Shown here one piece after another: positions 1-37,804 of a DNA stretch of 37,804 bases (position 1 is the first letter of the stretch; each line of letters opens with the position of its first letter). This stretch comes from a virus. The stretch covers positions 1 through 37,804 of IMG/VR virus record IMGVR_UViG_3300032116_016906; one strand, written 5' to 3'. Position numbers and translations under genes: made by a program. The notes under the pieces were generated by a model, which saw only the letters and a program-made list of their open reading frames with translations, was not told where the DNA came from and ran no database searches.

Positions 1-23
1 TCATCGAAGGTCATAGTTGACAT
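1..23 (-). CDS. Possible 5' end of a gene running off the window
   Basis: An ATG at 23..21 opens a minus-strand frame (Met-Ser-Thr-Met-Thr-Phe-Asp) that is still open at the window edge, with a second in-frame ATG at 14. It follows an A-rich stretch (AACAAAACAAT) that resembles the leaders of other genes here, such as those starting at 11610 and 7367. An alternative ATG at 31 gives only a six-residue peptide before a stop. Only seven complete codons are visible, so function cannot be judged and the gene itself is tentative. Confidence 0.3.
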
Positions 24-50
24 TTCGTCATTTATTGTTTTGTTCCGATA

Positions 51-125
51 TTAAAGTGGTTGGAGAACCATCCCACTACGTGTGGTACTACCATTCGCAT
101 GGCAATCAATACCAAACATCCCCAT
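51..125 (-). CDS. Possible 24-residue micro-ORF
   Basis: The stretch between the small membrane protein (stop at 132) and the left edge contains one short frame, from ATG at 125 to TAA at 51. Its 24 residues begin MGMFGIDCHANG. The ATG lies six bases after the upstream stop codon, in line with the tight packing elsewhere. Nothing is recognisable in the peptide, and a frame this short can arise by chance. It is listed because it is the only candidate in this gap. Confidence 0.2.
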   Translation of the reverse strand: MGMFGIDCHANGSTTRSGMVLQPL

Positions 126-131
126 ATGTTT

Positions 132-296
132 TTAATAAATAGAACCGGTGATATCGGTATCGGTCTCATCTTCTGGTCGAAGTACCGGTCCATCACCCTT
201 TGCTTTTTCTACTTTTTTCTGAAAAGCAATATAGATTCCTATTCCTACTATTACGGATAATGCTATTGCTACCAAAATAATGTCTAATGTTTCCAT
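132..296 (-). CDS. Small single-pass membrane protein (54 aa)
   Basis: This 54-residue protein begins METLDIILVAIALS. Residues 4-24 form one hydrophobic helix, followed by a basic stretch (QKKVEKAKG) and an acidic, Thr/Asp-rich tail. The arrangement predicts an inner-membrane protein with N-out, C-in topology, because the positive charges directly follow the helix. The ATG at 296 is preceded by an A/T-rich leader without a Shine-Dalgarno site, as for most genes here. It lies 20 bases downstream of the lysine-rich protein ending at 317. I do not recognise the family. Small single-TM proteins near nuclease and lysis genes in phages are often host-membrane effectors, but no role can be assigned. 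Confidence 0.7.
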   Translation of the reverse strand: METLDIILVAIALSVIVGIGIYIAFQKKVEKAKGDGPVLRPEDETDTDITGSIY

Positions 297-316
297 TTTA
301 TTTTTTATATAACTAT

Positions 317-481
317 TTAAAAATTACTTAAATGTTGACTATCTTTCCATTTTTTCTTATCAATCGGTTTTTTTGCGTTTTTATGAAACTCTTCAGCTTT
401 CATTTTCTTTGGCTTTTTCTTCCCAATTTTCACATCATAAGTTTCTTCTCTTAAAAAACGATCTACATCCTTGATTTTCAT
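317..481 (-). CDS. Small lysine-rich protein (54 aa)
   Basis: A 54-residue, strongly basic protein starting MKIKDVDRFL. About a third of the residues are Lys, mostly in two clusters (GKKKPKKMK and DKKKWK), and no hydrophobic segment is visible. It starts at ATG 481, ten bases after the stop of the gene ending at 492, and is probably co-transcribed with it. The charge pattern would suit nucleic-acid contact, but no domain is recognisable and no function is claimed. The frame is credible because it fills the gap between two genes on the coding strand with the same A-rich leader type. Confidence 0.65.
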   Translation of the reverse strand: MKIKDVDRFLREETYDVKIGKKKPKKMKAEEFHKNAKKPIDKKKWKDSQHLSNF

Positions 482-491
482 TTTTACATTT

Positions 492-932
492 TTAAATTTT
501 AGAAATTAAACTACCGGTGGGTATTCCATATGTACCACCACCATTTGAAATCTTTAATTTATTTTTGTTTTTATTTATTTTTTGTGCTTCTGCAATAAGT
601 TGAAAATAAGAATAAATTATATTATTCTTTGTAAATAATCTGTTAATTGTATTAATAAATGAATTCATTGTTATCATATCATTCTTTCTCAATACCGCCC
701 TAATTGTTTGCTTATTTATGACTGGCAAAGTATCTATATGAAATTCACATCTCAAATCAAACCAATCATCTTTTTTGTGTAGAATAACATCAAATGTTTT
801 TTTTAAAGAATATGCATCAAAGAAAGATGCTTTGTATTGTGTAGGTATATCTTCTACTTCATTTATAAAAAAGCTACTACCCAATATTGTAACGTTTTCA
901 CCGATTAGCTTATTCCAATTTTTTATCTTCAT
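492..932 (-). CDS. Hypothetical protein (146 aa)
   Basis: I do not recognise this protein. It is 146 residues with no signal peptide or membrane segment. The N-terminal half contains alternating hydrophobic and charged strands with several aromatic residues (SSFF, SFFDAY, DDWFDLRCEF), and the C-terminal half is helical and Asn/Lys-rich before a Gly-rich end (SNGGGTYGIPTGS). A glycine/threonine tail of this kind also ends the 90-residue protein at 35263. The start at 932 is a plain ATG 37 bases after the PRTase-like gene. Neighbours on both sides are small phage-type genes, so it probably belongs to the same transcript. Confidence 0.6.
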   Translation of the reverse strand: MKIKNWNKLIGENVTILGSSFFINEVEDIPTQYKASFFDAYSLKKTFDVILHKKDDWFDLRCEFHIDTLPVINKQTIRAVLRKNDMITMNSFINTINRLFTKNNIIYSYFQLIAEAQKINKNKNKLKISNGGGTYGIPTGSLISKI

Positions 933-969
933 TTATTTCAATATAAAGAAACTTTTTGAATTGGCAAAA

Positions 970-1482
970 TTATTTCCAATGTTTATTTTCTCTCTCCCAC
1001 CAAAAAGTCAAATCTTCAAAAGTATCATCGTAATATTCACCCACAAAATCACTTTCCCATTTTGAACTTATATTTTCAAACATAGCAACGGTTATGATAT
1101 TGTTATTTATTCCCAACCATTTATTCATATAATTAACAACATATTCATAGTTACTCCCACGTATCACCCCGGCTTCTACCAATAGTATATTTTTACCATA
1201 AACATTTTTTGAATTGTTTTGTAAATCAGCCGCCAATTTAGTACGATATATTTCATCCCATTGTTCATCTGGGTACGGAACATCAATACCAAACCCATCC
1301 ACAATCTCTCCAGCGTGGCTTAATTGATGCCGTAATATTTGTCCGATGATTGAACTATAATCTGTGGAAACGGTTATAATAATAGAGTTAGATGCGTTAT
1401 ATCCTGATTGGATTAATTCCTTTCCAATTTTATCTATGAGTTCAAATTCTTTTTTAGAATCTACAAACTTAATGTTTCTCAT
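970..1482 (-). CDS. Phosphoribosyltransferase-fold-like protein
   Basis: A 170-residue protein with a pattern reminiscent of type I phosphoribosyltransferases. A hydrophobic strand runs into LVEAGVIRGSNY (residues 101-112), which sits where the PRPP loop (consensus two acidic residues, then T/S-G-x-T) is expected. An upstream strand/loop (IIITVSTDYSS, 34-44) could be the pyrophosphate loop. The canonical acidic pair is only partly present (E103 followed by Ala), so substrate use may have changed. The aromatic, acidic C-terminus (EDLTFWWERENKHW) also recalls the end of some hypoxanthine PRTases. The 5' end overlaps the AdoMetDC-like gene by 14 bases in another frame, suggesting translational coupling. 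Salvage or nucleotide modification would be plausible, but the family call is an inference from motifs. Confidence 0.45.
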   Translation of the reverse strand: MRNIKFVDSKKEFELIDKIGKELIQSGYNASNSIIITVSTDYSSIIGQILRHQLSHAGEIVDGFGIDVPYPDEQWDEIYRTKLAADLQNNSKNVYGKNILLVEAGVIRGSNYEYVVNYMNKWLGINNNIITVAMFENISSKWESDFVGEYYDDTFEDLTFWWERENKHWK

Positions 1483-1879
1483 TTTTTTTAATTATATCAC
1501 CACCATCTATTTTTAAGAATCGTTCTCCATTTCTATCAAACATAACCCAATGTGCGGATTCTAATCCAAACCATAGGTTTATTTCATCCAAAACTTCCTT
1601 TGCTGTGAATTCAGAACAACTATACAAGTCGAATTGAAACATTGCCGGATGTTCGTTATCCCATACATGAATTGATGCATGTGATGTTGCTAATGTGACA
1701 GTTCCAGTCATACCTTCATTTCCAGGTTCCGATACATATACGGATGTAGGTCCTGCAACAACCTTCATCCTAACTCTATTTACCAATTGTTTGAAAAATG
1801 TATTTAGAATTTTTTCATTCTTTGGAGGCGATTTTAAATAACCCTTTACTAATAAATGAAGATGATTTGGTACAAACAT
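1469..1879 (-). CDS. AdoMet decarboxylase-like pyruvoyl enzyme (SpeD family)
   Basis: A 136-residue protein with the signature of the prokaryotic class 1B S-adenosylmethionine decarboxylases. SHASIH (66-71) corresponds to the self-cleavage site where Ser66 would become the pyruvoyl group and His71 the processing base. Cys88 in YSCSEF matches the catalytic Cys that protonates the product. The spacing (Ser+5 His, Ser+22 Cys) is close to that of the Thermotoga enzyme. SpeD normally makes decarboxylated AdoMet for spermidine synthesis, but no speE lies nearby. Members of this family, including phage ones, are known to have been recruited as arginine or ornithine decarboxylases, so the substrate is uncertain. 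The N-terminal 40 residues are unusual. ATG at 1879; the 3' end overlaps the PRTase-like gene. Confidence 0.75.
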   Translation of the reverse strand: MFVPNHLHLLVKGYLKSPPKNEKILNTFFKQLVNRVRMKVVAGPTSVYVSEPGNEGMTGTVTLATSHASIHVWDNEHPAMFQFDLYSCSEFTAKEVLDEINLWFGLESAHWVMFDRNGERFLKIDGGDIIKKNEKH

Positions 1880-1888
1880 TGTAGTAAT

Positions 1889-2485
1889 TTAATGTGATAT
1901 ACAAATTATTTCGGAATTTTTCCAACTTATTGTTGGCTTTACATTTTTAAATTTAAAACACTTCCACTTATTTGACTTTTGAAAGTATATATGTTTTATA
2001 AAATAAGATGGCACAGTTGCACCCGTTGCTAATAGTTGTGATGTACTATCAAAAAATATTTGAACCTTTATTTTCAATGATTCTATATTATCCCAAACTC
2101 TCTCTTGCTCTTCCAATAATCTCCATTCACCTCTATTTAAGTCCTGATGTTGTAAAATACAATTTAGATATGAGAAAGTCTGCTTCATTAGATGTATAGA
2201 ATCTGCGAAGGTTGCTGCCGGTGCTAAATGCCCTTTATCCCAAACGTTTGCGTAATAATCGGCACCATCCGATGTTTTAATATTTGGTTCTGTGTAGAAA
2301 TCCAACCCAGATCTTGTCACATTGGAAGGTCTATTTGTGGAATAGTAAACTAACCATTTTGGTTGTTGTAATTTTTCAGAGTAAACAACATCAAACACTC
2401 TATTCGTTACCCTAACCGAATCTCTTAATTGTCCAAATGAAAATACAGATACAAACGAAAACAATACCAACAAAAATGACTTCAT
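1889..2485 (-). CDS. Secreted DNA/RNA non-specific endonuclease
   Basis: A 198-residue protein with a Bacteroidota-type signal peptide (MKSFLLVLFSFVSVFSFGQ, cleavage near Gln19) followed by a beta-beta-alpha-metal nuclease domain of the NUC1/Serratia type. The DKGHLAPAA motif supplies the general base His86. The later helix provides the metal-binding Asn117 and Glu125 in the LNRGEWRLLE block, with the same Asn-to-Glu spacing as Serratia nuclease. The enzyme would degrade nucleic acid in the periplasm or outside the cell. I start at ATG 2485 rather than the TTG one codon upstream. It is the first gene after the terminator that closes the receptor/lipoprotein cassette. In a phage it might clear extracellular DNA at lysis or destroy incoming rival DNA; both are inferences. 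Confidence 0.85.
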   Translation of the reverse strand: MKSFLLVLFSFVSVFSFGQLRDSVRVTNRVFDVVYSEKLQQPKWLVYYSTNRPSNVTRSGLDFYTEPNIKTSDGADYYANVWDKGHLAPAATFADSIHLMKQTFSYLNCILQHQDLNRGEWRLLEEQERVWDNIESLKIKVQIFFDSTSQLLATGATVPSYFIKHIYFQKSNKWKCFKFKNVKPTISWKNSEIICISH

Positions 2486-2504
2486 CAATTCTTTTTGATA
2501 AATA

Positions 2505-2534
2505 TAAAAAAAGGGAGAAAATCCTCCCTTTTAT
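2505..2534 (-). terminator. Rho-independent terminator after the lipoprotein gene
   Basis: On the minus strand AAGGGAG and CTCCCTT form a seven-base-pair stem (2524-2530 with 2511-2517) around a six-base loop, followed directly by a run of T. The structure begins about seven bases after the lipoprotein stop codon. A/T runs on both sides make it a potential bidirectional terminator. It closes the receptor/lipoprotein transcription unit. Confidence 0.85.
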
Positions 2535-2536
2535 TT

Positions 2537-3739
2537 TTAATTCCCTTTCTGTGGAAATCTAGTCCATCCATTTGTCCATAATGGTTTAGATAAATTTTCC
2601 ATTTCTATTTTTGTATAAGTCTTTTCCACATTTCCTTCTCCTAAAGCTTTTTCTTTCATTTGAGCTGCTGTAAATATTGTTGATGTAGATTTGAAATTTA
2701 ATAATGGGTCAAATGCTTGAACTTCGTTATTTTGAAATTTAGATACCCCATCTTTATACGCCTGTGCCGTTTCGTTACTTTCAATAGAAAATGCTCCCTT
2801 CTGATAACCCAATATCTTTGAGTTTGTTATTGTGAATTGCGTTGCACGTCTCCATCTTAAACCTAAATTGTGGTTTGCCAATGCGGTTGCATCAAATGGT
2901 CCAATAAGAATCATACCATTTAATTTAGGATGCGTAAAAGGTTGTGCCAATGAACCGACTCCATCGTTATCACATTCTATACCATTTCCAGCATCACCAT
3001 TATCTACAAATTGTGGGTCTCTTTTTGCCACACCATTGGTTAAATTCCCTGTGTATCCAAAATCAAAATCAAAATCATCATCTGCGGTTGCAAATGCATA
3101 TAAGTTTCTTGGCGATACAGTTCCCCCGAAGAATTCAAATGCATCATCATTAGCGTAAATAGTTTGAACATTCTCAATAATTGTTCCACTACCAACACCA
3201 CCCAATGTTAGTGCGTTGATTTCAGAGTTTGGTAATGCAGCAATACCTGCGTACTCTATTCTTACATATTTTAGAATACCGCTATTATCGGAATCATTTG
3301 TTCCACCATAAGGTCTACCAATACCACCCTCAATGGTTGGTTCGGATGAACGATTTGTTTTTGCTCTGCCCAATATCACAATACCACCCCAATCGCCGGG
3401 TGCTTTTTGTCCATCGGGTTTTCCAGATGTAAATACAATCGGGTTGGATGGGTTTCCTTCTGCAATAATTTGTGCGCCTCTTTCAATACATAGTGCACCT
3501 TTTTCTGCGATATCGGATACTATTTTTGTACCAGGTTGTATGATTAACTTTGCACCATCTGTTACATATACATAACCTCTTAATGTCCAAACTTTGTCGG
3601 ATGTCAAAGTTGTTGTGGTATTAATAGTTCCTGTAATAGTTGTTGATGATGGTACGTTAATTGGTTCATCTATACCACCTAAATTTTTAGAGCACCCAAA
3701 TATGCCAATTAAAATAACTAATCCTAATAATTTTTTCAT
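2537..3739 (-). CDS. Surface lipoprotein with right-handed beta-helix-like repeats
   Basis: A 400-residue lipoprotein. The signal (MKKLLGLVILIGIFGC) ends in a lipobox with Cys16 as the lipidated residue. The body is rich in short beta strands with Gly/Asn turns and repeated blocks such as GAKLIIQPGTKI and GSGTIIENVQTIYAND, typical of parallel beta-helix proteins. An unusually acidic block (DDDFDFDFGY) could bind cations. Bacteroidota chromosomes often pair lipoproteins with TonB-dependent receptors as the substrate-capturing lid, and here the start overlaps the receptor stop by ATGA, so the two are translationally coupled. The substrate is unknown. It is a bacterial-looking gene in a phage, followed by its own terminator, which supports acquisition as a unit. 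Confidence 0.8.
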   Translation of the reverse strand: MKKLLGLVILIGIFGCSKNLGGIDEPINVPSSTTITGTINTTTTLTSDKVWTLRGYVYVTDGAKLIIQPGTKIVSDIAEKGALCIERGAQIIAEGNPSNPIVFTSGKPDGQKAPGDWGGIVILGRAKTNRSSEPTIEGGIGRPYGGTNDSDNSGILKYVRIEYAGIAALPNSEINALTLGGVGSGTIIENVQTIYANDDAFEFFGGTVSPRNLYAFATADDDFDFDFGYTGNLTNGVAKRDPQFVDNGDAGNGIECDNDGVGSLAQPFTHPKLNGMILIGPFDATALANHNLGLRWRRATQFTITNSKILGYQKGAFSIESNETAQAYKDGVSKFQNNEVQAFDPLLNFKSTSTIFTAAQMKEKALGEGNVEKTYTKIEMENLSKPLWTNGWTRFPQKGN

Positions 3740-5988
3740 AAATTCAAATTTAATGTTAATGAAATCGTTTGTTCGTTGTTTGTTTTTATTAGATTTCTGT
3801 TTTGTAACTTTTGGTAATAGATTGATGGTTGCGCAAATACATCACCTATCGCCAACTTTATTTCTCCTTTTGGAAGTTTATGTAAAATAGTTATATCCAA
3901 TACATCTCTACTATTTTCAAATATGTTTGGGTAACCCTGAAATCCCACTGCTGATATTCTATCACCAACTCTATTGTAAGTTAAATTGATAGTATTATTC
4001 TTTTTGTGAATGTTTACTCCTGCGTTTAACACATAGTTTGATTGTCCCTGTAATTGTCTTTTCACACCATTTACTTCTACTTCTGAATTCATCACCGAAG
4101 CGTTTGTATAGAAATCAAACCAACCATTTATCTTTTTACGAACTTCCAACTCAACACCATATAGGATAGCTGAATTAGGATTTGTATAAGTTAATAAAAG
4201 ATTAGAAGGAACTGAACCATCTGCTACGATTTGTTCAATTGGTTTGATGAAGTTCTTACCAAATGCGGATATTGAAATATTTTCACCTAATTTTGGATAC
4301 CATTCGTATTTAAGGTCTACATTATATATGTCCGATTTTTCTAACTTTGAGTTACCCAATATCTGTGCGTTTCTTACAAAATCATAATAAGCAAAATTAG
4401 CTACTTCTCTGAATTCAGGTCTTGCCAAAGTTTTACTTACTGAAAATCTATATTTTGTTTTATCTTCATTGAATGAAATATTGATTGAAGGTAACAGGTC
4501 CAAATATTCTCTATCCACATTTACCGTCTGTCCACTAAAATCTGCGGTAACTACATCAAATAAATTATATTCACTCCTTAATCCTGCGTTTACTTTCCAC
4601 TTGCCAAATTGATTATCATACATTGAGTATATATATCCCAATTGAAAATCGGCACTGTATCTATCGGTGTTGTTTGTTATTTCATCCATCATATCAATTG
4701 ATTGGTAACGGAATACTCTCGCATTAAATCCTCTAATCTTTTTTAGATAACCACCACCGACTTTAATCTTACCAAAGTCTTTATTGATATTACCATTAAA
4801 AGAGTTTTCATCCATTACACTCCAAAAACGATAAGTATCTCTCCAAGCGGTTTGATATGATTCATTAATCCCCAATGATTTTGTGATTGGATTGACTCGA
4901 TAATCAGGTTGTTCTCTAAAAATATAATTGTATCCTAAATTAAAATCAAATGTTTTAATTTTACCATCTAATTGAGAATTAATTACTATTGTATTCAAAT
5001 GATTTGATGATGTACTTCTAACATTTTGAACATTATCAAAGTTATCACCATTACGCGTTAGATATGTATCATCTGTTTGATAATTTACCAATGTTTTCCA
5101 ACTATATCGATTCTCACCCAAATAAGTTAAGTTGGCAAGTCCGTTTACGGAAAACCTTTTTGCAAATAAAGTATCTTTGTAATCGTATGCCAATTCAGTT
5201 GATGATTGGTAATCCTTTCTATCAATAAAATTAAGTGTATATGTATTTCTAATCGTAGAACTCAATAAAGCATTCCATTTACTTCTCTTATATCCAAATG
5301 ATAATCCACCATTTAAGTTTGGAATTGATGTAAAATTATTAACATCAGAATTACCAAATTGCTTTGTATATAATCTTTTATCACCATTTCCACTAATTCT
5401 GTATTTGTAGGTTGATGGGAATGTGGAAGGGAATTCGGTAGATTGAACTAACTTGAAACTTTTCGAAGTCGAAACCAAACCCCAACCACTTCCCAATGAG
5501 ATATTAAAAAAGTTATCCGATACATCTTTTGTTGCAATTTGAACCAATCCACCTGCCCAATCGCCAGGTAAGTTTGCTGATGCGGATTTGGCAACAATAA
5601 TATTATCAATTAATGCTGTTGGTATTATATCAAAAGAGAATGATCTTCTATCTGGCTCCGTTGATGGTAGTGGAGTTTTATTTAACCACGCAGAATTGTA
5701 TCTATCTGCCAATCCTCTTACTAATACAAACTTATCGTTTTGTATAGTAACTCCACTCACTCTTTTAAGTGCATCACCTACATTTCTATCAGGTGTTTTT
5801 TTAATAAACTCAACAGATACCCCATCTGAAACTATGGATGAATTACGAATTGTATTTATTACTGCAATTTCAGTTGTTTTTTTACCGGCAGATCTTATTG
5901 TTACCGATGATAATGTTTTATTAAATAAAGTGTCTTGGGAGTGGGTTACAATTGGTAATAGTAACAATAAAAAAAGAAACGCTCTCAT
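3736..5988 (-). CDS. TonB-dependent outer-membrane receptor
   Basis: A 750-residue outer-membrane receptor. Residues 1-18 are a signal peptide, 24-32 a TonB-box-like segment (KTLSSVTIR), and about 55-155 the plug domain with the VRGLADRYNSAWLN and DWAGGLVQIATKD motifs. The rest has alternating polar/hydrophobic strands with many aromatic girdle residues, as expected for a 22-strand barrel, ending NLNL rather than in an aromatic residue. The family imports scarce ligands with TonB energy. The N-terminal carboxypeptidase-regulatory-like domain that precedes many Bacteroidota receptors is absent. The frame is intact throughout, so it is not a decayed remnant. It precedes the lipoprotein with an ATGA overlap. 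Its ATG lies inside a long hairpin, suggesting tight control. Roles could be nutrient capture during infection or masking of the phage's own receptor. Confidence 0.92.
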   Translation of the reverse strand: MRAFLFLLLLLPIVTHSQDTLFNKTLSSVTIRSAGKKTTEIAVINTIRNSSIVSDGVSVEFIKKTPDRNVGDALKRVSGVTIQNDKFVLVRGLADRYNSAWLNKTPLPSTEPDRRSFSFDIIPTALIDNIIVAKSASANLPGDWAGGLVQIATKDVSDNFFNISLGSGWGLVSTSKSFKLVQSTEFPSTFPSTYKYRISGNGDKRLYTKQFGNSDVNNFTSIPNLNGGLSFGYKRSKWNALLSSTIRNTYTLNFIDRKDYQSSTELAYDYKDTLFAKRFSVNGLANLTYLGENRYSWKTLVNYQTDDTYLTRNGDNFDNVQNVRSTSSNHLNTIVINSQLDGKIKTFDFNLGYNYIFREQPDYRVNPITKSLGINESYQTAWRDTYRFWSVMDENSFNGNINKDFGKIKVGGGYLKKIRGFNARVFRYQSIDMMDEITNNTDRYSADFQLGYIYSMYDNQFGKWKVNAGLRSEYNLFDVVTADFSGQTVNVDREYLDLLPSINISFNEDKTKYRFSVSKTLARPEFREVANFAYYDFVRNAQILGNSKLEKSDIYNVDLKYEWYPKLGENISISAFGKNFIKPIEQIVADGSVPSNLLLTYTNPNSAILYGVELEVRKKINGWFDFYTNASVMNSEVEVNGVKRQLQGQSNYVLNAGVNIHKKNNTINLTYNRVGDRISAVGFQGYPNIFENSRDVLDITILHKLPKGEIKLAIGDVFAQPSIYYQKLQNRNLIKTNNEQTISLTLNLNL

Positions 5989-6035
5989 AAAGTTATTTTA
6001 AGTTAGTTCCCAAATAACTATGATAGCGTTTCTTT
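5969..6035 (-). promoter_or_regulatory. Long hairpin plus T-run covering the receptor start codon (attenuator-like)
   Basis: An eleven-base perfect inverted repeat (5973-5983 with 6025-6035) continues inward, after one mismatch, with four pairs (5985-5988 with 6020-6023). After a two-base bulge come eight more pairs (5991-5998 with 6012-6019) closing a 13-base loop. The receptor ATG (5988..5986) is paired in the stem. On the minus strand the hairpin runs into seven T residues (5975..5969) inside the first codons, so it resembles an intrinsic terminator placed over the translation start. It would end transcripts coming from the holin gene and hide the start codon in any read-through RNA. The function is inferred; the pairing is directly visible. 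Confidence 0.75.
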
Positions 6036-6074
6036 AAATTGATTAATTCAATATTAAGAAATTATTAAGAATAA

Positions 6075-6353
6075 TTATCCCAACTCTTCCTCTGGTTCTA
6101 CATTCAACTTTTCTTTTTCAATTTCGGTCTTTCTGTTAGTCCACTTATCTATTGATGCAATACCAAATGATCCTAAAGTGATAACCATGAATCCATCAAA
6201 TATGAATTCGTTAATGAGTAATTCTTTACCCATTGCTCCGGTTACCAAATCTACCACCAATGCAATCACCATGCAAGTGAATGATACGAAACCAACTACT
6301 GATTTTTCGTTGATATCATTGTTGTCTTTAAAAAGGTCTGTCCAAAATCCCAT
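6075..6353 (-). CDS. Putative holin (two-TM membrane protein)
   Basis: A 92-residue protein with a short polar N-terminus (MGFWTDLFKDNND), two predicted membrane helices (about 18-40 and 50-68) joined by a short acidic loop, and a charged tail rich in Glu/Lys (KTEIEKEKLNVEPEEE). This layout matches small phage holins that open the inner membrane for the endolysin. It is the last gene of the lysis-type run, after the spanin-like genes and 27 bases after the stop of the preceding membrane protein. The 86-base gap that follows contains the receptor hairpin. No holin family can be named from sequence alone; another two-helix membrane protein is possible. Confidence 0.6.
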   Translation of the reverse strand: MGFWTDLFKDNNDINEKSVVGFVSFTCMVIALVVDLVTGAMGKELLINEFIFDGFMVITLGSFGIASIDKWTNRKTEIEKEKLNVEPEEELG

Positions 6354-6380
6354 AGTTTTTATTTTTAATTGTTAAAAAAA

Positions 6381-6806
6381 CTATAACCAAGCTAACAACA
6401 TACATAATAAAACTAATGCTGTTCCGTTTATTGCGAATAATCTTTGTTCTCTTTTAAAATTTTTATCCCAAAACTTTTCTCTATCCAAATAAATTATCTT
6501 ATTCTGTTCATACATATATCTAAAACTATCAGAAACGGATTGTGTTCTGATATTTTTGAATGCTAAACTATCCGATAAACTTTTAAATTCTTTAACACCC
6601 ATTTTCAAAGTAGAAATGGTATCGGACATTTTTTCCATCAATAATTTATTTTCATCAAATTTTTTATTAATGTCATTACCCTGCTTTAAAGTAATTAGAA
6701 TAACAGAATCGTTACCAATTTTCTTTACTATTGGGTATTGGGCGTAATTCAAATTTGATACCATTATTAGTATTACTAACAGAATCCAATTTTTCATTTT
6801 TTTCAT
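6381..6806 (-). CDS. Membrane-anchored coiled-coil protein, lysis accessory candidate
   Basis: A 141-residue protein with a signal peptide or N-terminal anchor (residues 5-22, ending NYAQ), a helical heptad-rich middle (about 45-110) and a C-terminal membrane helix (126-141, GTALVLLCMLLAWL). The 5' end overlaps the preceding lipoprotein gene by 95 bases in another frame, an arrangement like overlapping spanin genes. With a periplasmic coiled coil between two hydrophobic ends it could be a spanin-type or u-spanin-type protein. Alternatively the lipoprotein and the upstream coiled-coil protein form the spanin pair and this is an extra component. ATG at 6806 is used; Met4 is also possible. Confidence 0.5.
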   Translation of the reverse strand: MKKMKNWILLVILIMVSNLNYAQYPIVKKIGNDSVILITLKQGNDINKKFDENKLLMEKMSDTISTLKMGVKEFKSLSDSLAFKNIRTQSVSDSFRYMYEQNKIIYLDREKFWDKNFKREQRLFAINGTALVLLCMLLAWL

Positions 6807-7056
6807 TTAGTTCTTGTTTTAATTCCTTTACTTCTTCTCTCAAATTAGTTATCGTACTTGCAGCTTTTTGTATAGTTTTTGCGGTTTGTTGGTCTGCTGC
6901 TTTTATAGCAAGTTCACTTTTCGTTTGACTCTCTTTTGATTTTTTCAATAACTCTTGATATTCCGCTTCCTTTTTTGCCTGCTCATCTTGCTGCTGTCCT
7001 ATACCCAATGTGCAAGAGTACATAAAAAATAATAATACGATGTATACTATTCTCAT
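6712..7056 (-). CDS. Coiled-coil lipoprotein, outer-membrane spanin candidate
   Basis: A 114-residue lipoprotein. The signal MRIVYIVLLFFMYSC ends in Cys15, the predicted lipidated residue. It is followed by a long, highly charged alpha-helix with heptads (about 25-92), then a Pro/Asn-containing tail. A short lipoprotein next to an inner-membrane coiled-coil protein is the classic two-component spanin layout, in which both span the periplasm and fuse the membranes at lysis. Its ATG comes two bases after the stop of the gene ending at 7059, and its 3' quarter is shared with the next gene. The Pro-rich character of many o-spanins is missing, so the call rests on topology and position. Confidence 0.55.
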   Translation of the reverse strand: MRIVYIVLLFFMYSCTLGIGQQQDEQAKKEAEYQELLKKSKESQTKSELAIKAADQQTAKTIQKAASTITNLREEVKELKQELNEKNEKLDSVSNTNNGIKFELRPIPNSKENW

Positions 7057-7058
7057 TT

Positions 7059-7367
7059 TTATTTAGGTATTTGTTTTAACGATTCTAATACTTCCATTTT
7101 TGCTTGCGATGATGCTGCCTGTTGGATAAGTATGTTTACTTGCTTTTGTAAAGTATCTACTTTTGCTGCGTATTGTTGTATAGTAGCATCTTGCTTTGTT
7201 TGAATTTCTTTATTTGACATTTTAATATCAACATAAAGATATCCAATTGCTATCAAAACTATAAACAATAATCCTTTAACAGGATCTTTTGAAAATTCTT
7301 TAAAAGATATGGGTGGTTTTATAGTTCCTGCCACACTGTCAACAACCGTTGATTTTCTTGCTGCCAT
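7059..7367 (-). CDS. Inner-membrane coiled-coil protein, i-spanin candidate
   Basis: A 102-residue protein starting MAARKSTVVDS. A basic and polar N-terminus precedes one membrane helix (about 34-52, LLFIVLIAIGYLYVDIKM) and then a heptad-rich helix running to the end, expected in the periplasm. This is the architecture of inner-membrane spanins. I use ATG 7367 with its A-rich leader (CCAATAACAAA). A TTG twelve codons upstream is in frame but has no comparable leader. The lipoprotein gene follows after two bases. A repeated upstream element at 7391-7420 suggests that transcription of the spanin-to-holin run starts here. Confidence 0.55.
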   Translation of the reverse strand: MAARKSTVVDSVAGTIKPPISFKEFSKDPVKGLLFIVLIAIGYLYVDIKMSNKEIQTKQDATIQQYAAKVDTLQKQVNILIQQAASSQAKMEVLESLKQIPK

Positions 7368-7390
7368 TTTGTTATTGGTTTTAAATTTAA

Positions 7391-7420
7391 AATCTATAAC
7401 CAATTCACTACTATAAATAT
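7391..7420 (-). promoter_or_regulatory. Repeated upstream element, copy A (before i-spanin candidate)
   Basis: On the minus strand ATATTTATAG is followed, after five bases, by AATTGGTTATAGATT. The same two blocks, 25 identical bases apart from a change in spacer length, occur at 10204-10230 before the endolysin gene. This copy lies 23 bases upstream of the ATG at 7367. Two exact copies in front of two lysis genes suggest a phage promoter or regulator site. It does not fit the Bacteroidota TAnnTTTG consensus. Confidence 0.5.
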
Positions 7421-7442
7421 AATTTATTTTTGGATTATGTCA

Positions 7443-8441
7443 CTAATTACTCAATGGTGCTTTAATTGTTGGGTGGGATTGGTAGTTTTCTAAAACAATA
7501 TCATCAGGCATAAACGATTCAATTCCATCTCTAACAAAAACCTTCGGTAGTTCGTATGGCGTTCTACTGATTTGTTCTTTAGCTTGCTCAATATGATTAA
7601 GGTAAAGGTGTGTATCACCCAAATTTCCAATTAATTCATCCGGCATCATACCCACTTCATCGGCTATCATTGTTAATAATAAACCATATGATGCAATATT
7701 GAATGGCAATCCTAAAAATGTGTCCACACTTCGTTGATTCCACATAAGAGATATTGCTCGTCTTTTTACTCCAATTTTATCCAATACATCGTGATATTGT
7801 TTTTCTGTAACGGGTCCTGTGGGGAAATCCATAATGTTTCTATTAGGAATTTTATCCCACAATTCAAGTCTTTCTTTAATAGTTAATTCTCTCGTCCAAC
7901 ATTGGAATCCATAATGACAAGGTGGTAAAACCATTTTATCCAAATCAGACACATTCCATGCACTAACGATTAATCTTCTACTATCTGGATTTGTTGTGAG
8001 TTCGTTTATTAAATTTTCGATTTGGTCTATACCCTTAATATGATTTTTCTCAAATTTAAGATAACCATTTTCATCCCTTTCATTTGTAACTTTTACTTCA
8101 TCCCTTCCACCCCAATCTCTCCACTGCTTTCCATAAATAGGTCCTAACTCACCATCAGTTCTTCCACTCTTTTTATAATCACCATCCCAAATATGATTGT
8201 TGTGTTTATGTAAAAACTCTATGTTAGTATCACCTCTTAAAAACCAAAGTAATTCACTAACAATTTGCTTCCATGCCATCTTCTTTGTTGTGAGTAATGG
8301 GAATCCTTTTTGCATATTGTGGCGGATAGTATATCCAAATACGGATTTAGTACCCGTACCCGTCCTATCTTTCTTTTCGATTCCAAAGTGAATTATTGTT
8401 TCTAACAATTCTTTATATTGCCTATCTAATTCATTTATCAT
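7443..8441 (-). CDS. thyA: Thymidylate synthase
   Basis: A 332-residue ThyA that methylates dUMP to dTMP using methylene-tetrahydrofolate, raising the thymidine pool for phage DNA synthesis. Visible family motifs are KKDRTGTGT near the N-terminus (phosphate-binding Arg), the catalytic Cys175 in LPPCHYGFQ, LMWNQRSVD, LPFNIASYG and GDTHLYLNH. Compared with the roughly 264-residue bacterial enzyme it carries an insertion of about 35 residues right after the catalytic strand (about 183-218, with ERLELWDKIPNRN) and an enlarged small domain. Both changes are in frame and look structural, not intein-like. The start overlaps the SGNH hydrolase stop by ATGA. No dihydrofolate reductase is in the window. 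Confidence 0.97.
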   Translation of the reverse strand: MINELDRQYKELLETIIHFGIEKKDRTGTGTKSVFGYTIRHNMQKGFPLLTTKKMAWKQIVSELLWFLRGDTNIEFLHKHNNHIWDGDYKKSGRTDGELGPIYGKQWRDWGGRDEVKVTNERDENGYLKFEKNHIKGIDQIENLINELTTNPDSRRLIVSAWNVSDLDKMVLPPCHYGFQCWTRELTIKERLELWDKIPNRNIMDFPTGPVTEKQYHDVLDKIGVKRRAISLMWNQRSVDTFLGLPFNIASYGLLLTMIADEVGMMPDELIGNLGDTHLYLNHIEQAKEQISRTPYELPKVFVRDGIESFMPDDIVLENYQSHPTIKAPLSN

Positions 8442-9079
8442 ATTAGTTTTATTTTTTGTGTTCTATTTATATTGTTAAAATGATTAAGTAAAATTTCAGA
8501 TAATTGTTGCTGTCCTTTTTCACTAAAATGCGTATCCATAACTAAACCATTCGTTTCATCTTTTATAAGATCGAGACCGTTTATATGAATAGACATAATT
8601 CTACTATCAAATGCAGTCCAATGGATTATATCTACATTTTTAACAAAGTTAGTAATCATTCGTATCCAACTATTAACCTCATCTACATATCTAAAATTTT
8701 CTCTATTTATTATAATTTGAGATAAAGTTTCCTCTGTGATATTTTTACACTCCAGGTATCTATTTTCATAATTTGGTAGTATAGTAAGCCAACTACCATT
8801 AATGTTCACCAATCTAAATCGTATTGGTGATGACCATCCAAATATAACCAAATCATTTTCTTTTATTTTGTGAGAAACATCACAAAAGGCCTGAAATATT
8901 GAATAATTATCGGATCCGCCTACACCTAAATTTTTTAATTGATAACCCAACTTTTCCGAAATTATATTACCATAAACTTTAGGAACGTACCCTTTCCATT
9001 TTATATAATCGGCAGACCAAGTATAGGCATAATCAAATGGAGCAGTTAAACTATCACCAAATGTCCAAAGAGTCTTCAT
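8438..9079 (-). CDS. SGNH/GDSL-family hydrolase
   Basis: A 213-residue protein with the SGNH blocks: FGDSLT (7-12) with nucleophile Ser10, a Gly-containing block II (LGVGGSDN, 51-58), and DTH (182-184) supplying the Asp/His pair in MDTHFSEKG. The block III Asn is not obvious; GWSSPIRF occupies that place. Family members are esterases or O-acetyl hydrolases acting on lipids or glycans. No signal peptide is present, so it should act in the cytoplasm, for instance removing or placing acyl groups on a glycan, or be carried on the virion. Tail proteins also contain this fold, but here the domain stands alone. Translationally coupled to thymidylate synthase. Confidence 0.8.
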   Translation of the reverse strand: MKTLWTFGDSLTAPFDYAYTWSADYIKWKGYVPKVYGNIISEKLGYQLKNLGVGGSDNYSIFQAFCDVSHKIKENDLVIFGWSSPIRFRLVNINGSWLTILPNYENRYLECKNITEETLSQIIINRENFRYVDEVNSWIRMITNFVKNVDIIHWTAFDSRIMSIHINGLDLIKDETNGLVMDTHFSEKGQQQLSEILLNHFNNINRTQKIKLI

Positions 9080-9088
9080 TTTTTATGA

Positions 9089-9271
9089 TTAATCTTGCTT
9101 TGCAGTGAATGTAAACGCATGATGAATTGGTGTCCAAATACAATAAACGCCAACTGATTCTAAAAAGTTTAAATCCGGAACTACTGATAATAATTGACTG
9201 ACGTATGATATTGCTAACGCAATCACCGATGTGACTATTAAAATGTTTGTAACAACTTTTACTTTATTCAT
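9089..9271 (-). CDS. Small membrane protein (60 aa)
   Basis: A 60-residue protein with one clear membrane helix (about 8-30, LIVTSVIALAISYV) and a second weakly hydrophobic segment (38-55) containing Cys, Trp and two His (CIWTPIHHAF). It is the first gene after the endolysin terminator and is preceded by a possible promoter and inverted repeat (9280-9318). Location between endolysin and spanin-like genes makes a lysis role possible, for example an antiholin or a second holin, but there is no diagnostic motif. Confidence 0.55.
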   Translation of the reverse strand: MNKVKVVTNILIVTSVIALAISYVSQLLSVVPDLNFLESVGVYCIWTPIHHAFTFTAKQD

Positions 9272-9279
9272 ATTTTTTA

Positions 9280-9312
9280 TTTGTCACTAATATAGGAAAA
9301 ATTTGTGACAAA
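9280..9312. promoter_or_regulatory. Inverted repeat TTTGTCAC-N17-GTGACAAA
   Basis: Perfect eight-base arms at 9280-9287 and 9305-9312 flank 17 bases. The second arm is itself part of an eleven-base odd palindrome, TTTGTGACAAA (9302-9312). The site lies between the endolysin terminator and the 60-residue membrane-protein gene, overlapping a possible promoter. Its form suits a dimeric repressor or activator; no regulator gene with an obvious match is in the window. Confidence 0.45.
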
Positions 9313-9318
9313 ACCAAA
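9287..9318 (-). promoter_or_regulatory. Possible Bacteroidota-type promoter before the 60-aa membrane protein
   Basis: Minus strand: TTTG (9318..9315), 20 bases, then TATATTAG (9294..9287), a partial match to the Bacteroidota -7 element TAnnTTTG. It lies just after the endolysin terminator, where a new start would be needed for the thymidylate synthase and lysis genes. The inverted repeat at 9280-9312 overlaps it and could control it. Confidence 0.35.
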
Positions 9319-9323
9319 TAAAA

Positions 9324-9344
9324 AAGGGAGTATTTAACTCCCCT
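9324..9344 (-). terminator. Rho-independent terminator after the endolysin gene
   Basis: On the minus strand GGGAGT and ACTCCC (9342..9337 with 9331..9326) pair around a five-base loop and run into six T residues. The hairpin begins seven bases after the endolysin stop codon at 9349, so it ends that transcript. It is very like the terminator at 2505-2534. Confidence 0.85.
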
Positions 9345-9348
9345 TCTC

Positions 9349-10179
9349 TTATGCCAATAAATGATAATATTCTTTAAAATGTTTTATTCTATCGGGTAAC
9401 CCAATAGTTCCACCATTAACACATTTAGTTACGGATGTTACTGCTGCATCAGATGCATCGGTACACCTACCTAAACAATTTTTACTAAAAAACCATGCTG
9501 CTGAAAGTAGTGGATATTTGCTTGCAACCAAATCAGGATTACTAACTATATCTTCACCAATTGCTTTACCGAATGCGGTGTAGTTATCCTTTCCGGTCAA
9601 TTGGATATATCCCCGACCACGGAATTTGTATCCTTCTCCAGATGATTCCGGTCCGTTACCCATGCGATTACCATAAACTAAATTTGCAATTTTTTCAGGC
9701 TTACGTTCATAATCCTTTGCTTTTACATCCGTTGGAAAATACTTTTTGAATATACCCATCAAACCCTTTGCTGAATAGTTTAGATTTTCTTGTGTTACTT
9801 TAAATCCACCACTTTCGTGTCCACATTGTGCCAAAAAGTGTGCCAATTTTAACGGAGTATCTATTTTGAATTTTGCTGCTGTATCTGGAATCTGTGCAAT
9901 CACTACATCAGGAATGTGTCCTTTAAGTTTATCTAACTTTAATCCACCGACAGATGCTATCGGTGTAGGTGATGGCGTTGTTGGTGCTACGGGCTTTCCC
10001 ATAATCATTTCCCAAGTTTTAGGGCCAACTATTCCATCGGGAGTAAGACCATGTTTTAATTGGAATGCCTTAACCGCTTCTTCGGTTTTAGGTCCAAAAT
10101 TAGTAACTGCTGGAGTAATTCCTAATTTCTCCTGCATTAACTTTACATTTTCGTTATTATCACCTCTTTTTAAAAGCAT
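9349..10179 (-). CDS. Endolysin: PG-binding domain plus GH19 muramidase/chitinase domain
   Basis: A 276-residue modular endolysin. Residues 1-62 are a PG_binding_1 three-helix domain (LKRGDNNENVKLMQEKLG, then TPDGIVGPKTW). A Pro/Thr linker (63-76) leads to a GH19 catalytic domain (about 85-276). The general acid is Glu122 in CGHESGGF. KFRGRGYIQLTGKDNY (185-200) and the downstream NGG (255-257) are standard GH19 landmarks. It would cleave peptidoglycan glycan strands at lysis. There is no signal peptide, so it needs the holin for export. It has its own terminator just downstream and a copy of the repeated upstream element (10204-10230), so it can be transcribed as a single gene. Confidence 0.93.
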   Translation of the reverse strand: MLLKRGDNNENVKLMQEKLGITPAVTNFGPKTEEAVKAFQLKHGLTPDGIVGPKTWEMIMGKPVAPTTPSPTPIASVGGLKLDKLKGHIPDVVIAQIPDTAAKFKIDTPLKLAHFLAQCGHESGGFKVTQENLNYSAKGLMGIFKKYFPTDVKAKDYERKPEKIANLVYGNRMGNGPESSGEGYKFRGRGYIQLTGKDNYTAFGKAIGEDIVSNPDLVASKYPLLSAAWFFSKNCLGRCTDASDAAVTSVTKCVNGGTIGLPDRIKHFKEYYHLLA

Positions 10180-10203
10180 ACTTAAATAATTTTATTGTTA
10201 TAT

Positions 10204-10230
10204 AATCTATAACCAATTTTCTATAAATAT
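10204..10230 (-). promoter_or_regulatory. Repeated upstream element, copy B (before endolysin)
   Basis: Minus strand: ATATTTATAG, two bases, then AATTGGTTATAGATT. This matches copy A at 7391-7420 exactly in both blocks, with a three-base difference in the spacer. It lies 24 bases upstream of the endolysin ATG and directly after the ParB-like gene. Weaker relatives with TTGGT plus an AT-rich block lie before the genes at 14756, 17238 and 22782. Confidence 0.5.
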
Positions 10231-10234
10231 AAAA

Positions 10235-11239
10235 TTATTTTGTTATTGGTGATGGGCCACCCGCTGCGCCTGTATCTGCAGCTTTTGCTCTTATTCCAAT
10301 GTGTTCTGCGAAATCATTTGAACGTTTTACAAGAGGAACAATTGGTTCATCAATTACTCTAACGTTCATTGGAATTTGTTTATCAGGATTTGCTGCATTG
10401 TGTGCAACTACAGCTGCCCATCTATGGTGTCCATCTAAAACATATCCATCATTGGAAACGTATATAGGTGCTGTTATTTTTGCGTATGCTGGGTGTTTTG
10501 GATCATCCAACACTTTACTCATACCTGCAACTTTAACCCCTACAAGTTCACTCTGTGTTGCTTTGAGGCGGTCTGGCGGCACTGATTGTGGTTCTGATAC
10601 TTTTATTCCCTGCTTATTTAACATTTGTTTGAAAAATTCTTCAGTATCTGCTTCACCATTTTCATCCTTTGGAAGTTTATCGGCAGGTGAGCCGGGTCTT
10701 GGCGTTCCTTTGAATTGCGGCATATCTGCTCTTTCAATTCCTTTGTTTCCATCGCAATATAAATTTGTTCCAGGAATACTTACTTTACACAAATTAAAGT
10801 TAGGAGCCTTTTCACCTTTAGCCTTTGCTTCCGATCCCATTTTGGCTAGGTCATCTATAACGGTTGATATCTTTTGTCTTTCTATTGGTGGAACCTCTGA
10901 AAGTGTTTTCTTTGATGTATCTATTCCCGGCATCAAAGATTTTAATTTCATATCATTGTTGCCAGATTTTGCAGGTTCCTTTTCTGCGGAGGATTTGAAG
11001 TCAGTTGCACCTATTTTTGGTGCCTGTTTTTGCTGTCCTTGTGGTTTTTGTAATGGAGGTGCTGATGGAGTTTCACCTTTTGGGATTTGTCCATTATTTG
11101 CCGCTTTTGTTTTTTCTACCTCGGCCGGTGTAGGTTTGTCGTGTTTAGTCGGGTCCATCTTTTTTACCATATAGACGTTCCCTGTCTTTTTATTTTTTAC
11201 GACATCATCTTCCCTTAATAGGTCTTTTAATTTTATCAT
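10235..11239 (-). CDS. Phage protein with ParB-like DGHHR motif and disordered linker
   Basis: A 334-residue protein. The C-terminal part (about 230-310) contains a ParB/Srx-like pattern: APIYVSNDGYVLDGHHRWAA, with DGHHR at 269-273, the phosphate/nucleotide-binding motif of that superfamily, which includes nucleases and kinases. Residues 30-95 are Pro/Lys/Gln-rich and probably disordered. Residues 95-104 (NDMKLKSLMP) nearly repeat a motif in the HAD protein at 21261. It begins with a short amphipathic tag (MIKLKDLLRE). Unlike most genes here, it has a Shine-Dalgarno-like AGGGGAGA seven bases before the ATG. A virion or DNA-handling role is plausible but not shown. Confidence 0.65.
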   Translation of the reverse strand: MIKLKDLLREDDVVKNKKTGNVYMVKKMDPTKHDKPTPAEVEKTKAANNGQIPKGETPSAPPLQKPQGQQKQAPKIGATDFKSSAEKEPAKSGNNDMKLKSLMPGIDTSKKTLSEVPPIERQKISTVIDDLAKMGSEAKAKGEKAPNFNLCKVSIPGTNLYCDGNKGIERADMPQFKGTPRPGSPADKLPKDENGEADTEEFFKQMLNKQGIKVSEPQSVPPDRLKATQSELVGVKVAGMSKVLDDPKHPAYAKITAPIYVSNDGYVLDGHHRWAAVVAHNAANPDKQIPMNVRVIDEPIVPLVKRSNDFAEHIGIRAKAADTGAAGGPSPITK

Positions 11240-11241
11240 TT

Positions 11242-11370
11242 TTATCTCCCCTGTCCACGATAGTTTTTTTCTGATCTATCATGTTTGTTATATGATTTTC
11301 TTGCTTTACCACCTTTACGTTTGCCGAAACTCATTTTACGGGAATCACCTAAACTCTTTCCTTTTGCCAT
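11242..11370 (-). CDS. Protamine-like very basic small protein (42 aa)
   Basis: A 42-residue protein, MAKGKSLGDSRKMSFGKR and so on, with 15 Lys/Arg, eight Gly, and no hydrophobic core. It resembles a protamine or ribosomal-type basic tail and would bind nucleic acid or another polyanion non-specifically. It is too short for a domain call. ATG 11370 to TAA 11242; the stop is followed two bases later by the ATG of the ParB-like gene. The GGGGAGA near its end doubles as the ribosome site for that gene. It neighbours another Lys-rich protein (11401-11610). Confidence 0.75.
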   Translation of the reverse strand: MAKGKSLGDSRKMSFGKRKGGKARKSYNKHDRSEKNYRGQGR

Positions 11371-11400
11371 TATTTTCCGATTTACTTTACACTAAATTCG

Positions 11401-11610
11401 TTATTGCTTCTTTTTAGCTTTAGGTTTTTTTACCTTTGCTTCAACTTTTTCTGTCACATTTTTAACTTTTGCAGTTGTTTTCTTTACTTTTTCAACTTGC
11501 TTTTTTACTTGTGCAGCTTTTTCGTTTACATTTTCAATAACGTTTTCGGCCTGATTTGTTACCTCTTCAACCTTACTAAAGATGTTTTTGATGAATGAAA
11601 ATAATCCCAT
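11401..11610 (-). CDS. Small amphipathic helical, Lys-rich protein (69 aa)
   Basis: A 69-residue protein beginning MGLFSFIKNIFSK, an amphipathic, probably membrane-touching helix. It continues as one long helix with Val/Ala heptads (about 14-58) and a basic tail (KKPKAKKKQ). The repeating VEKVKK and VEAKVK units recall apolipoprotein-like or YtxH-like proteins. It follows the ferredoxin gene after 53 bases, with an A-rich leader (AAAACAAAACA). I do not recognise the family and assign no function. Confidence 0.6.
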   Translation of the reverse strand: MGLFSFIKNIFSKVEEVTNQAENVIENVNEKAAQVKKQVEKVKKTTAKVKNVTEKVEAKVKKPKAKKKQ

Positions 11611-11663
11611 TGTTTTGTTTTTTAAGTGAACAATTTATTAGTAAATATAAATATATAAAAAAA

Positions 11664-11972
11664 TTAGTTAAAATCTAATCCATAAAACTCATAATTTTTA
11701 TGTACGGATTCCACATCCCCCATTAATATTGCTTCATTTTCATCTCTGTATATTGCATCGACGGGACATTCCGGTATACACGCTCCGCAATTTATACAAA
11801 TTATTGGATTTATGTATAGTTGTTTATCTTCCAAATCTTCTTTCGACATTGATTTAACTTCTTCTGCAGTTTTATCCGTATAAATTGGTCCATTAATACA
11901 ATCAACAGGGCAAACATTTACACAAGCCGTATCAACACATCCAATACAATTTTTACCAATTATAAAACTCAT
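11664..11972 (-). CDS. FdxA-type 7Fe/8Fe ferredoxin
   Basis: A 102-residue ferredoxin with nine Cys. The first set is C9-x2-C12-x4-C17-x3-C21-P with an extra C25 (CIGCVDTACVNVCPVDC), the FdxA layout. The second is C59-x2-C62-x2-C65-x3-C69-P (CINCGACIPECP), a classical [4Fe-4S] motif. Between them is a charged insertion (about 32-52), longer than usual. It would pass low-potential electrons in the cytoplasm. No obvious partner is in the window, since the 2OG oxygenase needs none; a phage ribonucleotide reductase or radical-SAM enzyme elsewhere would be candidates. It follows the nucleotidyltransferase gene after three bases. The sequence is complete and all ligands are present, so it should be functional. 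Confidence 0.93.
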   Translation of the reverse strand: MSFIIGKNCIGCVDTACVNVCPVDCINGPIYTDKTAEEVKSMSKEDLEDKQLYINPIICINCGACIPECPVDAIYRDENEAILMGDVESVHKNYEFYGLDFN

Positions 11973-11975
11973 AAA

Positions 11976-12404
11976 TTATTTTATTAACCAAGACGATGAT
12001 TGAATTTTATCACCCAATCCAAACACCATTTCTATACCTAATTTTGTACATACATCTTTTTCTGCAATCGTATCAGATGTTTGATCTCCACCATTTGTAA
12101 ATAAAAATCTTTGATATTGGTCTTTCATTTGTTTATAAATAAATTCTATTGTATTATCAACTTGCCTATTTGTATCTATTGAAATGATTACATCATCAAC
12201 ACATTTTATGTTTTTCAAAATAGTTCTCCTTTCATCCTGATTCATAAACTCTTTAGACCCCTTCAAACTCCTTTGATAATCATTATTTACAATCACAAAT
12301 AGATAATCACCCAATGATTTTGACCTATTTAGATATTCTACATGTCCTTTATGTATTGGATTAAAATACCCACTAGCTATAACCAACGTTTTAATCTTCT
12401 CCAT
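11976..12404 (-). CDS. HxGH nucleotidyltransferase (HldE-C/TagD-like)
   Basis: A 142-residue cytidylyltransferase-like protein. The start (TLVIASGYFNPIHKGHVEYL) contains the HxGH motif (18-21) that binds the NTP phosphates, and IQSSSW near the C-terminus is the matching ISSS/T-type motif. The family activates sugar- or alcohol-phosphates, for example heptose-1-phosphate (ATP) or glycerol-3-phosphate (CTP). Given the GHMP kinase of HddA type at 15660, a heptose-like activation route is attractive, but the substrate is not readable from sequence. It overlaps the upstream 81-residue gene by 14 bases. Confidence 0.82.
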   Translation of the reverse strand: MEKIKTLVIASGYFNPIHKGHVEYLNRSKSLGDYLFVIVNNDYQRSLKGSKEFMNQDERRTILKNIKCVDDVIISIDTNRQVDNTIEFIYKQMKDQYQRFLFTNGGDQTSDTIAEKDVCTKLGIEMVFGLGDKIQSSSWLIK

Positions 12405-12636
12405 AAAGTGAAAAACGTTTTACAGGTACTTCCACTTCTTCTTCTCTAATTATTTCGACAGTTCCTTTTCTTGCTTCAATGTAAAAGTTGGTATCGCCAT
12501 TTTGTTGATACCAAGCTTCTAATCCATCTGTTAGGGATGGGTAGATAGTTTTACCCCCATCGGCAAACACCCATCTATCACCCGGTGGTACTCTTTTAAG
12601 AACTAACTCTTTTTCTTGTTTAATCTCTGTGTCCAT
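12391..12636 (-). CDS. Hypothetical protein (81 aa)
   Basis: An 81-residue acidic protein without membrane segments, starting MDTEIKQEKELVLKRV. A central GDRWVFADGGKTIYPSLTDG block with aromatic and Gly residues and a terminal strand-rich part suggest a small beta domain. I do not recognise it. The ATG at 12636 is chosen over a TTG five codons upstream; the frame overlaps the preceding glycosyltransferase-like gene by 17 bases and the following nucleotidyltransferase by 14. Confidence 0.55.
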   Translation of the reverse strand: MDTEIKQEKELVLKRVPPGDRWVFADGGKTIYPSLTDGLEAWYQQNGDTNFYIEARKGTVEIIREEEVEVPVKRFSLYGED

Positions 12637-13882
12637 ATAATATAAATTCAATTAGTTTATCACAATTTTTAGGCCCTTCTAAATATTTCATAAATTGATT
12701 AAAATTATTTTGCATTTTATCACCATACAATTTTTTAAATTCCAAATGCGTTTCATTTAAATCGGAATTATTTTCTTTGTATATATTTAAAACGTGCTCT
12801 ATACTTTTATCTATGGAATTTTTATAATTTTCAGATATTTCTTCATCTGAATTTACTTTGTCAAATTCAAAAAATTCCGTATTCATAAACCAAAATCCCA
12901 ATTTATGCAATTCTAAAAAATTATACGGATTCATATCGACTATAAATGGAATATTGAGTTTAGAAAACAAAATAGCTTTTAACGTTTTCTCCGTTATATA
13001 CTGTCTATTTTTTGAATTACACGGCCAATAGAAATTGGAATAGTTTGTAGTTTCAAATAAAAAAGCACATGCCGATGTTAGATAATCGGTATACGTTGAA
13101 TAGTGATTCTTTTCCCAACCCGTCGTATAGTGTATCGTTATTAAATCTGTTAAGAACTTTGGTTTAGTTCCTATGGTATCGTAAATTTCTACTAAATCAT
13201 TTGGAACTCCATTTTTTACAAACTTATCAATGATTTCATTATACAAATCATCTCTTTGGGGTTTATAATTCTTTTTTAAATATAATCCAATTAAATTCTG
13301 CTTGTCAACTTTAAAATATCTGTATGATAAAAAATCAAATCCGTAAATATAATAAAAGTATAATAAATTCAAAAATGGTTCATAGTAAAAATTAGTATGA
13401 TTGTGACCGAATGCACCTGAAGATATAACTTTATGGTTATTTAAAAAATTCAAAATTCTATCATCTGCTTCGTGAAATGCTTCATTTACATTCAGATATA
13501 TGACTTCTAAAATGTTTTTATCAGGAGATTCAAATTGTGATTCATCAAATCCTATTGGGAAAAATTGTCTAACAAAAAGATATACTTTATCATATCCAAA
13601 CTTATTTATCTGCTCTTTTGCAAACTCAAAGTTTTCTTTCATAAATCCATATCCTATTTGGGATATTTTATAGTCTATTTCTACATCTTTGAATTTGAAA
13701 GAATAATGTCCTTCTATATTTTCCAATAACTGCTCTTTATTTTCGGACCAATTGAGTACAGGTGAGTGAAAAGGACGTTCATCTCTGATAATATCATATC
13801 CTCTATTTACCATATATGGTTTTAGATATGTTAACATCATAGAATCTCTATCCAATCCGGATATAAATAATACTTTTTTCAT
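12620..13882 (-). CDS. Glycosyltransferase-like protein with ITEKT domain
   Basis: A 420-residue protein. The C-terminal 125 residues carry YITEKTLKAI, then PFIVDMNPYNFLELHKLGF, a pattern (TEKT, PFI, L-x-x-L-x-x-x-GF) also present at the end of the fused protein at 17272. A similar arrangement of nucleotide-sugar-binding residues occurs in fucosyltransferase-like GT-B domains, so a glycan role is inferred. The N-terminal 280 residues are aromatic- and Asn-rich and unrecognised. The start forms a TAATG junction with the upstream methyltransferase, indicating coupled translation. No secretion signal. Confidence 0.55.
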   Translation of the reverse strand: MKKVLFISGLDRDSMMLTYLKPYMVNRGYDIIRDERPFHSPVLNWSENKEQLLENIEGHYSFKFKDVEIDYKISQIGYGFMKENFEFAKEQINKFGYDKVYLFVRQFFPIGFDESQFESPDKNILEVIYLNVNEAFHEADDRILNFLNNHKVISSGAFGHNHTNFYYEPFLNLLYFYYIYGFDFLSYRYFKVDKQNLIGLYLKKNYKPQRDDLYNEIIDKFVKNGVPNDLVEIYDTIGTKPKFLTDLITIHYTTGWEKNHYSTYTDYLTSACAFLFETTNYSNFYWPCNSKNRQYITEKTLKAILFSKLNIPFIVDMNPYNFLELHKLGFWFMNTEFFEFDKVNSDEEISENYKNSIDKSIEHVLNIYKENNSDLNETHLEFKKLYGDKMQNNFNQFMKYLEGPKNCDKLIEFILYGHRD

Positions 13883-14550
13883 TACTTTATAAAATAACTT
13901 ATTCCCAAATAATTACTATGAAAAATATCATCAACTTTTATCCTATTTCCATTTGTAAACTTACCATCTCTTATTTCCGAAATCAATTTTGGTACACCTA
14001 TATTACTTTCGGATAATTTTGTGTCGTGAAATCCAATTATTCCACCTTTTCTCACAAGAGGATAATATAATAAGAAATCACATAAAACCGATTCATAAGA
14101 GTGGTTTCCATCAATAAATAAAAAATCTACTTCAGATAGTTTATTATAAACATCTGCTATTATTTTTTCATCATTTGAAAACCCATTGAAAAATTGAGAA
14201 CGTCCATCAGACAAACACCATTCTCCATAGAATTTTTTCATATTTCTTCCAAACTCTCTAATTCTTTCAAAGTTTTTTTCAATTGTAATTACTCTATCAT
14301 AAATCTGTCTCCACAAAAAGTGGGTACTACCATAGTGCCCTAATCCAATCTCTAAACAACTATTTGTTTTAGAATTTAAAAGAATATCTACAAATTCTAC
14401 GATTTCCTCTTTTGCCTGTTGTATAGCAAATTCTTCATTTAAGAAATTGTTATCTACATAAAAATATGGGTTATATGTATTTTCAATATAACCCATATTT
14501 CCTTTGTCAGAAATCCACTTGTCTAATTCTGAAAATATTTTTTCTTTCAT
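13882..14550 (-). CDS. Class I SAM methyltransferase (Methyltransf_24-like)
   Basis: A 222-residue protein with the Rossmann methyltransferase pattern. The AdoMet-binding loop is LEIGLGHYGS (66-75), an acidic residue follows strand 2 (TIEKNF), and FIDGNHSYE (145-153) plus RKGGIIGFHD give the motif II/III strands with the acidic and His residues seen in metal-assisted O-methyltransferases. The target is unknown, but the glycosyltransferase-like gene that starts in its stop codon points to a sugar. Residues 1-60 form a helical cap. Confidence 0.8.
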   Translation of the reverse strand: MKEKIFSELDKWISDKGNMGYIENTYNPYFYVDNNFLNEEFAIQQAKEEIVEFVDILLNSKTNSCLEIGLGHYGSTHFLWRQIYDRVITIEKNFERIREFGRNMKKFYGEWCLSDGRSQFFNGFSNDEKIIADVYNKLSEVDFLFIDGNHSYESVLCDFLLYYPLVRKGGIIGFHDTKLSESNIGVPKLISEIRDGKFTNGNRIKVDDIFHSNYLGISYFIK

Positions 14551-14756
14551 TAAAATACTTCAATAATTTTTGTTTCGGAAACTTTGACTACCTCATACTC
14601 CAATCTAACTGCATCATTAGTAAACTTTTTTACCAATTTAGCTTCTGCTTCGGTACAAGACATAGCATCTACCAAATACTGCTCTTTGTTTTTCTTGATT
14701 TTTCCTTTTGCATCTTCTACTTCGACTGCAACTGTAACTGAATAATACTTTGCCAT
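14550..14756 (-). CDS. DUF4494-like small protein
   Basis: A 68-residue protein with the DUF4494 pattern known from Bacteroidota and their phages: a first strand (YYSVTVAVEVED), KEQYLVDAMSCTEAEAKL, then YEVVKVSETKIIEVF ending in Phe. The biochemical role of the family is unknown. It has a well-formed Bacteroidota promoter upstream (14786-14817) and an A-rich leader, and its stop codon overlaps the methyltransferase ATG (TAATG). This gene is one of the stronger host indicators in the window. Confidence 0.75.
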   Translation of the reverse strand: MAKYYSVTVAVEVEDAKGKIKKNKEQYLVDAMSCTEAEAKLVKKFTNDAVRLEYEVVKVSETKIIEVF

Positions 14757-14785
14757 AACTTTTTGTTTTTAAATTTGTTAATAAC

Positions 14786-14817
14786 CAAATATACGGAATA
14801 TTTTTTTATTTTCCAAA
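14786..14817 (-). promoter_or_regulatory. Bacteroidota-type promoter TTTG-N20-TATATTTG
   Basis: Minus strand: TTTG (14817..14814), exactly 20 bases, then TATATTTG (14793..14786), a full match to the Bacteroidota primary-sigma consensus (-33 TTTG, -7 TAnnTTTG, usual spacing about 19-21). It lies 29 bases before the ATG of the DUF4494-like gene. It implies that host RNA polymerase starts here and drives the methyltransferase/transferase/ferredoxin run downstream. Confidence 0.7.
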
Positions 14818-14833
14818 TAAAGATAGTTAAGTA

Positions 14834-15007
14834 TTATTGTTTTCCTTCTTCAACAGATGCAGTTCTATAATCAGTTACTAATTTTTTAAGATCACCAATT
14901 AAGGTACGTGCGTTCTTTTGTGAAACCTTTGTTGTCTTACCGTGCTCTACTTCGAACTTTACCCATAAATCCTTCATTTGTTCGAATAACTCTTGCTTTT
15001 TGCTCAT
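14834..15007 (-). CDS. Histone H1-like protein (Hc1-type)
   Basis: A 57-residue protein starting MSKKQELFEQMKDL. It resembles the short histone H1-like Hc1 proteins common in Bacteroidota and Chlamydiae: an N-terminal helix with KFEVEH, then a KNARTLIGDLKKLVTDYR block where Arg/Lys alternate with hydrophobic positions, and a short acidic-basic tail. Those proteins bind and compact DNA. I use the ATG at 15007 with its leader AAACAAAACT; an in-frame upstream start inside the previous gene is less likely. The Lys-rich C-terminal extension of chlamydial Hc1 is absent. It could condense host or phage DNA. Confidence 0.65.
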   Translation of the reverse strand: MSKKQELFEQMKDLWVKFEVEHGKTTKVSQKNARTLIGDLKKLVTDYRTASVEEGKQ

Positions 15008-15035
15008 AGTTTTGTTTTTTTTTTTGTTATTTAAT

Positions 15036-15236
15036 TTATCTTCCACGTTTTCTTTTGAGTTCTAATTCTTTTAGATGATGTGCCTTCCATTTATATTCCA
15101 CAGATATAGGTCCGTTTGGGAATTTTTTAAGGTCATATTTCCAAATTGAAGTAGATTCCTCATCTTCAAATATGTATTCAAATTTTGTTGGTTTTTCCGT
15201 TTTACTAATATTTTCTTTAGATGTTTTTATGCTCAT
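15036..15236 (-). CDS. Hypothetical protein (66 aa) with basic C-terminus
   Basis: A 66-residue protein. The N-terminal 20 residues are Ser/Thr/Lys-rich and the middle is strand-like (KFEYIFEDEESTSIWKYDL). The C-terminus is a basic helix ending ELKRKRGR. The tail could contact nucleic acid, in keeping with the histone-like gene that follows. No family is recognised. ATG at 15236, two bases after the cupin stop codon, so it is likely co-translated with that gene. Confidence 0.55.
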   Translation of the reverse strand: MSIKTSKENISKTEKPTKFEYIFEDEESTSIWKYDLKKFPNGPISVEYKWKAHHLKELELKRKRGR

Positions 15237-15238
15237 AA

Positions 15239-15622
15239 TTAATTGTTTGCATTTTCTAAATCATTCCACGTATTTCTATAAATTCTATAAGAATCCGAAT
15301 CAAAATGTTCGGTACTAACTTCTAAAATAGTTGCGTTATCATCCAATGCTATCAGTTTATGTGGAAATCCTCTTTGAATGTAAACGCAATCTCCCTGCTT
15401 TAATGTGGTGAAATTTCTTTTTCCATTTTCAGTATCAATCCAATCAAATTGAAACTCTCCACTCTGTACATACCATGTTTCATTTTTAATCATATGGTAG
15501 TGCATTGAGAAATGATTACCTGCTTTGGTAAATACCAATAACTTACCACAATATTGTGAATCATTGTGAATCCACAATTCATAACCCCATGTCTTTTCTA
15601 CCTTTTTTGGTTGATATATCAT
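15239..15622 (-). CDS. Cupin, mannose-6-phosphate-isomerase type II-like
   Basis: A 127-residue single-domain cupin. EKTWGYELWI (9-18) and SMHYHMIKNETWYV (39-52) match the sugar-phosphate isomerase cupins. Metal ligands would be His41, His43, Glu48 and His88 (GFPHKL). It ends with the ILEVST motif typical of the ManC C-terminal and WbuC-like cupins. It could isomerise or epimerise a phosphorylated sugar for the nearby glycan enzymes. It follows the GHMP kinase gene after 37 bases that contain a TAnnTTTG match. Confidence 0.85.
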   Translation of the reverse strand: MIYQPKKVEKTWGYELWIHNDSQYCGKLLVFTKAGNHFSMHYHMIKNETWYVQSGEFQFDWIDTENGKRNFTTLKQGDCVYIQRGFPHKLIALDDNATILEVSTEHFDSDSYRIYRNTWNDLENANN

Positions 15623-15638
15623 ATTAAATTTATTTTAT

Positions 15639-15667
15639 CAAATATAAACATATAAAAAATTATCCAA
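15639..15667 (-). promoter_or_regulatory. Weak Bacteroidota-type promoter before the cupin gene
   Basis: TATATTTG (15646..15639, minus strand) matches the -7 consensus fully and lies 16 bases before the cupin ATG. The only upstream partner is TTGG (15667..15664) at 17 bases, which is a poor -33 element, so strength is doubtful. Confidence 0.3.
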
Positions 15668-16694
15668 TTTGCCAACTTCTCATACCAAATTTATTAAATG
15701 TAAATTTTTGATGATATCCCATATTCAATTTATCTAATTCTTTTATAACATCGTATTTAGTATTATTTGGACAGTAGAAGAACATAAATCCCCCACCTCC
15801 CGCACCACTAATCTTACCTCCCGTTGCACCTGCTTTAATTGCAGTTTCATACAATAGTTCTATTTCAGGTGTGCTAATTCCTTTTGCTAACATTTTCTTT
15901 TGCTGAAATCCATAATCCAATATCTCTCCCAAATCATCAATATTTCCCTTTATCAAACAATCTTTTATCATCTTTGCCTGTTCTGCCAATGCGTGGAGTG
16001 ATAATGTTGATGTTTTGTTATTATCTTTCATTTTCTCAACTTGCTCTACCAATATATCAGAACTATTTCGTGTGAAATTTGTAAAATAAAGAACTATATT
16101 GTTTTCCAATTCATCCTGAATACTATCTTTTATTCGTAGTGGGTTAACAATTACATCATCACCTTTGAATTCCATATAATTCCACCCTCCAAAAGATGCG
16201 GCGTATTGGTCTTGCTTACCACCATTTTCCGCCAATTCAACTCTTTCGATTTGAATTGCCATTTCTGCTATATCATACTCTCCTAATGGTAGGTTAAACA
16301 ATTCAGTATATACTCCTATAAGAGAAACAATAAGTGTAGATGATGTTCCCAAACCACTTCCGGTTGGAACATCTTGCCATGTTACGATATCATAACCAAA
16401 CGTATCTAGCTTAAATCTTTTACATATGTGATTGTGAGTTGCTTTAAACAATTTCAACCCATATGAACAATCCAAATCACTACTAAAATCATGCTCTTCA
16501 TATTCATCTTTATTCACCCATTTAAACGTAACTTTACTATCATCTCTTAATTGTAAAGATGTATGTGTAAATAGACGAATTGTCGTATTAATTACTGCAC
16601 CAATGTGATGTTTGCAATAATCTGGCATATCAGTACCACCTCCACCTAAACTAATTCTAAATGGAACTTTGCTCCTGTACGTTTTCTTCTTCAT
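15660..16694 (-). CDS. GHMP sugar kinase (HddA-like)
   Basis: A 344-residue GHMP kinase close in pattern to D-glycero-alpha-D-manno-heptose 7-phosphate kinases and fucose kinase domains. The N-terminal RSKVPFRISLGGGGTDMP is the sugar-binding signature. DVPTGSGLGTSS (108-119) is the ATP-binding motif 2. GGKQDQYAASFGG (158-170) carries the substrate-contacting Lys/Gln-Asp, and KISGAGGGGFMFF is motif 3. It would phosphorylate C1 of a sugar before nucleotide activation. ATG 16694 (MKKKTYRS) is preferred over a GTG four codons earlier. The gene begins inside the last 38 bases of the HNH-like gene. Confidence 0.9.
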   Translation of the reverse strand: MKKKTYRSKVPFRISLGGGGTDMPDYCKHHIGAVINTTIRLFTHTSLQLRDDSKVTFKWVNKDEYEEHDFSSDLDCSYGLKLFKATHNHICKRFKLDTFGYDIVTWQDVPTGSGLGTSSTLIVSLIGVYTELFNLPLGEYDIAEMAIQIERVELAENGGKQDQYAASFGGWNYMEFKGDDVIVNPLRIKDSIQDELENNIVLYFTNFTRNSSDILVEQVEKMKDNNKTSTLSLHALAEQAKMIKDCLIKGNIDDLGEILDYGFQQKKMLAKGISTPEIELLYETAIKAGATGGKISGAGGGGFMFFYCPNNTKYDVIKELDKLNMGYHQKFTFNKFGMRSWQIG

Positions 16695-17238
16695 CTGGAA
16701 TACCACCGTTTTCTTCGTACCAATTTTTTACATTCCTTTCTCCAACCAATAGAAAAAAGCAATTGTAGCAAAGTGGTCTAATGTTTTCTAATTTTCTATT
16801 ATTCAAATTACCATCAAGAAAGTCTATGAGTAACGGCATTTTTCCATCTGTTATTCTTTCTTCACTAAATCCACAACTTGAACAAACTTTTGGAACATAC
16901 CCACTATCAAATAATTTATTTTTAAACTTATGTAATGGATATTTCAAATGCTTACCTGCTATCAAATCATCAATGTGATATTTTTTATTTTTAATCCGTT
17001 TTGCTTTTTCAATTCCGATACCATATGGGTTTTTTAAATCTTCAAAAATACCATATAGTTTTGCATACTTCTTATAGGTATTATATGATACACCCAATGT
17101 TCTTGCCGCTTCAAATGCAGATTGTGATTTTTCTTGTGCCGCTTTTATTTGCGATTCTAAAAGAGGTCTTGCACCCACACCCCTCTTACCTTTTGGTCTT
17201 TCTTCCAAATTTGGAAAGAAATTATCAGTTTGTTCCAT
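16657..17238 (-). CDS. HTH plus HNH-fold zinc protein lacking the catalytic His
   Basis: A 193-residue protein. Residues 38-60 (SQSAFEAARTLGVSYNTYKK) look like a helix-turn-helix. Residues 115-162 match an HNH/zinc ribbon: C119-x2-C122, then a GN-x2-N-x3-L-x-N-x-R-x-L-C-x2-C tail with C157 and C160. In HNH nucleases the strand before GN ends in one or two His; here it reads LLIDFLDGN, with Asp139 and Phe140 instead, so cleavage is unlikely. It may be a DNA-binding regulator derived from a homing-type nuclease. ATG at 17238; an AT-rich element related to copies A and B lies just upstream. Confidence 0.7.
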   Translation of the reverse strand: MEQTDNFFPNLEERPKGKRGVGARPLLESQIKAAQEKSQSAFEAARTLGVSYNTYKKYAKLYGIFEDLKNPYGIGIEKAKRIKNKKYHIDDLIAGKHLKYPLHKFKNKLFDSGYVPKVCSSCGFSEERITDGKMPLLIDFLDGNLNNRKLENIRPLCYNCFFLLVGERNVKNWYEENGGIPDEEENVQEQSSI

Positions 17239-17271
17239 ACTTATAACTATTTAATTATACCAATAAGTATA

Positions 17272-19089
17272 TCAAATAAGTTTTTTCATGAAATATTTAC
17301 TCAATTTATAATCGGATTCAATTGTCTTTAATCTCTCATAATTGTGTTCCATTACATCTAAATTATCATAACATAATTTGTGTAGTTGTTCTATTGGCAT
17401 TTCATTTAATATTTTAATTTGATTTAAAATCATATCAAATCTTTCATTAGCATTTTCGCATTCATCATAACTCTCATCAATTAACCAATCAAAAGTTTTA
17501 AATCCATATGAACGAAGTGTTCTTAAAATGTACGGATTTCCCCAAACTATAAAAGGATGTCTATTGAACATAGGTCTTATAGTTTTTTCTGTTATAAAAG
17601 TTGCATAATCATTTATACCCGTTTCATTTACAATAGATACATATGTATCTAAATAGTGTTCCTTTTTTGAAAAATAATTATGACCTCCTGCAGCTGATGA
17701 TGCTGTTTCATGATCTAATGTGGTCGGACATTTATCAACTAAAAATTTTATAATATCCCACTTATCTTCCAATGCAATATTGAGTGTTTCAAATGTATCA
17801 GGCATAAAAATATGATTACCAAATTGAGATTTATTATTAAAATAACCACTTTCATAGTATGAAAAAATCATATTATCAATTATATTCAATTTATATAATT
17901 TTGATAACATGAATACACGATGCCATCTATTTCCGGATCTATTATATGATAAGAATCGAGTCTTTCTAATTTTATCAGAATTTAAATCCGATTTTAAAAC
18001 TATCGATACATCTAAATTATTTTCCAGATTATTTTCCATACTCAATAAAGTCGGTCCCATTTTATGATTTATTAAATAGAATGGAGTTGGTATAGTTTTT
18101 ACATCTTTGTGATACAACCTAACATTATTACTTATAACAATAATTTTTTCATAAGGTATACCATGCTTTTTACGAAACTTTATCAAACTATTCCAAAATT
18201 CATCAGGTATAATTTCATTTCCCTCACGCCTATCTAATACTGCAAAAAATATATTTGATTTAGTTTTTAGTAATTCTATAGTCCGTTCGGATATATCCAA
18301 AACAGATGCCATATCCATATTACTTAATGGTGTATGATCAGGATTATTTATTATAATATTAATGTTGTTTTCAAATGTATTTTTATCAATCAAATCATAT
18401 TTTCTTTCATATAAAATCGATACATCTTTGTATTCTTTTTCAACACTAACATACTTTTGGAATATAGGTTGTTTTGTCAAATCTTTATAGGTTTTATCTG
18501 AACCACAATCTTCATTATGGTCTTTTATTCTATCTGAATGAAATATCTCAAGTCCTCTTTTCGCCTGTTCCGGTGTCATATACATATGGTAACCTATGCA
18601 CGTAAAATCATCATCTACATACATTTTATTATAATCCCTACCATCGTATATCATAGGTCTGGCCCATTCTATAAACTGCTTATCATCTGTTAATATAGCT
18701 CCTCCTGTTCCGATATTTAGTATTTTCTTTAAATGAAAGGATAATATCTGATATGTACCTCTTTTGTACATATTTCTTCTAAACCTAGTGGCAGAATCCC
18801 ATATTGGATATGGATATAACTGATACTCACCCTCCCATTCCAAATCTATGAAATGTGGAATATTACCACTATGTATTATTTGAGATGGAACCGATACATA
18901 TGTATTTTTTGGTATAAATATTTTTTCGTTTTTTATCTTCAAATACTCAATTACCAACTTTATAGCGTTTGTGTTAGAATCTACCGCCAGCGCATAATTG
19001 CATCCACAATACTCTGTCAGAAGTTTTTCAAAATGTGTAACCCATCCCCAGTCATTAATGACCGGATACATTTTTTCTATATCAATCAT
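17272..19089 (-). CDS. Fusion: DegT-type aminotransferase domain plus ITEKT transferase-like domain
   Basis: A 605-residue fusion. Residues 1-195 form a compact DegT/DnrJ/EryC1/StrS aminotransferase: YCGCNYALAVDSNTNAI near the N-terminus, the central WDSATRF strand, and SFHLKKILNIGTGG (117-130), where Lys122 is the expected PLP lysine. These enzymes put amino groups on nucleotide-linked keto sugars. The C-terminal tail of such enzymes is missing or diverged. Residues 499-605 hold FITEKTIRPM, then PFIVWGNPYILRTLRSYGF, also seen in the 12620 gene, and the middle (200-480) is unrecognised. Its start overlaps the 2OG oxygenase stop by ATGA. A bifunctional amino-sugar maker/transferer is a reasonable inference. 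Confidence 0.75.
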   Translation of the reverse strand: MIDIEKMYPVINDWGWVTHFEKLLTEYCGCNYALAVDSNTNAIKLVIEYLKIKNEKIFIPKNTYVSVPSQIIHSGNIPHFIDLEWEGEYQLYPYPIWDSATRFRRNMYKRGTYQILSFHLKKILNIGTGGAILTDDKQFIEWARPMIYDGRDYNKMYVDDDFTCIGYHMYMTPEQAKRGLEIFHSDRIKDHNEDCGSDKTYKDLTKQPIFQKYVSVEKEYKDVSILYERKYDLIDKNTFENNINIIINNPDHTPLSNMDMASVLDISERTIELLKTKSNIFFAVLDRREGNEIIPDEFWNSLIKFRKKHGIPYEKIIVISNNVRLYHKDVKTIPTPFYLINHKMGPTLLSMENNLENNLDVSIVLKSDLNSDKIRKTRFLSYNRSGNRWHRVFMLSKLYKLNIIDNMIFSYYESGYFNNKSQFGNHIFMPDTFETLNIALEDKWDIIKFLVDKCPTTLDHETASSAAGGHNYFSKKEHYLDTYVSIVNETGINDYATFITEKTIRPMFNRHPFIVWGNPYILRTLRSYGFKTFDWLIDESYDECENANERFDMILNQIKILNEMPIEQLHKLCYDNLDVMEHNYERLKTIESDYKLSKYFMKKLI

Positions 19090-19778
19090 TTTTCATCTAT
19101 TGGTACTTTTCCATCAAACCAATATAAACTCCTATGTGGGTTATCATTTGTAGCGTTTGATGTATAGTAAAAAAATCTAAATCCATCTCTAAATTCACCT
19201 TCGGGAGATTCTATTGGATTTGGGTGGCCATGAAATCCTAATTCATCATGTTTCCAAATAACACAATTCCCCCACTTTGGAAAGTATCTCTTAACGCAAT
19301 GAGTATTTTTTTTATCCCATAATTGTATATCACCATTCCATTCCTCTTTCCAATTTTTATTTAAATATACAACTAAAGTCAGTTCTCTATTCAATTTTAT
19401 TTTATCATTCCAATTAAAGTCCGTATGTATTTTTAAGCTATCACCTCTACCACTTCGCATATATCCAGCACCATGTAAGTGTACATCGGGTATTAATCCA
19501 TTTATTCCTGTAGTTTTTTCTAAAAACTTAATAAACTCTGAAGAGTGAAATTCTGATATCAAATCAAATGCAAAGGGTGTATCTCTTTTATTATATTCGG
19601 TCCATTCATACATCATGGATCCATTTCTATCAAATACTTTAAACTCATCTTTTCTGAATTCAAATAACTCTTCCAACTCACACTTTAAATTCGATGTTGT
19701 TTTATCATCTAATAGTTCTGGAAATTCCCAATTGGGAATCGGTGAATCATCGTATGTAAATAACTTATTAAATATCAT
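19086..19778 (-). CDS. 2-oxoglutarate/Fe(II)-dependent oxygenase
   Basis: A 230-residue oxygenase of the prolyl-4-hydroxylase-like group. The iron facial triad is H118-x-D120 (KIHTDFNW) and a distal His183 (ELGFHGHP), and R201 in RDGFRFF would bind the 2-oxoglutarate carboxylate. The RELTLVVYLNKNW strand and WNGDIQLWD follow the double-stranded beta-helix pattern. It should hydroxylate a small molecule or side chain with O2. Position between the amidinotransferase (TAGATG junction, no gap) and the aminotransferase fusion (ATGA overlap) suggests that all three act on one compound, perhaps a guanidino-substituted precursor. Confidence 0.9.
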   Translation of the reverse strand: MIFNKLFTYDDSPIPNWEFPELLDDKTTSNLKCELEELFEFRKDEFKVFDRNGSMMYEWTEYNKRDTPFAFDLISEFHSSEFIKFLEKTTGINGLIPDVHLHGAGYMRSGRGDSLKIHTDFNWNDKIKLNRELTLVVYLNKNWKEEWNGDIQLWDKKNTHCVKRYFPKWGNCVIWKHDELGFHGHPNPIESPEGEFRDGFRFFYYTSNATNDNPHRSLYWFDGKVPIDEK

Positions 19779-20810
19779 CTATATTCGGTTTACATCTAAA
19801 CTAACACAATGTGGTCCCCCACTAAAGGTTCTAGCGTGTCTCATTTTTACCGGCAGAGAATCAATTCCCCACTTATTTAATTCTTTCATTAATTCGGTTT
19901 GGTGTTCCTCAACCATAACCAAATTTGGATTAATCGAAAGAATATTCATACCTAACCATGGTGATGCCGGACACCAATCTTCCATCACTTGTGTTGGATA
20001 TGGTTCGGGTGCCCAAACTTTATCCCAACTCTTTAAGAATTCTGGTAGATTGTTATCGTTTACTCTTGCAGGATTTAATAAAACCAGTCCCTCCCTCAAA
20101 AAGACAAACGTTGTATCTATATGTATGTATGCGTATATATTTTCTGCAGTATGTACTTTATATTTTCTATCTACATTTTCTCTCAACCAAGTTTCTAACC
20201 ATTTTGCACCATCTTTATTTCCTGTGTTGGATACTAAATAAAGAATATCATATCCTGCTTTGATTACATTTGCCGCATCAAATACAGGTTCACCATCCAA
20301 AAGAGTTGGTTTACTTAAATCTTCTCTTTGGTAAATGGAATCTAAAAGTTTTGGTTTAGGTGCCTCAAACCAATGATTTTGGTCAAACAATTCCTTACAA
20401 GTCTCTGCTTCAAATTGCCTATGCCTCAACGTCATTGGAGTTGCCAAAACTTTATCCTGAATAACTAACATTGAATCCCTTGGGCAGTAGTTGTAATATC
20501 CATCTACATTCCAAATACCATTCCCCTTTAATTCGGAGAAATCTCTATCCAAAGGTCTGTGAACCTTTATTCCCATAGATGTTAATTTAGATGCAATTTC
20601 ATCCAAATCTTCATTGGTTTCATCTATTAATTTTTGTGGATATAATCCATGAGGTCTATTTTTAAATTCATCATCCGATAAGTGGGCATAATCAATACAA
20701 TGTAAGCATTTATCTCCAACCGATGGAACTCGTGCATTGTGGGCAGTTCCAATTATTATTTCATGTAAGTTTCCCCACTCACTAAATACAAATGGTTTTA
20801 TTTTTTCCAT
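19779..20810 (-). CDS. Amidinotransferase (glycine/inosamine amidinotransferase family)
   Basis: A 343-residue guanidino-modifying enzyme. The catalytic Cys335 is in GGPHCVSLDV close to the C-terminus, His230 and Asp232 in YIHIDTTF form the base pair of the active site, and Asp112 in YCPRDSML is the other conserved acid. The family moves an amidino group from arginine to an amine such as glycine or an inosamine-phosphate; the arginine deiminase relatives hydrolyse instead. The overall length and the PRDSM and HIDT motifs fit amidinotransferases better. No partner antibiotic genes exist here, but an aminotransferase and glycan enzymes do, so an amino-sugar acceptor is plausible. Adjacent genes abut with no spacer. 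Confidence 0.88.
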   Translation of the reverse strand: MEKIKPFVFSEWGNLHEIIIGTAHNARVPSVGDKCLHCIDYAHLSDDEFKNRPHGLYPQKLIDETNEDLDEIASKLTSMGIKVHRPLDRDFSELKGNGIWNVDGYYNYCPRDSMLVIQDKVLATPMTLRHRQFEAETCKELFDQNHWFEAPKPKLLDSIYQREDLSKPTLLDGEPVFDAANVIKAGYDILYLVSNTGNKDGAKWLETWLRENVDRKYKVHTAENIYAYIHIDTTFVFLREGLVLLNPARVNDNNLPEFLKSWDKVWAPEPYPTQVMEDWCPASPWLGMNILSINPNLVMVEEHQTELMKELNKWGIDSLPVKMRHARTFSGGPHCVSLDVNRI

Positions 20811-21257
20811 CTAACATAACATTTTTATTAATTTTGTGAATGTATTATCCGGTGTATCAGATGTATCTAAATCTACAAAAAATTCAATAGGAGGCTCGTA
20901 ATCTAAAGCAAATTTATCTTCTCTACCTCTAATTTTTTTTGTATGACAGTATATTTCTTTTACTTTGCATTCCGATTTTAAATTATCTCTTAATTCTTTA
21001 TATGGTGATACCAAACTTATAACAACATCATTTCCACAATCATCCAAATATTTTGCAATATCAAATGCTTTTTGAATATTTCGTTCTCTACCCTCTTTAG
21101 TATAATCTTTATTTGGGAATAGTTCTCTCAATTGGTCACCATCAATATGAAATACGGATTTACGCCAGTTTCTTTTTTCCGTTTGTAACCAAAATTGTAA
21201 CTTTTTTGCCAATGTAGTTTTACCACTACCTGGTTGACCTGTAAATAAATAAATCAT
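20811..21257 (-). CDS. APS-kinase-like P-loop kinase
   Basis: A 148-residue kinase with the Walker A motif TGQPGSGKTT (6-15), HIDGDQLRELF (37-47) and YTKEGRERNIQKAFDIAKYL, the recognisable substrate-binding order of adenylylsulfate kinase (CysC). VVISLVSPYKELR follows the VISPY pattern of that family. It is shorter than CysC (about 200 aa), and the C-terminal lid is reduced. No ATP sulfurylase or sulfotransferase is visible, so it may phosphorylate a different small molecule made by the surrounding enzymes. It lies directly before the amidinotransferase (TAGATG) and three bases after the HAD gene. Confidence 0.8.
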   Translation of the reverse strand: MIYLFTGQPGSGKTTLAKKLQFWLQTEKRNWRKSVFHIDGDQLRELFPNKDYTKEGRERNIQKAFDIAKYLDDCGNDVVISLVSPYKELRDNLKSECKVKEIYCHTKKIRGREDKFALDYEPPIEFFVDLDTSDTPDNTFTKLIKMLC

Positions 21258-21260
21258 AAC

Positions 21261-22109
21261 TTATTTTCTTTTTAATGCAAACTCTGCTGCTTTATATGCT
21301 TTTGTATCTTTATCGTATTTTAATGCTGAACTAATTTTTATCATTTTACCTGTATCAGGATTTTTAACCTTTTTATCTAAATCCTTTGGCAATAGTGATT
21401 TCAAACTCATATCATTTGCTTTTGGAGCTTCTTTTTTATTTGGCATTTCTTTTTCTTTTTGTGAATGATTGAATGTCTTTTCAGGAGCTTTTGGAATTTC
21501 ATGCTTTACATGTTGGACTTTCATTTTAATGTTTGGATATTTTTCTTTTAGTTTAGAAACTGCCGCCACATTTTTGTGAGAGTCATCTATGAAAAAAACA
21601 TCATTATACCCCTTTTTAATTTTATCTTCAATCCAATCGGCCTTTTTTTGAGGATCAGAATCCCCAAGTGCTACCACATATATCCCCTCCAATCCAATAT
21701 CTTTTAAATATTCTTTAACAGGTTTGTATGCACTCCTTGCCGTAAGTATTACTACTTTTCTTTCACCTTCGGATTTTGCAACCGTCTTTAACAATTTTGT
21801 AACCCCTCTAATTTCTTGCGGTTGTTGAACTTTTTCAAAATCTGAAAAATCAAATTTATCGGTTTCTTTTGGTTCATATACTGCATACTCACCCGGTGTT
21901 AGTTTGGATTCTTTACCATCACCATGCTTAACGTATATAAAAGAATTCGTTTTTACTAACGTATCATCGAAATCAAAAACTCTTAATTTTTTTGAATCAG
22001 CTGCTTCATCAATTTTTTTGAAAGCATTACTATATGGATTGGAATATACTTTTCCAAATTCTACCTTTAATCCATTCCACAAACCTTCAAAGAATCCGTT
22101 TTTAACCAT
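21261..22109 (-). CDS. HAD-family hydrolase with phage tag-like C-terminal tail
   Basis: A 282-residue protein. The HAD core lies at about 42-200: DFDDT (46-50, nucleophile Asp46, acid Asp48), the ILTARS Ser/Thr motif (121-126), a Lys helix, and FIDDSHKN (173-180). This resembles polynucleotide-kinase-type phosphatases and similar phage HADs. A Lys/Pro-rich linker leads to NDMSLKSLLP (232-241), almost identical to a motif in the ParB-like protein at 10235. The tail VKNPDTGKMIKISSALKYDK resembles the conserved N-P-x-T-G tails of viral proteins and may be a targeting or packaging signal. The substrate is unknown. It overlaps the upstream coiled-coil gene by eight bases. Confidence 0.72.
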   Translation of the reverse strand: MVKNGFFEGLWNGLKVEFGKVYSNPYSNAFKKIDEAADSKKLRVFDFDDTLVKTNSFIYVKHGDGKESKLTPGEYAVYEPKETDKFDFSDFEKVQQPQEIRGVTKLLKTVAKSEGERKVVILTARSAYKPVKEYLKDIGLEGIYVVALGDSDPQKKADWIEDKIKKGYNDVFFIDDSHKNVAAVSKLKEKYPNIKMKVQHVKHEIPKAPEKTFNHSQKEKEMPNKKEAPKANDMSLKSLLPKDLDKKVKNPDTGKMIKISSALKYDKDTKAYKAAEFALKRK

Positions 22110-22407
22110 TCAATAATTTCTTGTGAGATTTTTCTAACTTATCGTTTTCATGTGTTAAGAACTCAACTTTTGTTCTCAACTCTGCAACTTCTCCGGTCAA
22201 TTTTAAAATCAACTCACGCATTTCATCTTTCTCTTCTTTACTTTCAACTAATAATGCTTCAAGTTTTGCAATACGATCTCTGCAGTCAATTCTAATAAAA
22301 TCATCTTCTCTTTCTCTGCGTATTGCACGTTTTTCATAGTATCTGAATGCGGTTGTTCCTCCCAACACAGATATTGCAGTAATAAGTACGGTGTATAAGT
22401 TTTCCAT
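22102..22407 (-). CDS. Membrane-anchored coiled-coil protein (101 aa)
   Basis: A 101-residue protein with an N-terminal membrane helix (about 5-22), a highly charged RRERED segment and then a long heptad coiled coil (45-97) of Glu/Lys/Leu. Similar small proteins are common in phages of this host group. Topology resembles an i-spanin or a holin-associated protein, but the lysis genes are 12 kb away, so the role is open. The ATG follows the preceding stop directly (TAAATG). Confidence 0.6.
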   Translation of the reverse strand: MENLYTVLITAISVLGGTTAFRYYEKRAIRREREDDFIRIDCRDRIAKLEALLVESKEEKDEMRELILKLTGEVAELRTKVEFLTHENDKLEKSHKKLLNG

Positions 22408-22782
22408 TTATTCTTCGGATTTTAATTCATGATAGCCTGTATTTGCTTGGTTTATAAACTGCATGGCTTGTGAAATATGGTCCGATATCCAGCCTGGAAT
22501 ATTTTTTTCTTGTGTTCCTATTTTTCCTTTTAGTTCCGTAGCATTTTTTACAATATCTTCCAATTGTCCCATAGCCATACCAACTTCGTGATCTCCTTCA
22601 GGAGCTTCATTTAATTTAAATTTAACAACATCGGTTATTTTATTAAATACTTGTTCACCTTCATTTTCTCCCAACCTATACGCACCTCCCAACTTTTCAT
22701 AAATTTTTACTTTATGCTTTGTTGAAATATTCTTTTCCGATATTTTTTTCCAAATTTTAGGATTTGTTAATTCTAACTTCAT
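22408..22782 (-). CDS. Phage conserved hypothetical protein (HEVGMAMGQL type)
   Basis: A 124-residue soluble, helical protein. The central GDHEVGMAMGQLEDIVKNA block and the later GWISDHISQAMQFINQA recall small proteins I associate with aquatic phage genomes, where they often sit near head genes; no function is known. The two blocks look like a helical hairpin. The ATG at 22782 follows an AT-rich spacer with a TTGGT element (22796-22810) that may be its promoter. The next gene starts in direct contact with its stop. Confidence 0.55.
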   Translation of the reverse strand: MKLELTNPKIWKKISEKNISTKHKVKIYEKLGGAYRLGENEGEQVFNKITDVVKFKLNEAPEGDHEVGMAMGQLEDIVKNATELKGKIGTQEKNIPGWISDHISQAMQFINQANTGYHELKSEE

Positions 22783-22834
22783 ATTGATTATTTTGTACCA
22801 ATATAAATATTAAATTTTATTATTAAATAGTACA

Positions 22835-23734
22835 TCAACTTATATTATTTATTTCTAATAAGAACCCATTATTTGACTGATTTCTAAATTCCTCTTTTCT
22901 ATCAATTCTTTTTACCAAATCATTATAGTGGTTTCTATTTCTATATGCATAATTTTCGCAAACTATGTAGTTTTTTAGTTTGTATTGATGTATATCTTCT
23001 CCCATTTGATTTAATTTTTCTGCAGCCCACATAATATATGTATCATCGGGTCCATAATGACCCATTGATTCGGGCATAGGAATTCTATCAAATAACTTTT
23101 TAGATAAACAATTAAACCATCCACCACCGAATTTCATTTTTGGTTGACCCGGAAATGTATTCATAACACGTTCCAATTCAACTTCACCAATTTCACCACT
23201 ATCTATAAATGGATTGTTATTTCTACAATATCCAACTTCTTTATCTAAAAAATTACTATTAACCAAACAATCCCAAGTACTATCCCAAATCTTAACACAT
23301 TCAGGACTAATTACATACTTTTTTATATTGGTAGCATTCTCTATATTATCTATTGCAGATTCGAAATAGTGTAAAATCTTATCATCAAAACAAATATCCG
23401 TATCCAGCCATATAAAATGTGTGGCATCCGTACATTCATTACAAGCAACCCTACGCAACGATGTACATCCCATTATATCTTCTCTAACATTGAAAGTTGC
23501 TTTACCGACCCAGTCCGTTAGCGGTTTCAATGAATTAAATCTATCAATAAAAAATTGTTTGTTTAATTTTGAACTTTCCCAATCAACCAAATAATCATCA
23601 ACCGATAGTGCTAAAAATAATTCATAGTTTTTTCCATCTACGAATTTCGATGCTCTGTTTAAATCTCCTAACAACCTTTCCAAATCATCTATCTCATTTG
23701 GCATTATAAAAGTTGTAATAACTATTTTTTTCAT
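22835..23734 (-). CDS. GT-A glycosyltransferase-like protein
   Basis: A 299-residue protein with a GT-A pattern. A first strand (KKIVITTFIM) is followed by a helix, and FIWLDTDICF has the DxD motif (111-113) that binds the metal and nucleotide-sugar phosphate. Later come GGGWFNCLSKKLFDRIP and GHYGPDDTYIMW, where the second acidic pair would contact the acceptor. Sugar and acceptor are unknown. Start overlaps the upstream gene stop (ATGA). It is the last gene of the glycan block before a 52-base AT-rich gap. Confidence 0.72.
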   Translation of the reverse strand: MKKIVITTFIMPNEIDDLERLLGDLNRASKFVDGKNYELFLALSVDDYLVDWESSKLNKQFFIDRFNSLKPLTDWVGKATFNVREDIMGCTSLRRVACNECTDATHFIWLDTDICFDDKILHYFESAIDNIENATNIKKYVISPECVKIWDSTWDCLVNSNFLDKEVGYCRNNNPFIDSGEIGEVELERVMNTFPGQPKMKFGGGWFNCLSKKLFDRIPMPESMGHYGPDDTYIMWAAEKLNQMGEDIHQYKLKNYIVCENYAYRNRNHYNDLVKRIDRKEEFRNQSNNGFLLEINNIS

Positions 23735-25311
23735 TTAATAAGATTTTTTGTCAGTTCGTTTCTATCATATTGATGAATTATAACGAATGGATTTTCACCA
23801 TTAAAAATAATACCATCTTTAATATCAAATTCACACTTCCCTATTAATTCTGGATTTGAAAGTGTTCCGATTTGTAATGCCCAATGACTTTCTAATCCAA
23901 CCATCTGTATTTTATCTTTTACCAATTTATTATGTATTACAAAATTAAAAGAACTTTGGTCCGTAAAATGCTGTGTGTTCCCAGCCTGCGATACGATGTA
24001 GTTTAATAATAAAAGTTCCATCATATCTTCGTGATAACCGGCAATCACACCAACATTACAAGTTTCTTCCGATTCATATCTTTCCCAAAATAATTCGTTA
24101 TACCCCTCTAATATATTTTTTTTACCCCACGGTTCGTGTCTATATAAAACATTTTCGCTTGAAACGATTATTTTCTTTTTTAGATAATTTTTCAAATACT
24201 CCGATGGATTAGTTTGAAATATAACATCTCTAACATCGGTTGTTATTACATACCTATATTCTTTACCCAACTGTCGTAGTATAACATATATATCTATCAA
24301 ACGTTTCATATGTGGATGTCCAGTCAATTCACCGACGCATACCAACCACCCATTTGATTGTAGATATTTAATAGTTTCATCAGGAACGTTATACACAATC
24401 ATAACCTTATCACCATTAAATCCACAACTATTTATTGAATTTATATAATTTTTTATTTTATCCACACCATAATTTGCTATAGCGGATATTATTAAATCTT
24501 TATTACCTTCCATTTCTTTCATTTTTTGTAAAAACTTATTTGGCATTGATGCTTTTTCTGTATGATATCTGTTGTAGATTTCAGCGTCTACGCAAGATAG
24601 TAATGAAAATATAGATTCTTCCGTTCCTAAATATCCTAACTCTAATGTATCTTTTAAATAATACGAATAATCTTCTTTAAATTTTTTCACATACTTTCTA
24701 TCACAACCAAATATTGTTGCTCTACACAACCACTTCGGTATGATATTTGTATATTTTTTAAAACCAGAGTAATGAAATCCATGAACTTCCGTACTAACGT
24801 AATCTATTGATGGAAACAAAACTGATTTTATATTTTTTGCCATTCCATCCAAACTATCATCACAGACTATGTCAGATGATATGTGTTGTGTGATGCCCGC
24901 ATCCACCCATATAAACTTGCTACTATCAAACGTATTTCTCTCATATGCTTCATGAATAAAAAAAACCTTACTCATTACTATTGGATTATACCACTCTGAA
25001 AAACTTTGTGGGGTTCCCGTTAACCAATGAGTTGAGTTATACCAACCAGGATCCAACCTTATGGATTGTAGTTTATCCCAAAAATTTTTAAAATATTTAT
25101 TTTTTATATCATCCAACTCAACAATAACAATATCCGTTTTATCCAAAAGATTTAATCGGTTATCATAAACAAATTGTTCGTACTTTTTTGGTACAAAAAC
25201 GGTCATATTATGAGAAAGAGATAGTACATTTTTAAAATTATCCAAATAGACAGATTCACTTCTATCACTCCTAACATTCCAATATCCCGTCACAATATTT
25301 ATATCGCCCAT
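23731..25311 (-). CDS. Two-domain protein: HtrL/WlaTC-like plus second transferase domain
   Basis: A 526-residue protein with two halves. Residues 1-250 match the HtrL/YibB-WlaTC pattern: INIVTGYWNVRSDRS near the start, a helical YNPIVMSKVFFI, then FIWVDAGI (133-140) and RATIFG. This family is tied to LPS-type glycans. Residues 270-500 start again with a strand (DLIISAIANYG) and include YVITTDVRDVIFQ (354-366), a D-x-x-D motif, and a CNVGVIAGY strand, which look like a second GT-A domain. A single ORF spanning both without a stop implies a genuine fusion acting in consecutive sugar transfers. Confidence 0.7.
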   Translation of the reverse strand: MGDINIVTGYWNVRSDRSESVYLDNFKNVLSLSHNMTVFVPKKYEQFVYDNRLNLLDKTDIVIVELDDIKNKYFKNFWDKLQSIRLDPGWYNSTHWLTGTPQSFSEWYNPIVMSKVFFIHEAYERNTFDSSKFIWVDAGITQHISSDIVCDDSLDGMAKNIKSVLFPSIDYVSTEVHGFHYSGFKKYTNIIPKWLCRATIFGCDRKYVKKFKEDYSYYLKDTLELGYLGTEESIFSLLSCVDAEIYNRYHTEKASMPNKFLQKMKEMEGNKDLIISAIANYGVDKIKNYINSINSCGFNGDKVMIVYNVPDETIKYLQSNGWLVCVGELTGHPHMKRLIDIYVILRQLGKEYRYVITTDVRDVIFQTNPSEYLKNYLKKKIIVSSENVLYRHEPWGKKNILEGYNELFWERYESEETCNVGVIAGYHEDMMELLLLNYIVSQAGNTQHFTDQSSFNFVIHNKLVKDKIQMVGLESHWALQIGTLSNPELIGKCEFDIKDGIIFNGENPFVIIHQYDRNELTKNLIK

Positions 25312-25313
25312 CC

Positions 25314-26024
25314 CTATCTTATATTATTATAGTAATGTTTTCCAATCTTTCTAACAACATATTTCATAATATTTTTTTCCAGTATACCAACACCAATATG
25401 TTCAAATCCTCTTAATAAGAGATTGTGAGGTGCTTTTAAATGACTATCAGCATATACTGGATTATGAAATTCCGAAATAAAAAAATCAGATAGTTTAATA
25501 AAGTTATCTCTAGTCATTCCAAATATTACATCATTTGGAAAAACATTTCCATCACTAATTATCACACTTTTATCATCTATTTCATATTCGAATTTATTGT
25601 GATGAATATCTGCTCTAATTTTTATAATATTATCATACTTAAACCCACATTGTTCTTCATACATCTTCAACATTTCGATTGCTCTTTTTATTTTTTTATA
25701 TTGAAGATATGTATTTGTTTCATCATTAAATTTTGGATTCAAATCAGATTTTATAACATTATATTCGGCGAGTACCTCCGATATATCTTCCACATCTATA
25801 CCAATTAGATTGATTCCATCAAATAAAGAAATTATATCATCTCCTGATAGAATCGTATCGGATTGTCCTCCCATCCAACCTTGCTGCGCAGGGTGATAGT
25901 TAAATTGTAAGTTATAAGTCGAAACAAAAACATCCGGATTTAGATGTCCAAATGCTTCTATAAAGTTATCTTTGCATTCAGACCAAGTTCGAATATGTCC
26001 TATTATTAGGATTGCTGTTCTCAT
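25314..26024 (-). CDS. GHIRTW-family glycan-associated protein, paralogue 1
   Basis: A 236-residue protein beginning MRTAILIIGHIRTWSECKDN, with DVFVSTYN and SLFDGIN in the first 100 residues and KYDNIIKIRADIHHN later, where the R-x-D could be a DxD-like metal site. The gene at 26722 has the same order of motifs, so the two are diverged duplicates that flank the TylF-like methyltransferase. The pattern resembles GT-A-like proteins of surface-glycan loci. It is a putative glycosyltransferase; the reaction is unknown. ATGA junction with the methyltransferase. Confidence 0.6.
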   Translation of the reverse strand: MRTAILIIGHIRTWSECKDNFIEAFGHLNPDVFVSTYNLQFNYHPAQQGWMGGQSDTILSGDDIISLFDGINLIGIDVEDISEVLAEYNVIKSDLNPKFNDETNTYLQYKKIKRAIEMLKMYEEQCGFKYDNIIKIRADIHHNKFEYEIDDKSVIISDGNVFPNDVIFGMTRDNFIKLSDFFISEFHNPVYADSHLKAPHNLLLRGFEHIGVGILEKNIMKYVVRKIGKHYYNNIR

Positions 26025-26725
26025 TTTTTAATAATAAATGCAGTCGGTGTTTTTAGTTGTGTTGATTCTAATTTTAATCCTCTCTCTTTAACAAACCTAT
26101 CTACGCCATTTGATTCACTCCAATTGTGATATGCATATTCATCAAATACGACAACACCACCATCGACAACTCTATCCCACATATTATTTAGTGCGTTATA
26201 AGTAGGAATATCCAAATCTAAATCCAAATAAAGTACACTAATTCTTAAACCAGGTTTATCTTCTAAAAAGGATTTAGATGTATCACTAACATCCCCTTGC
26301 ACCAATTCAAACTTATCAGGTTTGAATCCACATTTAATAAGTTTTTTATTGATTCCTTCTTTAGAAATTTCAATTTTATCCAAATCTTCACATCTATCAA
26401 ACACTTGACTCATAGTTGCTTTATCTATTGCATCATCCAACTCTTTTACAAAATCTGGATTAAAAAAATCAAATCCTATGACCTTTTTAATACTATTTGG
26501 TTCATTCATTTCAATTATCTTTAACCAAGTAGCAAGGCCTGATCCTTTAAAAACACCACACTCCACAATATCTCCCATCAAATGTTTTGTCATTTCATAG
26601 AATTTTATTCTGCTATAAAGTTTGTTAAAAACGGATCTTTCTTCACTCAATATGAAGTTATTCCAATTACTATAAATGTCCTGATTGTTTGTTATCGATA
26701 CGCTGCTGTTGTATAAGTTTATCAT
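26021..26725 (-). CDS. TylF/MycF-like sugar O-methyltransferase
   Basis: A 234-residue methyltransferase. VECGVFKGSG (54-63) is the AdoMet loop and IGFDFF the strand-2 acid. YLDLDLDIPTYNAL (166-179) with Asp168/170/172, and VFDEYA (193-198), are the metal-binding acidic residues of the TylF/MycF macrocin O-methyltransferase family. It should methylate a sugar hydroxyl in the cytoplasm. It lies between two paralogous GHIRTW proteins, overlapping both by ATGA, which suggests the three act on the same sugar. Confidence 0.87.
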   Translation of the reverse strand: MINLYNSSVSITNNQDIYSNWNNFILSEERSVFNKLYSRIKFYEMTKHLMGDIVECGVFKGSGLATWLKIIEMNEPNSIKKVIGFDFFNPDFVKELDDAIDKATMSQVFDRCEDLDKIEISKEGINKKLIKCGFKPDKFELVQGDVSDTSKSFLEDKPGLRISVLYLDLDLDIPTYNALNNMWDRVVDGGVVVFDEYAYHNWSESNGVDRFVKERGLKLESTQLKTPTAFIIKK

Positions 26726-27396
26726 TTGAATATTTTGTAAGTTTTATTATAAAGTTTTGATTCTGTTGATTGTCCTGGTCCTCCAAGTCTTACTATGGAA
26801 ATCCCAATTGATTGTAAATAATGAACACCATATATATTTGCTATTACCGTCATACTTCCGTGTGGGCCTTCGTCGTGTAAAACTCTTTTACCATAAATTT
26901 TAAATATATCCGTATTACATACTGCGCATAGGTCATTATCATGTCTATGCACCGCCCCCTCACCAATATGTATTAACTTCGAATGTTTACAAGATTCGTA
27001 TATTTTTTCATAATCAAGTTTTTCATCTAATAAAATATCTAATCTACTTTTAACTACTAAATCATATTTGCCATTCATTTTTTCATATTCTTCATATGTA
27101 TTTGTTATTTTTAAAATTTTATACATTTGCAATATGGAATGGTTTCCGATTGGAGTCTTTTCAATTTTTAAATCAACTACATTTATACCATCAAATAGTG
27201 AAGATATTTCATCATCGGTTTTTATGATGTTCATTTTATTTTCATCATGCAGTTCATAATCAGGCCGGAATATTTCATTATATGTATCTACAAATACATC
27301 GATTGTATGGGATTTATCGTAAATTGTATCCATAAAGTTTTGTTTACAATAATCCCACGTCCTAATATGCCCTGGAAGTAATACTGCTATTTTCAT
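26722..27396 (-). CDS. GHIRTW-family glycan-associated protein, paralogue 2
   Basis: A 224-residue protein starting MKIAVLLPGHIRTWDYCKQN. It shares GHIRTW, CK-x-NF, DVFV-x-TYN and SLFDGIN in the same order with the gene at 25314, then GKYDLVVKSRLDILL in the R-x-D position. The C-terminal half differs (HDEGPHGSMTVIANIYG). A putative GT-A-like transferase; the function is inferred from its setting. The ATG at 27396 lies in the stop codon of the previous gene (TAATG). A TTG five codons upstream is ignored. Confidence 0.6.
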   Translation of the reverse strand: MKIAVLLPGHIRTWDYCKQNFMDTIYDKSHTIDVFVDTYNEIFRPDYELHDENKMNIIKTDDEISSLFDGINVVDLKIEKTPIGNHSILQMYKILKITNTYEEYEKMNGKYDLVVKSRLDILLDEKLDYEKIYESCKHSKLIHIGEGAVHRHDNDLCAVCNTDIFKIYGKRVLHDEGPHGSMTVIANIYGVHYLQSIGISIVRLGGPGQSTESKLYNKTYKIFK

Positions 27397-28202
27397 TAAC
27401 TTTCTAACCAAATTTTAACTGGCCCCTCTCTATCTATTTCTCTATTTTCTGATACTATGTCATGATATTTATGAATAACAAAAGATCTATCTGTCGGTAT
27501 AAAGTGAGTGGTTAATTCACTAAACCAAACTCCTCCCCAACTTTTATTTTCAATTCTTACTAAATCAAAAAGAGATACTGATAAGAAGTGACATGAAAAA
27601 TCTCTTATCACATAGCAAGATGTAAATAATATACTTTCACTCGTTACATCTACATCACTTCTATTTGAGAAATCATTATCTTGACTTTGATACTGATCTT
27701 CTACAAAAAAAGTTATTTCATCCGATTTTATATATGATTTTCTTTTAGAGTATTCTATAATTGTACTATCATCTACTCTACGTTTTGCACATATGAATGG
27801 TGCTACGAAATAAACAGGACCATTTTGTGGCAATTTATTTAATATATCATCAAAAAAATTAATCGATGGTATTGTATCCGATTTTATTATCAAAACCCTA
27901 TCATCTAAATCTAAATTATTTTTACAAAAATCTTTTATTGAACTGATATCTCCACCTAAAGATTTATGAGTTGTTCCAATATATGGAAATATTTTTATTT
28001 CTTTAAATAAACGTTTTAAATTAAATTTGTCTGCCAAATCCAATAAAGATTCATTTGGTAACTCATCTTCATGTGAATTATAAATGTAAAGAGAATCAAA
28101 CGATTTATCACACTCTTGTCTTGCAAATCCGCCAAATGTCATTTCGGCATTTTCAAAATTCAAAGTTTTGTGAGTAATAAAAAATGCAATATTTTTTTTC
28201 AT
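27396..28202 (-). CDS. Unrecognised glycan-cluster protein (268 aa), possible GT-A
   Basis: A 268-residue soluble protein. The N-terminal strand (KKNIAFFITHKT) and RVLIIKSDTIPSINFFDDIL (about 101-120), where a Ser-Asp-Thr replaces the usual DxD, hint at a GT-A fold. GGVWFSELTTHFIP and HKYHDIVSENREIDREGP occur near the end. I cannot name a family. Its ATG overlaps the GDPD-like stop (ATGA) and its stop overlaps the next ATG (TAATG), so it is translated together with both and very likely serves the same glycan. Confidence 0.5.
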   Translation of the reverse strand: MKKNIAFFITHKTLNFENAEMTFGGFARQECDKSFDSLYIYNSHEDELPNESLLDLADKFNLKRLFKEIKIFPYIGTTHKSLGGDISSIKDFCKNNLDLDDRVLIIKSDTIPSINFFDDILNKLPQNGPVYFVAPFICAKRRVDDSTIIEYSKRKSYIKSDEITFFVEDQYQSQDNDFSNRSDVDVTSESILFTSCYVIRDFSCHFLSVSLFDLVRIENKSWGGVWFSELTTHFIPTDRSFVIHKYHDIVSENREIDREGPVKIWLES

Positions 28203-28627
28203 ATTTTATAGTGTTTTATATAATCCGAACAAATCCCCTTACAATCAAATACTAAATCGTTTTCCAATTCAGGCAATACCGCTATACTACCTTTTATCGG
28301 TTGTTTTCCTGGATATGCCCAAATGTAATTTTTTGATGTCAAAGTAACCATATCAGTTTCATGCCAAAAATAATGTATTGCATATTTTTTCATTTCAATC
28401 AATGCATCTATATTTTTTGCATGACACCACAATCTCTCATTCATTAAAAACTTATAATCAGTTTTGTATTGTGGTTCATCATGTCCCAACCAAAATTCAC
28501 CATCAACAAACCAAACATCAACTTCAACATCATAACCTAGTTTGATTGCTCTTTCAATATATTCTGGTTTATTTTCGTACTCACTTAATCTACCATTTAT
28601 ATTTCCTCTATGAGATATTAATATCAT
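28199..28627 (-). CDS. GDPD-like phosphodiesterase fold protein (short)
   Basis: A 142-residue protein with glycerophosphodiester-phosphodiesterase landmarks: SHRGN (5-9, His6 and Arg7), EVDVW (35-39, metal ligands Glu35 and Asp37) and LGHD (47-50, His49). These active-site residues are intact, but the domain is far shorter than the usual 240-plus residues, so the barrel must be incomplete or minimal. It might cleave a phosphodiester in a glycan or lipid head group. ATG 28627 shares a base with the stop of the HAD-nucleotidyltransferase gene; an 18-codon longer GTG/TTG-type start is rejected. Confidence 0.7.
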   Translation of the reverse strand: MILISHRGNINGRLSEYENKPEYIERAIKLGYDVEVDVWFVDGEFWLGHDEPQYKTDYKFLMNERLWCHAKNIDALIEMKKYAIHYFWHETDMVTLTSKNYIWAYPGKQPIKGSIAVLPELENDLVFDCKGICSDYIKHYKI

Positions 28628-29988
28628 TATTTGTGATTTTCTAAATAATAGTTCAAATCTTCCGGAGTACCCAATCCCCACATTTTCTCAATGTTAAAAG
28701 TTTTAATCTTTTTACCATCTCCAATCGCTTCATTAAATACAGGGCAAACATAGAATTCATTATTTGTTCTGATATTCTTTTCTATCATTTGTTCTGCATA
28801 CTTTACATAATCAGAACCTTTTGCCCAATAATAAACACCAACAGTTGCTATATCTGAAATTGGATTCTTCTCTGCTACTTCCGTTACATATCCATATTCA
28901 TCTACTTTGGCAAATGACCATTTAGGATGAGTTGCCTTAAATGTAAGAATACCACCATCTACTTTTTGCTCAATCATTTTGTACATAAATTCATTTGAGT
29001 CCCACTCCACAAATTGGTCAGAGTTAGCCATAACTAATGGAGAATCGTTATCAATGTATTCTTTTGCTAAAAGTGTTGTACAAGCTGCTCCTTCTGTGAT
29101 ACCATCTACCTCTACGATTTTACATCCGGGTGTTATTAAATTCAGTAATGTATCTAAATTATACTTTGCTCTATGTGATTTCTGAACTACATAAATATAG
29201 GTTGCATCGATATTTAAATTATCAACTACAACCTGTATCATGGGCTTTCCTTCAACATCAATTAATGGTTTTGGAAATGTATAACCCGCTTGTTGGAAGC
29301 GATTTCCTGCACCCGCCATTGGAATCAGAATGTTCATTTTACCACCTTGCCATTTTGGTATATTCATATTTGCTGTTTGTTCTAATTTACTAATAATTTT
29401 TGATAATACCAAATCTTTTGGATTATCTACTCTTAATACATTTGCTCTACTTCTACTTGCCGCCAATAAACCATGTGGAGAATCCTCTACGATTAGAGTT
29501 TCCTCTGGTAAAAACCCCATCATACTCATTGCCTTCCAATACATTTCAGGATGTGGTTTAGAGTTCTTTACATCCTCATTAGAGAGGATTAAATCCATAT
29601 ACTCAATAATACCTATCTTTGCCAACATAACCAATACAGACCTTCTAATTGAGTTTGATGCAACCGCCAATTTATACCCCATACTTCTCAACTCTCTGAA
29701 CAATTCAATTTTATCAGTATCAGGTTTTAATTGAGATATTGCTTCGATTGTTAGATGTTGTTTTTTATACCAAATACTATCGTATAATTTAGGGTCTAAT
29801 CCCTTATTCTTTGTAAGTAATTCTAACTTTTGTGTCGTTTTCAATCCATCATAAATTGAAAGATGTTCAGTTTCTGTGATTACATATTTCTCATCAATTT
29901 CTTTGAGTGATTGATTAAACGTATCAAAATGTATTTGTTTTGCTTCTACCAAAACACCATCTAAATCAAAAATAATTAATTTTACCAT
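28627..29988 (-). CDS. HAD phosphatase fused to sugar nucleotidyltransferase
   Basis: A 453-residue fusion. Residues 1-205 are a HAD subfamily I enzyme of beta-phosphoglucomutase type: IIFDLDGVL with Asp8 and Asp10, SN at 111-112, SKPHPE with the Lys, and VEDSPHG. Residues 218-453 are a Rossmann-like NTP transferase: MNILIPMAGAGNRF (218-231), PKPLIDVEGKPMI and MANSDQF carry the NTP-, sugar- and metal-binding residues. With a GHMP kinase in the same genome segment, the phosphatase and nucleotidyltransferase would match the GmhB and HddC steps of GDP-heptose making, though other sugars fit too. TAATG junctions on both sides. I start at ATG 29988, not the TTG upstream. Confidence 0.85.
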   Translation of the reverse strand: MVKLIIFDLDGVLVEAKQIHFDTFNQSLKEIDEKYVITETEHLSIYDGLKTTQKLELLTKNKGLDPKLYDSIWYKKQHLTIEAISQLKPDTDKIELFRELRSMGYKLAVASNSIRRSVLVMLAKIGIIEYMDLILSNEDVKNSKPHPEMYWKAMSMMGFLPEETLIVEDSPHGLLAASRSRANVLRVDNPKDLVLSKIISKLEQTANMNIPKWQGGKMNILIPMAGAGNRFQQAGYTFPKPLIDVEGKPMIQVVVDNLNIDATYIYVVQKSHRAKYNLDTLLNLITPGCKIVEVDGITEGAACTTLLAKEYIDNDSPLVMANSDQFVEWDSNEFMYKMIEQKVDGGILTFKATHPKWSFAKVDEYGYVTEVAEKNPISDIATVGVYYWAKGSDYVKYAEQMIEKNIRTNNEFYVCPVFNEAIGDGKKIKTFNIEKMWGLGTPEDLNYYLENHK

Positions 29989-30728
29989 TACCTTCCGTAT
30001 TTTTGCCAATCATTATGTGTGAATAATCCTTCACCATGTGCTACTCCATAATCTTGTCGGGCCCACCATTTAGATATGTTACCCTCCAACGCAATACCTT
30101 CACCTGCAAATGGTTTTACTATATCTAAATAAAATTGCTTTTTATAGAGACACGGATTATTTGTCCAATTTCCGTACCTAGAATTTGTTAAAAAATATTC
30201 ACCAAATTGTCCTATTTGTTCAGGAAAAGATTCTTTAGGATTGCACCAGTGTACTGAATCTAAAAGATGTGGTGATGTGCATTCAATCTCATCATCATAA
30301 TAAGTAAGTTCTTTACCTATATATTTGAAAGAAAAATGTGGATTTCCTGGATTTTTTCTATGCCTATATCTAACCACATCAACACTTCCATTTAATAGTT
30401 CTATTCCGGATTGTAATCTTTGATATGTAGTTTCTTTATCTTCAATTAGATTCCAATCATGCTCTAATACTAAAACATAATCTTCCTTTGCGTTTTCGGT
30501 TAATTTAATAAATGCTTTTCCAATTCCTATATTAGAATTCATACCAATTACATTCAATCCAAAATGTTTTGCTATTTGATAATCTTGGTCATTAAATTCT
30601 TGAAATAGGATAGTGACATCATCAATCATATCAAACAAACCATTTTGATAGTAAGTTGTTAACGTATCTACCAATACTTGCCCACTATGCCAACTCAATA
30701 TTCCTATACTAATTGGTAATTTTTGCAT
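29988..30728 (-). CDS. GT2-like glycosyltransferase
   Basis: A 246-residue protein starting with the GT2-type strand PISIGILSWHS and a helix, then VLVLEHDWNLI, where Glu89-His-Asp91 takes the DxD place. Later segments YFLTNSRYGNWTNNPCLY and FAGEGIALEGNI resemble acceptor-binding parts. The canonical DxD is E-H-D, so metal binding may differ. A cytoplasmic GT is inferred. Its stop shares a base with the fusion gene start, and it follows the next GT2 gene after three bases. Confidence 0.72.
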   Translation of the reverse strand: MQKLPISIGILSWHSGQVLVDTLTTYYQNGLFDMIDDVTILFQEFNDQDYQIAKHFGLNVIGMNSNIGIGKAFIKLTENAKEDYVLVLEHDWNLIEDKETTYQRLQSGIELLNGSVDVVRYRHRKNPGNPHFSFKYIGKELTYYDDEIECTSPHLLDSVHWCNPKESFPEQIGQFGEYFLTNSRYGNWTNNPCLYKKQFYLDIVKPFAGEGIALEGNISKWWARQDYGVAHGEGLFTHNDWQKYGR

Positions 30729-30731
30729 AAT

Positions 30732-31364
30732 CTATTTTTTATAATGATTTTGTAAAATGGCATTCCAATGTTCTCTATCTTGTAATTTTATATCTTCAAA
30801 TTTTCCTTCACCAATTGTTGATGACATTTCTGTTTGAACGGAAAAGTTATGTAAAACCCACTTTGGGTTAGAATTAATGTGAACAATCCAATCATCATTG
30901 TACCAAATTCTTAACTCTTCAGGAATAGATTGCCAATACTTTTTATTTAACATAAAAAAAGATGCCCAACCCCAAGGACGGGTTTTAATCAATGGTGCTA
31001 TAAATGGCATTTCGCTGTAATTATTATAGTAATTTCCTGTTGCTTGTCCCACTATACCCTCAACATTATCTCCTACAAGCTGAAATATAACCGGATTAAA
31101 ATTAACATCGTCATTCACTACTGCCACATATTGGTTTTTAGAAAGTTCTACACCTAAATTCCAAGATGCTGCTATATATAAATTTTCTTTTGGTTGTATT
31201 AATTTTACCTTATCAAGTTCGGTTTGATAATGTTCATAATATTTTCCTGCGTTATCTATGAGTATAATTTCATCTACATTTTCAGATGCTATCAAATCGG
31301 ATAGCAATTTGTGAATTCTTGGTGATTGCCATAAAGTTGGTATAATAACCGAATATTTGTTCAT
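30732..31364 (-). CDS. GT2 family glycosyltransferase
   Basis: A 210-residue GT2 domain. YSVIIPTLWQ starts the Rossmann-like half, ILIDNAG follows on strand 2, and VVNDDVNF (82-89) is the DxD-like motif. ASWNLGVELS is the helix that faces the nucleotide, a common feature of the rhamnosyltransferase-like GT2 group. The domain is minimal, without a membrane anchor. Gap of six bases to the epimerase gene. Confidence 0.85.
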   Translation of the reverse strand: MNKYSVIIPTLWQSPRIHKLLSDLIASENVDEIILIDNAGKYYEHYQTELDKVKLIQPKENLYIAASWNLGVELSKNQYVAVVNDDVNFNPVIFQLVGDNVEGIVGQATGNYYNNYSEMPFIAPLIKTRPWGWASFFMLNKKYWQSIPEELRIWYNDDWIVHINSNPKWVLHNFSVQTEMSSTIGEGKFEDIKLQDREHWNAILQNHYKK

Positions 31365-31370
31365 AAATTT

Positions 31371-32363
31371 TTATTTTTTCCAGAATGAGTAAATTCCTTT
31401 TTCCAATTCATATGAAGGCCATACAAATCTATTTCTTTTTGGTTGTTGTTGTGCCCAATCCCACATTTTGGTCAAACCATCTTTCAGAGATGTCGTATGT
31501 TTAAATCCTAAAATATTTACAGATTTTTCCCAGGTTGGTATTGAATGCTTAACCTCATGTCTTGCCTCTTTGTATACAACTTCACCACCACCCATAACTT
31601 CTCTCAATACTTTATTTGCATCATTTATTGACCATTCCTCTACACCACCAAGATTAATAATCTCTTTAGATGCAGTTGGTAGTATTGCTGATTTCCACAA
31701 AGGTTCTACTATATCATCTATATAACTAAAGGCTCTGGTTTGCTCCCCATCACCAAATATGGTCATAGGTTCACCATTCATATACTGATACATCCAAATA
31801 CCCAATACATTTCTGTATTTATCCCATATATTTTGATTACGTCCATAAACGTTGTGTGGTCGAATGATACACCAATCCAAGCCATGTTGTTCTCCGGCTA
31901 TTTTAATATCCATCTCACATGCATACTTTGCCACTCCGTAAGGATCTATAGGCCTTTGTTGTTGTACTTCATCGAACATACCACCCTCTCCATAACCATA
32001 TACTGCAAGTGTAGATGTAAACACCAATCGTTTTACATCATGTGTAATGCATTGATTAACCACACGTGCAGTTGCAATTAAATTATTTTCGTAATTATAC
32101 TGCCTAATAAATGGTGATAATCCCTCCGCAGCATATGCAGCGAAATGGAATACATAATCAAACTTATGAGTTGAGAAGCAATTTTCAATCGGATGTTTAA
32201 CTAAATCCATTTGCCATAGTTCAACTTTTGGATTTATATTTTCTTTGTATCCACCACTCAAATCATCTATACCAACAACTTCTGCATTTGGTACATTTTC
32301 TATAATGTAATCTGCAAGTCTACTTCCTAGTAATCCTGCAACTCCTGTAATTAGTATTTTCAT
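31371..32363 (-). CDS. NAD-dependent sugar epimerase/dehydratase (extended SDR)
   Basis: A 330-residue extended short-chain dehydrogenase. ITGVAGLLGS (5-14) is the G-x-x-G-x-x-G NAD loop, GIDDLSGG (31-38) has the NAD-selective Asp, and VFTSTLAVYG (114-123) gives the catalytic Ser/Thr. Tyr142-x3-Lys146 in DPYGVAKYACE completes the triad. RPHNVYG and FSYIDDIVEP are typical of GalE-like epimerases. It would interconvert nucleotide sugars such as UDP-glucose/UDP-galactose or a related pair. Its ATG overlaps the methyltransferase stop (ATGA). Confidence 0.92.
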   Translation of the reverse strand: MKILITGVAGLLGSRLADYIIENVPNAEVVGIDDLSGGYKENINPKVELWQMDLVKHPIENCFSTHKFDYVFHFAAYAAEGLSPFIRQYNYENNLIATARVVNQCITHDVKRLVFTSTLAVYGYGEGGMFDEVQQQRPIDPYGVAKYACEMDIKIAGEQHGLDWCIIRPHNVYGRNQNIWDKYRNVLGIWMYQYMNGEPMTIFGDGEQTRAFSYIDDIVEPLWKSAILPTASKEIINLGGVEEWSINDANKVLREVMGGGEVVYKEARHEVKHSIPTWEKSVNILGFKHTTSLKDGLTKMWDWAQQQPKRNRFVWPSYELEKGIYSFWKK

Positions 32364-32956
32364 ATTTTATTCTTTTTTAAAAAATCTTCTACTGATATTA
32401 TGTTCATGAGATTCCATTTATGTATATTATAATATGTGTAATTTAAATAATATTCTTTAGTAATATATGGTATATTTGTTCCTCGTTTGATTACTGCACA
32501 TCCCAAATCCGTATCTACGACCTGTATATCCAAATCAATTCTTTCAACTCGTAGTTCCGCAATTGCTTTCCAAACATCACCTGTCCATACACCACCATGA
32601 TCATTTCTCTGTTGCATGTGTTCTGTTGTTGGTAAGCAATCGTGGCATACAATACTACCCTTTTCTGTCAAATGGTTTAGTGAGTTTTCAATATCTTTAA
32701 GTACTTGGTCGTTGTGATGCAATCCATCTATAAAAATAATATCAAATTCTACATCATCTGAAATAGATTGAAAGTATTCATCCGATGTTCCAACAAACGT
32801 AACCTGTCCTTTTGGAAAAGGATCAATAGAAACTTTTTTTTCTATATTAATTTTATCAAAGTTACTTGCTGGATCTTGTGTTCCAATTTCTAAATAAGAT
32901 TTGTAATTATTCTTATTTATTAAAATATTAATTAAATCCCATCGATTTAAATACAT
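32360..32956 (-). CDS. Class I SAM methyltransferase (Methyltransf_24-like)
   Basis: A 198-residue methyltransferase with YLEIGT (21-26) as the AdoMet loop, SIDPF on strand 2, and FIDGLHH (75-81) plus GSIVCHDCLP for the later acidic and His residues. It resembles the enzyme at 13882 in motif order but is a separate, shorter version. It probably acts on a sugar. The first 29 bases lie inside the upstream CgeB-like gene, in another frame. Confidence 0.8.
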   Translation of the reverse strand: MYLNRWDLINILINKNNYKSYLEIGTQDPASNFDKINIEKKVSIDPFPKGQVTFVGTSDEYFQSISDDVEFDIIFIDGLHHNDQVLKDIENSLNHLTEKGSIVCHDCLPTTEHMQQRNDHGGVWTGDVWKAIAELRVERIDLDIQVVDTDLGCAVIKRGTNIPYITKEYYLNYTYYNIHKWNLMNIISVEDFLKKNKI

Positions 32957-33827
32957 GATATTTATTTATTAAATTGTTTACTACTTGCTTTTGTGTATAA
33001 TTGTTTATTACTTTTTGATAACCACTAAATGCTATTTTTTCTCTTTCCTCTTCATTTTCATTATAATAGTTTATCTTTTCAATACAATCAAACATATCAT
33101 TATAAAAAATGATATCTTTCCCCTCTATAAAGATTTCATGTAGTTTTTTACTATCATTCAATCTATCTGTTATAATTAGTTTGCCACATGCCATTCCTTC
33201 AAATATTCTACGTGTAATCTCACCCCACCTACTATTTTGAACTACCATCAGTCCTTTATTTAAGAATTCGGTATGTTCAATTCCAACCATTCCGTTTTTA
33301 TTACCAATAGCTCCTTCTGCCCAATTTGTAAGATAATCTAAAAATCCTGAATTACCAAATCCTCTTGTAGTAACGGCAACATATTCCGGTGATAGATTCA
33401 TAGGATATTGTATTGATGTATCTGCAAAGTGCGTAACCCATTCTACATTTATTCCAATTTCTTTATATTTTAAATAAGAATCATAATCAGGAGTAATGGT
33501 ATAATGAAATTTATTTGCTTTTGGTGAATTTCTTTCCCAGTTTTGTGGATCATCACCACTTTCTTGTATCCAAAATGCATCTACATACTTTTTATCAAGA
33601 AAAGGTGAATCAAATCTTCCCCAATCCATAAATAAAACAATATCAGTTTTTGGATTTGATTCTATCCACTCCTTAAGTTTAGTATCGGAATATACTCCGG
33701 ATTTATTACTACCAATTGATACTATATCAGTTTCCCAACCACATGCTTTAAACTCATTTAACAATGACATAGGTGTGGACCAAATTTCATCAGGTTCGTA
33801 TGCATATATAAATGTAACTTTCATCAT
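32928..33827 (-). CDS. CgeB-like glycosyltransferase (GT1/GT4-type C-terminus)
   Basis: A 299-residue protein. The N-terminal half is a Rossmann-like domain (KVTFIYAYEPDEIWSTP). The C-terminal half contains SRWGEITRRIFEGMACGK (199-216), the E-x-x-A/C-G pattern of GT-B enzymes of the CgeB/Glyco_trans_1_2 group, followed by LIITDRL and a family-typical KKLHEIF and EGKDIIFY. It would bind a nucleotide sugar in the C-terminal domain. Start codon overlaps the dehydrogenase stop by ATGA. Length is slightly below usual, but both halves are present. Confidence 0.8.
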   Translation of the reverse strand: MMKVTFIYAYEPDEIWSTPMSLLNEFKACGWETDIVSIGSNKSGVYSDTKLKEWIESNPKTDIVLFMDWGRFDSPFLDKKYVDAFWIQESGDDPQNWERNSPKANKFHYTITPDYDSYLKYKEIGINVEWVTHFADTSIQYPMNLSPEYVAVTTRGFGNSGFLDYLTNWAEGAIGNKNGMVGIEHTEFLNKGLMVVQNSRWGEITRRIFEGMACGKLIITDRLNDSKKLHEIFIEGKDIIFYNDMFDCIEKINYYNENEEEREKIAFSGYQKVINNYTQKQVVNNLINKYHVFKSMGFN

Positions 33828-34651
33828 ACTACTGCTCTACCTTTTAATTGTTTCCAATCTTGTTCTGGTCTAACCTTTAAATTTGTTTTCCAGGCGGCAT
33901 TTAATGTATTCATATCAACATTCATTTCTTCAGAATAGTTAATCATAGCATTAATATCTTTGGGAAAACAGGTTCCACCAAATCCTCTTTTGCCATCGTG
34001 ACCTGGAGTTTGTGAATGGGAATTTCCAATTCTTGGATCCGATACAAACCCGTCAATTATATCATCCCACTTCCCACCTAATTCTTTTACTAAATCGTAG
34101 TATTCATTTACAAACGATACTTTAACTGATAAAAAATTATTACACATATATTTTGTAATCTCTGCAGATGTTTCATCCGTTAATATGTAGTGTTTATTTC
34201 CAAATCTTGCTTTGAATAACTCCAATACACGTTCGGTATGTTCGGAATTTCCGCCAATTATAATTCTTGATTGTGTCAACATATCTAACTTGGCCGTTTT
34301 TTCTGTCAAAAACTCCGGAGAAAAAACTATATTAAATCCATACTTTTGTATTAACTTTTTTGTAGTTGTTGGTAACACCGTCGATTTCAATATAAAAATG
34401 GTTTCCTGTTTTTTTAATTTTATAGAACTAAAAAAATTTTCAATATAAGATAAATCCTGTTCACCACTTTGTTTCATTGGCGTTGGTAAACATATAAAGA
34501 CAAAGTCCTGCATCAATACATCTTCTAAAGTATGTGTTGATTTCATTTTATCAATATCATATATTTTAACATCTGCAACGGATGAAAACGCATATGCCTG
34601 CGATTCACCTACAAACCCATTACCAACAATTCCAACTTTAAATTGAATCAT
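33824..34651 (-). CDS. UDP-glucose/GDP-mannose dehydrogenase-like protein, short form
   Basis: A 275-residue protein containing the N-terminal NAD domain (VGIVGNGFVG, 6-15), the central domain with K167 and N171 in EITKYMCNN, and GFGGTCFPKD (223-232) with the catalytic Cys228. Ordinary family members have about 430 residues; the C-terminal UDP-binding domain is missing here. The frame ends cleanly in an ATGA junction with the next gene, which argues against a recent frameshift. Such a short version may act on a different sugar nucleotide, or dimerise to complete the site. It would oxidise UDP-glucose to UDP-glucuronate if fully functional. Confidence 0.85.
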   Translation of the reverse strand: MIQFKVGIVGNGFVGESQAYAFSSVADVKIYDIDKMKSTHTLEDVLMQDFVFICLPTPMKQSGEQDLSYIENFFSSIKLKKQETIFILKSTVLPTTTKKLIQKYGFNIVFSPEFLTEKTAKLDMLTQSRIIIGGNSEHTERVLELFKARFGNKHYILTDETSAEITKYMCNNFLSVKVSFVNEYYDLVKELGGKWDDIIDGFVSDPRIGNSHSQTPGHDGKRGFGGTCFPKDINAMINYSEEMNVDMNTLNAAWKTNLKVRPEQDWKQLKGRAVV

Positions 34652-35261
34652 AAAAACTGTTTTGTTTTTCTTGTCTTTCTATAGTTTTAGGATGTCTAAT
34701 ACAATATATCTCATCGGCTGGGAATGATGTGTAGTTTTCAAACCCCACTATTCTTTCATGTACCTTTCCACTCCAACCTATCTTATTAGAGTTTTTATAA
34801 ATTCTTGTTTGAACATCTGGAAAATTAACCCAGCCCTTTTCATTAACCTTCCAACCCCATTTTTGAATGTGTGACTCTGTTAACCCATCCACCGTATTTA
34901 TGCGTGGAACTACAATCAAATCTTTATCTACATTGTTATCCAAAATATCTTCCAAATTAACAATAAGATTTGAATCTAAATACTCATCAGCATCTAATTG
35001 AAATATCCACTCACCTTTGCATTGTGAATTTAATAGATTTTTCCATTGGGCAAAATCGTTATCAAATTCAGATTCAATTAAGGTGATGTGGTCTGCGTTT
35101 GCTTGTAACTCCAAATACTCAACCATTTCGGTTGGTGCTTTTGGTGTATCTAAAAGAACTACAATTTCAGAATGCTCACCCTTATAATTTAGTAATTGTG
35201 TAACTAATCTAATAATTTCTTCGTGCTCATTACAAGCAGTAATTGCGTAACTTATTTTCAT
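34638..35261 (-). CDS. GT2 family glycosyltransferase
   Basis: A 207-residue GT2 protein. KISYAITACNEHEEI is the start, VVLLDTP strand 2, and FQLDADEYLD (87-96) carries the D-x-D-E signature. VQTRIYKNSNKIGWSGKVHE matches the C-terminal part of the WaaE/KdtX-like LPS glucosyltransferases, which add sugars to inner-core heptose. I use ATG 35261, preceded by a TA-rich leader, rather than an earlier GTG/TTG-type start inside the upstream gene. The 3' end overlaps the dehydrogenase gene by 14 bases. Confidence 0.85.
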   Translation of the reverse strand: MKISYAITACNEHEEIIRLVTQLLNYKGEHSEIVVLLDTPKAPTEMVEYLELQANADHITLIESEFDNDFAQWKNLLNSQCKGEWIFQLDADEYLDSNLIVNLEDILDNNVDKDLIVVPRINTVDGLTESHIQKWGWKVNEKGWVNFPDVQTRIYKNSNKIGWSGKVHERIVGFENYTSFPADEIYCIRHPKTIERQEKQNSFYDSI

Positions 35262-35262
35262 A

Positions 35263-35535
35263 TTAACTATTTGTATAGTGCCAACTACCACTCTGTGGAT
35301 TCGCATATGTGGTTGATGTATTTAGGTTTGGTATATTTAAAATACCTGTTGTTCCAGGTGTAACGTTCACCGTTCCAAATCCTCCTATTCCAATAGGAGT
35401 ACCGATTGGTTTTTCTTCATCTGTAACTTTTTCCAATTCTTCTTTTATTTTATCCCATTGTTTTGGGGTTGCAGTGTAATCGTTGCATGCCTCCATAAAC
35501 CCCCTCATCCATATAACAAATTCTTTAGATGTCAT
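35263..35535 (-). CDS. Conserved phage-type small protein (90 aa)
   Basis: A 90-residue protein. The first 45 residues (SKEFVIWMRGFMEACNDY, then TPKQWDKIKEELEKV) have a helical pattern I associate with short phage proteins in many tailed phages, of unknown role. The remainder is a Gly/Thr/Asn-rich tail (GIGGFGTVNVTPGTTGI) that is probably disordered. Three bases separate it from the preceding gene. Finding such a gene inside the glycosyltransferase cluster is further evidence that the cluster belongs to a phage. Confidence 0.6.
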   Translation of the reverse strand: MTSKEFVIWMRGFMEACNDYTATPKQWDKIKEELEKVTDEEKPIGTPIGIGGFGTVNVTPGTTGILNIPNLNTSTTYANPQSGSWHYTNS

Positions 35536-35538
35536 AAA

Positions 35539-36012
35539 TTATTGATTTCTTTTTTGTGATTTTGTGTCTATTCCGGTTACATTTTTGTTTTTTGGTGTAA
35601 TTTCGTTTACATCCATTGTCAATTCTACAACTTTAGATAAACCGCTTATTTTGTAAGTTCTGTAAGATTCATTGGTAATGGCTGGTACTTTACTAACAAC
35701 CTTTTCGTATATTGATTTAGCATTACCTCTCATTTGTAATTTTTCTGTATCCTCATTTACAAATTTACCAAAAAATCTTTTTATGACATTTGGATTTACA
35801 TTAGATACCTTTACACAATGTATTATATCCTTTGCCTTTGATACAAACAATGTAAATACTATCGGTGCGGTTGTCTCTGTAAATTTCTTTTTGTCTCCAT
35901 CCACATATGAATACTCTTTTATTAGATAGAATTTACCTCTTACCATTTTTTCAGGAACAACTACGTTTCTATCATCTATAAATTTTCTATATATGGGATT
36001 ATAATTAGACAT
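35539..36012 (-). CDS. Hypothetical phage protein (157 aa)
   Basis: A 157-residue soluble, basic protein. It begins MSNYNPIYRKFIDDRNVVVP, has a strand-rich middle (KFYLIKEYSYVDG, then IVFTLFVSKAKDIIHCVKV) and FFGKFVNEDTEKL, and ends with a Lys/Asn/Thr-rich tail. I recognise no catalytic motif. Because it lies between the GT4 gene and the small phage protein, spaced by three bases on each side, co-transcription with the glycan genes is clear, but the role is not. Confidence 0.55.
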   Translation of the reverse strand: MSNYNPIYRKFIDDRNVVVPEKMVRGKFYLIKEYSYVDGDKKKFTETTAPIVFTLFVSKAKDIIHCVKVSNVNPNVIKRFFGKFVNEDTEKLQMRGNAKSIYEKVVSKVPAITNESYRTYKISGLSKVVELTMDVNEITPKNKNVTGIDTKSQKRNQ

Positions 36013-36015
36013 TTT

Positions 36016-37284
36016 TTATTTTAACATTTTCAGTTTAGGTAATTCTAATTTTTGAAATTTAGGTTGTATCTTATTATATACATTATAGTGATTCAATATA
36101 GTATCAAATAATTTAGTCATTTTTTCTAAACTAAAATTTTGTTTGTTTCGTTGGGCCAATTGAGCTGCAGCTTGTTTATATTTGTCATAATTTTTATAAA
36201 CATCTTTTATTTTGAGCAAAGCATTTGAAATGTTTACGGTAAACCATTGTGATTCTTTTAGAATAAACTGGTCAGCTGCGGATTCATGAACATTTTTAAG
36301 TTCTCCATCCAATAAAACTGCTCCACCACTTTTTAAGAAATCCAAATGACCACTCCAATTACTAACCAATATCGGTTTTCCTGTTAAACTAAATTCCAAT
36401 AAAGGTCTACCAAATCCTTCACCTTTTGTGAAGTTTAACATTGCTTTTATTTTTTTATGATTATATAATCCATTCATTTCTGATTGTGTTAAATCACCAT
36501 GCAATAAATATACAGGTACCTTATCATAATCTTTATCCAATGCTTCTCTTATTTTTTTAACTATTTCTTCTCTTCCCATTACACTAAATCCGGCACTTGA
36601 TGTTTTTAAAACTAACGCTGGTTTTACTTTTTCATTTTTAAATGCAGTGGCAAATGCTTTAATCATCATTCCCACATTTTTTCTATCCTCTCCCAAATTT
36701 CCACGCAACCAGTGTCCTACAAATAAAAATGCAAAATCTTCTTTAATTTCATCCAATTCAGAAATATGTGTAACACTGTCCGTTCCAAAATCAGTTTCAT
36801 CGAATCCTTCAAATAATATTTGGATTGGTTTTTCAATCTTATGTTGCTTTATAAGTTGACCTGTATCTTTGTTTGCTTCATTAAACATTGTAGATGCTAA
36901 AATGTTTTTAGAGTGCTCGGATGGAACTATTATTAAATCCATTCGGTTACATCCACCTATCCATTCAAATGCACAATGTGTAGTTTCTATTCCGGCCGTT
37001 ATTCCTATATTATAGTGGCCCATTGGTTGAAATTCATTTGGTACTGTCACCTGCATGTATATATCAGGCTTTTCTGTTATTTGTGGTATTATTCTATCAA
37101 CTATCCATTTGTGAAATGGATTGCTATAGTTAAGAGCATCCATCGGTGTTTGCCCCCATCTTGTACTAATTACTTTAACTTCGAACTTGTCTAATTTATA
37201 CAAAGAATGTAATAAATCTCTACTGTGATCTCCATATCCACTTCTAGTAGATACCGGAGCTTGAAATATTAATGTTGGTTTCAT
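36016..37284 (-). CDS. GT4 family glycosyltransferase
   Basis: A 422-residue GT-B enzyme. The N-terminal domain has VSTRSGYGDHSRDLL (11-25), a glycine-rich acceptor-side loop. The C-terminal domain includes FLFVGHWLRGNLGEDRKN and the diagnostic E-x7-E of GT4: GEGFGRPLLEFS with Glu289 and Glu297. LVSNWSGHLDFL follows the nucleotide-sugar site. The enzyme would retain anomeric configuration when transferring a sugar. The start overlaps the next GT4 gene by ATGA, so the two probably act in sequence. Confidence 0.93.
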   Translation of the reverse strand: MKPTLIFQAPVSTRSGYGDHSRDLLHSLYKLDKFEVKVISTRWGQTPMDALNYSNPFHKWIVDRIIPQITEKPDIYMQVTVPNEFQPMGHYNIGITAGIETTHCAFEWIGGCNRMDLIIVPSEHSKNILASTMFNEANKDTGQLIKQHKIEKPIQILFEGFDETDFGTDSVTHISELDEIKEDFAFLFVGHWLRGNLGEDRKNVGMMIKAFATAFKNEKVKPALVLKTSSAGFSVMGREEIVKKIREALDKDYDKVPVYLLHGDLTQSEMNGLYNHKKIKAMLNFTKGEGFGRPLLEFSLTGKPILVSNWSGHLDFLKSGGAVLLDGELKNVHESAADQFILKESQWFTVNISNALLKIKDVYKNYDKYKQAAAQLAQRNKQNFSLEKMTKLFDTILNHYNVYNKIQPKFQKLELPKLKMLK

Positions 37285-37804
37285 ATTGTAACTAATTGAT
37301 ATTTTTTACGTGGTTTCCAATTTTCAAATGCTGCTTCCATTCCGTCTACTAATGTTTTACACATATTTTCTCTATTCAATCCACCTTCACCCATGAAATG
37401 CTTTCTTCCTTCTAATCCCATATTTTTTCTTTCCTTTCTTCCCATCTTATACCAATGCATAATCAACGGTGCTACATCTGCAAAATCAACTCTATCATCG
37501 AAAATATATGGAGTAGGAACAGAACCTGTTGTTGAACGAACTGGCCAAATTGGTGTAACCCAATCACCCCAGTATAATCCTTCTTTTTTACTTCTATCAT
37601 GCAAAGAACCAATCTCCACATAATCATCTGCTGTTAATAGTTTACCCGTTTTCTTATCTCTAAATCCACATTGGTCTTGCAACCCACCGGTTACATTTAC
37701 AATGATAGGTGTTCCTGCCATAACGGATTCCGCAGTTGCCAATCCAAACCCCTCATTAGATGCTATATTTATAGTAACATCTGCGATATTATACAAATAG
37801 TTTA
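37281..37804 (-). CDS. GT4 family glycosyltransferase, C-terminal part (5' end outside window)
   Basis: The open frame continues past the right edge, so the N-terminus is missing. Visible are 173 residues, beginning NYLYNIADVTINIASNEGFG. The GT4 E-x7-E motif is present in NEGFGLATAESV, followed by GTPIIVNVTGG, the usual phosphate-binding loop. The C-terminus is a helical segment with conserved aromatic residues (FENWKPRKKYQLV). It probably uses a nucleotide sugar. A TTG lies at the apparent start of the visible frame, but the codons before it stay open and a full GT4 N-domain is expected upstream. Confidence 0.88.
   Translation of the reverse strand, partial: NYLYNIADVTINIASNEGFGLATAESVMAGTPIIVNVTGGLQDQCGFRDKKTGKLLTADDYVEIGSLHDRSKKEGLYWGDWVTPIWPVRSTTGSVPTPYIFDDRVDFADVAPLIMHWYKMGRKERKNMGLEGRKHFMGEGGLNRENMCKTLVDGMEAAFENWKPRKKYQLVTI

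Follow-up and report, generated by a model that had tools for sequence, protein, structure and literature searches.

Described receptor/lipoprotein pairs and phage phosphorus genes

In F. johnsoniae, Pi depletion induces receptor/lipoprotein pairs of a make-up like that of the pair described below, whereas N or Fe limitation is reported to repress such pairs tightly (PMC8115612). One of them, PUSIV, consists of the TonB-dependent transporter Fjoh_0545 and the lipoprotein FII, Fjoh_0546, and lies in the phoBR operon (PMC8115612). In Caulobacter, the surface lipoprotein ElpS (CC0170) is encoded beside the TonB receptor CC0171 and is made under Pi starvation (PMC2996285).

Phages are known to carry phosphorus genes (pstS, phoA, phoD, pit, ugp and others), which belong to the periplasm, the inner membrane or the cytoplasm, and no TonB receptor or porin is mentioned among them in the source that treats these genes (PMC10987575). 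The cyanophage genes pstS and phoA are phosphorus acquisition genes under the control of the host PhoBR, through a host-type Pho box (PMC10976474). In the literature on phage TonB receptors, only one case was found, namely the receptor of Mar_Mega_1, also present in LR745206, which was published as a SusC for carbohydrate uptake. A mode of control by RNA structure is known from the T4 genes e, soc, 49 and I-TevI, in which long transcripts hide the start, whereas transcripts initiated within the hairpin arm do not (PMC3014915, PMC2988022).

Here we analyze a 37,804-base virus fragment from IMG/VR (the window, i.e., the whole stretch of DNA), in which all coding runs in a single direction and which contains a receptor/lipoprotein cassette. 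We propose, with a probability of roughly three in four, that this cassette is a phage-encoded outer-membrane phosphorus-acquisition pair under the control of host PhoB, and thus a counterpart of cyanophage pstS.

Layout of the cassette and comparison with the known pairs

Both genes of the cassette are whole, in agreement with an earlier sequence-only reading, and their ORFs overlap by 4 nt and form one transcription unit (Table 1). The hairpin with T-run which that reading had placed at one border of the cassette was recovered on the lipoprotein side, and the lysis-type genes that it saw adjoining the cassette are represented upstream by a spanin-like and an endolysin-like gene. Genes for a nuclease of secreted type, for a SpeD-like protein and for a PHROG of unknown function follow on the 3′ side. 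The nuclease, an Endonuclease_NS protein with the DKGH and N/Q/N motif residues, is a possible functional partner of the cassette, which does not imply membership in the unit.

Table 1. Positions of the cassette, its control elements and neighboring genes in the window
Feature	Position	Strand	Details
Endonuclease_NS protein	1889-2488	-	Signal-peptide-like N-terminus; PF01223, 4.1e-22; directly 3′ of cassette
Terminator hairpin closing the cassette	2509-2532	-	10-pair stem and U-run; bidirectional, with T-run
Outer-membrane lipoprotein	2537-3739	-	400 aa, complete ORF; predicted right-handed beta-helix
TonB-dependent receptor	3736-5988	-	750 aa, complete ORF; Pfam Plug and OMP_b-brl_3
Predicted hairpin pairing the leader with the receptor AUG and first codons, then U-run	5973-6035	-	MFE -24.4, z -5.8
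Putative -7/-10 promoter element	6013-6020	-	TAGTTATT
Pho-box-like ladder	6041-6069	-	11-bp direct repeats: CTTAATAATTT, CTTAATATTGA, ATTAATC
Spanin-like gene	6712-7056		Upstream of cassette; weak matches
Endolysin-like gene	9349-10179		Upstream of cassette; weak NCBIfam matches to peptidoglycan-binding parts of lysis enzymes

The pair resembles PUSIV in the order receptor then lipoprotein, in the Pfam barrel and plug of its receptor, in its low-Pi setting and in a lipoprotein with a pectin-lyase-like fold and without Pfam match, the lipoproteins being likened by make-up; moreover, phoBR genes neighbor bacterial homologues of the pair in three regions (L304, L315 and L255), as in PUSIV. Unlike the bacterial PUSIV, the receptor of the window has no N-terminal carboxypeptidase-like domain, a trait of roughly one in two phage receptors that changes state four times on the receptor tree, and it is preceded by a start-codon hairpin of phage type.

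The likeness to ElpS lies in a plasmid of Indioceanicola, which is not a member of Bacteroidota, where the phage lipoprotein has a homologue (34% identity, E 2e-31) that is followed by a receptor and by T2SS genes (gspD/gspE), a match in layout. By this homology to a lipoprotein of the ElpS–receptor–T2SS layout, the phage lipoprotein would fall within the ElpS family. ElpS differs from the phage pair in its lipoprotein-then-receptor order, its T2SS-dependent release and its proteobacterial origin.

The two proteins

The Plug (PF07715, 1.6e-9) and OMP_b-brl_3 (PF14905, 1.5e-23) domains were matched above cut-off, and by this plug and beta-barrel make-up the 750-aa protein is a TonB-dependent receptor. 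Its AlphaFold2 model is poor (pLDDT 45), so no argument about a ligand site is drawn from it. In the partner, the lipobox residue Cys16 is invariant among 14 phage sequences. The AlphaFold2 model of the lipoprotein (pLDDT 74, pTM 0.79) finds its best fold matches, which are weak, among beta-helix lyases; a PDB sequence search with the lipoprotein profile returned nothing useful, and the Pfam scan gave no match and hence no SusD domain. A SusCD-type sugar transporter was considered and ruled out, since the partner has a beta-helix model instead of a SusD domain. Pairwise dN/dS values (receptor, 0.04-0.12; lipoprotein, 0.03-0.21) indicate that both genes are under purifying selection, which is strong on the receptor.

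Bacterial relatives and their phosphorus loci

A conserved-stretch scan of 84,980 bacterial and archaeal species found close relatives only in Aquirufa antheringensis and a Cytophagaceae MAG. A search of the genus added one further genome, so that 3/38 carry a close relative, and these three Aquirufa genomes are the only ones above 60% identity among 222 genomes of the family. The Aquirufa pair is followed by genes for an AP-superfamily phosphodiesterase, PiT, a GlpT-like transporter and PhoA, with porin O/P also in the locus, which we take to be such from recognition of their sequences and, for PiT, additionally from Pfam.

Distant homologues of the pair are common across Bacteroidota. Receptor and lipoprotein are adjacent in 38 of the 40 fetched homologue regions and in one more (L151), while just one of the two genes is visible in L259 and L303. 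Phosphorus genes (pst, PiT, porin O/P, phoBR) lie near the family in 17/41 regions vs. 0/20 random control regions of the same genomes, a test for which some of the seeds had been taken from the first batch, the independent second batch giving 7/20. In an unbiased Pfam tally, Pst permease, Porin_O_P, PstS and PHO4 likewise rank with the most frequent families around the pairs, and none of these four is in the top 25 families of the control regions. Beyond Bacteroidota, on a plasmid of A. macleodii (Alteromonas), the order is phoB, phoR, PstS, homologue, receptor.

With its homologues adjacent to each other in Pho loci, the phage pair appears to belong to the low-Pi receptor/lipoprotein type, i.e., the PUSIV type. 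Homology, synteny and the form of the promoter together argue strongly for a link of the cassette to phosphorus. The functional data behind the phosphorus reading are the low-Pi induction of the relatives.

A Pho-box-like ladder with a phased putative promoter element

A Pho box consists of two or more 11-nt direct repeats (PMC4415409), and the TTAAYA ladder upstream of the phage receptor has an 11-bp period. Within the window, YTTAAYAN4YTTAAYA is matched exactly just once, at 6052-6069 (-), with 0.11 matches expected by chance. The ladder belongs to the cassette, yet sits just beyond the range covered by the sequence-only reading (2505-6035). In the upstreams of 56 phage receptors, which come from related phages so that all counts are of non-independent events, 26 TAAYA pairs occur at spacing 11 vs. 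0.8 expected and one each at spacings 10 and 12, and the exact pair is present in 20/56, compared with 0.7% of the upstreams of 601 other ORFs of phages. By a two-unit ladder score, the upstreams of phage receptors stand apart from those of the controls (p = 4e-22). Across whole phage contigs the strict ladder is rare and at background, its specificity being local to the receptor gene.

The same element marks phosphorus genes in bacteria. A two-unit score of 11.5 or more is reached upstream of 55% of receptors, 60% of PiT, 57% of porin O/P and 30% of PstS genes, vs. 3.7% of controls, and the motif TTAACAN4YTTAACA occurs exactly twice per genome in two 2.5-Mb Aquirufa genomes, always upstream of a PiT gene. 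Thus, the ladder has the form of a Pho box at a promoter and would probably be bound by PhoB.

A candidate for this promoter is TA[AG]TTATTG, which occurs in 46% of the leaders of phage receptors but in just 0.3% of the upstreams of other phage ORFs. The phage TA[AG]TTATT lies at an offset of 38, 49 or 60 from the ladder in 18/25 cases. All nine bacterial TAnnTTTG elements that lie 15-70 bases from the ladder do so at 27, 38, 49 or 60, i.e., 5 mod 11; some further copies lie at 71, which keeps the phase, and at 80, which does not. This common helical phase argues that the phage and host promoters are of the same kind. Neither T4 late-promoter nor plain TAnnTTTG motifs are enriched upstream of the phage receptors. 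The Pho box and promoter phase together give a concrete rule for Bacteroidota, which is directly testable.

A hairpin around the receptor start codon

The sequence-only reading had described the structure near 6 kb as a strong terminator; it is better read as a hairpin around the start codon of the receptor itself. Strong folding at the receptor start (z < -4.5) occurs in 27% of phages, compared with 3% of the receptor starts of bacteria and 2% of the other genes of phages, and the strong hairpin is limited to roughly one phage in four to one in three. In 18 phages, which were picked among those with the hairpin so that the covariation test speaks to its existence and not to its frequency, the 11-bp stem including the AUG carries 28 two-sided changes vs. 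7.3 when shuffled (0/500 reach 28), and the stem slid along the alignment yields at most 10. The AUG is thus predicted to be sequestered in a conserved stem, as in start-codon hairpins of the T4 type. An Rfam scan gave no matches.

As in T4 gene e, soc and I-TevI, the stem takes in the AUG region and its 5′ arm holds the promoter-like element, here of TA[AG]TTATT type (PMC3014915, PMC2988022). Unlike in T4, the promoter looks like a host PhoB type and not a phage late one, and the structure comes from folding and covariation. By analogy, the receptor hairpin may be used as in T4, with long transcripts silent and arm-started ones translated.

The structure might instead be an ordinary intrinsic terminator that insulates the cassette from the lysis genes, rather than a translational latch, a reading that is compatible with the phosphorus role and to which the U-run after the stem gives some substance. 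We hold it to be somewhat doubtful, in that the stem takes in the AUG and the first codons and covaries through them, and in that an element like a promoter lies in the 5′ arm, as in gene e and I-TevI. The terminator and latch roles of one hairpin can coexist.

Proposed role and alternatives

Among the roles offered by the sequence-only reading, nutrient uptake is the one favored here, the nutrient being named from context as phosphorus, while nothing was found in favor of superinfection exclusion or of lysogenic/pseudolysogenic conversion. We propose that when a phosphorus-starved host is infected, phosphorylated host PhoB would bind the ladder and drive transcription from the promoter element. 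At the cell surface, the lipoprotein would then bind or process a phosphorus compound, which the receptor would bring in with TonB energy; the host's own PiT, Pst or phosphatases would complete the import, supplying phage DNA synthesis. In transcripts reading in from upstream, the hairpin would form and bury the AUG (or end transcription), whereas transcripts begun within the 5′ arm would be free of the hairpin and be translated, so that expression would depend on the PhoB promoter. The wider statement that T4-like Bacteroidota phages widely carry an outer-membrane TonB phosphorus importer, which host PhoB switches on at a host-type promoter and which a phage-type hairpin at the start codon guards against read-through, is one that we favor by a small measure.

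If true, phage control of phosphorus supply would extend to the outer membrane, and this in Bacteroidota, a phylum that makes use of such receptors; the cassette would be a type of phosphorus gene hitherto unlisted for phages, under hybrid host and phage control. Like cyanophage pstS and phoA, it would combine phage-borne phosphorus acquisition with control by a host Pho box. The cyanophage products are a periplasmic binding protein or a phosphatase, whereas here an outer-membrane TonB transporter is encoded, presumably for Bacteroidota hosts.

Outer-membrane receptors commonly serve phages as receptors, and the phage-encoded receptor or lipoprotein could accordingly mask or replace the host receptor of the same phages, remodeling the surface and excluding superinfection. 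The lipoprotein allele could be read in this way, being 76% identical between two otherwise near-identical phages vs. mostly 90-96% for the neighboring genes. Nevertheless, neither the strong purifying selection on the receptor nor the bacterial link to phosphorus genes and the Pho-box-type promoter would be expected for a decoy, and we consider such a role improbable.

Uptake of another nutrient, i.e., carbohydrate or iron, has in its favor that TonB receptors import many ligands and that the receptor of Mar_Mega_1/LR745206 was published as SusC. It likewise appears unlikely, however, given that a SusD partner is absent, that neighbors and promoter architecture indicate phosphorus, and that the like pairs of F. 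johnsoniae are the Pi-induced ones reported as repressed under N/Fe limitation.

Phylogeny and origin

The sequence-only reading had called for a phylogeny against host genomes. In the receptor tree, a supported group unites the phages with Aquirufa and sets them apart from other bacteria. Within this group, Aquirufa nests with five phages (support 100/100), although a topology with the phages in one clade is not rejected (p-AU 0.134). The 634-kb phage LR745206 carries a distant pair that groups elsewhere on the tree, in reversed order and with no clear ladder, and descent of this pair from the same acquisition event was rejected on these grounds. The placement and order of the LR745206 pair suggest that phages acquired the family more than once. 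The homology also suggests that the "SusC" megaphage receptor may be a phosphorus system, if the gene is the one published as SusC, and that the published reading deserves a second look.

Carriage by phages

In IMG/VR scans, 69 viral contigs yielded relatives of the receptor, and at least 80 yielded lipoprotein relatives. In total, 117 IMG/VR contigs carry the pair (the locus list minus the 32 contigs common to both scans, subtracted by hand), and the order is always receptor then lipoprotein where both are visible. The presence of such a pair on a phage, which had been called unusual, is so among annotated phage genomes, in which 5/50,697 records have relatives, all distant; in IMG/VR, with its 117 contigs, it is not. 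No homologues of PiT, Pst, porin O/P, PhoA or PhoBR were found beside the phage cassettes.

The cassette is carried by true phages, a good part of them T4-like: the T4-type major capsid gene (gp23) is present on 16/40 contigs tested. The window is a fragmentary metagenomic contig, but with constant gene order over the 117 contigs, gp23, conserved flanks and dN/dS far below 1, host contamination, a chimera or a neutral passenger is scarcely credible. An independent contig (L015) spans both cassette junctions and keeps the gene order of the window across them at 73-96% identity, placing the cassette at the same locus in a related phage, and a 221-kb contig (L046) combines the cassette with gp23 and further window genes around it. 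These flanks speak against the bacterial or chimeric contig that the sequence-only reading had allowed for, and bear out its view of the cassette as a moron-like, self-contained unit in a phage.

A proposed Pho-box rule for Bacteroidota and variant phage cassettes

In the bacterial regions carrying homologues of the receptor–lipoprotein pair (L151 and L250-L317), phosphate-gene promoters of Bacteroidota bear 11-bp TTAAC repeats, arranged as a ladder in fixed phase to the promoter element TAnnTTTG, and together these two features make up a Pho-box rule that is usable across the phylum. A ladder (score 12) also precedes a 1112-aa ORF of L036, a cassette-bearing phage contig. This ORF, a second long one, lies upstream of the cassette there and has a carboxypeptidase-like receptor-type N-terminus. 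A distant pair of the cassette family, in reversed order (lipoprotein–receptor), was found in the 634-kb megaphage LR745206, and no clear ladder was seen at this pair. In another phage contig, L060, the receptor reading frame is broken, reflecting either real decay or an assembly error.

Lipoprotein divergence and neighbouring genes

When the window was compared with L015, an independent phage contig, the lipoprotein showed only 76% identity, whereas neighbouring genes mostly showed 90-96%; g92 was likewise low (73%). Judged from these identities between two phages, the pattern looks like allele exchange.

The Endonuclease_NS protein may feed the cassette's pathway, because Pho regulation of secreted nucleases has been published for Flavobacterium and Synechocystis. 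The phrog_29004 product is a phage protein that is conserved but has no assigned function. Much of the fragment consists of many glycosyltransferase-, nucleotide-sugar- and methyltransferase-like genes.

Coordinates of the features discussed (window unless a contig is named)
Feature	Position	Strand	Remark
S-adenosylmethionine decarboxylase (SpeD-like) gene	1469-1879	-	adjoins phrog_29004 gene
Endonuclease_NS protein	1889-2488	-	signal-peptide-like N-terminus; directly 3' of cassette terminator
Lipoprotein	2537-3739	-	
g92	6075-6353		
Glycosyltransferase-, nucleotide-sugar- and methyltransferase-like genes	12620-37804		
1112-aa ORF	L036:2525-5863		
Broken receptor frame	L060:6001-8125
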